Virus record (IMG/VR): IMGVR_UViG_3300020401_001027
Span: 1-33,244 of that record
DNA: 33,244 nt
Origin: a virus
Strand: one strand, 5' to 3'
Position 1 is the stretch's first letter; every line of letters begins with the position of its first letter. Below, one piece after another: positions 1 to 33,244 of this stretch. A program made the translations under genes and the position numbers. The notes beneath the pieces are model-generated. The model saw nothing but the letters and a program-made list of their open reading frames with translations. It searched no databases and had not been told where the DNA came from.

Positions 1-2
1 GA

Positions 3-530
3 GTGGATGATTTGATTAAGTATTCAGAAGATAAGTTTCTAATCTGTCCACACTGGTGGTTGAATGATATCAAAGATTACTTCACCAAAGTGAGAGTCTC
101 TGCTAAATCAATTCACCCATACCTTAATGCAGGAAATGCCTATCAAAGATACATTGCTTCAGGTGTCTTCTTGTTTAAGAGGGGAGTCCATGATAAAATC
201 TTTAAGACATTCTCTGAAATGTTTGATGCTATCTTTGCTGATGGTCAATGTCCTGCTGGTATAACTGATGAACTCTTGTTGGGTTTATCACTATTCAAGG
301 AAGGTGATTACAAGTTTGCTCATGGTTCAATGAACCATAGTTCTAATCATAATCAGATGCCTCTAAAATATACAAAGGGCAATTTCTATGGTAAGAACCC
401 TGATGATGATAAGTTTCAGAAGGTATTCTTGTTCCATAATGATATCAAAGAATTTTACACCAGTGATATTACTAATGGTCTGACACCAAAAACAATCAGA
501 GAGTTGGAGAAGGTTTGTTACATTAAATAG
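3..530 (+). CDS. C-terminal part of a protein, possibly a glycosyltransferase (5'-truncated)
   Basis: An open frame runs in from the window edge; the first in-frame start-like codon is a GTG at base 3, so the gene almost certainly begins upstream and only its last ~175 residues are seen. The stretch NAGNAYQRYIASGVFLFKRG followed by an acidic DELLLGL motif resembles the back half of GT-A fold glycosyltransferases, where an asparagine/glycine turn and a DE pair lie near the acceptor site. This is a weak fold-level impression, not a family assignment. It lies 4 bases upstream of the sugar-kinase gene in the same direction, so it probably belongs to the same glycan operon, which supports a sugar-related role. 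Confidence 0.5.
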   Translation: MDDLIKYSEDKFLICPHWWLNDIKDYFTKVRVSAKSIHPYLNAGNAYQRYIASGVFLFKRGVHDKIFKTFSEMFDAIFADGQCPAGITDELLLGLSLFKEGDYKFAHGSMNHSSNHNQMPLKYTKGNFYGKNPDDDKFQKVFLFHNDIKEFYTSDITNGLTPKTIRELEKVCYIK

Positions 531-534
531 TGAT

Positions 535-1548
535 ATGACTGTATTTGCAAAAGCACCTTTACGCCTTGGTCTTGCTGGTGGAGGAACAGACATCAGCCCA
601 TATTGGAATAATCATGGTGGTGTGGTGTTAAGTGGCACCATTGATCAATACGCCTATTGTAAAGTAGAGGCATGGGAGGACTGGTGCTTTAAGAGTGTTG
701 ATCTTGATATAGAAGACACTCAAAAGTATTTGGATGACCAATATGTATCTGGTCCCTTGCAACTTCTAATCAATTCCTATCAATACCTTTTAAAGAATCA
801 CCCAAGGAAGACTCCTGTAAAGATCACCACCTATGTTGAGGCACCCCCTGGCAGTGGTCTGGGCAGTTCTAGTGCCCTCGTAGTGGCATTGGTGACTGCT
901 ATTAGTGAATACTATGGTATTCCTTATGATGAGTATCAAACAGCAGCTGCTGCATTGAGGATTGAAAGAGATATATGTGACCTTCCTGGTGGTAAGCAAG
1001 ACCAATATTCAGCAGCATTTGGTGGATTTAATTATATTGAGTTCTTGCAGGATGGTAGAACTATTGTGAACCCATTGAGATTGAACTACAAGACGCAGAA
1101 TATGTTAGAGATGAATACTGTTCTGTATTATGTTGGTTCACCTAGAAGTGATGTGAGAATTATTGAAGGGACATCACAAAATTTGAAAAAAGATTCTAAG
1201 ACTGTTGACATCACCCATAAGATCAAGGATGCTTGTATAGAATTTAAGAGAAGTCTTCTTGTGGGTGATGTAAAGAAACTCTCTGACCTGATGAATGATT
1301 ACTGGAACCTCAAACTACAAACAAATAGCAAAGTGGGTTCTCCTGCCTTGATAGATACTTATGAGTATGCTATGCTCAATGGTGCAACTGCTGCTAAAAT
1401 CTCTGGTGCTGGTGGTGGAGGACATATGGTCCTCTTTACTGAATTTGAGAAGAGACACAAATTGATTACAGCACTTAAAAAAAGAGAGACAGGTAGGATT
1501 GTCCCATTCAAGTTCGTAAAGCATGGAGTTGATGTATGGCGGCAGTAG
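535..1548 (+). CDS. hddA: GHMP-family sugar kinase, D-glycero-D-manno-heptose 7-phosphate kinase-like
   Basis: This 337-residue protein has all three GHMP kinase motifs: an N-terminal PLRLGLAGGGTD segment (residues 8-19), the phosphate-binding loop PPGSGLGSSSA (104-114), and a C-terminal KISGAGGGG loop near residue 290. The glycine-rich GGGTD start is typical of the HddA/FKP branch that phosphorylates heptose-7-phosphate or fucose at C1. The length matches HddA. The next genes (cupin, HddC-like nucleotidyltransferase, GDP-sugar dehydratase) are what a GDP-heptose pathway needs, which favours HddA over other GHMP kinases. The product is probably cytoplasmic. Substrate specificity is inferred from context; fucokinase or another sugar-1-kinase remains possible. 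Confidence 0.8.
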   Translation: MTVFAKAPLRLGLAGGGTDISPYWNNHGGVVLSGTIDQYAYCKVEAWEDWCFKSVDLDIEDTQKYLDDQYVSGPLQLLINSYQYLLKNHPRKTPVKITTYVEAPPGSGLGSSSALVVALVTAISEYYGIPYDEYQTAAAALRIERDICDLPGGKQDQYSAAFGGFNYIEFLQDGRTIVNPLRLNYKTQNMLEMNTVLYYVGSPRSDVRIIEGTSQNLKKDSKTVDITHKIKDACIEFKRSLLVGDVKKLSDLMNDYWNLKLQTNSKVGSPALIDTYEYAMLNGATAAKISGAGGGGHMVLFTEFEKRHKLITALKKRETGRIVPFKFVKHGVDVWRQ

Positions 1549-1886
1549 AGTTCCATCCCAAGGGATGGGGATATGAAAAATGGATTGTCAATAAGAAAGA
1601 GTACTGCGGCAAACTTTTGTTTTTCAGAGAGGGATTGAAGTGTTCCTTTCACTACCATAAGATCAAGGATGAAGTGTTTTATGTTCAGAGTGGTATGATC
1701 TATATCACTCATGGACCAACAGATGATATTACCAAAGCAAAGACAGAGATTCTTAGACAGGGTGATAGTTTTCATGTTCCTGTTGGACTACGACATCAGA
1801 TGAAGGCAATTAGAGATACAGAATTATTTGAATTTTCAACAGAGCACTTTGAGGATGATAGTTACAGAGTTATCAAAGGGGATTAA
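1536..1886 (+). CDS. Small cupin-fold protein, sugar-phosphate isomerase/epimerase-like
   Basis: This 116-residue single-domain cupin starts 13 bases inside the end of the kinase gene, so translation is probably coupled. The first cupin motif is visible at CSFHYHKIKDEVFYVQSG, with H39, H41 and E46 as likely metal ligands. The second motif is GDSFHVPVGLRHQ, with H80 and H87. Such small cupins resemble the C-terminal domain of type II mannose-6-phosphate isomerases and related epimerases, and are often embedded in sugar-nucleotide operons. Here it lies between a sugar kinase and a nucleotidyltransferase, so an isomerase or epimerase acting on the same sugar phosphate is a reasonable inference. 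It could instead be a non-catalytic sugar-binding cupin. Confidence 0.75.
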   Translation: MAAVEFHPKGWGYEKWIVNKKEYCGKLLFFREGLKCSFHYHKIKDEVFYVQSGMIYITHGPTDDITKAKTEILRQGDSFHVPVGLRHQMKAIRDTELFEFSTEHFEDDSYRVIKGD

Positions 1887-2502
1887 ACTTTATATTCTTG
1901 TTGGTGGTAGAGGAACCAGACTCAAAACTGTCACAGGTGATACACCAAAACCTCTTGTGTCAATCTATGGTAAGAGTTTCTTACAGAGAGTGATAGACAA
2001 TCTGTCAGGGTTTGATATCACCTTGGTGTGTTCAGTCTTGAACTATGAATGGTTTGAAGACTTTGATTGTGATGTCTTCAATGAGGGTTATCCCTCTGGA
2101 ACTGGTGGGTGGATGAGGAAAATTGACCTACCAGAATCTTTTTACGTCATGAATGGTGATACTTTCTTTGGTGGTGATATTAATGTAGATGCTGATTCAA
2201 CCACAGTCTTTGTAAGTAAAGAAAAGATAATGGGTGATGAAGGTTATATTGAAGGGAAGAAAGGAAAAGTCACAGAGTTCATAGAGAAAAACCCAGAGGC
2301 AGCAGGACAGAAGAAGCTAGTCAATATGGGCATCTATAAGATCTATAAGAAAGATTTAGTTTTGCCCAATAGTTTCCCTATCAGCATAGAGTATGATATA
2401 CTTCCTAGTGTAGACCTATCCTATAAGGTCGTTAAATCTGAAAAGTTTGATATAGGGACCCCAGAAAGATTGGAGACTTTCAAATCATGGTTCAATACCT
2501 AA
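1855..2502 (+). CDS. hddC: Sugar-1-phosphate nucleotidyltransferase, heptose-1-P guanylyltransferase-like
   Basis: About 215 residues with the nucleotidyltransferase signature GGRGTRL (residues 17-23 from the chosen start) and TGDTPKPLV just after it, as in HddC, RmlA and ManC N-terminal domains. NGDTFFGGD near residue 100 is the metal-binding NGD motif. The TGDTPKP sequence and short length, without a ManC C-terminal domain, fit the HddC branch that makes GDP-D-glycero-D-manno-heptose. The start is uncertain: ATG 1855 lies within the end of the cupin gene and has a GAGG directly before it, too close to be ideal. A longer version from TTG 1828 is possible. The overlap indicates coupled translation. 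Product identity is inferred from family and neighbours. Confidence 0.75.
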   Translation: MIVTELSKGIKLYILVGGRGTRLKTVTGDTPKPLVSIYGKSFLQRVIDNLSGFDITLVCSVLNYEWFEDFDCDVFNEGYPSGTGGWMRKIDLPESFYVMNGDTFFGGDINVDADSTTVFVSKEKIMGDEGYIEGKKGKVTEFIEKNPEAAGQKKLVNMGIYKIYKKDLVLPNSFPISIEYDILPSVDLSYKVVKSEKFDIGTPERLETFKSWFNT

Positions 2503-3401
2503 TCACTGGTGCTGCTGGTATGATGGGCACACATCTTTATGATGCCTTGAAGCAGGACAACAGAGATGTACTAGCAACATATCATAAACCTACTATTGAT
2601 AGTAGAGATAAGTATCTGGATAGTCTGGAAGATCAGATTCACCTTGACCTCACTTCTTTTTCAAGTGTACTTAAAAACATTGAGTTATTCAAACCCAAGG
2701 TAATCTTTCATCTAGCAGCACAGAGTAGACCTGATGTTTCATTCAAGTTTGTAAAGCACACACTCACCACAAATATCATTGGCACACAAAATCTGTTAGA
2801 AGCTTGTAGGGTACTGAAGCATAGACCATTGGTCATCAATGCATCTTCATCTGCTGTATATGGTGACATTGATTGGTCTACACCACCAGATGAAGAGTCA
2901 CCTACCAAACCACTGTCTCCTTATGGAACAAGTAAACTTGCACAGGAGCATCTAGTCAGGAACTACTATGAGATGGGTTGTATTGACTATGTGAATGCAA
3001 GGATATTCAACTGCACTGGTCCTAGGAAAACTGGTGACCTAGTGTCTGATGTTTGTAGGAGAGTCGTTTTTAGTGATGATTCTATTCCTGTTGGAAATAT
3101 GAGTGCAATCAGATCTATTGTAGATGTGAGAGACCTTGTAAGAGGATTGATTCTGTGTGAGAAAATCAAAAACACCACTATCAATATTGGTGGCACAGAG
3201 ACACATGGTGTTGCAAAGATTATCAGTTTGATTGTAGGCAATAGATCAATTCATCAGGACAGAGAACTATTCAGACCCACTGATGAGGCAGTTATCTGGG
3301 GCAACATAAATAAGGCGAAAGAACTTCTGGGATGGGAACCTACTATTTCCCTAGAAGAGACCATTAATGATACTCTTGATTATTGGAGAAGTTTGAAATG
3401 A
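2487..3401 (+). CDS. NAD-dependent sugar-nucleotide dehydratase/epimerase (GDP-mannose 4,6-dehydratase-like)
   Basis: This 304-residue extended short-chain dehydrogenase overlaps the previous gene by 16 bases. The NAD(P)-binding loop GAAGMMG is at residues 8-14, the conserved FHLAAQS at 74-80, and the catalytic YxxxK pair is Y146/K150 (YGTSK). The segment RIFNCTGPRKTGD resembles the substrate-binding loop of the GDP-mannose 4,6-dehydratase/RMD group rather than UDP-sugar epimerases. With the HddA- and HddC-like genes it could make GDP-6-deoxy-heptose or a reduced derivative. Whether it dehydrates or reduces cannot be settled from sequence alone. The family assignment is firm; the exact substrate is inferred. 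Confidence 0.78.
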   Translation: MVQYLITGAAGMMGTHLYDALKQDNRDVLATYHKPTIDSRDKYLDSLEDQIHLDLTSFSSVLKNIELFKPKVIFHLAAQSRPDVSFKFVKHTLTTNIIGTQNLLEACRVLKHRPLVINASSSAVYGDIDWSTPPDEESPTKPLSPYGTSKLAQEHLVRNYYEMGCIDYVNARIFNCTGPRKTGDLVSDVCRRVVFSDDSIPVGNMSAIRSIVDVRDLVRGLILCEKIKNTTINIGGTETHGVAKIISLIVGNRSIHQDRELFRPTDEAVIWGNINKAKELLGWEPTISLEETINDTLDYWRSLK

Positions 3402-4369
3402 AGATCTGTTTAGTTGGACCAGGCATTATGCCTATCCCACCTGATGGTTGGGGCGCTCTGGAAAGACAGATATGGGATAGAGCCTGTGTCCTGGGAGAGA
3501 TGGGACATGAGGGTGACATCATTAATGTCCCTGATATGAATGAGATTGCCAGAGAGTGTCTGGAAGGTGACTATGATGTGATTCATATTCACTATGATAT
3601 GTTCTACCCTGTTGTTGACTATCTTCATGGAAAGGTTAAGTGTCCTATCCTATTCAGCAGTCACTACCCTTACATAGATCAACCAGAGTGGCATAGGAAG
3701 GATGGATATTGGAGAGTGTCTGACTGGATGATTCAGAACAGAGACAAGTATTATAACTTTGCAGTATCACCCAAGGATGTTGTCTGGTATCAGAAGCATC
3801 AATGGGATGAGGATAGACTCTTCTGGTTGATGGAAGGCACCAATGATCCTGAATTTACATTTGACAAGGAATGCACTTACACTGACAAGTCAATCTATCT
3901 TGGTAAGATTTCTGAGAGGAAGAAGCAATACATCTATCAGGATCTGATTGGTGTGGATTTTGTTGGCAAGTATGAAGCAGGAACACCATTCCATAAGGAG
4001 AGATCCAGTTATAAGGGAGAGTGGGGTAGAGAAAAACTCTGTGGTAATTTGACCAAGTATGCTAATATGGTGCTGCTCTCTGATGGTGAGAATGGTACAT
4101 CTCTTGCTATCAAAGAGGCACTGGTGGTAGGACTGGGTGTGGTCATTTCACGCCATAGTGCTGCTGAACTTGATGTGTGTAGAGACTTCATTACTGTTAT
4201 CCCTGATGACAGATTGAATGATATGGATTATATCAATCAGATGATTAAGGAGAACAGAGAATACTCTTGTGCTAATAGGGAGGAGATCAGACAGTATGGA
4301 ATGGATACATTCTCATTGACCACTCTGATTGATAGGTATGTGAAAAATGTAGAAAGCATTATCAAATGA
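3398..4369 (+). CDS. GT-B glycosyltransferase (GT4-like), first of a tandem pair
   Basis: 323 residues; the ATG overlaps the preceding stop codon (ATGA), so it is translationally coupled. The N-terminus MKICLVGPGIMPIPPDGWGA is the beta-strand and glycine turn that opens GT-B glycosyltransferases of the GT4 type. The C-terminal half has SDGENGTSLAIKEALVVGLG, which corresponds to the nucleotide-sugar-binding region with an acidic residue (KEAL) at the usual E-x7-E-like site. It is clearly related to the next gene, as the ends of both proteins share an ENREYS(C/V)xNR pattern. It probably transfers the sugar made by the upstream enzymes; acceptor unknown. It has no signal peptide and is presumably cytoplasmic. 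Confidence 0.75.
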   Translation: MKICLVGPGIMPIPPDGWGALERQIWDRACVLGEMGHEGDIINVPDMNEIARECLEGDYDVIHIHYDMFYPVVDYLHGKVKCPILFSSHYPYIDQPEWHRKDGYWRVSDWMIQNRDKYYNFAVSPKDVVWYQKHQWDEDRLFWLMEGTNDPEFTFDKECTYTDKSIYLGKISERKKQYIYQDLIGVDFVGKYEAGTPFHKERSSYKGEWGREKLCGNLTKYANMVLLSDGENGTSLAIKEALVVGLGVVISRHSAAELDVCRDFITVIPDDRLNDMDYINQMIKENREYSCANREEIRQYGMDTFSLTTLIDRYVKNVESIIK

Positions 4370-5316
4370 AGATCAGTATTATTGGACCCAACACACCTAT
4401 TCCTCCCAAGGGATGGGGTGCTGTTGAATCCCTGATATGGGATATGAAACTGACATTGAGTCAACTAGGACATAGTGTTCAGATTGTGAATGTAGGTGAC
4501 CCCAGACAGGTCATTCAAATGATCAATGAGTTTCGTCCTGACTTTGTTCATATCAACTATGATGACTGGGTTCCTATCTACCCATACATTCAATATCCTA
4601 GTGCAGTGACTACACACTTTGCTTATATTGAACGCCCTGAAATGATGGGTGGATATAAGCAGAGAGTGTTTGATGAGTTTGCCAGAATCAAACCTAATGT
4701 GTTTGGTCTCTCTGATGGTATCAATGATATCTACCACAATCTTGCTGGTATCCCTAGGGAGAGATTGTTCTTGAATCCTAATGGTGTGAACCTAGGGAAG
4801 TTCAAGGTATCTTCTAATCCAACTAATGCAGATAGATCCATCTATCTTGCCAAGGTTGATTCTAGAAAGAGACAACACCTGTTCCAGAGTATTGATTCAC
4901 TCTGGTATGCAGGAAACATTGCAGATAATAGATTTGATAAAGCAAAGAATTATCTGGGTGAGTGGGACAAGGAGAAGCTACATAGGATGCTTACCAGTTA
5001 TGGTAACCTTGTTCTGCTATCTGATGGTGAAGCACACCCTCTGGTCTGTCCAGAGGCATTTGCTGCTGGTCTAGGGGTTGTTATCAGTCAATGGGCTGCT
5101 GCCAACCTAGACACCACCAAGGAATTCATCACAGTCATTCCAGAAGATAGGATCAATGATCTGGAATATGTGGAACAAAAGATTATTGAGAACAGAGAAT
5201 ACTCTGTGAACAATAGACAAGAGGTTCTGGACTATGCAAAACAGTTTGAATGGTCTAGAATACTGAGTGAATACTTCCTGCCAAATGTTGAAAAAGTAAT
5301 TCATGGAAAGAGATAA
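4366..5316 (+). CDS. GT-B glycosyltransferase (GT4-like), second of a tandem pair
   Basis: 316 residues, coupled to the previous gene by ATGA. The start MKISIIGPNTPIPPKGWGAV aligns by eye with that of the previous gene, and both share a conserved middle stretch (NLVLLSDGEAHPLVCPEAFA here) and a late ENREYSVNNRQEV segment. This points to tandem duplication followed by divergence. The Pro-Glu-Ala-Phe-Ala segment corresponds to the donor-binding EAF(A/G)xG motif of GT4 enzymes and is closer to consensus than in its neighbour, so this copy may be the more typical active transferase. Donor and acceptor are unknown; context suggests a heptose-like sugar. Confidence 0.77.
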   Translation: MKISIIGPNTPIPPKGWGAVESLIWDMKLTLSQLGHSVQIVNVGDPRQVIQMINEFRPDFVHINYDDWVPIYPYIQYPSAVTTHFAYIERPEMMGGYKQRVFDEFARIKPNVFGLSDGINDIYHNLAGIPRERLFLNPNGVNLGKFKVSSNPTNADRSIYLAKVDSRKRQHLFQSIDSLWYAGNIADNRFDKAKNYLGEWDKEKLHRMLTSYGNLVLLSDGEAHPLVCPEAFAAGLGVVISQWAAANLDTTKEFITVIPEDRINDLEYVEQKIIENREYSVNNRQEVLDYAKQFEWSRILSEYFLPNVEKVIHGKR

Positions 5317-6130
5317 GAACAAAGCAACTTATAAGTTGAAGGGCATTGGTCCTATCTACTGTATCAATCTTGATGATCAACCTGAAAGATGGCAATACAT
5401 GGAGGACCAATTTAAGTATTGGGAAATTAAAAACTACAAGCGTGTCTCTGCTTATGATGGTAGAGAGGATGACCTTGGGGATATTCTTAAAGGCAGGTAT
5501 CCTGACCTTATGTCTTCTGGTGAGATTGGTTGTACCACATCACACCTGAAAGCAATTAAGGATTTCTACTACAATACTGATGAACCTTATGCTATCATGA
5601 TGGAGGATGATTGCAATCTGGATCTAGTCAGGTTCTGGAACTTTACATGGAAAGACTTCTATTGTAGAATTCCTTATGACTGGGATGTAGTACAAATTGC
5701 TATCATCTGTACAGGTGATTTACATGTTAGGATTCATAAACGTTTTGTGAATGAGTTCTCAACTGCGTGCTATCTTATCACCAGGCACCATGCAAAGAAG
5801 ATGATTGATCTTCATTGCAGGGGGGATAAGTACAAACTGGATAATGGAGTTAAACCACGTCCTGTGGCAGATGACCTACTCTATAATTCAGGAAATGCTT
5901 ATTCCCTGCCTCTCCTTCTCTATCGCATTGAGTTGGGTTCTAGTATCCATCCAGAACATATTGATGTATTCCATAAAGGGAATGTTGAGTCTCAACTGAA
6001 CTACTGGCAGCAACAAGGTTGCCAGATGTCTATTGAGCAACTGATGGATTTTGACCCTTACCTTGGTAGGGTCACACAACCAACTCAAAGAGAGGAGGAG
6101 AAACTTCCCACCTATGAGGAAGGTACTTGA
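5303..6130 (+). CDS. Glycosyltransferase family 25 (LPS-type) protein
   Basis: 275 residues with the hallmarks of GT25: YCINLDDQPERW at residues 19-30, GEIGCTTSHL at 73-82, and MMEDDC at 99-104, where the EDD is the metal-binding acidic cluster. The DDLLYN segment (about residue 191) matches the conserved late acidic motif. GT25 enzymes move galactose-like sugars onto lipopolysaccharide or onto protein hydroxylysine. In phages they are thought to glycosylate virion proteins or alter host surface glycans, but the target here cannot be read. The gene is last in the operon. Its stop codon falls inside the -35 element of the next promoter. Confidence 0.82.
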   Translation: MERDKNKATYKLKGIGPIYCINLDDQPERWQYMEDQFKYWEIKNYKRVSAYDGREDDLGDILKGRYPDLMSSGEIGCTTSHLKAIKDFYYNTDEPYAIMMEDDCNLDLVRFWNFTWKDFYCRIPYDWDVVQIAIICTGDLHVRIHKRFVNEFSTACYLITRHHAKKMIDLHCRGDKYKLDNGVKPRPVADDLLYNSGNAYSLPLLLYRIELGSSIHPEHIDVFHKGNVESQLNYWQQQGCQMSIEQLMDFDPYLGRVTQPTQREEEKLPTYEEGT

Positions 6131-6160
6131 CAGGGGTAAACACTCCTGCTAGTATAAATA
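6127..6160 (+). promoter_or_regulatory. Composite early/late promoter before the outer-membrane-type gene
   Basis: TTGACA at 6127-6132, a 17-base spacer, then TAGTAT (6150-6155) as a sigma70-like -10. The T4 late motif TATAAATA (6153-6160) overlaps the -10. The same arrangement occurs before psbA and, weaker, before psbD. It could serve host polymerase early and gp55/gp33-programmed polymerase late. Confidence 0.65.
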
Positions 6161-6165
6161 CTTAA

Positions 6166-6252
6166 CCTTTTGTCTTACAGCAATTTAAGTAACAAAAGGA
6201 TACAAACAAGGGATTGTCGATCCCTTTTCCATCTGTGGGTAACCATTCCACA
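6166..6252 (+). other. Leader with three consecutive hairpins
   Basis: Hairpin 1 pairs CCTTTTGT (6166-6173) with ACAAAAGG (6192-6199), extended inside by CTTA/TAAG with a two-base bulge. Hairpin 2 pairs AAGGGAT (6208-6214) with ATCCCTT (6220-6226) around a five-base loop. Hairpin 3 pairs TGTGG (6234-6238) with CCACA (6248-6252). They fill the transcript leader of the following gene and may stabilise the mRNA or control translation. Hairpin 2 has only a four-base T tract, so it is a poor terminator. Confidence 0.5.
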
Positions 6253-6273
6253 AGTAAAAACGAGGTAATTCCA

Positions 6274-6636
6274 ATGATCAAATCTGTATTCGCAGCTACT
6301 GCTGTTCTGTTCACTTCTGCAGGTGCTGCCCTTGCAGGTCCCTACGTAAACGTAGAAGCCAACTCTGGATGGGCTGGTTCTGACTACTCTGGCACTGTCA
6401 CTGATGCTCACGTAGGTTATGAAGGCGCTCTTGGTGATAATGCTGCTTGGTACATCCAGGGTGGTCCTGCTCTGGTTGCCATTGATGGCGAAGAGACTGA
6501 GACTGAATTCAGTGGCAAAACTGGTGCTTCAGTTGCTCTGACTGATTCACTGTCCGCTTATGGTGAAGTCTCCTTCATCACTGGTGATGATGACAATAGC
6601 TATGGCACCAAAGCTGGTCTGAAGTTTGCCTTCTGA
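6274..6636 (+). CDS. Small secreted outer-membrane/porin-like protein
   Basis: 120 residues. The ATG at 6274 is chosen over an in-frame upstream ATG at 6214 because it begins a textbook signal peptide (MIKSVFAATAVLFTSAGAAL, then A, cut before GPYVN) and has GAGG eight bases upstream. The mature part alternates polar and hydrophobic residues, is rich in Gly/Ser/Thr, and ends in GTKAGLKFAF, the terminal-aromatic beta-signal used for outer-membrane insertion. It is too short for a complete porin barrel but could form an eight-strand OmpA-like barrel. It is a single-gene unit with its own composite promoter and terminator. Similar short proteins occur in cyanophages (from memory). It may modify the host envelope or be a virion-associated protein; neither role is established here. 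Confidence 0.7.
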   Translation: MIKSVFAATAVLFTSAGAALAGPYVNVEANSGWAGSDYSGTVTDAHVGYEGALGDNAAWYIQGGPALVAIDGEETETEFSGKTGASVALTDSLSAYGEVSFITGDDDNSYGTKAGLKFAF

Positions 6637-6654
6637 TCTGCCCTGTGTATAATG

Positions 6655-6682
6655 AGAGGGTCCAAGAGGACCCTCTTTTTTT
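6655..6682 (+). terminator. Intrinsic terminator after the outer-membrane-type gene
   Basis: A 9-bp perfect stem AGAGGGTCC/GGACCCTCT with an AAGA loop, followed by seven T residues. It ends the 6274-6636 transcript. Confidence 0.9.
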
Positions 6683-6695
6683 ATGGAGAAAATTA

Positions 6696-6902
6696 ATGGA
6701 CTATGATTCTATTGACCTTTGTATAAGGTCTATCACACCCTCTGAGACCAACCCAGAGAGGGTTGTAATGGATATGCCATCTAGGTATGATCCAGAACCC
6801 CAGAAACCTGTAGAAGTGTCACTCACAGTTGTTGATTTTATTCAAGAGAAATATAATGTTGTCATGTGTCCTCCTGGTTGGCCAAACCCTCCTACTGAAT
6901 GA
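6696..6902 (+). CDS. Small acidic protein of unknown function
   Basis: 68 residues from ATG 6696, chosen because GGAGA lies seven bases upstream; the longer frame from 6645 would run through the terminator hairpin. No known domain is recognised. It is soluble in character and proline-rich at its end (CPPGWPNPPTE). It overlaps the next gene by ATGA, so the two are probably made together. No promoter was seen between the terminator and this gene, so it may depend on read-through. Confidence 0.55.
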   Translation: MDYDSIDLCIRSITPSETNPERVVMDMPSRYDPEPQKPVEVSLTVVDFIQEKYNVVMCPPGWPNPPTE

Positions 6903-7081
6903 AAAAATATTTGCTCTGTCTAGCATCCAATCCTATCGTTCATATCAATGTATTGCTCTTAGGATGTCTGATTATCATTGGTCAGATTCATAATCACTAT
7001 CATCATGATATGACTAAGGATGCAGATGCCTTTGTTTATAAGTGGTGTAGATCAAACCCAAACAAGTGTGCCAGTTATTAA
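6899..7081 (+). CDS. Small single-helix membrane protein
   Basis: 60 residues, with one strong hydrophobic helix at about residues 13-28 (INVLLLGCLIIIG) and a short basic N-terminus, then a histidine-rich stretch (HNHYHHD) and two cysteines near the C-terminus. It could be a type II inner-membrane protein or a long signal anchor. Coupled by ATGA to the gene before. Function unknown. Confidence 0.5.
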   Translation: MKKYLLCLASNPIVHINVLLLGCLIIIGQIHNHYHHDMTKDADAFVYKWCRSNPNKCASY

Positions 7082-7097
7082 AGTGTCCACTCTTAAT

Positions 7098-7126
7098 TTG
7101 ACAAATATTAAAAAATTATATATAAT
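7098..7126 (+). promoter_or_regulatory. Strong sigma70-type (early) promoter before hli
   Basis: Consensus -35 TTGACA (7098-7103), exactly 17 bases, then consensus -10 TATAAT (7121-7126) in very AT-rich DNA. Transcription would start near 7133, about 25 bases before the hli start codon. It is the best host-type promoter in the window. Confidence 0.88.
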
Positions 7127-7156
7127 GTAACAATACTTCACACATTGGAGAAAAAC

Positions 7157-7366
7157 ATGACTGTTACAACAGAAGAAGGTGGACGTACAAACATGTGGGC
7201 CACTGAACCAAGAATGTACATGACCAAGGAAACCCTTGATCGTTATGGCATTGAGACTCACAATGAGTTCGCTGAAAAGTTGAATGGTCGTGCTGCAATG
7301 TTGGGTATTGTTGCTGGGTTTATTTCATATGCCTTTACAGGTAATCTCTTCTTTGGTATCATCTAG
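7157..7366 (+). CDS. hli: High-light-inducible protein (Hli)
   Basis: 69 residues from ATG 7157, with GGAG seven bases upstream; the TTG at 7145 is inside that ribosome site and is rejected. The chlorophyll a/b-binding helix signature AEKLNGRAAMLGIVAGF is at residues 39-55, followed by the rest of one transmembrane helix and the usual TGNLFFGII tail. Hli proteins sit in the thylakoid membrane, bind chlorophyll and carotenoid, and protect photosystem II during damage or stress. Phage copies are thought to keep photosynthesis running during infection. The strong promoter just upstream points to early expression. The N-terminal 35 residues are an extension not found in the two shorter Hli genes that follow. 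Confidence 0.93.
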   Translation: MTVTTEEGGRTNMWATEPRMYMTKETLDRYGIETHNEFAEKLNGRAAMLGIVAGFISYAFTGNLFFGII

Positions 7367-7396
7367 TATAACTAGAAGATATACTTAGTGGGAAAT

Positions 7397-7546
7397 ATGA
7401 GCAACCCCAATGCTCTCTATGAAGACATGGAGAGACTTAATGCCCTATACCAAGAACTCTGCTGGGGGCACGATGATGAACTTATTTTCACTCACGAAAA
7501 TGGCAGAGTTGTTATCTACAACAAAACACAAGAGGAAGGACAATGA
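7397..7546 (+). CDS. Small conserved cyanophage protein of unknown function
   Basis: 49 residues, soluble; it starts MSNPNALYEDMERLNALYQE, which looks like a short amphipathic helix, and continues with a beta-like ELIFTHENGRVVIYN segment. The ribosome site is a weak GGGAAAT. It overlaps the next Hli gene by ATGA. I recall similar short proteins next to hli genes in other cyanophages but know no function. Confidence 0.6.
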   Translation: MSNPNALYEDMERLNALYQELCWGHDDELIFTHENGRVVIYNKTQEEGQ

Positions 7547-7650
7547 ACGAAAAGGCAGAACGCATTAATGGTTGGGCAGCTATGCTGGGCGTAGTCGCAG
7601 CAATGGGTGCATATGCAACCACAGGTCAAATCATTCCTGGCATTTTCTGA
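7543..7650 (+). CDS. hli: Short high-light-inducible protein, second copy
   Basis: A 35-residue one-helix Hli consisting almost entirely of the chlorophyll-binding helix: ERINGWAAMLG at residues 6-16, then GQIIPGIF. The usual NGRxAM is NGWAAM here, so the arginine that normally pairs across the helix dimer with glutamate is replaced by tryptophan. GAGGAAGG precedes the start, and both junctions overlap neighbouring genes (ATGA, TGATG). It is presumably in the thylakoid membrane, like other Hli proteins. The missing arginine may alter pigment binding or dimer formation. Confidence 0.85.
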   Translation: MNEKAERINGWAAMLGVVAAMGAYATTGQIIPGIF

Positions 7651-7772
7651 TGGATAACGCAAGTAACGCTGATATCTTTTTCAGAGCAAATGGTCGTGCA
7701 GCAATGATGGGATTCATCATTATCTGTGCAGTTTATGCAGTCACAGGACAAATTATTCCTGGAGTGATCTGA
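7650..7772 (+). CDS. hli: Short high-light-inducible protein, third copy
   Basis: 40 residues, with FRANGRAAMMGF (11-22) as the pigment-binding motif and the same TGQIIPGV ending as the previous gene, so the two are likely a tandem duplication. This copy keeps the arginine but has alanine where the motif glutamate usually stands (RANGR rather than ERxNGR), so each partner lacks one of the two charged residues. It starts on the last base of the previous stop codon (TGATG), giving tight coupling. Confidence 0.85.
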   Translation: MDNASNADIFFRANGRAAMMGFIIICAVYAVTGQIIPGVI

Positions 7773-7843
7773 TGGGATTCATAGGAGCAGCAATACTCAT
7801 ATTGATTCCTATCTTTGCAGTAGTAAAGGGGACTGATAAATGA
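7772..7843 (+). CDS. 23-residue single-helix membrane peptide
   Basis: A very short frame that begins on the last base of the third Hli stop codon and overlaps the next gene by ATGA. It encodes a hydrophobic helix (IGAAILILIPIFAVV) with a charged KGTDK tail. Its size and position among hli genes recall the tiny one-helix subunits of photosystem II or cytochrome b6f, but no specific subunit can be recognised. Coupling on both sides is the main evidence that it is real. Confidence 0.5.
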   Translation: MGFIGAAILILIPIFAVVKGTDK

Positions 7844-7989
7844 CATATGATTGGACACTATTTCAAACACTAGTGTTCATCATCACCCCTTACTTTCTTA
7901 TGCTTGCATTGGCAAGAAGAGATGAGGATGATGGTGGTCCACCAGATGGTGGAATGATGACACCAGTGTATCAAGGTCAAGGGGCATAA
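7840..7989 (+). CDS. Small one-helix membrane protein with acidic/Gly-Pro tail
   Basis: 49 residues, ATGA-coupled to the preceding peptide. One hydrophobic helix (about residues 7-24, FQTLVFIITPYFLMLALA) is followed by ARRDEDDGGPPDGG. Arginines directly after the helix suggest a cytoplasmic C-terminus. The stop codon lies in the loop of the following terminator. Function unknown; it is the last gene of the hli transcription unit. Confidence 0.6.
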   Translation: MTYDWTLFQTLVFIITPYFLMLALARRDEDDGGPPDGGMMTPVYQGQGA

Positions 7990-8003
7990 TTGCCCCTTTT
8001 TTT
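7981..8003 (+). terminator. Intrinsic terminator of the hli operon
   Basis: GGGGCA (7981-7986) pairs with TGCCCC (7991-7996) around the TAAT loop, followed by seven T residues (7997-8003). Confidence 0.88.
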
Positions 8004-8010
8004 ATAAATA
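8003..8010 (+). promoter_or_regulatory. T4-type late promoter
   Basis: An exact TATAAATA whose first base is the last T of the hli terminator. No -35 is seen. It lies 23 bases before the start of the next gene, as expected for a phage late promoter. Confidence 0.7.
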
Positions 8011-8032
8011 TTATTACCTCGAACTCTACAAA

Positions 8033-8344
8033 ATGCTGGGTAAATCCAAGGCAAAAGTAGAAGAGAAGGACCATGATGAAGATAAGAGTGAAGTACTTGG
8101 TAATCTGGTCAAAGTTGTTGTACTAATTTGGTCTGCATCTCTCCTTACTTTCAGTTATGTAAGACTCCCCAATGGTCAGAAGATTTTAGATTTTGATCCT
8201 ACCTTTATTGCATCAGTCTTCAGCGGATCACTAGCTGCCTTTGGATTGAGCCCTGCTAAAAATGGAGGGACTGGTTCTGCACCCACAAAGAAGAAGAAAG
8301 ATGAAGAACCACCAGTGGTATCAGCAGTGGAGATTAAGAAGTAA
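8033..8344 (+). CDS. Small membrane protein with two hydrophobic segments (holin-like?)
   Basis: 103 residues. A charged N-terminus is followed by a hydrophobic helix at about residues 23-44 (LVKVVVLIWSASLLTFSYV), a short loop, and a second weakly hydrophobic segment at about 56-73 (TFIASVFSGSLAAFGLSPA), then a Lys-rich tail. A late promoter directly upstream shows it belongs to the late programme. The size, the two helices and the charged tail are compatible with a holin, and the second segment resembles the last helix of some myovirus holin-like proteins, but no lysozyme or endolysin gene is adjacent. Holin is only a hypothesis; a minor virion membrane protein is equally possible. Confidence 0.6.
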   Translation: MLGKSKAKVEEKDHDEDKSEVLGNLVKVVVLIWSASLLTFSYVRLPNGQKILDFDPTFIASVFSGSLAAFGLSPAKNGGTGSAPTKKKKDEEPPVVSAVEIKK

Positions 8345-8393
8345 TGTATAGAGAACCTCATCTACAACAAAAGGCAGATGAGTGTTCTATTTT

Positions 8394-8543
8394 ATGGCAC
8401 AATTGGCACACTCTCTGGCGAAAAAAGCATTAGGTGCGCCTGAGGCGAGGGATAAGTGGGATAAATGTGTTGATGAAATGACAGTTATGATACGTGTTGA
8501 AGTGGAAACAAATCCACGCTATAATTCTATGCGTAAGTTATAG
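8394..8543 (+). CDS. Small protein of unknown function
   Basis: 49 residues, helical and soluble (MAQLAHSLAKKALGAPEARD at the start). There is no clear ribosome site. A 29-residue frame at 8344-8433 overlaps its start and could couple it to the gene before. It has no recognised domain; the call rests on amino-acid composition and on filling the gap before talC. Confidence 0.4.
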   Translation: MAQLAHSLAKKALGAPEARDKWDKCVDEMTVMIRVEVETNPRYNSMRKL

Positions 8544-8564
8544 ATAGAGTAGTTGCATAAACTA

Positions 8565-9218
8565 ATGAAAATATTCCTAGACACAGCTGACTCCAAGGAA
8601 ATTGGTAAAGCATATGAGACTGGTCTCATTGATGGAGTCACAACTAACCCTACTCTGATTCTCAAGTCAGGTAGGACTATTGAGCAAGTAGCATCAGAAC
8701 TTATCTCCTGGTGTCCCAGACTCATCAGTATCTCAACAGAGGTGGTAGCAGATACAGCAGAGGGGATGGTGGAGCAGGCAAAACACTATTTGCCCATTGG
8801 AGATCCAATCACAGTTAAAGTTCCTTGCACAGTAGAAGGTCTTAAAGCATGTAAGATTCTTTCAGATGAAGGAGTCAAGGTGAATGTAACTCTTATCTTC
8901 TCTGTATCACAAGCAATCCTTGCTGCAAAAGCAGGAGCAACTTATGTCTCTCCTTTTGTTGGTAGGATGAATGATAATTCTTTGAGTGGTGTAGCACTGG
9001 TTGGATCTATTGCAGACACATATAGAACTCATGGTGTAAGGACACAGGTGCTTGCTGCTTCTCTTCGTGATGTTCACCATGTTGGACGTTGTTTTGCAGC
9101 AGGAGCACAAGTTTGCACCATTCCACCCAAAGTATTCTGGGGGATGTATAAGCACATTCTTACAGATAAGGGATTAGATTTATTTCAAGCTGACTGGGAT
9201 GCTACCAATGTTATCTGA
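8565..9218 (+). CDS. talC: Transaldolase, TalC/fructose-6-phosphate aldolase type
   Basis: 217 residues, the short TalC/FSA class. ATG 8565 is chosen over TTG 8553 because the family begins MKIFLDTAD. The Schiff-base lysine is K85 in ITVKVPCT, at the exact family position. DGVTTNPTL (residues 23-31) and the barrel-closing segment TYVSPFVGR are also present. Cyanophage TalC joins the pentose phosphate pathway and is thought to push host carbon flux toward ribose-5-phosphate and NADPH for nucleotide synthesis, working with the phage photosystem and Hli proteins. It is a cytoplasmic enzyme. No promoter is visible immediately upstream. Confidence 0.95.
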   Translation: MKIFLDTADSKEIGKAYETGLIDGVTTNPTLILKSGRTIEQVASELISWCPRLISISTEVVADTAEGMVEQAKHYLPIGDPITVKVPCTVEGLKACKILSDEGVKVNVTLIFSVSQAILAAKAGATYVSPFVGRMNDNSLSGVALVGSIADTYRTHGVRTQVLAASLRDVHHVGRCFAAGAQVCTIPPKVFWGMYKHILTDKGLDLFQADWDATNVI

Positions 9219-9405
9219 TGCACTGATGTGGGTATCAATCCCCTTTGTACTTTCAACACTTTGGTTTGCATTCTACAAGGGTGAGAATGTTTATTATGAG
9301 TCAGATGCTTATGATGGTAATGGGACAGCACACCCTGTCCTATTTGAAGAGACCACCTGTAAAAGGAGGGAAATAGCAGATGGATCAGGAAGAAATCAAA
9401 CATAG
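9208..9405 (+). CDS. Small one-helix membrane protein
   Basis: About 65 residues from ATG 9208, which overlaps the end of talC by 11 bases; ATG 9199 and ATG 9226 are alternative in-frame starts. One transmembrane helix (about residues 5-23, ALMWVSIPFVLSTLWFAFY) is followed by an acidic, then basic tail. The last 26 bases overlap the next gene. No family recognised. Confidence 0.5.
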   Translation: MLSDALMWVSIPFVLSTLWFAFYKGENVYYESDAYDGNGTAHPVLFEETTCKRREIADGSGRNQT

Positions 9406-9586
9406 ATATGGATTTGCAATGTGTGCATTCTCCAGAATGTACGGACCAAGAGTGGTAAATGGTTCAACAGGCATCCATAAGTTCTGTCATCAATGGGCAG
9501 AGTCAGAGATGCCTACACCAACAGGAACATTAGTCTCTATTAATTTTTACTTTAAGGACTTGTGGGATGCCTGGGGAAAAGAATAA
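9380..9586 (+). CDS. Small protein of unknown function
   Basis: 68 residues with a strong AAAGGAGGG ribosome site 12 bases upstream. It is soluble and aromatic-rich, with two cysteines (C15, C36) and histidines that could bind metal (HKFCHQW). Overlaps both neighbours. No function recognised. Confidence 0.55.
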   Translation: MDQEEIKHRYGFAMCAFSRMYGPRVVNGSTGIHKFCHQWAESEMPTPTGTLVSINFYFKDLWDAWGKE

Positions 9587-9713
9587 ATTACCCACACAGA
9601 ATAGGTGGTGTAGAAGTGCTATCTGTGGGTCAGAACCATTTATACCAGACTCTGAATTTACAGGAGAGGACTGTAAGTTAACTTGTAGTGTAAAAAAGGA
9701 GGAGCATAAATGA
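9567..9713 (+). CDS. Tiny Cys4 putative zinc-binding protein
   Basis: 48 residues, not listed by most length cut-offs. It overlaps the previous gene by 20 bases and the next by ATGA. Four cysteines at 15, 20, 36 and 40 (C-x4-C-x15-C-x3-C) are arranged like a minimal zinc ribbon. The short size and knuckle spacing suggest nucleic-acid or protein binding, but there is no family match I can name. Confidence 0.45.
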   Translation: MPGEKNKLPTQNRWCRSAICGSEPFIPDSEFTGEDCKLTCSVKKEEHK

Positions 9714-9898
9714 ATACAGCAGTTCTTCTAGCATGTTTATCACCTATCCTTATAATCTTTATTGTAATGAAGATGGTGGTCTTTTTTTCTGGAATTCACT
9801 CTGAGGAAAAATATGTTGAATCAGAATCAAGAAAACCCCACGGACCCTATCTGGCAGATGCATATGCAGATGTTGATGAGGAGGACGAAGAGTATTGA
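9710..9898 (+). CDS. Small one-helix membrane protein with acidic tail
   Basis: 62 residues with an AAGGAGGAG ribosome site and ATGA coupling. A hydrophobic helix covers about residues 4-27 (AVLLACLSPILIIFIVMKMV); the tail is strongly acidic (DVDEEDEEY). Topology is probably N-out/C-in or uncleaved signal anchor. Its last 86 bases also encode the start of the next gene in another frame. Confidence 0.6.
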   Translation: MNTAVLLACLSPILIIFIVMKMVVFFSGIHSEEKYVESESRKPHGPYLADAYADVDEEDEEY

Positions 9899-10043
9899 AA
9901 TAGACAAGATTATAGATGATGCCTTACATCAATACTATGTTGTGGAACAGGGAAAACCAGTGCCAAATTGGAGATACATAAAAGATCAAGATTGGTGGCT
10001 TGAATATCTTGACTCCTTGGGTATCCCTAGACGCAATCCATGA
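9813..10043 (+). CDS. Small soluble protein of unknown function
   Basis: Up to 76 residues. ATG 9813 has GAGG eight bases upstream, giving an 86-base overlap with the previous gene; ATG 9876 would reduce the overlap but has no ribosome site. The C-terminal 50 residues (DKIIDDALHQYY and WRYIKDQDWWLEYLDSLG) look like a compact aromatic-rich domain and are the most convincing part. It overlaps the next gene by ATGA. No family recognised. Confidence 0.55.
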   Translation: MLNQNQENPTDPIWQMHMQMLMRRTKSIEIDKIIDDALHQYYVVEQGKPVPNWRYIKDQDWWLEYLDSLGIPRRNP

Positions 10044-10246
10044 ACCTTTTTCTTAGACCATTAGATAATGTAACTGACCCTGTATGGTCTGTTATCATCT
10101 CAATACTAATATTTCTTTTAGTTGTATCCTACTACATATATACAATTATGGATATGGCATTTGAGGAACTAAAAGATGTCCAACCAAATCAATCAGAAAG
10201 ATGCGAACCAGGATCAGGAGATAGCACTCCTGAAACACAGAATTGA
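10040..10246 (+). CDS. Small one-helix membrane protein
   Basis: 68 residues, ATGA-coupled. A helix at about residues 15-37 (VWSVIISILIFLLVVSYYIY) is followed by an acidic segment (FEELKDVQ) and a polar tail that overlaps the next gene by 71 bases. Typical of the small membrane ORFs of this stretch; function unknown. Confidence 0.6.
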   Translation: MNLFLRPLDNVTDPVWSVIISILIFLLVVSYYIYTIMDMAFEELKDVQPNQSERCEPGSGDSTPETQN

Positions 10247-10460
10247 AGATGTTGAGGAACTATCCTCAGAACTTCGTCTGAGAGTTCGTAAACTGGAACG
10301 TTGGGTTTGGGGTGCTGGCGCTGTCATATCTGCAGCAATCACAATTATTGGTTTAGCAATGGCAGCAGATGCCAAGGAGGGTAACTATGGGGGCTATGAC
10401 ACCGCCAAGCAGGAAGAGCTGCTACAATTTCAGGGTAGTGGAAATCAACAGGGTAGTTGA
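10176..10460 (+). CDS. Coiled-coil plus transmembrane small protein
   Basis: 94 residues: a polar N-terminus, a heptad-like coiled coil at about residues 14-42 (ALLKHRIEDVEELSSELRLR), then a transmembrane helix at about 44-65 (WVWGAGAVISAAITIIGLAM) and a polar tail. The order coiled coil then helix resembles XhlA-like and other phage lysis-accessory or membrane-anchor proteins, but the similarity is architectural only. It overlaps the gene before by 71 bases and the nuclease gene by 74. Confidence 0.6.
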   Translation: MSNQINQKDANQDQEIALLKHRIEDVEELSSELRLRVRKLERWVWGAGAVISAAITIIGLAMAADAKEGNYGGYDTAKQEELLQFQGSGNQQGS

Positions 10461-10848
10461 TGGTGATACCATTGATGTAACCATTGATCTTGGATTTGAC
10501 CTCTTCAAAAAAGAAAGAGTCAGAGTTGCAGGTGTTGATACCCCAGAAAAACGTACAAGAAATCTGGAGGAAAAGGAACTTGGAATTGATGCAACCTACT
10601 GGCTTAAAAGCAAACTGGAAGGCGCAATTGCTGGTGATGATGACCTTATTATTAGGACTGAGCTCGTTGGTGGTGTCGGAAAGTATGGGCGTCTTCTTGG
10701 CTGGTTATATATTGGCGATGGGGATGTATCGCTTAACGAAGAAATGATCACAGAAGGATATGCTTGGTCCTATGATGGTGGAACAAAGCAAAAGAACTTT
10801 GAAGAACTACGAGAGATTCGTAGAGCACATGGAACATTGGTGGACTAA
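10387..10848 (+). CDS. Staphylococcal nuclease-like (thermonuclease) protein
   Basis: 153 residues. ATG 10387 is chosen because AAGGAGGG lies seven bases upstream. The OB-fold nuclease motifs are intact: VVDGDTIDV (D25, D27), RVAGVDTPE with R46, D51 and E54, and GKYGR with R102. These correspond to D21, R35, D40, E43 and R87 of staphylococcal nuclease, so the enzyme should be active and calcium dependent, cutting DNA or RNA. There is no signal peptide, so it probably acts inside the cell, for example in host DNA breakdown. It overlaps a coiled-coil membrane protein, which could be a partner. Alternative: a binding-only SNase domain, unlikely given the intact residues. Confidence 0.9.
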   Translation: MGAMTPPSRKSCYNFRVVEINRVVDGDTIDVTIDLGFDLFKKERVRVAGVDTPEKRTRNLEEKELGIDATYWLKSKLEGAIAGDDDLIIRTELVGGVGKYGRLLGWLYIGDGDVSLNEEMITEGYAWSYDGGTKQKNFEELREIRRAHGTLVD

Positions 10849-10850
10849 TT

Positions 10851-11063
10851 ATGGCAGCAGTTTATAGTTTCTATCTCACAGCAGCAGTCATCTTATTGAT
10901 GTTTGCTTACGCTGGATATGATGAAACAATGAAGTTCTTTACATACATAAATTTGCAAATCAGATACTTCCCTTTGAGAGTGAAGATTGAGTTTATGAAG
11001 TTTAAACTTAAGAAAGAGCTAGATAGAGATGTGAAACGTATAATGAAGGACAGACAGCGATGA
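10851..11063 (+). CDS. Small membrane protein with basic tail
   Basis: 70 residues starting two bases after the nuclease stop. An N-terminal helix (about residues 5-21, YSFYLTAAVILLMFAYA) is followed by a strongly basic, helical cytoplasmic tail (KFKLKKELDRDVKRIMKDRQ). The basic tail could contact nucleic acid or acidic lipids. Function unknown. Ends in ATGA overlap. Confidence 0.55.
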   Translation: MAAVYSFYLTAAVILLMFAYAGYDETMKFFTYINLQIRYFPLRVKIEFMKFKLKKELDRDVKRIMKDRQR

Positions 11064-11221
11064 TTAGTCCTATGAGTTTTGTTCTGAACACAAGGAAATC
11101 CTATGATAAAGCACTTGAACAAGTTATTACTGAGGTTCAAGTGCAATTTGGTGATGAACCCCCTGCATGGATTCCATATTCAACACTACTTTCTATTGAG
11201 AAACTAAAATGCAAAAAGTAA
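11060..11221 (+). CDS. Small soluble protein of unknown function
   Basis: 53 residues, ATGA-coupled upstream and overlapping the next gene by 13 bases. It contains a helix (KSYDKALEQVITEVQVQFG) and the segment PPAWIPYSTLLSIEKLK. It is soluble, with no known domain. Confidence 0.5.
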   Translation: MISPMSFVLNTRKSYDKALEQVITEVQVQFGDEPPAWIPYSTLLSIEKLKCKK

Positions 11222-11439
11222 TTAATGGTGTAGCACTCTTTTCTGGGTGTGTATCCCTTGGTTTGGTTGTTGGTGGAGCAATTCTTTATATCAATAAAGA
11301 TAACATTGTAGAGGGTGTTAAAGCACAGATTGCAGCAAACATAGCATCATCTATTCAAAGTGCTCTTCCAGGTATGGTGGATGCAGCTGTGCCAGGTATT
11401 CCTGAAACAACTGGACCTGCTATCCCTTCATTCAGATGA
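11209..11439 (+). CDS. Small membrane-anchored protein
   Basis: 76 residues. One hydrophobic helix at about residues 5-28 (INGVALFSGCVSLGLVVGGAIL) leads into an amphipathic Ala-rich helix (VKAQIAANIASSIQSAL) and a Pro/Gly tail. Coupled by ATGA to the next gene. It starts a three-gene run with similar anchored architecture that may encode virion or envelope-associated proteins. Function unknown. Confidence 0.6.
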   Translation: MQKVINGVALFSGCVSLGLVVGGAILYINKDNIVEGVKAQIAANIASSIQSALPGMVDAAVPGIPETTGPAIPSFR

Positions 11440-12020
11440 ACAAATCTAAATCTCCCCTTAAGTGGTTTACTATTGCAGTTGGAGGAACTGTGGCTGTTGC
11501 CCACATTGGCATCCTAGGTCACATTCTCAATCATCAACCTGAAATAGCTCAGACACCAACATTTAACATTCCTGATGGTCCATACTCATCTTACAGAATT
11601 ACTGCTGGTAAAGATGGATATGAGATTGAGTATAGAGCAAATGATCCTAAGGTTCTAGAATCTGAAAGGTCACTTGAACTGGACCATGAAAGAAGAGGAT
11701 TGTTTGGGGGAGGTAGAGAACAAAGAACTGAACATAGAAGAGATCAGTTCACAATGGATGGCACTAGGAATTTGGGAGGTGGCTCATTAGAGGGCGAGGG
11801 AAAGTTGGGTGCCAAAAGCGCAGAGTGTATAGCGGCGGACGCTGGAGCACGATCACAAGGTGCAATGGCAGGGACTAGTATTGCTACTGGTGTTCTTGTT
11901 CCTGCTGTTTCTAGCATCCCCTATGTTGGATGGTTGGCTAGTGGATGGGCTCTTCTGCTAGGACAGCAAGCAGGTAGTTATATTGGTGGTGAGGTTGGTA
12001 CTGTTTTTAATGATTGCTGA
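11436..12020 (+). CDS. Membrane-associated protein of unknown function, possibly structural
   Basis: 194 residues. A basic N-terminus and helix (about residues 9-31, WFTIAVGGTVAVAHIGILGH) form a signal anchor. The middle (about 75-130) is charged and Gly/Arg-rich. The end (about 145-190) is a glycine-rich hydrophobic hairpin (SIATGVLVPAVSSIPYVGWL) that could insert in membrane. No family recognised. It is coupled to the next gene, whose ATG uses the last base of its stop codon. Confidence 0.6.
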   Translation: MNKSKSPLKWFTIAVGGTVAVAHIGILGHILNHQPEIAQTPTFNIPDGPYSSYRITAGKDGYEIEYRANDPKVLESERSLELDHERRGLFGGGREQRTEHRRDQFTMDGTRNLGGGSLEGEGKLGAKSAECIAADAGARSQGAMAGTSIATGVLVPAVSSIPYVGWLASGWALLLGQQAGSYIGGEVGTVFNDC

Positions 12021-12838
12021 TGGAAGATATTAATATTGAATTTATTAATTTAAGAAACATAACTGTTGGGAACTTAAACATTCCCAACATACCTGAATCT
12101 TTACAACAAACATCAGTAGCAATACCACCAGTGGCACCAGTCACATTAGAACTGGGTGTGCCTATTGTTAATGTGCCTGGATGTGTAGAGGCACATGAGA
12201 GTGAAAACAAATCAAATACAGTGGGGAAAGATGACGAAAACGGAGTGGTTACGTATTGTGATGCTGGCGTCCCTAGTTTTAATCCTATACGCTATGAACC
12301 TGAAAACTTAACTTATCCTACTCCTGCACCTGTGCCACCAACAGATATAAAACCAGAACCAAAAGCACCAGAGGCACCAGCAACTCCTCAAACTCCTACA
12401 CCACCATCATCAGCTAACATAGAGTGTCCTACTCCTGCACAGGAAGCAAAAGAACCAGTAGGAACATTAGTGAATGGATTTAGAGAAAGAGTTGTAGAAT
12501 ATAAACTACTTGGTAAAGAGTGTGTTCAGATAACTGAATCTGTTTCTCTGCCCACACAGATAGTAAAAGGACTACCTAGTGGTGGTCAGGTAGTCCAGGT
12601 GGGTAGTATTGCAGTTGTAGCAACAACATCTGCATTGCTTGCTAAACCATTGGCAGATATCCTTTTGAAAGCAGTCAAACCAACTGTTAAGAAGGTAGTA
12701 AAGAAGATTGCTGCTATCAGAAAGAAACCTATTCCTGTGAAATCGACAGGGGAGCGCCGAGCAGAGCAGCGTCAGATGAATGCTGCAGTGAAGGCATTGA
12801 GGTCTGTGTTCCCAAGGAAGAAGAAGAGGAAGGGATAG
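12020..12838 (+). CDS. Proline-rich protein with membrane segment and basic tail, possibly structural
   Basis: 272 residues from ATG 12020 (TGATG junction). An N-terminal beta-like region has NITVGNLNIPNIPES; a proline/threonine-rich linker covers about residues 99-145; a globular part (150-190) precedes a hydrophobic segment (about 191-218, VVQVGSIAVVATTSALLAKP); the tail (218-272) is very Lys/Arg rich and ends KKKRKG. Such linker-plus-basic-tail architecture suits a virion or DNA-contacting protein, but no family is recognised. The last 110 bases are also read on the opposite strand by the convergent gene at 12729-13646. Confidence 0.6.
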   Translation: MEDINIEFINLRNITVGNLNIPNIPESLQQTSVAIPPVAPVTLELGVPIVNVPGCVEAHESENKSNTVGKDDENGVVTYCDAGVPSFNPIRYEPENLTYPTPAPVPPTDIKPEPKAPEAPATPQTPTPPSSANIECPTPAQEAKEPVGTLVNGFRERVVEYKLLGKECVQITESVSLPTQIVKGLPSGGQVVQVGSIAVVATTSALLAKPLADILLKAVKPTVKKVVKKIAAIRKKPIPVKSTGERRAEQRQMNAAVKALRSVFPRKKKRKG

Positions 12839-13646
12839 AGTGAGTGTGTGGTGCTAATGTGGTTACATTTTGAACTACCACATCTGCACAGATGGAAAAG
12901 TATGGTGATTTAGGGTGAAAACTAATTCCACTCTTGATTAACTCACCACAGTTCTTCAGTCTTGCAATTTCAAAATCCAATCTCTTATTAGCAGTTGCCT
13001 GTTGCATAAGTGCAATATTTGCTGCTGCTGCTTCCTTGCACTGTTCTTGTAGTTTTTTATCTAATGGTCTAGACCATGTGGCAGAGAATCCAACAGAGAG
13101 ACTGTAATTATCTTTCTGTCCTGTTCTTGTAGGAATCTCATAGATGATAGCACCAGGATTGTCAGGTGCTCCATCCCCAATAGGATTCCCATTCTCATCA
13201 AACTGACCAAGGAAGTCTCTCTGATCATATACAGGTTCATTGTAATATGGTTCCCAAGGTTTTTGTTGAGAAGCACTACCTGTCACATAAGGAGTGAAGT
13301 TTAGAGTTGGTCCTTGACATTGAATTCCAGCACCATAGGTGTTGGTGATATATGGTCCTTGGAGGACTTGGATGGCTTGGTTTGTAACACTTCCAGATGA
13401 GTTAGCAATAGGAGAGGCAGTGGCGCTAACACCACCAACAGTCTCTGCCAAAGTTTGAGTTGGGGATAATAGTCCAAAGATTATTGAGAGAAGATAGAAA
13501 CTGTGTCTGTGACGCTTGTTACCTCTGTTTCTCTTTGAATAATTGTCTGTTGACTCAATCCTGGTCCTTGATAAGTCTCTGTGAACTGAAAGGCATGACC
13601 TGGTGTTGTTTGTGTAAACGTTGGTCTGCTGTTTATTCCTGTCCAT
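12729..13646 (-). CDS. Exported protein, probable structural (overlapping reading frames at both ends)
   Basis: Up to 305 residues from ATG 13646, which has GGAG ten bases upstream. The first ~48 residues are unusually basic and polar; then comes a perfect signal peptide (HSFYLLSIIFGLLSPTQTLA, cut before ETVGG). The body is Gly/Asn/Pro rich, like cyanophage structural proteins, with an Ala/Gln-rich helix (EAAAANIALMQQATANKRLD). The N-terminal 166 bases overlap the upstream minus-strand gene in another frame, and no ATG, GTG or TTG lies nearer the signal peptide. The last 110 bases overlap the plus-strand gene. So real translation may start at a rare codon or use the overlap. Function unknown. 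Confidence 0.6.
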   Translation of the reverse strand: MDRNKQQTNVYTNNTRSCLSVHRDLSRTRIESTDNYSKRNRGNKRHRHSFYLLSIIFGLLSPTQTLAETVGGVSATASPIANSSGSVTNQAIQVLQGPYITNTYGAGIQCQGPTLNFTPYVTGSASQQKPWEPYYNEPVYDQRDFLGQFDENGNPIGDGAPDNPGAIIYEIPTRTGQKDNYSLSVGFSATWSRPLDKKLQEQCKEAAAANIALMQQATANKRLDFEIARLKNCGELIKSGISFHPKSPYFSICADVVVQNVTTLAPHTHSIPSSSSSLGTQTSMPSLQHSSDAALLGAPLSISQE

Positions 13647-13915
13647 GATGAGGTCACTCCATCTATAGTTACATTGTTAGCCCCAGTACCTGGGTTCAGG
13701 TTACCTGATGCTGTAATACCACTTCCTGTAGCAGAGTATTGATACCCTGTGTTGTAATCCATACTATTAATAGTTTCAGTCACTTTGGAGGTTGTCTCCG
13801 TGTGGCTGGTCATTGATCCCTGTGTGAAGTTAGGAACAACAGGGACTGCCTTCATAGGCAGTCCACTTGCACCCAAGATAAACATAAGACCAATAGCCTT
13901 TGTTAATCTATTCAT
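13481..13915 (-). CDS. Small exported Thr/Ser-rich protein
   Basis: 144 residues from ATG 13915, chosen over GTG 13918 because AGGAGG is six bases upstream. The N-terminus (MNRLTKAIGLMFILGASGLP) is a signal peptide. The mature protein is rich in Thr, Ser, Gly and Asn, with repeated TET/TVTET-type beta segments typical of extracellular fibre-like or adhesive proteins. It is likely secreted or virion associated. It follows a similar exported gene by 12 bases and overlaps the next by 166. Confidence 0.6.
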   Translation of the reverse strand: MNRLTKAIGLMFILGASGLPMKAVPVVPNFTQGSMTSHTETTSKVTETINSMDYNTGYQYSATGSGITASGNLNPGTGANNVTIDGVTSSWTGINSRPTFTQTTPGHAFQFTETYQGPGLSQQTIIQRETEVTSVTDTVSIFSQ

Positions 13916-13927
13916 CACATCCTCCTA

Positions 13928-14419
13928 CTATTTAATAGTAATTTCTGTGACAAATTGACCAGTTGCACTAGTGCCAGCTCCGCCAGCAGTCAACGCCATA
14001 GTACCAGCAGAATTGATAGTACCAGCCAGATTGCCAGCGACACCGCCAGCAGTGGTTGTGACATTTCCAAACGCGGGCAAGGAGGCAGCCACACCACTAG
14101 TGATGGCTGTATTTCCTGGGATTGCGTCTCCCTGATTATAGGATTCGGACAGGGTAAATGCACTCCCTGCTGTTGTAACTGCATAAGTACCTTCGCTTAA
14201 AGTAGCAGCAGCAGTTGCACTGGCAGGAGCAGTAAGACCACCCATATCAGACGCAGTAATATTGCTACCACTGACAGAATAAGAACTACCAATTCTAGTT
14301 GCTTGTGAAGCAGCAGAGTCAACTTGAAGTTGAACACTAGTTGTTATTCTATGTGTAAGATCGGCATGTGCGGGTGCCGCCATCAGAAACATACTAAAAA
14401 GCAATGCTGCCTTTCTCAT
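13928..14419 (-). CDS. Exported Ala/Gly/Thr-rich protein, probable beta-repeat structural protein
   Basis: 163 residues with a signal peptide (MRKAALLFSMFLMAAPAHA, cut before DLTHR). The mature part is built from repetitive Ala-Gly-Ser-Thr beta segments (SGSNITASDMGGLTAPASAT; TTTAGGVAGNLAGTINSAGT). GGAAAAC nine bases upstream is the ribosome site. Composition resembles the following gene (shared GSNITAS/GSGITAS), so the two may be paralogues. It could be a minor virion or surface protein; no family is recognised. Confidence 0.6.
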   Translation of the reverse strand: MRKAALLFSMFLMAAPAHADLTHRITTSVQLQVDSAASQATRIGSSYSVSGSNITASDMGGLTAPASATAAATLSEGTYAVTTAGSAFTLSESYNQGDAIPGNTAITSGVAASLPAFGNVTTTAGGVAGNLAGTINSAGTMALTAGGAGTSATGQFVTEITIK

Positions 14420-14498
14420 AAATGTTTTCCAGATACACTCCTGTATTTAGAATATGTATTTTTGAAACACTTATCTTTGTATCCTAGCAAACATCTTA

Positions 14499-14506
14499 AA
14501 TTTATA
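14499..14506 (-). promoter_or_regulatory. Late-promoter-like site for the minus-strand exported genes
   Basis: On the minus strand the sequence reads TATAAATT, a 7 of 8 match to TATAAATA, 80 bases before the 14419 start. It lies in a short palindrome (TTTATATAAA, 14501-14510). No -35 is visible. Confidence 0.4.
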
Positions 14507-14552
14507 TAAAGTGCGTTAAATAGTATATTACCCTCATACCTGTACTTTAAAA

Positions 14553-14810
14553 ATGGAAGACAAAGAATTCTCTGATTTTAAAATGGAGAGAATTGAATGT
14601 CCAAAATGTGGAGCAACTTGGTTAAATGGACAACACTATTGGAGCACAGGTCGTATGGGTGATACTAAAACACTGTCCAATCTGGTCTGTGGTGTAGTTC
14701 CAGGACCAGGGTGTATTAATAAGGACCATAAGAAAGGTCACATCTATGGAGAGAAAGATACTTGGGAATCTAGAATGAAATTTATTGACAGATGGGAGAA
14801 AGAACAGTAA
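14553..14810 (+). CDS. Small zinc-ribbon-like cyanophage protein
   Basis: 85 residues. CPKCGATWLNGQHYW at residues 16-30 is a zinc-knuckle (C16, C19), and C46 and C54 later (NLVCGVVPGPGCINKDH) can complete a Cys4 site. I recall homologues in several T4-like cyanophages but no function. It could bind nucleic acid or a protein partner. It is immediately followed by a coupled small gene (TAATG). Confidence 0.65.
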   Translation: MEDKEFSDFKMERIECPKCGATWLNGQHYWSTGRMGDTKTLSNLVCGVVPGPGCINKDHKKGHIYGEKDTWESRMKFIDRWEKEQ

Positions 14811-14965
14811 TGCCAAGAGGACCTATTACAAGATATGAGATACAGTCAAAACTCTTTAAGTTAAAGGATGAACTTAAAGTAGAAAATGCACCATCAGAGT
14901 ATAAGTATCTTGCTGACCAATACCTAAACAAGGTATTAGATTATGTAGAGCAGTTTAGATACTAG
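14810..14965 (+). CDS. Small helical protein of unknown function
   Basis: 51 residues starting on the last base of the previous stop codon. It starts MPRGPITRYEIQSKLFKLKD and continues with helices rich in Lys, Glu and Tyr. It is soluble and conserved in cyanophages by my recollection, with no known role. Its end marks the start of the 270-base psbA leader region. Confidence 0.6.
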   Translation: MPRGPITRYEIQSKLFKLKDELKVENAPSEYKYLADQYLNKVLDYVEQFRY

Positions 14966-14999
14966 AGACGAAGTAATCCTTATCATCCTGGACAAACCT

Positions 15000-15028
15000 A
15001 GTCTATTGGGATTCTGACCAGTTGTCAA
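15000..15028 (-). promoter_or_regulatory. Possible leftward promoter upstream of psbA
   Basis: Read on the minus strand: TTGACA (15028-15023), 17 bases, TAGACT (15005-15000). It would start an RNA antisense to 14553-14965 and reach the minus-strand exported genes at 14419. The TTGACA here and the psbA -35 form an inverted pair. Confidence 0.35.
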
Positions 15029-15043
15029 GGTGTCACATTGTTG

Positions 15044-15077
15044 TTGACAGATCCCTGGATATGCCTTAATATAAATA
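15044..15077 (+). promoter_or_regulatory. Composite early/late promoter of psbA
   Basis: TTGACA (15044-15049), 17 bases, TAATAT (15067-15072) as a -10, overlapped by an exact TATAAATA (15070-15077). The late motif begins 26 bases after the -35 start, exactly as at 6127. It is followed by a ~150-base leader. Confidence 0.72.
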
Positions 15078-15235
15078 CATCAACAAGTGAGGGTTCCCCC
15101 ACATTTGTTTTACACGCCTTACCAGGACTAAACAGCGTGTCTAAACAACAGTCCTTCATACCCACTCTGGAGGGTAGAGTGGGAATACTATACTCAGTAC
15201 CACCCCGTACTACTACATAACCCTTTTTCAAAACA
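15078..15235 (+). promoter_or_regulatory. Structured 5' leader of psbA
   Basis: Gene-free leader. CCCACTCT (15161-15168) pairs perfectly with AGAGTGGG (15176-15183) around a GGAGGGT loop that looks like a ribosome-binding sequence. AGTAC (15196-15200) pairs with GTACT (15207-15211). No Shine-Dalgarno sequence lies directly before the ATG at 15236. RNA motifs called PhotoRC are known upstream of psbA in cyanobacteria and their phages; I cannot confirm that this is one. Confidence 0.5.
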
Positions 15236-16318
15236 ATGGCTACAACACTTTCAAGACAACAATCTACATCCACCTGGGAACAATTTTGCCAGTGGGTGAC
15301 CTCAACCAATAACCGTCTGTATGTTGGTTGGTTTGGTGTGCTGATGATTCCAACTCTGTTGGCAGCCACCGTATGCTTCATTACTGCTTTCGTTGCTGCT
15401 CCCCCTGTGGACATTGACGGAATCAGAGAACCTGTTGCTGGTTCACTTCTGTATGGTAACAACATCATCTCTGGTGCTGTTGTCCCTTCTTCCAACGCAA
15501 TTGGTCTTCACTTCTACCCCATTTGGGAGGCAGCATCTCTGGATGAATGGCTCTACAATGGTGGTCCTTACCAACTGGTAGTTTTCCACTTCCTCATTGG
15601 CATCTTCTGCTACCTGGGTCGTGAGTGGGAACTGTCTTACAGACTGGGTATGCGCCCTTGGATCTGTGTTGCTTATTCTGCACCTGTTGCAGCAGCATCC
15701 GCAGTCTTCCTGGTATATCCCTTTGGTCAAGGTTCTTTCTCAGATGGCATGCCCCTTGGCATCTCTGGCACATTCAACTTCATGCTTGTCTTCCAAGCTG
15801 AGCACAACATCCTGATGCACCCCTTCCACATGCTGGGAGTTGCTGGTGTCTTTGGTGGTTCACTGTTCTCTGCAATGCATGGTTCTCTGGTTACATCTTC
15901 ACTGGTTCGTGAAACCACTGAAACTGAGTCACAGAACTATGGTTACAAGTTTGGACAAGAAGAAGAGACCTACAACATTGTTGCTGCTCATGGATACTTT
16001 GGTCGTCTGATCTTCCAATATGCATCCTTTAACAACAGCAGAAGTCTTCACTTCTTCCTGGCAGCATGGCCTGTTGTTGGCATCTGGTTCACTGCACTGG
16101 GCGTAAGCACCATGGCATTTAACCTGAATGGCTTCAACTTCAACCAGTCAGTTCTTTCCCAACAGGGTCAAGTTCTGAATACCTGGGCAGATGTTCTTAA
16201 CAGAGCAAACCTGGGTATGGAAGTTATGCATGAAAGAAATGCACACAACTTCCCACTGGATCTGGCTGCTGTTGAGACCACTCCTGTTGCCTGCCTGCAA
16301 GCACCAGCAGTTGGTTGA
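15236..16318 (+). CDS. psbA: Photosystem II reaction centre protein D1
   Basis: 360 residues, full length. Key residues are all in place: Y161 (TyrZ), D170, E189, H190, H198, H215, H332, E333, D342, and A344 as the processing site, followed by a 16-residue C-terminal extension removed by CtpA. Residue 130 is Glu, the feature of the high-light D1:2 type rather than the Gln of D1:1. D1 sits in the thylakoid membrane, binds P680, pheophytin and the manganese cluster, and turns over quickly in light. Phage psbA is thought to keep photosystem II repaired after host shut-off. It has its own composite promoter and terminator, so it is a single-gene unit. Confidence 0.98.
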
Positions 16319-16346
16319 TACAATCTAAAAACTGAATACAACACAG

Positions 16347-16372
16347 AGGGACCTACAACAGGTCCCTTTTTT
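16347..16372 (+). terminator. Intrinsic terminator of psbA
   Basis: GGGACCT (16348-16354) pairs with AGGTCCC (16360-16366), loop ACAAC, with an extra A-T pair at the base and six T residues after it. Confidence 0.9.
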
Positions 16373-16390
16373 ATTGGGTAGAAATACCAC

Positions 16391-16424
16391 TTGACATTCA
16401 CTGTGAAGTTGTGTAAACTAAATA
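16391..16424 (+). promoter_or_regulatory. Composite promoter of psbD
   Basis: TTGACA (16391-16396), 17 bases, TAAACT (16414-16419) and an overlapping ACTAAATA (16417-16424), a degenerate late motif followed by C as in the psbA and 6127 promoters. Geometry matches those two sites exactly. Confidence 0.6.
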
Positions 16425-16452
16425 CATAACAGAATTCTAGAGGTTTAATTTC

Positions 16453-17514
16453 TTGGCTTCGTCTACACTTTCACAACCTATTGCGCAGAGGGGGTGGTTT
16501 GATGTCCTGGATGACTGGCTTAAACGAGATCGTTTTGTCTTTGTGGGTTGGTCTGGACTATTACTTTTTCCCACTGCTTATCTGGCCATTGGCGGCTGGC
16601 TTACTGGCACGACTTTTGTCACGAGTTGGTACACCCACGGTCTTGCTAGTTCCTATCTTGAGGGTGCTAATTTTCTCACGGCGGCTGTGTCAACGCCTGG
16701 TGATGCTATGGGTCATTCTCTTCTTTTACTTTGGGGTCCTGAAGCTCAGGGCAGTTTCATCAGGTGGTGCCAACTTGGAGGGCTTTGGACCTTTGTTGCT
16801 CTCCACGGTGCCTTTGCTCTGATTGGTTTCATGCTTCGTCAGTTTGAACTGGCAAGACTTGTTGGCATCAGACCTTACAATGCAATTGCATTCTCTGGTC
16901 CTATTGCTGTTTTTGTCAGCGTTTTTCTTCTATATCCTCTGGGACAGTCATCCTGGTTCTTTGCACCATCCTTTGGTGTTGCAGCAATTTTCAGGTTCCT
17001 TCTGTTCCTTCAGGGTTTCCACAACTGGACACTCAACCCCTTCCATATGATGGGTGTTGCAGGTATCCTGGGTGGAGCACTTCTATCTGCTATTCACGGA
17101 GTAACCGTTGAAAACACACTCTACCAAGATGGTGAGCAGGCAAGCACTTTCAAAGCTTTTGAACCTACGCAGGAAGAGGAGACTTATTCAATGGTCACTG
17201 CGAACAGATTTTGGTCGCAGATCTTCGGCGTTGCTTTTAGTAATAAGCGTTGGCTTCATTTCTTTATGCTCTTTGTTCCAGTTATGGGACTCTGGGTTTC
17301 CAGCATTGGGATTATCGGTCTTGCTCTCAACCTTCGTGCTTATGACTTTGTTAGTCAGGAGATTAGAGCAGCTGAGGACCCAGAGTTTGAAACTTTTTAC
17401 ACAAAGAACATTCTTCTGAATGAAGGAATCAGAGCTTGGATGGCACCTGCTGACCAACCACATGAAAACTTTGTATTCCCAGAGGAAGTTCTTCCAAGAG
17501 GTAATGCACTATGA
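16453..17514 (+). CDS. psbD: Photosystem II reaction centre protein D2
   Basis: 353 residues if translation starts at TTG 16453; an in-frame TAG at 16438 and the absence of any ATG until residue 86 leave TTG as the only start giving a full-length D2. AGAGG lies about ten bases upstream. The protein has [20 protein letters not shown] near the N-terminus, TyrD at Y161, and H190 and H198 for pigment/iron ligation (one higher than usual numbering). D2 pairs with D1 in the photosystem II core. It follows psbA in the same direction but has its own promoter. The stop codon overlaps the next small membrane gene. Confidence 0.96.
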
Positions 17515-17633
17515 TTGAATCAATTGCCACATTTACATTGGCATTTGGTGTAGGGTTCTTACTGGTCAAACTGGTAAGAACCACTTACAAGATGTCTAGA
17601 ATTTTATATGAAAATTTCAGACACATGGGGTAA
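17511..17633 (+). CDS. 40-residue one-helix membrane protein
   Basis: Starts ATGA on the psbD stop codon, so likely translated with D2. A hydrophobic helix at about residues 5-21 ([18 protein letters not shown]) is followed by a basic tail. The size and coupling to psbD suggest a photosystem-related accessory peptide, but it matches no known Psb subunit that I can name. Confidence 0.55.
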
Positions 17634-17639
17634 ACACAC

Positions 17640-17843
17640 ATGTTAGCAATCATTTATTTTACAATTTTTGCTGCTGTGCTTGGGGGTTCCTTTGCCTTGA
17701 TGTGGGCTAATATCAAATCAATCACTGAAATGAATAAGCCCATTAAAACTGTTAAGCATCCAGAGGCACCCCAAGCAGGTGAAGAGTTGATGTATGTTGA
17801 CTTCTCAAGAGAAAAACTGGAGAGGTTGTATGAAAAGGAATAG
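17640..17843 (+). CDS. Small one-helix membrane protein
   Basis: 67 residues. An N-terminal helix (about 2-23, LAIIYFTIFAAVLGGSFALM) precedes a soluble tail with Lys-rich and acidic parts (VDFSREKLERLYEKE). The ribosome site is weak. It is similar in plan to the other mini membrane proteins downstream of psbD. Function unknown. Confidence 0.6.
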   Translation: MLAIIYFTIFAAVLGGSFALMWANIKSITEMNKPIKTVKHPEAPQAGEELMYVDFSREKLERLYEKE

Positions 17844-17851
17844 AGAATGTT

Positions 17852-17986
17852 ATGACTGTTCATTCAGACCACCATCATGAACCTAATGGTGAGAGGGTTA
17901 CACTTAAGCAATTGTTGATTGGTTGTTCAGTAGTATTTGCTTTCACTATCCTTTGTTTCTATATCATGTTATTAGGAATGCTATGA
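17852..17986 (+). CDS. 44-residue His-rich one-helix membrane protein
   Basis: MTVHSDHHHEPNGE at the N-terminus is His-rich and could bind metal or pigment; a helix follows at about residues 19-44 (LLIGCSVVFAFTILCFYIML). Size and architecture resemble single-helix photosynthetic subunits, but no specific match is recognised. Located between psbD and petF. Confidence 0.55.
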   Translation: MTVHSDHHHEPNGERVTLKQLLIGCSVVFAFTILCFYIMLLGML

Positions 17987-18012
17987 CAGGTAACTAGGTT
18001 GACCAATCACTA

Positions 18013-18018
18013 TATAAT
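18013..18018 (+). promoter_or_regulatory. Possible -10 element before petF
   Basis: An exact TATAAT in TATATAATAA. No good -35 is present at 16-18 bases; TTGACC at 17999 is too close. A promoter here would put the transcript start at about 18025, right at the hairpin at 18029. Confidence 0.35.
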
Positions 18019-18028
18019 AAGTTACAAT

Positions 18029-18049
18029 GGGAGGGAAACCTCCCTTTTT
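18029..18049 (+). terminator. Terminator-like hairpin just before petF
   Basis: GGGAGG pairs with CCTCCC around GAAA, followed by five T residues. It can end the psbD operon. If the TATAAT at 18013 is a promoter, the same hairpin caps or attenuates the petF mRNA. Confidence 0.7.
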
Positions 18050-18060
18050 AATGGAGTACT

Positions 18061-18354
18061 ATGGCTACTTACACTGTCACTCTCAAAACCACAGATGGTG
18101 ATCATACCTTTGCAGTAGATGAAGACACTTATATCCTTGATGCTGCAGATGAACAAGGTATTGATCTCCCTTACTCTTGTAGAGCAGGTGCCTGTTCATC
18201 TTGTGCAGGTAGAATTCTGGAAGGGACTGTAAATCAAGAAGACCAATCATTCTTGGATGATGATCAGATTGAAGCAGGGTTTGCGCTACTATGTGTGTCA
18301 TACCCTACTAGCAATTGTATAATTCAAACAGAAGCAGAAGAGGAGCTGTATTGA
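18061..18354 (+). CDS. petF: Plant-type [2Fe-2S] ferredoxin
   Basis: 97 residues, the usual length. The iron-sulfur ligands are C40, C45, C48 ([10 protein letters not shown]) and C78 (LLCVSYP), all at standard spacing. It takes electrons from photosystem I and passes them to partner enzymes; in cyanophages it is thought to feed ribonucleotide reduction, bilin synthesis or other reductive steps. It is probably soluble in the cytoplasm. GGAG lies six bases before the ATG. A terminator follows 27 bases after the stop. Confidence 0.97.
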
Positions 18355-18381
18355 CTCCTCACACATAAATTGTTATACTAT

Positions 18382-18402
18382 GGGGGTTATGCCCCCTTTT
18401 TT
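18382..18402 (+). terminator. Intrinsic terminator of petF
   Basis: GGGGG (18382-18386) pairs with CCCCC (18392-18396), with TTATG in the loop, followed by six T residues. The next gene starts at the end of the T run. Confidence 0.85.
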
Positions 18403-18717
18403 ATGCTTGGAAATCTTGAACCAGAAGAAAGAGAACTTACCCTCACTGAACAGATTGCTCAGGTAATCAATCAACTGGGATGGGAAGTAAGTGATGAGAT
18501 TGATGTAGAGATTGGTGGAACACAGGTCTCTGGTATTGATGTTGGTGAGGTCTATAATAAGAAGTGGCAATCACCTAAGGGCACACGTAAATTCAACAAA
18601 GACGCCTTCATCATTATCAAGAATCAATCACGCAGAGACCTTACTAAGTCACAACCATTTGCTGAGGGTGAATTCAAACCCCAACACCCTCTACAAATAA
18701 ATAAAAAAAAGAAATAA
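18403..18717 (+). CDS. Conserved cyanophage protein of unknown function
   Basis: 104 residues from ATG 18403; the alternative start at 18370 would run through the terminator. No ribosome site is seen because the T run is directly before it. It has an acidic N-terminal helix (PEERELTLTEQIAQVINQLG), then beta-like segments (EVSDEIDVEIGGTQVSGIDV), and a Lys-rich tail. Similar proteins occur in cyanophages by memory; function unknown. The region is soluble throughout. Confidence 0.65.
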   Translation: MLGNLEPEERELTLTEQIAQVINQLGWEVSDEIDVEIGGTQVSGIDVGEVYNKKWQSPKGTRKFNKDAFIIIKNQSRRDLTKSQPFAEGEFKPQHPLQINKKKK

Positions 18718-18721
18718 GAAG

Positions 18722-19210
18722 ATGAAGACCTACTCTGAATTTATTCAAGAGGCATCCCTAAATCGCATTCGTCAAAAGGATAAGAAAGGTGGGATGGCTA
18801 TTATGTCTGCTCAAAGAGGAGACAAGTCTAACAAGGAGAACAAGGCACGTTCCAAGCAGTTAGACAAGGATATCAGGGGAGCAGGTCTTCCAGGTGCTAC
18901 AAAGGTCTCTGGGAGGTACACAGAGAACCCTGGCACAAAGGATGAGAAGAAAGTGGGTGAGAGATCCCATGTAGTATCCTCAGGTAAGATGGGTAAGAAG
19001 AAGTTCAAGAAGGCAATCACTAAATTGGGTAAGAAATATAACCAGGATTCTGTTCTGATTAAGAAGAAACCCAAGGGCAGTGCTCAACTTGTTGGAACAA
19101 ATAAGTCTTGGCCAGGTGAGGGTAAGCGTGTTAAGGTTGGTAAGATGAACCCTGGTAAGACTGGTGAGTTTGATACCAAAGTAAAAGGAAAGACATTCAC
19201 ATATGAGTAG
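18722..19210 (+). CDS. Highly basic conserved phage protein
   Basis: 162 residues, very rich in Lys and Gly. It starts MKTYSEFIQEA, a start seen in several T4-like cyanophage proteins. The body has GAGLPGATKVSGRYTENPGT, SHVVSSGKMG and KKKFKKAITKLGKKYNQDSV, suggesting a nucleic-acid-binding or enzyme-like domain, but no family is recognised. It overlaps the next gene by eight bases. Confidence 0.65.
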   Translation: MKTYSEFIQEASLNRIRQKDKKGGMAIMSAQRGDKSNKENKARSKQLDKDIRGAGLPGATKVSGRYTENPGTKDEKKVGERSHVVSSGKMGKKKFKKAITKLGKKYNQDSVLIKKKPKGSAQLVGTNKSWPGEGKRVKVGKMNPGKTGEFDTKVKGKTFTYE

Positions 19211-19430
19211 GAGATTCAAACCTGTGGGTAGAAAACCAAAGTTTCCATTTAATCATGTAGTCCTAGAAGATAGGAAAGAGGTATGGATCAAGGGTGGTTA
19301 CCCTAGTTGCATGGGTGTTCCAGCAGCTATGAAACAATTCTATCCTGAGTACACCTCACATTTAGCAAAAGAAGAGTTTATTGAAGAACTCAAAATCAAT
19401 CCAGAGGCAAGAAACAAACTAGATGTCTGA
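19203..19430 (+). CDS. Small conserved protein of unknown function
   Basis: 75 residues, starting inside the end of the preceding basic gene. It has a basic N-terminus (MSRRFKPVGRKPKFPFNHVV) and a mixed-charge helical C-terminus. Soluble. No known domain. It overlaps the next short gene. Confidence 0.55.
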   Translation: MSRRFKPVGRKPKFPFNHVVLEDRKEVWIKGGYPSCMGVPAAMKQFYPEYTSHLAKEEFIEELKINPEARNKLDV

Positions 19431-19524
19431 CCCCTATTTCAGTTTTAGCCCTCTGCTACAACAAGCAGGGGGCATTATCATTTCAATATTTTTAATTTCA
19501 ATCCCATTTTTAATAGTACTATGA
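19423..19524 (+). CDS. 33-residue hydrophobic peptide
   Basis: Overlaps the preceding gene by eight bases and the glutaredoxin gene by ATGA. It encodes a polar dozen residues and then one hydrophobic helix (GGIIISIFLISIPFLIVL) ending almost at the stop codon. A 10-bp hairpin lies inside it. It may be a membrane peptide, or its frame may simply span a regulatory hairpin. Confidence 0.45.
   Translation: MSDPYFSFSPLLQQAGGIIISIFLISIPFLIVL
19448..19473 (+). other. Strong hairpin inside the 33-residue frame before glutaredoxin
   Basis: GCCCTCTGCT (19448-19457) pairs with AGCAGGGGGC (19464-19473), one G-T pair, ACAACA loop. No T tract follows, so it is not a normal terminator. It could regulate translation of the glutaredoxin gene. 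Confidence 0.5.
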
Positions 19525-19757
19525 CCTTCACAGTTTACTCCAAGGAAGCTTGTCCTTTTTGTACCAAAGTTCAGTCAGCATTGCAGCTTGCAGAATTGAG
19601 ATATGTGGTGTATAAACTAGGTAGGGACTTCACCAAAGAGGAATTCTACAAAGAGTTTGGTAAGGGTGCCACATTCCCTAGGGTTGTGGTTAATGACACT
19701 CTCCTTGGTGGTTGTTCAGAAACTGTTAAATATCTCAAAGAAAATAATCTTGTATGA
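19521..19757 (+). CDS. nrdC: Glutaredoxin
   Basis: 78 residues, the size of a small glutaredoxin. The dithiol active site is C11-P-F-C14, the cis-proline is in TFPRVVVND (about residue 53), and the GGCSETVKYL segment contacts glutathione. T4 nrdC is the reductant for phage ribonucleotide reductase; this gene probably has the same job, in the cytoplasm. It is ATGA-coupled to the short peptide before it and ATGA-coupled to the next gene. Confidence 0.92.
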   Translation: MTFTVYSKEACPFCTKVQSALQLAELRYVVYKLGRDFTKEEFYKEFGKGATFPRVVVNDTLLGGCSETVKYLKENNLV

Positions 19758-20119
19758 TGGATGACAAAGATAACTACGAATTCTACGATGTAGTAGAACA
19801 CTCAATTGATTATGCTTTTCAGGGAAAGTTCATGCTTAACATGTATGACTATCTGAAAAGTAGTAAAGCAACCAAGAGAGATGTACAGGAGTTTATTGAC
19901 AGCACAACATCACAAGAAATAAATCTTCTTATCCTTGACCTTGATACTTATCTGGAAGGAGGTTCTGACAATGAGCACCAACAGTTGAGAGAGGGGTATG
20001 GTCATCTGGGCAAACCAGAGGCAAGGAAGATAAGAAATTATTTGTATGGAATACTACAGGATGCTTGGAAGTATGAGCAAGAAAAAAGACCAGGGAGAAA
20101 AAGAAAACCCTCTAAATAA
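19754..20119 (+). CDS. Conserved cyanophage protein of unknown function
   Basis: 121 residues, ATGA-coupled to nrdC. It is helical and soluble, with an acidic N-terminus (DDKDNYEFYDVVEHSIDYAF), a central QEINLLILDLDTYLEGG, and a basic tail (KRPGRKRKP). ATG 19754 is followed by a second ATG at 19757, either being possible. Its last 47 bases overlap the next gene. Function unknown. Confidence 0.65.
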   Translation: MMDDKDNYEFYDVVEHSIDYAFQGKFMLNMYDYLKSSKATKRDVQEFIDSTTSQEINLLILDLDTYLEGGSDNEHQQLREGYGHLGKPEARKIRNYLYGILQDAWKYEQEKRPGRKRKPSK

Positions 20120-20459
20120 TCAAAATAACTCAACATCTCTTAAACTAAATCGTGGTGTTGAGTTATTACTCAGAAATAAGAGGAGGAAAGAACTAGACGC
20201 TTCACAAAGTAAAGTTCTAAAGGGGAGGAGTAAAATGATCGCAGTCACCCTTACACTGTCTACTGTAATCTCTATCATGTTCCTTTTGTTAGGAGGTGTG
20301 ATAGGATATCTGCTTAAAGAATATGTGAATGAAAGAAACTCAACTTTTATTCCAACACATCCTGAGATGTTTGATGAGCATGGACAAATTATTCCAGATG
20401 ATATTCTGGCAGTGAGATTTGAAAATGGTCCTGAAACATTTCTTGAGGATGAAGAATAA
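20073..20459 (+). CDS. Bitopic membrane protein of unknown function
   Basis: 128 residues from ATG 20073. A basic, polar N-terminal domain of about 60 residues is followed by a transmembrane helix (about 65-87, VTLTLSTVISIMFLLLGGVI) and an acidic C-terminal tail with HPEMFDEHGQIIPDDILAVR. Positive-inside rules place the N-terminus in the cytoplasm. No family recognised. It ends at a late-promoter-like sequence. Confidence 0.6.
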   Translation: MSKKKDQGEKENPLNNQNNSTSLKLNRGVELLLRNKRRKELDASQSKVLKGRSKMIAVTLTLSTVISIMFLLLGGVIGYLLKEYVNERNSTFIPTHPEMFDEHGQIIPDDILAVRFENGPETFLEDEE

Positions 20460-20462
20460 ATA
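20455..20462 (+). promoter_or_regulatory. Late-promoter-like site
   Basis: AATAAATA, a 7 of 8 match to TATAAATA, over the stop codon of the previous gene and 29 bases before the 20484 start. Confidence 0.4.
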
Positions 20463-20483
20463 ACCAAACCTGAATTTATAACT

Positions 20484-20942
20484 ATGGCTACATCAAAGAA
20501 ACTCCCACCTAACCCTTTCATGCATGAAATTTTGGAGTTGGTGAGTAAGGCGAGAACTATTGAAAAGAAGGCTCAAATCCTCAAAGAGTATGAGACAGAT
20601 GCTATCAAAGCATTGTTGATCTGGAACTTTGACCCCACAGTGATTAGTGTGGTTCCTGATGGTGAGGTTCCTTTCAATAGGAATGAAGCACCTCTTGGCA
20701 CTGACCATACAACCCTTAGGAAAGAATGGAAGAACCTTTATCATTTTGTCAAAGGTGGTAATGATGGTCTCTCTAACATTCGTAGAGAGACTATGTTCAT
20801 TCAAATGCTTGAAGGTCTTCATCCTGATGAGGCAGAGATTGTCTGCTTGGTAAAAGATAAGAAGATTGAAACAAAGTACAAACTCTCCTTGAAGGTGGTA
20901 GAAAAAGCATATCCTGACATCCAATGGGGAGGTCGCTCCTGA
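20484..20942 (+). CDS. Conserved phage protein, DUF6433-like
   Basis: 152 residues. PPNPFMHEILELVSKARTIE, DAIKALLIWNFDPTVISVVP and the later RRETMFIQMLEGLHPDEAEI match my memory of a family (DUF6433) found in T4-like phages. Function unknown; it is a predicted soluble helical protein. The next gene starts on its stop codon (TGATG), so the two are co-translated. Confidence 0.75.
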   Translation: MATSKKLPPNPFMHEILELVSKARTIEKKAQILKEYETDAIKALLIWNFDPTVISVVPDGEVPFNRNEAPLGTDHTTLRKEWKNLYHFVKGGNDGLSNIRRETMFIQMLEGLHPDEAEIVCLVKDKKIETKYKLSLKVVEKAYPDIQWGGRS

Positions 20943-21202
20943 TGGGAAAGGATGTAAACCAGATTCATGAAGATTGTGATCCTTCCCTTGCAGAAGATAA
21001 ATCATTACCAACTAATGCTTTCTTGGTAGAATATCTCCAAGATGGTATGACAAAGTTTGATATTGTCACATCATTGAAACAAGTGGATATCTTTGATTAC
21101 TACTGGGATAACTATCGCAATGACTTGAAAAATATTACACAGGCAAAGGGTAATGTTAAACCCAACTTGTGGAACGCACCTAAGAAGAAGAAAGATGAGT
21201 GA
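20942..21202 (+). CDS. Small soluble protein of unknown function
   Basis: 86 residues from ATG 20942, sharing a base with the previous stop codon. It is acidic in the first half and Lys-rich at the end (PKKKKDE). Contains aromatic clusters (IFDYYWDNYRND). No domain recognised; overlaps the next gene by eight bases. Confidence 0.6.
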   Translation: MGKDVNQIHEDCDPSLAEDKSLPTNAFLVEYLQDGMTKFDIVTSLKQVDIFDYYWDNYRNDLKNITQAKGNVKPNLWNAPKKKKDE

Positions 21203-21380
21203 AGGTTTTATTGAAAATGTAGAGTTTGAAGTTCCAAGAGAACAGGTTAAGAAACTTCTCAAATCCTACAAGAAGATCAAGAAGTATCAGAAGTCCAATC
21301 TGTTTGCTATTAAGACCATGGATGGCACAGAAGAGATTGTGTCAAAGATGATTGAAGAAGCACAAGAAGAGGGTTTCTGA
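21195..21380 (+). CDS. Small soluble protein of unknown function
   Basis: 61 residues from ATG 21195 (AAGAAAG upstream as ribosome site). It has a Lys-rich helix (QVKKLLKSYKKIKKYQKS) and an acidic C-terminus. No family recognised. Confidence 0.55.
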   Translation: MSEGFIENVEFEVPREQVKKLLKSYKKIKKYQKSNLFAIKTMDGTEEIVSKMIEEAQEEGF

Positions 21381-21388
21381 AATAAATA
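21381..21388 (+). promoter_or_regulatory. Late-promoter-like site
   Basis: AATAAATA followed by C, 23 bases before the 21411 start, with GCAGGAG between as ribosome site. Confidence 0.42.
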
Positions 21389-21410
21389 CACTAGCAGGAG
21401 TGTTCCACAC

Positions 21411-21728
21411 ATGCTTTCTACTCAATATAGGTTGCGGTTAGAAGCAATCTGCGAAAAGATAGTTAATGGTGAAGAGGTTACATTGTCTGATATGATCTGG
21501 GCAAACAAACTTGCAAAGGCAAACAGATCAGCTGCTGAAATTTTAAGGAAGGCAAGAAGGATTGCATCCAATCCTGACATTCAGGAGGGCAGTCTTGATG
21601 ATTTTATGATACAGATGGGTCTTGGGGATCCTGATCCATCTAATCATAAAACAGGATTCCAAAGCACAGATGAGATAGCAGAGTGGTTTCACGAGGAAAG
21701 AACAGAAGATTGGAGACAACGTGACTAA
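21411..21728 (+). CDS. Conserved cyanophage protein of unknown function
   Basis: 105 residues, helical (TQYRLRLEAICEKIVNGEEV; MIWANKLAKANRSAAEILRK). An acidic tail ends DWRQRD. The ribosome site is GCAGGAG, about 11 bases before ATG. The next gene begins at a GTG within its last codons. I recall homologues in cyanophages; function unknown. Confidence 0.65.
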   Translation: MLSTQYRLRLEAICEKIVNGEEVTLSDMIWANKLAKANRSAAEILRKARRIASNPDIQEGSLDDFMIQMGLGDPDPSNHKTGFQSTDEIAEWFHEERTEDWRQRD

Positions 21729-21939
21729 GTTTGATAAGGTTACACCAGAGACCTACAAAAAAATGAATGAAGAGTTTATTGAAGAAGGAACTAAGGTGAT
21801 ACTGTCTATTCCTACACAGGAAGAGATTGATAAGTGGAAGAATTGGAAGGTTCCTGATATGCATGAGAGAACAGTTAAACCAACAGATATGGTACAAGAG
21901 ATGTGGGATGCTATTGGAGGAAGACCAAGTGAGCAATAA
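21721..21939 (+). CDS. Small acidic protein of unknown function (GTG start)
   Basis: 72 residues from GTG 21721, overlapping the preceding gene by eight bases with GGAG six bases upstream. Helical, charged (EFIEEGTKVILSIPTQEEID) with a conserved-looking VKPTDMVQEMWDAIGG end. No domain known. It overlaps the next gene by eleven bases. Confidence 0.55.
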   Translation: MTKFDKVTPETYKKMNEEFIEEGTKVILSIPTQEEIDKWKNWKVPDMHERTVKPTDMVQEMWDAIGGRPSEQ

Positions 21940-22087
21940 AGTAATTAATGAAAGCATTGCAAAGAGTCTCCTCTCTCAGGCAGGAGAACTCCTAGGTGGT
22001 GAGATCAAGTATATGGTATGCACTGACAGGACCACAGAGCACAGGAAGGTGGTCATTGAGTGGGACCATCAGGAAAAAGGGGATTGA
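21929..22087 (+). CDS. Small protein of unknown function (GTG start)
   Basis: 52 residues from GTG 21929; TTGGAGGA lies about eight bases upstream, and no ATG gives as good a spacing. Soluble, alpha-beta character (NESIAKSLLSQAGELLGGEI then KVVIEWDHQEKG). Its stop codon overlaps the -35 of the riboswitch promoter. Function unknown. Confidence 0.5.
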   Translation: MSNKVINESIAKSLLSQAGELLGGEIKYMVCTDRTTEHRKVVIEWDHQEKGD

Positions 22088-22113
22088 CACATATATAGTA
22101 TATGGTCTATACT
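22084..22113 (+). promoter_or_regulatory. Sigma70-type promoter for the riboswitch operon
   Basis: TTGACA (22084-22089), 18 bases, TATACT (22108-22113). Transcription would start at about 22119-22121, directly at the first helix of the riboswitch-like RNA. Confidence 0.72.
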
Positions 22114-22121
22114 AGACACAT

Positions 22122-22180
22122 CGTTCATCAAACCACTATGGTTTGACGCAAGTAAGTCGCGGAACGGAGCCGTTCATCCC
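22122..22180 (+). promoter_or_regulatory. Glutamine riboswitch, downstream-peptide type (putative)
   Basis: CGTTC (22122-22126) pairs with GAACG (22162-22166) to form the closing helix. AAACC (22130-22134) pairs with GGTTT (22140-22144). The bulge/E-loop sequence GACGCAAGTAAGTC (22145-22158) sits between, as in downstream-peptide and glnA RNAs, which bind L-glutamine. A second CGTTCATC at 22171-22178 repeats 22122-22129 exactly and can pair with the same GAACG, so two folds compete. GGAG (22166-22169) is the likely ribosome site of the next gene. Placement before a short ORF in a cyanophage matches the known distribution of downstream-peptide RNAs. Confidence 0.8.
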
Positions 22181-22357
22181 ATGATTGATGTTTTACTTTC
22201 AATGAATCTTGATTGTGCTGCGGTCAAGGACATCATTGCCAGGACCAAAGCTAATGATAATCTCATTGGAATTGTGAAAACTGAAATAATTGAAGTTCTT
22301 AAAGAGCACTCAACTGAGTATCTTGAACTTGAATGTGAATGGGACGCAAACGACTAA
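22181..22357 (+). CDS. 58-residue peptide controlled by the riboswitch
   Basis: It begins three bases after the second CGTTCATC arm of the riboswitch-like RNA. The peptide is acidic and helical (MIDVLLSMNLDCAAVKDIIA; IVKTEIIEVLKEHSTEYLEL). It differs from the basic glutamine-synthetase inactivating factors known in cyanobacteria, so that role is not supported. Genes behind downstream-peptide RNAs typically encode short peptides of unknown function; this fits. It is soluble. It is followed by a DUF4278-like gene in the same unit. Confidence 0.7.
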   Translation: MIDVLLSMNLDCAAVKDIIARTKANDNLIGIVKTEIIEVLKEHSTEYLELECEWDAND

Positions 22358-22366
22358 AGGAACGGG

Positions 22367-22389
22367 CCTAAAAATCCAACTACTTTAGG
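22367..22389 (+). other. Hairpin over the ribosome site of the DUF4278-like gene
   Basis: CCTAAA (22367-22372) pairs with TTTAGG (22384-22389). The latter contains part of the TAGGAG ribosome site of the gene at 22400, so folding would lower its translation. Confidence 0.45.
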
Positions 22390-22399
22390 AGTAACTACC

Positions 22400-22567
22400 A
22401 TGAACACCCTTAATCTGATCAAAAAGCAGATCGTTAAAGCAGCAGCTCTTCATGATGCACAGATTTCTCACACTGCATATCGTGGTGTAGAGTATGACAC
22501 ACGTTGTGTTGAGTCAAAGGATCCCCATGGAACCTTCTGCTATCGTGGAAAGACTTACACCAAATGA
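22400..22567 (+). CDS. DUF4278-like small protein
   Basis: 55 residues with TAGGAG ten bases upstream. Two YRG repeats are visible: AYRGVEYDT (27-35) and CYRGKTYTK (47-55), the hallmark of the cyanobacterial DUF4278 family as I remember it. The family has no established function. It is therefore a host-derived gene and probably co-transcribed with the riboswitch peptide. A terminator follows 33 bases downstream. Confidence 0.72.
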   Translation: MNTLNLIKKQIVKAAALHDAQISHTAYRGVEYDTRCVESKDPHGTFCYRGKTYTK

Positions 22568-22600
22568 TAGTTGCCAAGACTATCAAAGAGTGATAGAGTA

Positions 22601-22624
22601 GGGGGTAGTAATACCCCCTTTTTT
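22601..22624 (+). terminator. Intrinsic terminator of the riboswitch operon
   Basis: GGGGGTA (22601-22607) pairs with TACCCCC (22612-22618), GTAA loop, followed by six T residues. Confidence 0.9.
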
Positions 22625-22789
22625 ATGGAGAAGGAAAAGTTAAAGGTAATAGTTAGAAACCTTAAACTCTTGGTTGATGCTCTGGAGTCTGAAGTCTATT
22701 CAGATGTGGAGGCATACAAGACAGAGTATCAAGCACCAATTACAGATTATGAGGAGATTTTTGATGACGATGATGGATACCCAGACTGA
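22625..22789 (+). CDS. Small acidic protein of unknown function
   Basis: 54 residues from ATG 22625; the upstream in-frame start would lie before the terminator. It has a helix (EKLKVIVRNLKLLVDALESE) then an acidic tail (YEEIFDDDDGYPD). No ribosome site is seen because of the T run. It overlaps the next gene by 26 bases. I recall similar short proteins in cyanophages; function unknown. Confidence 0.6.
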   Translation: MEKEKLKVIVRNLKLLVDALESEVYSDVEAYKTEYQAPITDYEEIFDDDDGYPD

Positions 22790-23006
22790 TGATGATTGGA
22801 GATATTCTGAGCAGAGAATGAAACTCAGAGGATCTTGCTTGTCAATCTTGCTTAATAAATACGGAAGTGCCAGGATAGAAGATCAAGTCTATTCAACAAA
22901 AGACATCTATGAATGTGTAGATACCTGGATCTCACAGGGGAACAAAAGGACTGATGGGATTACAGCATACTTCAAGGCATACTTTGGAGGGAGAGGTAAT
23001 GTATGA
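22764..23006 (+). CDS. Small protein of unknown function
   Basis: About 80 residues from ATG 22764, with GAGGAG seven bases upstream; ATG 22770 and ATG 22773 are alternatives. Mostly helical (SEQRMKLRGSCLSILLNKYG; IYECVDTWISQGNKRTDGIT), with an aromatic-Gly C-terminus. No domain recognised; overlaps the next gene by eight bases. Confidence 0.55.
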   Translation: MTMMDTQTDDDWRYSEQRMKLRGSCLSILLNKYGSARIEDQVYSTKDIYECVDTWISQGNKRTDGITAYFKAYFGGRGNV

Positions 23007-23169
23007 GGAGTTAGATTCTTTTGAAGAGGCACTCAAACATTTTGGAACAAGAGTTGAATTTGCTATTGCTATGGAGATGGGAAGAAAGATCACATCAGAA
23101 GAAGCATATCAACTCATTAAATCAGAACTTAAACAACTCAAAAAGGTTAGGAAACTAGAGAAGCAATGA
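22999..23169 (+). CDS. Small helical protein upstream of thyX
   Basis: 56 residues from ATG 22999, preceded by GGAGGGAGAGG. It forms a single charged helix-rich domain (SFEEALKHFGTRVEFAIAME; KSELKQLKKVRKLEKQ). It is ATGA-coupled to thyX and may be co-regulated with it. No family recognised. Confidence 0.6.
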   Translation: MYEELDSFEEALKHFGTRVEFAIAMEMGRKITSEEAYQLIKSELKQLKKVRKLEKQ

Positions 23170-23801
23170 AAGTAACATTACTATCAGTCACACCAGATGC
23201 AGAAAAGCATGTTGCTTACTGTGCTCGTGTGAGTAACCCAGCTAATCAGGGTAATGATTCCTTTGAGGGACTTCTTAAATATTGCATCAAACATAAGCAT
23301 TGGAGTATCTTTGAGCAGGCATTTATGACTCTGGAAATTGAAACCACCAGGGCAATTGCAGCTCAGATCCTGCGTCATAGATCATTCACATTCCAGGAGT
23401 TCTCTCAGAGATATGCTGACTCAACCCTTCTGAGTGATAAGATTCCTATGCCTGAACTGCGTAGGCAGGACACTAAGAATCGTCAGAATTCTATTGATGA
23501 TCTTGATCCTTTCATCACTCAGAAACTAGAGATGCAAATGCGCACTCTATTTGATTCAGCAACAGCACTCTATCAACAGATGCTTGAATCTGGTGTAGCA
23601 AAGGAGTGTGCTCGTAATGTTCTGCCCTTGTGTGTTCCTACCAGAATGTACATGAGTGGATCTCTGCGTTCTTGGATGCATTACATTGACCTGAGATCTG
23701 CTAATGGCACACAGAAGGAGCACATGGATATTGCTAATGAATGCAAGAGGGTCTTCACAGAACAGTTCCCAACTATTGGAACTGCTCTGGAATGGTCTTA
23801 A
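23166..23801 (+). CDS. thyX: Flavin-dependent thymidylate synthase
   Basis: 211 residues, the normal ThyX length. The diagnostic RHRxxSxxxxSxRY motif (RHRSFTFQEFSQRY) spans residues 70-83 and binds dUMP and FAD. ThyX methylates dUMP to dTMP with methylene-tetrahydrofolate and FAD; T4-like cyanophages commonly carry it in place of T4 td. It supplies thymidine nucleotides for phage DNA, acting in the cytoplasm as a tetramer. ATGA-coupled to the short gene before it. Confidence 0.96.
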   Translation: MKVTLLSVTPDAEKHVAYCARVSNPANQGNDSFEGLLKYCIKHKHWSIFEQAFMTLEIETTRAIAAQILRHRSFTFQEFSQRYADSTLLSDKIPMPELRRQDTKNRQNSIDDLDPFITQKLEMQMRTLFDSATALYQQMLESGVAKECARNVLPLCVPTRMYMSGSLRSWMHYIDLRSANGTQKEHMDIANECKRVFTEQFPTIGTALEWS

Positions 23802-23807
23802 TAAATA
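23800..23807 (+). promoter_or_regulatory. Late-promoter-like site
   Basis: AATAAATA over the thyX stop codon, 22 bases before the 23829 start. TTGAGGTGA after it is the ribosome site of that gene. Confidence 0.4.
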
Positions 23808-23828
23808 TACATACAATTGAGGTGACTT

Positions 23829-24080
23829 ATGGCAACATATCCTGTTAAACATAGGGATACTGGTGAGACCAAAGATGTGGTGATGAGTATTCATGATTGG
23901 GATCAGTGGAGGGAAGATAATCCTGAATGGGAGAGATACTACACACCAGACAATTCTCCTCAACTTGGAGTAGAGATTGGTGAAACTTTTGGTAAACTCT
24001 ACCAGAAACATCCTGGATGGAAGGATGTCATTAGTAAAGCAAAACAGCAACCAGGTTCTAACCTGAAACACTACGACTAA
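23829..24080 (+). CDS. Small conserved cyanophage protein (FmdB-like N-terminus?)
   Basis: 83 residues with GAGG ahead of the ATG. MATYPVKHRDTGETKDVVMS resembles the start of FmdB-type zinc-finger regulatory proteins, but the four zinc cysteines are missing. SIHDWDQWREDNPEWERYY and HPGWKDVISKAKQQPGS follow. Commonly seen before phoH in cyanophages in my memory. A metal-free derivative of the FmdB fold is possible. Function unknown. Confidence 0.7.
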   Translation: MATYPVKHRDTGETKDVVMSIHDWDQWREDNPEWERYYTPDNSPQLGVEIGETFGKLYQKHPGWKDVISKAKQQPGSNLKHYD

Positions 24081-24086
24081 TAAAGT

Positions 24087-24851
24087 ATGCCAAGAAAGAG
24101 CAAATCAGGAATTGGAAGCACTAACCCAGTGCCCTTTGGTATGAGCAATAGAGTCATGAAGAGAAAGAAACCAATCAATCTTGACTTTATCAAGAAGATT
24201 GAACCACTTACAGAGAATCAAGAAAGGTTCTTTGAAGAGTATAAAGAAGATCAAAACCTAGTAGCATATGGATGTGCTGGTACAGGAAAGACCTTTATCA
24301 CCCTCTACAATGCCCTCCTTGATGTCTTAGATCCAAAGACACCCTATGAGAAGATCTACATTGTCAGGTCCCTTGTAGCAACCAGAGAGATTGGTTTCCT
24401 TCCAGGTGATCATGAGGACAAGTCTGCTCTCTTCCAGATTCCATACAAGAACATGGTGAAATACATGTTTGAGATGCCTGATGATAATGCTTTTGAAATG
24501 CTTTATGCCAATCTGAAAGCACAAGGGACTATCAGTTTTTGGAGCACATCATTCATCAGAGGCACTACATTTGATAATGCTATCATTATTGTTGATGAGT
24601 TCCAGAATCTAAACTTCCATGAACTTGATTCTATGATTACCAGAGTTGGTGAACAATCTAAGTTAATGTTCTGTGGTGATGCCACTCAATCTGACTTAAT
24701 TAAGACTGCTGAAAGGAATGGTATTGTGGACTTTATTCGCATCTTGAAGAATATGCCATCATTCAGTATGGTAGAATTTGAAGCAGAGGACATTTGTAGA
24801 AGTGGTCTTGTTAAAGAATACATTATTGCAAAACATGAATTAGGTTTATGA
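24087..24851 (+). CDS. phoH: PhoH-like ATPase
   Basis: 254 residues. The Walker A motif GCAGTGKT is at residues 62-69 and the Walker B segment IIIVDEFQN at about 166-174. The PhoH core follows, with VRSLVATREIGFLPGDHEDK and MFCGDATQSDL (sensor-type motif). PhoH proteins are ATPases, some with RNA helicase or nuclease activity. In cyanophages the gene is common, often regarded as phosphate-stress related, but the role is unsettled. Cytoplasmic. No phosphate-response (Pho) box was searched for or seen. Confidence 0.95.
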   Translation: MPRKSKSGIGSTNPVPFGMSNRVMKRKKPINLDFIKKIEPLTENQERFFEEYKEDQNLVAYGCAGTGKTFITLYNALLDVLDPKTPYEKIYIVRSLVATREIGFLPGDHEDKSALFQIPYKNMVKYMFEMPDDNAFEMLYANLKAQGTISFWSTSFIRGTTFDNAIIIVDEFQNLNFHELDSMITRVGEQSKLMFCGDATQSDLIKTAERNGIVDFIRILKNMPSFSMVEFEAEDICRSGLVKEYIIAKHELGL

Positions 24852-25537
24852 CTTTTAACCATATTGAAATTGATTATCCAATCCTCTCAAGAGAGATGAT
24901 TGATGGAGTCAGATACTATGACACACCTAATGGTAAGAAGTTAGTTTCTATCACCTCAATCATCAGTCACTACAATCGTGAGGTCTTCAGACAATGGAGA
25001 GCAAGGGTTGGTAATGAAGAGGCAAACAAAGTTACCAAGCAGGCAACCAGCAGGGGCACAGATATGCACACCTGCTCTGAACACTACCTTAAGAATCTTG
25101 ATATCCCAGAGGTTCAACCTCTATCAGAGTTTCTTTTTAAGCAGGCAAAACCTGAGCTAGATAGGATAGACAATATTCATGCACAGGAGCAGGCACTTTT
25201 TAGTTATGAACTAGGTGTTGCTGGTAGTGTTGACTGTATTGCTGAGTACACTGGTGAGACAGGTGAACCTGAACTTGCCATCATTGACTTTAAGACTGCA
25301 AAGAAACCCAAACCAAAAGAATGGATTGATAGTCACTTTGTACAATGTGCAGCTTACGCTTGCATGTTATATGAGATGACTGGTATAATGGTAAAGAAGT
25401 TTGTAATTATCATGTCATGTGAGAATGGCGAGGTGAAAGTTTATGAAGAGTACGACAAGAGAAAGTACATCAACCTTCTCTCAAAATATATTAGAGAGTT
25501 TGTTGAATTCAAATTACAGGAATATGCCCCAACCTGA
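24848..25537 (+). CDS. PD-(D/E)XK exonuclease (RecB/Cas4-like)
   Basis: 229 residues, ATGA-coupled to phoH. Motifs of the PD-(D/E)XK superfamily are visible: RGTDMH (H74), GVAGSVD (D129) and IIDFKTAK (D147, K149), in the order used by RecB and Cas4-type nucleases. Conserved cysteines for an iron-sulfur cluster, as in Cas4, are not evident (C76, C130, C167). T4-like cyanophages carry this gene next to the replication genes and it is usually annotated as an exonuclease. It probably works in recombination or host DNA degradation. Confidence 0.85.
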   Translation: MTFNHIEIDYPILSREMIDGVRYYDTPNGKKLVSITSIISHYNREVFRQWRARVGNEEANKVTKQATSRGTDMHTCSEHYLKNLDIPEVQPLSEFLFKQAKPELDRIDNIHAQEQALFSYELGVAGSVDCIAEYTGETGEPELAIIDFKTAKKPKPKEWIDSHFVQCAAYACMLYEMTGIMVKKFVIIMSCENGEVKVYEEYDKRKYINLLSKYIREFVEFKLQEYAPT

Positions 25538-25790
25538 AGAGAGTATTGACCAGATTCTAGAGAACAAATTCTACTGCTCTCGTAAGTTTGCGGAAGAGAT
25601 TGAGTCTATTGCACATGACAATAATGGCATGAGTTACATTGATGCCATTGTATTTTTCTGTGAGAAGAATAATGTGGATGTTGAGTCCATTCCTAAGTTG
25701 ATTTCCAAACCACTGAAGGAAAAATTGAAGTGTGAAGCCATGGAATTGAACTTGCTCAAGAGGACGTCCCATGCTAAACTACCAATATGA
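25524..25790 (+). CDS. 33: Late transcription coactivator gp33
   Basis: 88 residues from ATG 25524, with ACAGGA four bases upstream; the start overlaps the exonuclease gene by 14 bases. The region NGMSYIDAIVFFCEKNNVDV followed by PLKEKLKCEAMELNLLK aligns by eye with T4 gp33 (FGMSYLEATTAFLEENSIPE ... KIQSEAIDENLLRPS). In T4, gp33 bridges the sliding clamp gp45 and RNA polymerase to turn on late promoters. The N-terminus is shorter than in T4. It lies beside gp59 and gp32, as in T4. This supports the TATAAATA late promoters reported here. Confidence 0.85.
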   Translation: MPQPEESIDQILENKFYCSRKFAEEIESIAHDNNGMSYIDAIVFFCEKNNVDVESIPKLISKPLKEKLKCEAMELNLLKRTSHAKLPI

Positions 25791-25805
25791 ATTCACTGGT
25801 GATGT

Positions 25806-26417
25806 ATGGGGGTGCCTAAGGTGTCACCTTTTGATGCTTATAAGTCCTATCTAGGACTGAAGAACCACTTTACAAGAGAGTCATATGACTACCATAAATA
25901 TTGTGGTAAGTCACGTGCATCTTTACAGAGTTTCTATAAGCGCAAGGATAGATTCTTCTTTGAGAAATTGAGTAGGCAAAAAGATGATAGTGAAGTCATT
26001 GAATTTTTTGTATCCAATTTTGTTAGTTGCGATGATCCTCAGTCTCTTTGGATTGGGGAGATTGTTAGACACGGAGAACAGAACTACACAGATTGGAAAA
26101 GAAGGTTACAATCACTTGCGTATACTTTTAAGACAGAGATAGAGAATGTATTTGAAGGTGAGAACTTTGATGATATGTTCAAGGTGGTAGGATCAAAGCA
26201 TCCTCCTATTATCAAAGAGCACCTTGGCAAGAACATATCTCTTGAAACAATGGTGATTCTTAATAAGATCATTGATTTCAAGACAAGATTTGATTCTAAA
26301 TTAGATGATCCTGTGTGGAAGTTTTTATCTATGAGGATGGATAAATATAACGCATTCCTTTCAGTGGATGTGTTTCGCTATAAGAAAATTTTGAAGCAAG
26401 TAGTTTGTGGAGAGTAA
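25806..26417 (+). CDS. 59: Helicase loader gp59
   Basis: 203 residues, close to T4 gp59 (217). The N-terminal segment (SPFDAYKSYLGLKNHFTRES) and the all-helical, basic composition fit gp59; conserved aromatic/basic positions KSRASLQSFYKRKDRFFFEK are visible. T4 gp59 places the gp41 helicase on gp32-coated DNA at forks and blocks polymerase until loading. It lies between gp33 and gp32, as in T4. The next gene starts on its stop codon (TAATG). Confidence 0.9.
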   Translation: MGVPKVSPFDAYKSYLGLKNHFTRESYDYHKYCGKSRASLQSFYKRKDRFFFEKLSRQKDDSEVIEFFVSNFVSCDDPQSLWIGEIVRHGEQNYTDWKRRLQSLAYTFKTEIENVFEGENFDDMFKVVGSKHPPIIKEHLGKNISLETMVILNKIIDFKTRFDSKLDDPVWKFLSMRMDKYNAFLSVDVFRYKKILKQVVCGE

Positions 26418-26752
26418 TGAGTTTCTTTCAATCAGAGTTTGTTCAGGGTGAGTTACAGGAGATTTCTGAACTACAAGACAAGATCTATGAGAAGGTATTT
26501 TCCTTCCCCAATATGAGCAACAAAGATAAGTTGGAACATGTAGAAATGTTAGAGGACTTGCTGAAGAAGCAACAAATCCTCTACACTAGGATGAGTCTGT
26601 CAGACGATCCTGAAGCAAAGAAGATGAAAGATCAAATCATCAGCTCTGCTAGACAACTTGGATTCCCACCTGATGTGGATCTTGGTTATGTGTTTTCTAA
26701 TATGGCAAACATTGTAGAAAACATGAAAAAGTCTATTAATGAGTCTGCTTGA
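26417..26752 (+). CDS. DUF1825 family protein
   Basis: 111 residues from ATG 26417. The N-terminus MSFFQSEFVQGELQEISELQ matches the DUF1825 family, which occurs in cyanobacteria and their myophages. It is helical and soluble; the family has no known function. The gene lies between gp59 and gp32 and its 3' end holds the -35 of the gp32 promoter, the stop codon falling within it. Because cyanobacterial genomes encode the same family, it is likely host-derived or host-interacting. Confidence 0.8.
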   Translation: MSFFQSEFVQGELQEISELQDKIYEKVFSFPNMSNKDKLEHVEMLEDLLKKQQILYTRMSLSDDPEAKKMKDQIISSARQLGFPPDVDLGYVFSNMANIVENMKKSINESA

Positions 26753-26777
26753 CAACCCAATAAAAAAATCATATTAT
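26749..26777 (+). promoter_or_regulatory. Sigma70-type promoter for gp32
   Basis: TTGACA (26749-26754), exactly 17 bases, TATTAT (26772-26777). Transcription would start at about 26784, leaving a leader of roughly 70 bases before gp32. Confidence 0.7.
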
Positions 26778-26783
26778 TCATGG

Positions 26784-26855
26784 TTTAAGAGGCTACCCAA
26801 ACCTCAACCAAGCAAAGGGACAAAAGCCAAATACAACAAATACGGAGTTTATCAA
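26784..26855 (+). promoter_or_regulatory. Unpaired A-rich leader of gp32
   Basis: The leader is A/C-rich with little self-pairing (AAGCCAAATACAACAAATAC near 26825) and GGAG (26843-26846) as ribosome site. T4 gp32 represses its own translation by binding an unstructured leader beyond a pseudoknot. The composition here could serve the same purpose, but no pseudoknot was identified. Confidence 0.35.
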
Positions 26856-27812
26856 ATGTCTTTTTCAGACCTTAAGAAGCAAAGTTCTTTGGGCGCTTTG
26901 ACCAGCAAACTGGTTAAAGAAGCTGACAAGATGAATAATAAAGCAGGTGGTGCTGATGACCGCTTGTGGAAGCCAGAGATGGATAAGTCTGGCAATGGAT
27001 ATGCAGTGATTAGATTCCTGCCTGCACCTGATGGAGAAGATCTCCCTTGGGTCAAACTGTTCTCCCATGCATTCCAGGGACCTGGTGGATGGTATATTGA
27101 GAACTCTCTTACTACAATTGGTGGTAAGGATCCTATTGGTGAACTCAATAGGGAACTGTGGAACAGTGGCAATGATGCTGATAAAGACACTGTTCGTAAG
27201 CAGAAGCGTAAGCTCTCTTTCTATGCAAACATCTATGTTGTGAAGGATCCTGCTAATCCTCAAAATGAGGGTGGTGTATTCCTCTACAAGTTTGGAAAGA
27301 AAATCTTTGACAAGATCATGGATGCAATGCAACCTGAGTTTGAAGATGAAACTCCAATCAATCCTTTTGACTTCTGGCAAGGTGCTAACTTCAAACTGAA
27401 GTTGAAGAAGGTTGCTGGTTATTGGAACTATGACTCCTCTGAGTTTGATAGTCCTGGTCCTCTGTTGAATGATGATGATGCTATGGAAGCAATCTGGAAG
27501 AAGCAGTATTCACTTGCTGCCTTCACTGCTCCTGATCAGTTCAAGTCCTATGATGAACTGAAAAAGCGTCTTGACTATGTGCTTGGAACCAAGCCTACCC
27601 GTCGTTCACCAGCATCAGAGGAAACAGAGTATGATAACTACGCAGCACAAGAGTCCAAGTCAGTTAGTGAAGAGGAGGTCATGCGAAAGCTTGAAGACTC
27701 CTATCAGGCTTCAAAAGCAAATGCTGACTTCAACGCTCCTGATATCACACCTGGTAAAACAGATGATGATGACGATGCCATGAGTTATTTTGCAAAACTT
27801 GCAGACTCCTGA
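26856..27812 (+). CDS. 32: Single-stranded DNA-binding protein gp32
   Basis: 318 residues from ATG 26856 (T4 gp32 has 301). The core shares GWYIENSL...ELWN, FYANIYVVKDPANPQNEGGV, FLYKFGKKIFDKI and the FWQGANFKLKLKKVAGYWNY region with T4 gp32, and a very acidic C-terminal tail (KTDDDDDAMSYFAKL) that recruits replication proteins. There is no cysteine in the whole protein, so the zinc-binding cysteines of T4 gp32 are lost. It coats ssDNA at the fork and in recombination and works with gp59. It has its own promoter and a strong terminator. Confidence 0.93.
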   Translation: MSFSDLKKQSSLGALTSKLVKEADKMNNKAGGADDRLWKPEMDKSGNGYAVIRFLPAPDGEDLPWVKLFSHAFQGPGGWYIENSLTTIGGKDPIGELNRELWNSGNDADKDTVRKQKRKLSFYANIYVVKDPANPQNEGGVFLYKFGKKIFDKIMDAMQPEFEDETPINPFDFWQGANFKLKLKKVAGYWNYDSSEFDSPGPLLNDDDAMEAIWKKQYSLAAFTAPDQFKSYDELKKRLDYVLGTKPTRRSPASEETEYDNYAAQESKSVSEEEVMRKLEDSYQASKANADFNAPDITPGKTDDDDDAMSYFAKLADS

Positions 27813-27817
27813 TTCCA

Positions 27818-27834
27818 AAATCAACTTTTGATTT
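27818..27834 (+). other. Short hairpin before the gp32 terminator
   Basis: AAATCAA (27818-27824) pairs with TTGATTT (27828-27834) around CTT, seven bases after the gp32 stop. It may protect the mRNA end. Confidence 0.4.
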
Positions 27835-27840
27835 CATTTT

Positions 27841-27870
27841 CCTGGGAAAAAATTTTCCAGGATTTTTTTT
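27841..27870 (+). terminator. Intrinsic terminator of gp32
   Basis: CCTGG(G)AAAA pairs with TTTTCCAGG around AA, with one bulged G, followed by eight T residues (27863-27870). Confidence 0.88.
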
Positions 27871-28019
27871 GTCTTATTACTTTTTCGTAGGCATAAATTT
27901 TTGTTGCCTTTTACACTAAAAAAGCACCCTTCTAGCCTACATAGATTAGAATTGTATGGGGAGGGAGATATGCTCTGAAAACCAAATATCATTATGAAAA
28001 GTTACTTGTGGGGGCTATC

Positions 28020-28202
28020 ATGCACAATTTAATGTCACACAATCAACTAGCAGGATGGAAGCAAAGCATTGATAGGTTGTCTCATACTCTAGATAGGTCA
28101 CTAGAGGATTCATATCTAATTAATGATTATTATGACTGTCTTATTGAGTGTGATGATGATCAAGCAACATGCAAGAAAATTTGCAGGAGGATTCTAGAAT
28201 AA
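28020..28202 (+). CDS. Small conserved cyanophage protein of unknown function
   Basis: 60 residues from ATG 28020; GTG 28008 is an alternative. It is helical and acidic with three C-terminal cysteines (C45, C54, C58) in IECDDDQATCKKICRRILE, and a conserved-looking SHTLDRSLEDSYLINDYYDC. I recall homologues in cyanophages. The cysteines could bind a metal but no role is known. The ~200 bases upstream (27871-28019) hold no gene; I see only AT-rich sequence and weak hairpins. Confidence 0.6.
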   Translation: MHNLMSHNQLAGWKQSIDRLSHTLDRSLEDSYLINDYYDCLIECDDDQATCKKICRRILE

Positions 28203-28209
28203 TTTAAGT

Positions 28210-28232
28210 GGGGGGCCAATGACCCCCCTATT
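28210..28232. terminator. Terminator between convergent genes
   Basis: GGGGGG (28210-28215) pairs with CCCCCC (28223-28228), CCAATGA loop, then TATTTTA. It lies between the plus-strand gene at 28020 and the minus-strand gp53, so it may act in both directions; the T tract is interrupted. Confidence 0.65.
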
Positions 28233-28904
28233 TTATTGATACAGTCTAATATTTGCTGCTCTCATTACTTCATCACTGATGTAGTCTGTACTTCCCTCTT
28301 TGTAGAGAAGACCTTGTTCCATATCATCTAGTATCTGTGCAATATATAGAGGTTTAGCAATAAAGATATTTCTTTTCTCGTTTTGAATAGCATCTTCATA
28401 TTCATAGTTGGTAACCATAACAGTTACATTGGTGTTGATCACCATCTGATTGTTGCCACTATCAAAGTATGTGATTGAGTAGTCACTAGCAACTTCAAGA
28501 CCTTTTTTCAAAATAACATTACCTAGACTGTCTTTAATTTCAATAGTCTCATAGTGATGAGGATTATTAAAGGCAGTCTCTGAACCATACTTGCTCACCA
28601 TGTAATTGTAGAATGATTGCTGAGACAATGGCCATTCATCTTCCAGGTTGATGATGTTGTTGGCAGTAAGCACCAACCAATCAAGATATGGTTCATCATA
28701 GAACTTAAAAGCAACATTGTCTGGTCTTTCATCACCAACAATGCTGTACTTAGTAAAGAAGTTAATATTCTGGAACAGATTATCACTGATCTTTGCTCTT
28801 CTGAATAGGTTCTTTACCTCAATGAAGTCACCAATATTCTTTGAGTCAGGTAGACGACTAACATATTCAAATTTAGGAACGTATCTGAAATAAGGTAATG
28901 CCAT
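28233..28904 (-). CDS. 53: Baseplate wedge protein gp53
   Basis: 223 residues (T4 gp53 has 196). The N-terminus (YFRYVPKFEYVSR), the conserved KNLFRRAKI segment and FKFYDEPYLDWLVLTANNII match cyanophage gp53 proteins in my memory. In T4, gp53 joins adjacent baseplate wedges around the hub. It follows gp48 by two bases, and gp4 lies further upstream on the same strand, so these are one late operon. A long C-terminal region beyond the T4 core (about 150-223) adds mass. Virion protein. Confidence 0.88.
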   Translation of the reverse strand: MALPYFRYVPKFEYVSRLPDSKNIGDFIEVKNLFRRAKISDNLFQNINFFTKYSIVGDERPDNVAFKFYDEPYLDWLVLTANNIINLEDEWPLSQQSFYNYMVSKYGSETAFNNPHHYETIEIKDSLGNVILKKGLEVASDYSITYFDSGNNQMVINTNVTVMVTNYEYEDAIQNEKRNIFIAKPLYIAQILDDMEQGLLYKEGSTDYISDEVMRAANIRLYQ

Positions 28905-28906
28905 TT

Positions 28907-30424
28907 TTAGAATCCCATTGTTGAACCATTGATATCATCATAATCATCTTGGTAGATGGGTTCAAGTTCACTGAAACTCATACTCATATCATATGCTGTG
29001 AGTGAACCATCACCATAGGTCATATATGATCCATCAGGAGTGTAGTTCACATTGAAACTAGTCATAGCACAGAGCTTAAACTTATTTAAGAATGGATGTG
29101 GTTCACCACCATTTGCAATATACTCTAATTGAAATACATTTGGAGTCTTCAAGAACAGATTAGAATCTGATCTTTGGACAGCCATATTTGCTTTGAAAGT
29201 TTTGATAATCTTTCTAACTTCCTCTGCTTCCTTATCATACCTTGGTGTCATTCTAAACTGGAAGTTGAATGTCCTTAGAGTAGGACCATTAAATAGCAAC
29301 TCCATATTAGGATTGATGACTTGACCTGTGGTTCTACCTGTAATGTTTGAACCAACTGCTTGACCTGCAAAGTATGCAGCAACAAAATCAATTGTATTTG
29401 GATCTGATGCAAAATCCTGTGCTGCCCCTGCAATATCACTACCTACGCTTTGAATTGCTTTTAAAAGGTCACCTCTACCTATATCTTGAATGGCACCCAT
29501 AGATATATTAGCAAGTGCTGCTCTGAAAGGATCCAATGAATCACCACCCCAACCAACTGATTGTGTTTCAGAAAGGTTAGGTTGCATAGGCAAAGTTATA
29601 CTAGTGAGAGCGATTTTCTTGTTTTGACCATCTTTGATTCTTGATGTTGGGCTAGCAGGAGGTGTCTTTCCACCACTAGAAATATAATCTAAACTACTAG
29701 GAACATACTTCATAGCAGTTATCTTAATGAAGTCAAAGGGGAACCCAGCAGGTGGTGTGTCCTTAGGGTATCTAAGATTTGCAGAACCTAAATTCTTTGG
29801 TTCTGATTTGCTTTTTTCAGGACCCTTGATAGGTTGAACACTAAAAGTATTGTCACTCTCCTCAGCAGTATCACTTATTGCAGTAGCAGTTGTGGTGATC
29901 TTGAGTATGTCTCCAGTATCATCAATAGTCCCATTCTGAAGAGTGGCTGGTGCTGTCTTTACAGGAGCATCTGTTATTTCTCCTTTACTATTGACTATTT
30001 TATTATTGATTGGATCAATGACACCAGGAACTTTGCTAACACGATTAAGTCTAGATTGCTGCTCCCTTATCCCTTGGGTATCCAGTCCAGAATAATTCTT
30101 TGCATCATTAATTGTGGTTGATCTAACATTATTGAATGATGTTATGCCACCACCTTTAGAAACATCTGATCTTCCACCATAAACTACCTGACTAAACTTA
30201 TTAATATCAGTGATTTTACCATATGGATTACTTTTATTATATGCACGCTGAAACTCTCTGTTGGCATTGAACCCACTGTATTCCCATTCAGAAGCTTTGC
30301 CAGGAACAGAGTTCATCACAGCGATTCCATTTTCCAAGCGAACTGTGGCTTGACCTGTATCCATGTCCGTCTCTACTCTGACTGGGACACCTTTCCACAC
30401 AGTTTTTTCTGTTACAATAGCCAT
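28907..30424 (-). CDS. 48: Baseplate tail-tube cap protein gp48
   Basis: 505 residues, well above T4 gp48 (364). The C-terminal half contains LLFNGPTLRTFNFQFRMTPR, IIKTFKANMAVQR, FLKTPNVFQLEYI and FNVNYTPDGSYMTYGDGS, the tube-cap domain of gp48/gp54-type proteins. The first ~230 residues are Ser/Thr/Asn/Gly-rich and probably a cyanophage-specific insertion. gp48 seals the baseplate and helps start tube growth with gp54. A late-type promoter lies just upstream at 30441. Confidence 0.9.
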   Translation of the reverse strand: MAIVTEKTVWKGVPVRVETDMDTGQATVRLENGIAVMNSVPGKASEWEYSGFNANREFQRAYNKSNPYGKITDINKFSQVVYGGRSDVSKGGGITSFNNVRSTTINDAKNYSGLDTQGIREQQSRLNRVSKVPGVIDPINNKIVNSKGEITDAPVKTAPATLQNGTIDDTGDILKITTTATAISDTAEESDNTFSVQPIKGPEKSKSEPKNLGSANLRYPKDTPPAGFPFDFIKITAMKYVPSSLDYISSGGKTPPASPTSRIKDGQNKKIALTSITLPMQPNLSETQSVGWGGDSLDPFRAALANISMGAIQDIGRGDLLKAIQSVGSDIAGAAQDFASDPNTIDFVAAYFAGQAVGSNITGRTTGQVINPNMELLFNGPTLRTFNFQFRMTPRYDKEAEEVRKIIKTFKANMAVQRSDSNLFLKTPNVFQLEYIANGGEPHPFLNKFKLCAMTSFNVNYTPDGSYMTYGDGSLTAYDMSMSFSELEPIYQDDYDDINGSTMGF

Positions 30425-30435
30425 CAGACAGATTT

Positions 30436-30828
30436 TTAGTTATTTATCCTAAAACTTTGATATGGAATTGATCTAGCATCATTCAATTCAAGTGGGTAGA
30501 TGACATGCAAGTTGCTTTGTATCTCATCCCAAGTGTAATTCCTGAAAGGATCTTGACCTCTTGCTGCCCAGTGGTAGTTGATACCTCTGAAACCCCACTG
30601 AAAGATACCAATGCAAGCAACCAAGGGGAATTGGTCATATTCAATTCTAGGTGTCTTAGGTGTGTAGATAAAGGTATAGTATCTACCTACATCAGGAACA
30701 ACTTCTACCTCTGTGAGAACACCTATCAAAGCAAGCATTCTATCATCAGCAGAGGGTTCATTGATAATATCATCAACCAGTGGATCTAATCTATTTGTGT
30801 CGCTTTTTAGATACTCTTCTTGTTCCAT
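30436..30828 (-). CDS. Conserved protein between gp4 and gp48, probably structural
   Basis: 130 residues on the minus strand, overlapping the gp4 gene by 38 bases and ending 12 bases before gp48. It has a short acidic N-terminal tail and a beta/aromatic-rich body (RYYTFIYTPKTPRIEYDQFP; GFRGINYHWAARGQDPFRNY). I recall homologues in cyanophages in the same place and size. Position suggests a minor baseplate or neck component, but no family name is certain. Confidence 0.7.
   Translation of the reverse strand: MEQEEYLKSDTNRLDPLVDDIINEPSADDRMLALIGVLTEVEVVPDVGRYYTFIYTPKTPRIEYDQFPLVACIGIFQWGFRGINYHWAARGQDPFRNYTWDEIQSNLHVIYPLELNDARSIPYQSFRINN
30441..30448 (-). promoter_or_regulatory. Late-type promoter for gp48-gp53
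   Basis: On the minus strand: GATAAATA, 7 of 8 to the T4 late motif, 17 bases before the gp48 start. It lies over the end of the 130-residue gene. Confidence 0.5.
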
Positions 30829-31261
30829 ACTGCTTGATGCCTAGTTCGTTTTCTGTAAGAATGAGAAACTCCACTCCATTATCAAGAGCAAACTCCCTAG
30901 CAGCAGCCCACTTGGCTTTATTTATTTCATAGGTCAGACATTCATTGATATATGTTTTGGTTACTCTGCTCTTCTTAATGGGTGGTTTTGTCTGCCTTGC
31001 TGGTTTAATTTCTACAAGATATTTCTTACCATCTTTCTTCTGGATTAGTGCATCAGGATAGTATCTGTGAACTCTGCCATCCTTTGGAGACACATAAGGG
31101 ATAGAGAACTCCTCACTTGCCCACTTCACAATGTCAGGAGTGTGGTCACACCAATGGCAAAAATGTCTTTCCCAAGAACTTCTGCAAATAATGTTGTTGG
31201 GATCACCCATATACTTCTGAGGGTATGATGGTTTATAAATTGACTTTATGCTTTCTCCCAT
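30791..31261 (-). CDS. 4: Head completion protein gp4
   Basis: 156 residues (T4 gp4 has 150). YKPSYPQKYMGDPN at the start, RSSWERHFCHWCDHTPDIVK, and EIKPARQTKPP...EINKAKWAAAREFALDNG all align by eye with T4 gp4. The fold is PD-(D/E)XK-like with E31, D70, E84 and K86 (EIKP). In T4 this protein (gp50/65 in older names) is needed for head completion and DNA-end protection before tail joining. A late-type promoter lies 23 bases upstream. Confidence 0.92.
   Translation of the reverse strand: MGESIKSIYKPSYPQKYMGDPNNIICRSSWERHFCHWCDHTPDIVKWASEEFSIPYVSPKDGRVHRYYPDALIQKKDGKKYLVEIKPARQTKPPIKKSRVTKTYINECLTYEINKAKWAAAREFALDNGVEFLILTENELGIKQYGTRRVSKKRHK
31234..31241 (+). promoter_or_regulatory. Late-type promoter for the tube protein gene
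   Basis: TATAAATT, 7 of 8 to the T4 late motif, inside the start of the gp4 gene, 52 bases before ATG 31293. Confidence 0.4.
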
Positions 31262-31283
31262 ACATAGTAATAGTAATCACGCC

Positions 31284-31291
31284 TATTTATA
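31284..31291 (-). promoter_or_regulatory. Late promoter of gp4
   Basis: The minus strand reads TATAAATA exactly, 23 bases before the gp4 ATG. The plus strand start of the tube protein lies two bases away. Confidence 0.72.
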
Positions 31292-31292
31292 G

Positions 31293-32063
31293 ATGGCAGG
31301 ACCAAAACCAAATAGCATACAGACTAGTCAGTTAAAGACCAGGATTATGGGTCTTGCACAGACTTCTGTTTATCAGGTGAAGGTGCAACCTCCCACTGAT
31401 GTGGATAGATCAATGGGTGGCATATATGCGAAGTATGGTAGAGATATTGATCTGCTCTGTACTAGCACTACTCTTCCTGGTAGTTCACTAGCAACCCATG
31501 ATGTCACAGCAGACTACCAAGGTGTGTCTGAGAAGATGGTTTATAGAAGAATCTATGATAACAATATTGATATGACCTTCTATGTTGACAAGAGATATAA
31601 AGTCATTGACTTCTTTGATGGTTGGATGAACTTCATCACTGGGATGAATAGAAACTATGAGGGATATAGGGATTCAAGAAATGGATTTAGGATGAACTAC
31701 CCTAGGAGTTATAAGTCACCAATCTTCCTAACTAAATTTGAGAAGAACATTACAGATGAAGCAGTCTACTATGAGTTTGTAGATGCATTCCCTATTGCAC
31801 TTAATGCTACACCAGTATCCTATGATACTAGTGACATTTTGAAAGTTAATGTGTCTTTCTCATATGTGAGGTACACAAAGAATATACTTTCAAGTAGCAG
31901 TCCTAGTAGAATCAGACAAGCCCAATCAGACTTTGAGCAACTACTAGACCAAGCAACTACCAGTACAGTTGAGGGTGTTAGACAACCTATTAATCTGGGT
32001 CTTTCAGGGGCAGGGACTACTAGGGAATCAAATCAGATAATTAACAACCTTCCAATTGCTTAA
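31293..32063 (+). CDS. 54: Tail tube protein-like, baseplate tube initiator (gp54/gp19 family)
   Basis: 256 residues. The body (CTSTTLPGSSLATHDV; YRRIYDNNIDMTFYVDKRYKVI; FFDGWMNFITGM; FVDAFPIALNATPVSYDTSD; KVNVSFSYVRYTKNI) fits the T4 gp19/gp54 tube superfamily. Its place beside gp48, gp53 and gp26 favours gp54, the baseplate initiator on which the tube polymerises, over the main tube gp19, which is normally elsewhere. It could be annotated gp19-like. Ser-rich tail (about 200-256). Late protein in the virion. Confidence 0.75.
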   Translation: MAGPKPNSIQTSQLKTRIMGLAQTSVYQVKVQPPTDVDRSMGGIYAKYGRDIDLLCTSTTLPGSSLATHDVTADYQGVSEKMVYRRIYDNNIDMTFYVDKRYKVIDFFDGWMNFITGMNRNYEGYRDSRNGFRMNYPRSYKSPIFLTKFEKNITDEAVYYEFVDAFPIALNATPVSYDTSDILKVNVSFSYVRYTKNILSSSSPSRIRQAQSDFEQLLDQATTSTVEGVRQPINLGLSGAGTTRESNQIINNLPIA

Positions 32064-32069
32064 TAAATA
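32062..32069 (+). promoter_or_regulatory. Late-type promoter for gp26
   Basis: AATAAATA followed by C, over the stop codon of the previous gene, 29 bases before ATG 32098. Confidence 0.45.
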
Positions 32070-32097
32070 CTCACACTGAAATAATCATTAGATTGTT

Positions 32098-32817
32098 ATG
32101 CCCTTACCACAAATTGCCACTCCAACATATGAGTTGGAATTGCCTTCCACAAAAAAGACAGTTAAATATAGACCATTCCTTGTAAGAGAAGAGAAGTTAT
32201 TGGTTCTTGCGTTGGAGAGTGAGGATACAAAACAGATTACCAATGCCATTACAACTGTAATCAAGAGTTGCATCATCACCAGAGGTGTGAAGGTGGAGAC
32301 TCTTCCTACATTTGATATTGAGTTTCTGTTCCTTAATATCAGGGGTAAGTCTGTGGGTGAAGAGGTTGAACTGAATATTATTGCACCTGATGATGGTGAG
32401 ACAGAGATCCCAGTCAAGATTAATCTTGATGATATCAAAGTCATCACAAATGAAGAACATTCTAAGCAGATTAGACTTGATGATTCATTGATGATGGAGA
32501 TGAAGTATCCTTCATTGGATCAGTTCATCAAGAACAACTTTGACTTTACAGAAGACAGCAACATTGATCAGTCATTTGAACTGATTGGTACTTGTATTGA
32601 TAAGATCTATACAGAAGAAGAAGTATGGGCAACTGCTGACTGCACCAAGGAAGAAATCTCAGAGTTCCTTGGACAGATGAATTCAAAGCAGTTCAAAGAG
32701 ATTGAGAAGTTCTTTAACACAATGCCTAAACTCTCACATACAATGAAGGTTACTAATCCAGTGACCAAAAAGAAAAGTGAGGTAGTATTGGAGGGACTGT
32801 CAAGTTTTTTCGCATAG
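32098..32817 (+). CDS. 26: Baseplate hub protein gp26
   Basis: 239 residues (T4 gp26 has 208). The N-terminus (MPLPQIATPTYELELPSTKK, then YRPFLVREEKLLVLALES) is typical of the T4 baseplate hub gp26 family, as is the C-terminal VVLEGLSSFFA. In T4 it is required for hub assembly but whether it stays in the virion is less clear. It lies just upstream of the gp51-like gene. Cytoplasmic during assembly. Confidence 0.88.
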   Translation: MPLPQIATPTYELELPSTKKTVKYRPFLVREEKLLVLALESEDTKQITNAITTVIKSCIITRGVKVETLPTFDIEFLFLNIRGKSVGEEVELNIIAPDDGETEIPVKINLDDIKVITNEEHSKQIRLDDSLMMEMKYPSLDQFIKNNFDFTEDSNIDQSFELIGTCIDKIYTEEEVWATADCTKEEISEFLGQMNSKQFKEIEKFFNTMPKLSHTMKVTNPVTKKKSEVVLEGLSSFFA

Positions 32818-32819
32818 GC

Positions 32820-32993
32820 ATGATCCATATGGATCTTGAGGGATATTATAAACTCAATTTTGCCCTGATTCAGTACCATAAATATTCATTAACAGAGATT
32901 GAAAGTCTCATCCCTTGGGAGAGAGATGTTTATGTGAGTCTTCTACAGCAACACTTAGAAGAAGAAGAACAAAAAGCAAAGACACATGGCTGA
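32820..32993 (+). CDS. 51: Baseplate hub assembly protein gp51-like
   Basis: 57 residues, two bases after gp26; ATG 32829 is another possible start. The segment YYKLNFALIQYHKYSLTEIE followed by LIPWERDVYVSLLQQHLEEE resembles the short gp51 genes annotated in cyanophages. T4 gp51 is about 249 residues, so this is far shorter. It is probably the hub assembly catalyst, but the match is from memory and short. It overlaps the next gene by eight bases. Confidence 0.55.
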   Translation: MIHMDLEGYYKLNFALIQYHKYSLTEIESLIPWERDVYVSLLQQHLEEEEQKAKTHG

Positions 32994-33244
32994 CATTCCA
33001 GAGGGTTTAGATGATCTACTGAAAAGTATCAGAGGAGAAACTTCCTCTGCTAAATCTTCTGCGCTTGCTATTGTTGCTAAGGCAAAAGAAAAACAAGAAG
33101 ATGACTTGGTTGATGAGAATATTGACCCTAGAATATTAAGAATGCTGGGGTTGGAGGATGTAGTTGATGTTGATTATGATACATACAAGACTCTCCTGAA
33201 GGAGAAGATGATGGCTGCCAGGATGTCTGGTAGTGAGATCCCCA
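32986..33244 (+). CDS. N-terminal part of a protein, probably structural (3'-truncated)
   Basis: It starts at ATG 32986 and is cut by the window edge after 86 residues. The visible part is helical and charged (MADIPEGLDDLLKSIRGETS; ILRMLGLEDVVDVDYDTYKT). It overlaps the gp51-like gene and continues the late operon, so a baseplate or hub component is likely. No domain is recognised from this fragment. Confidence 0.6.
   Translation, partial: MADIPEGLDDLLKSIRGETSSAKSSALAIVAKAKEKQEDDLVDENIDPRILRMLGLEDVVDVDYDTYKTLLKEKMMAARMSGSEIP

Follow-up and report, generated by a model that had tools for sequence, protein, structure and literature searches.

The window, i.e. the whole stretch of 33,244 nucleotides analyzed here, derives from a cyanomyovirus genome, as indicated by psbA/psbD, a PhotoRC-II RNA and T4-like genes, the cyanomyovirus gene names having been assigned by inspecting translations. 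It contains a promoter-to-terminator unit of ~500 nt with two small genes, a 58-aa ORF and a 55-aa DUF4278-like gene (gene 2). The sequence-only reading had described the 5' part of this unit as an early-type promoter followed by a glutamine riboswitch of the downstream-peptide type, and the promoter and the strings that it named are all present: CGTTC at 22122 and 22171, GAACG at 22162, GGAG at 22166, the AAACC 22130/GGTTT 22140 helix and the core GACGCAAG at 22145. The element is, however, bigger than that reading supposed, as GAACG (22360-22364), CGACT (22351-22355) and a CTAAAG/CTTTAG helix, which are decisive parts of it, lie further downstream. The features are as follows.

15099-15196: PhotoRC-II RNA (RF01717, 59.4 bits), directly 5' of psbA (15236)
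22084-22113, + strand: sigma-70-like early promoter TTGACA-18-TATACT, a promoter-like site with 11/12 matches
22105-22117, + strand: palindrome GTCTATACTAGAC spanning the -10 box, just 5' of P1 (from the sequence)
22122-22126, + strand: P1 5' strand CGTTC, pairing with 22360-22364 (RF01739 alignment of the relative L082)
22129-22145, + strand: P2 hairpin CAAACC/GGTTTG (covariation, 65 distinct segments)
22145-22154, + strand: core GACGCAAGTA (J2/3) with C22149 as the linchpin base (RF01739 core match; covaries with 22365)
22155-22159, + strand: P3 5' strand AGTCG, covarying with 22351-22355 across the ORF
22162-22175, + strand: inner hairpin a, GAACG-GAGC-CGTTC, holding the GGAG ribosome site of the ORF (conserved)
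22177-22182, + strand: hairpin b 5' strand TCCCAT, extending into the ATG, covarying with 22339-22344
22181-22357, + strand: embedded ORF, 58 aa, PHROG 504 (1.8e-15), ending WDAND-stop
22339-22344, + strand: hairpin b 3' strand ATGGGA, covarying with 22177-22182
22351-22355, + strand: P3 3' strand CGACT, covarying with 22155-22159
22354-22359, + strand: CTAAAG, 5' strand of a helix masking the second ribosome site, covarying with 22383-22388
22355-22357, + strand: TAA stop of the ORF, overlapping P3 and J3/1 (same position in 144/155 relatives)
22356-22359, + strand: J3/1 AAAG, family consensus GAAG (RF01739 alignment of L082)
22360-22365, + strand: P1 3' strand GAACG and linchpin partner G22365 (L082 alignment, linchpin covariation)
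22383-22391, + strand: CTTTAGGAG, 3' strand of the masking helix and ribosome site of gene 2, covarying with 22354-22359
22400-22567, + strand: gene 2, 55 aa, DUF4278-like, PHROG 545 (PF14105 E 0.00087; PHROG 545 3.2e-35)
22600-22624, + strand: intrinsic terminator closing the unit, terminator-like with an 8-pair stem and then a T run

Comparable -35/-10 elements stand 5' of the riboswitch in many relatives. The arms of the -10-box palindrome vary in sequence among relatives while their complementarity is kept, with a stem of at least 5 in 177/311 compared with 22/311 after shuffling. The palindrome is also retained in L056 and L108, which carry a late-type ATAAATA motif instead of TTGAC/TATAAT, and this retention suggests that it is a 5' RNA hairpin or an operator, together with dual early/late control.

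Gene 2 of the window matches PF14105 with an E of 0.00087, which is under the curated cut-off, and gene 2 of the relative L001 is over it. At least two DUF4278-like YRG motifs are found in 199 of the 206 readable cases. A DUF4278-like gene 3' of the riboswitch agrees with the type-1 family trait of a nitrogen-related or DUF4278 downstream gene; in hosts, DUF4278 genes stand under glutamine riboswitches of either type and are switched on by glutamine (PMC6316151).

With the type-1 model RF01739 (glnA), the segment 22120-22170 scores 25.2 bits against a cut-off of 35 (E 0.0032 in 501 nt), a local match that is not significant alone at the scale of the whole window, where the Rfam scan gave no match at this place. 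The Downstream-peptide model RF01704 (type 2) has no hit anywhere in the window up to E 10, and the host RF01704 copies listed have 36-75 bits. The type-2 identity was rejected on this absence and on the core, which is of the glnA type; what stands of the original proposal is a phage-encoded glutamine-type riboswitch that follows an early-type promoter and lies 5' of a DUF4278-like gene. The window falls under the RF01739 cut-off because the model cannot bridge the embedded ORF. The ORF-less relative L082 reaches 46.4 bits across both halves, with P1 closed by the distal GAACG, and L412 reaches 46.5 bits across a P3 insert of 71 nt.

The identity is settled by relatives and not by the Rfam score of the window. 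The 5' signature pattern occurs in at least 120 viral contigs and the 5' half of the element in 417 phage records, and two extra scans demanding P3 variation bring the collection to 305 distinct elements in total. Their core-to-3'-half distances fall in groups of 8-16 nt (canonical aptamers, 47-61 bits in Rfam), 45-101 nt and 176-281 nt, the last nearly all containing an ORF; two further elements have 606 and 772 nt with a homing-endonuclease ORF in each. A loose pattern scan of genome contigs was set aside, its matches being mostly chance. Cyanobacterial hosts carry the short type-1 and type-2 forms. The 3'-half pattern of the split form has no match in 300 Cyanobiaceae-family genomes (1 mismatch allowed), and a host origin of this form was rejected on that ground.

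The 58-aa ORF had been placed simply downstream of the aptamer; instead it sits inside it, in the P3 loop; in the window, as in about 155 distinct relatives, the ORF is followed by the aptamer's 3' half. Phage S-ShM2, a phage of Synechococcus WH8102, has this layout near 162.5 kb. Of the first 123 elements, nearly all close the downstream ORF with one fixed DNA word, GACGCAAACGACT[A/G]AAGGAACGG or something very similar, and the last part of this word is the missing type-1 3' half: the P3 3' strand, GAAG and the P1 3' strand. Neither half is complete alone. GAAG never precedes the proximal GAACG in the 5' half, and the 3' half has a CGCAAA-type sequence, not AAGTA. Compared with the family core CGGAAGUA and GAAG, the phage element has CGCAAGTA and a matching G after P1; GAAG is present in 101/157 ORF-class relatives, with AAAG in the window. 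Of the helices that form the three-way junction P1/P2/P3, P2 and the long-range P3 covary, and the P1 strands are present and nearly invariant. The inner (P2) helix covaries strongly in relatives, its arms changing freely but remaining complementary, with a mean of 3.4 bp in 65 different segments compared with 1.3 after shuffling.

The strongest of the covariation tests is the linchpin pair. In the solved glutamine aptamer the linchpin G23-C60 is formed on ligand binding (PMC11477058), and the phage bases were equated with G23 and C60 through an alignment made in the present analysis. In 217 of the 219 insert elements the core base is complementary to the one that follows the distal GAACG (C-G 178, G-C 39), and canonical short-P3 aptamers follow the same rule (83 G-C, 2 C-G, 1 other). 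Taking the proximal GAACG as the source of the partner yields 26 G-G clashes. We relied on tree-based counts, since sister-pair contrasts hold few informative changes; these counts are parsimony on trees of short, possibly recombining sequences, so that the p-values are rough. Judged on the same tree, the distal partner matches 12/12 core-base changes (expected 1.6, p 0.0005), and the proximal pair is broken by 10 core-base changes. P3 variants such as AGTCG/CGACT, AGTTG/CAACT and GGTTAAC/GTTAATT, among others, pair across the ORF. At position 4 of P3 there are 3 changes per side, always joint and compensating (expected 0.09), and 9 co-changes in the larger set (expected 1.1). The linchpin and P3 covariation thus favour the distal GAACG at 22360 as the closing strand of P1 over the GAACG at 22162 that had been assigned to it.

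Two further helices covary. Hairpin b, TCCCAT(G)/(C)ATGGGA, links the start of the ORF to its end and is 99% paired over four positions, with 10 compensatory co-changes at positions 1, 4 and 5. The variable position of the masking helix CT[A/G]AAG/CTT[T/C]AG has 18 compensatory co-changes and 1 break.

We conclude, with a probability of about 0.74, that the element is a type-1 glutamine riboswitch with a complete small gene in its P3 loop. It is type-1 by architecture and linchpin, and glutamine would be its ligand by this kinship. The phage core has C where the solved aptamer has G23, one of the two residues stacking on the ligand (PMC11477058). Since C for G23 and AAAG for GAAG are two core differences in the window, its glutamine affinity may differ from that of the solved aptamer.

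The same data bear on other arrangements of these strands. A compact aptamer formed by CGTTC 22122 and GAACG 22162, which toggles with CGTTC 22171 and controls the peptide ORF only, has its strands present and conserved, a predicted fold of -73.5 kcal/mol near the minimum of -73.9, and the 25.2 bits of RF01739 on its local stretch. Nevertheless, the proximal GAACG fails the linchpin covariation and lacks a preceding GAAG, and P3 is without a local partner whereas its distal partner covaries, so that we reject this arrangement as very improbable. The toggle itself, in which GAACG 22162 pairs with either CGTTC copy, was part of the sequence-only reading and is possible; its three strands are nearly invariant. 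It is likewise very improbable that the locus holds tandem aptamers, in which CGTTC 22171 and GAACG 22360 would compose the second and its P2 loop would contain the ORF. The second half alone does reach 35-40 bits with RF01739 in some ORF-less relatives, hairpin b covaries, and true tandem glutamine aptamers occur in related viruses in the present data. But AAGTA is absent from this half, there is no covariation between its core base and the distal base (8 C-C clashes among ORF elements), and it is the first core that P3 and the linchpin join to the distal half.

A similarly slight probability is given to a competing inner type-2 fold, in which an evolved OFF state resembling the host downstream-peptide aptamer is built from CGTTC 22171, hairpin b, CGCAAACGA and the masking helix, GAACG 22360 serving as the pseudoknot partner. 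Compared with the type-2 core CGCAGUUcGA and the type-2 P3 hairpin with its GAACGGG loop, the inner half has CGCAAACGA and a helix that covaries and carries GAACGG in the loop, at shorter spacing. The order of elements is that of host type-2 RNAs, the masking helix corresponds to the type-2 P3, and L082 scores 28.1 bits with RF01704; this score is nevertheless under the cut-off of 33, the spacing differs, and the inner core base is unmatched to the distal base in a subset. Perhaps the type-2-like inner half is a relic of strand-swapped tandem aptamers; as a working ligand site we give it low weight. Least probable of all is a structured phage leader that descends from a glutamine aptamer but has lost glutamine binding, serving instead to couple translation or as a binding site for a protein. 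The changed core position 23 and the altered J3/1 in the window would suit such a leader, but the linchpin pair, which forms on ligand binding (PMC11477058), survives 12 compensated changes, and gene 2 is of the type found under host glutamine riboswitches (PMC6316151).

In the split type-1 aptamer, the embedded ORF is, judging from its codons and products, a gene. Differences over 46 disjoint pairs number 453 at third, 298 at first and 128 at second codon positions. The peptides have a hydrophobic N-terminus and exactly two cysteines in 153/154, and the start of some looks signal-peptide-like by eye; the two-cysteine peptide is possibly exported. The peptide of the window has no match in Pfam or NCBIfam. 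In 144/155 the stop codon comprises the final P3 base plus two bases at the start of J3/1. The GAG loop of hairpin a, which completes the GGAG ribosome site, is found in 118/156 ORF-bearing compared with 1/47 ORF-less insert elements. Where the ORF ends earlier, the RNA 3' half is still present, and it is therefore constrained as RNA; conservation of the 3' half as protein (the DAND tail) was rejected, as it is kept with an upstream ORF end and in ORF-less elements.

The best reading is a glutamine ON-switch for the DUF4278 gene that would have a two-cysteine peptide encoded inside its sensor. In the absence of glutamine, CTAAAG at the ORF stop would pair with CTTTAG and hide the ribosome site of the DUF4278 gene (OFF). 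On glutamine binding, P3, J3/1 and P1 would occupy the CTAAAG strand and leave this site free (ON), the direction known from host type-1 switches. Aptamer and mask would be mutually exclusive, because the masking helix uses the CT and J3/1 bases of P3 and the core. When the masking helix is imposed on the predicted folds of 28 relatives, the mean cost is 0.01 kcal/mol, and the helix fits the predicted minimum-energy fold in nearly all of them; the nested aptamer fold lies above the predicted minimum by 1.6 kcal/mol in the window and 0.5-11 kcal/mol in the 28 relatives. A cheap masking helix and a nested aptamer above the minimum would fit default-OFF, glutamine-ON control of gene 2. Even with the window in its predicted nested state, the second ribosome site could be hidden by a CCTAAA/TTTAGG hairpin.

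The ORF would be translated from its own ribosome site in the inner hairpin, so that ribosomes must open the aptamer and terminate in its core. The opening of the aptamer by translation follows from the geometry; its regulatory effect would be a coupling of the ORF and the DUF4278 gene by ribosome passage. We tentatively raise, as an idea that is somewhat doubtful, a two-gene reciprocal switch, in which the peptide is made only while the sensor is open and the DUF4278 protein while it is closed, glutamine selecting between them and the ribosomes that pass and terminate on the embedded gene resetting the sensor. If so, a single RNA segment, combining stop codon, aptamer core and switching strand, would be contested by sensing and translation.

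Type-1 and type-2 RNAs have been known since PMC2864571, and glutamine riboswitches are already known in cyanophages and pelagiphages (PMC9964418, PMC9602691, PMC9004378). Type-1 riboswitches (RF01739, e.g. gifB of Synechocystis) share with the phage element the P1-P2-core-P3-GAAG-P1 order, the linchpin and a downstream DUF4278 gene, and the host versions are ON switches (PMC6316151). In the phage element, the core and the 3' half are instead 176-281 nt apart, P3 houses a gene, and the linchpin is in most cases C-G rather than G-C. Type-2 RNAs (Downstream-peptide, RF01704) control DUF4278 genes in marine picocyanobacteria (PMC6316151) and have similar CGTTCA...CGCA...GAACGG strings, but their host core is CGCAGTTCGA, they contain no embedded ORF, and the window has no match to the family. 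The pelagiphage/methylophage riboswitches (Melnitz, PMC9004378) are likewise phage-encoded type-1 aptamers; they are described as tmRNA-linked, and the available part of that paper makes no mention of an ORF in the aptamer. The glnA RNA of cyanophage S-CREM1 (PMC9964418) belongs to the same RNA family and also resides in a cyanophage, yet it appears as an Rfam match only, with neither a split form nor an embedded ORF described in the portion available.

A search of the available literature yielded no description of an ORF or gene inside any riboswitch aptamer, and a search for glutamine riboswitches with DUF4278 yielded none of the split layout. Group I/II introns house homing-endonuclease ORFs in a peripheral loop of a structured RNA. 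The phage element resembles them in having an ORF in a loop, but it is no ribozyme and its usual ORF encodes a two-cysteine peptide, not an endonuclease. What appears to be new is a known aptamer class split by a protein-coding gene and kept so in many cyanophages, the signature being present in hundreds of phage genomes. Riboswitch aptamers are treated and searched as compact leader domains, and standard Rfam scans miss or misplace the split form because a gene divides the aptamer. A split riboswitch would show that a ligand-binding fold is able to span a translated gene, would tie phage gene expression to host glutamine, and would be a natural system for studying competition between ribosome and ligand. 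PHROG 504 and the DUF4278 phage genes, whose function is unknown, would gain a regulatory context.

P3 tolerates insertions, as seen from ORF-less inserts of about 45-100 nt and from two inserts with homing endonucleases. The latter ORFs (PHROG 314 / 10820) lie in the loop of hairpin a in L075 (+ strand, from 1590) and L314 (- strand, from 592), in one case adjoining a normal embedded ORF, and L040 has an apparent degenerate remnant of such an insert. The slot of the embedded ORF holds several unrelated-looking peptide families (PHROG 504, PHROG 13397 and others), almost every peptide having exactly two cysteines. A second kind of insert in P3, about 71-76 nt with a repeated GCAAGTA-like string and no ORF, is found in L412 (1182-1296, - strand) and in the viral glutamine aptamers L427, L439, L263, L423 and L451. 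ARAGORN detected no tmRNA in six loci carrying this different insert.

True tandem type-1 glutamine aptamers, with a separate P3 in each, occur in the viral contigs L399 (1006-1117), L401 (1692-1796) and L433 (4159-4270), and L399 also carries a freshwater-2 RNA (1648-1728). Paired glnA-like pattern matches at 2200-2306 of L144 and 968-1048 of L147, in records labelled Alphaproteobacteria and SAR86, are possible tandem glutamine aptamers outside cyanobacteria.
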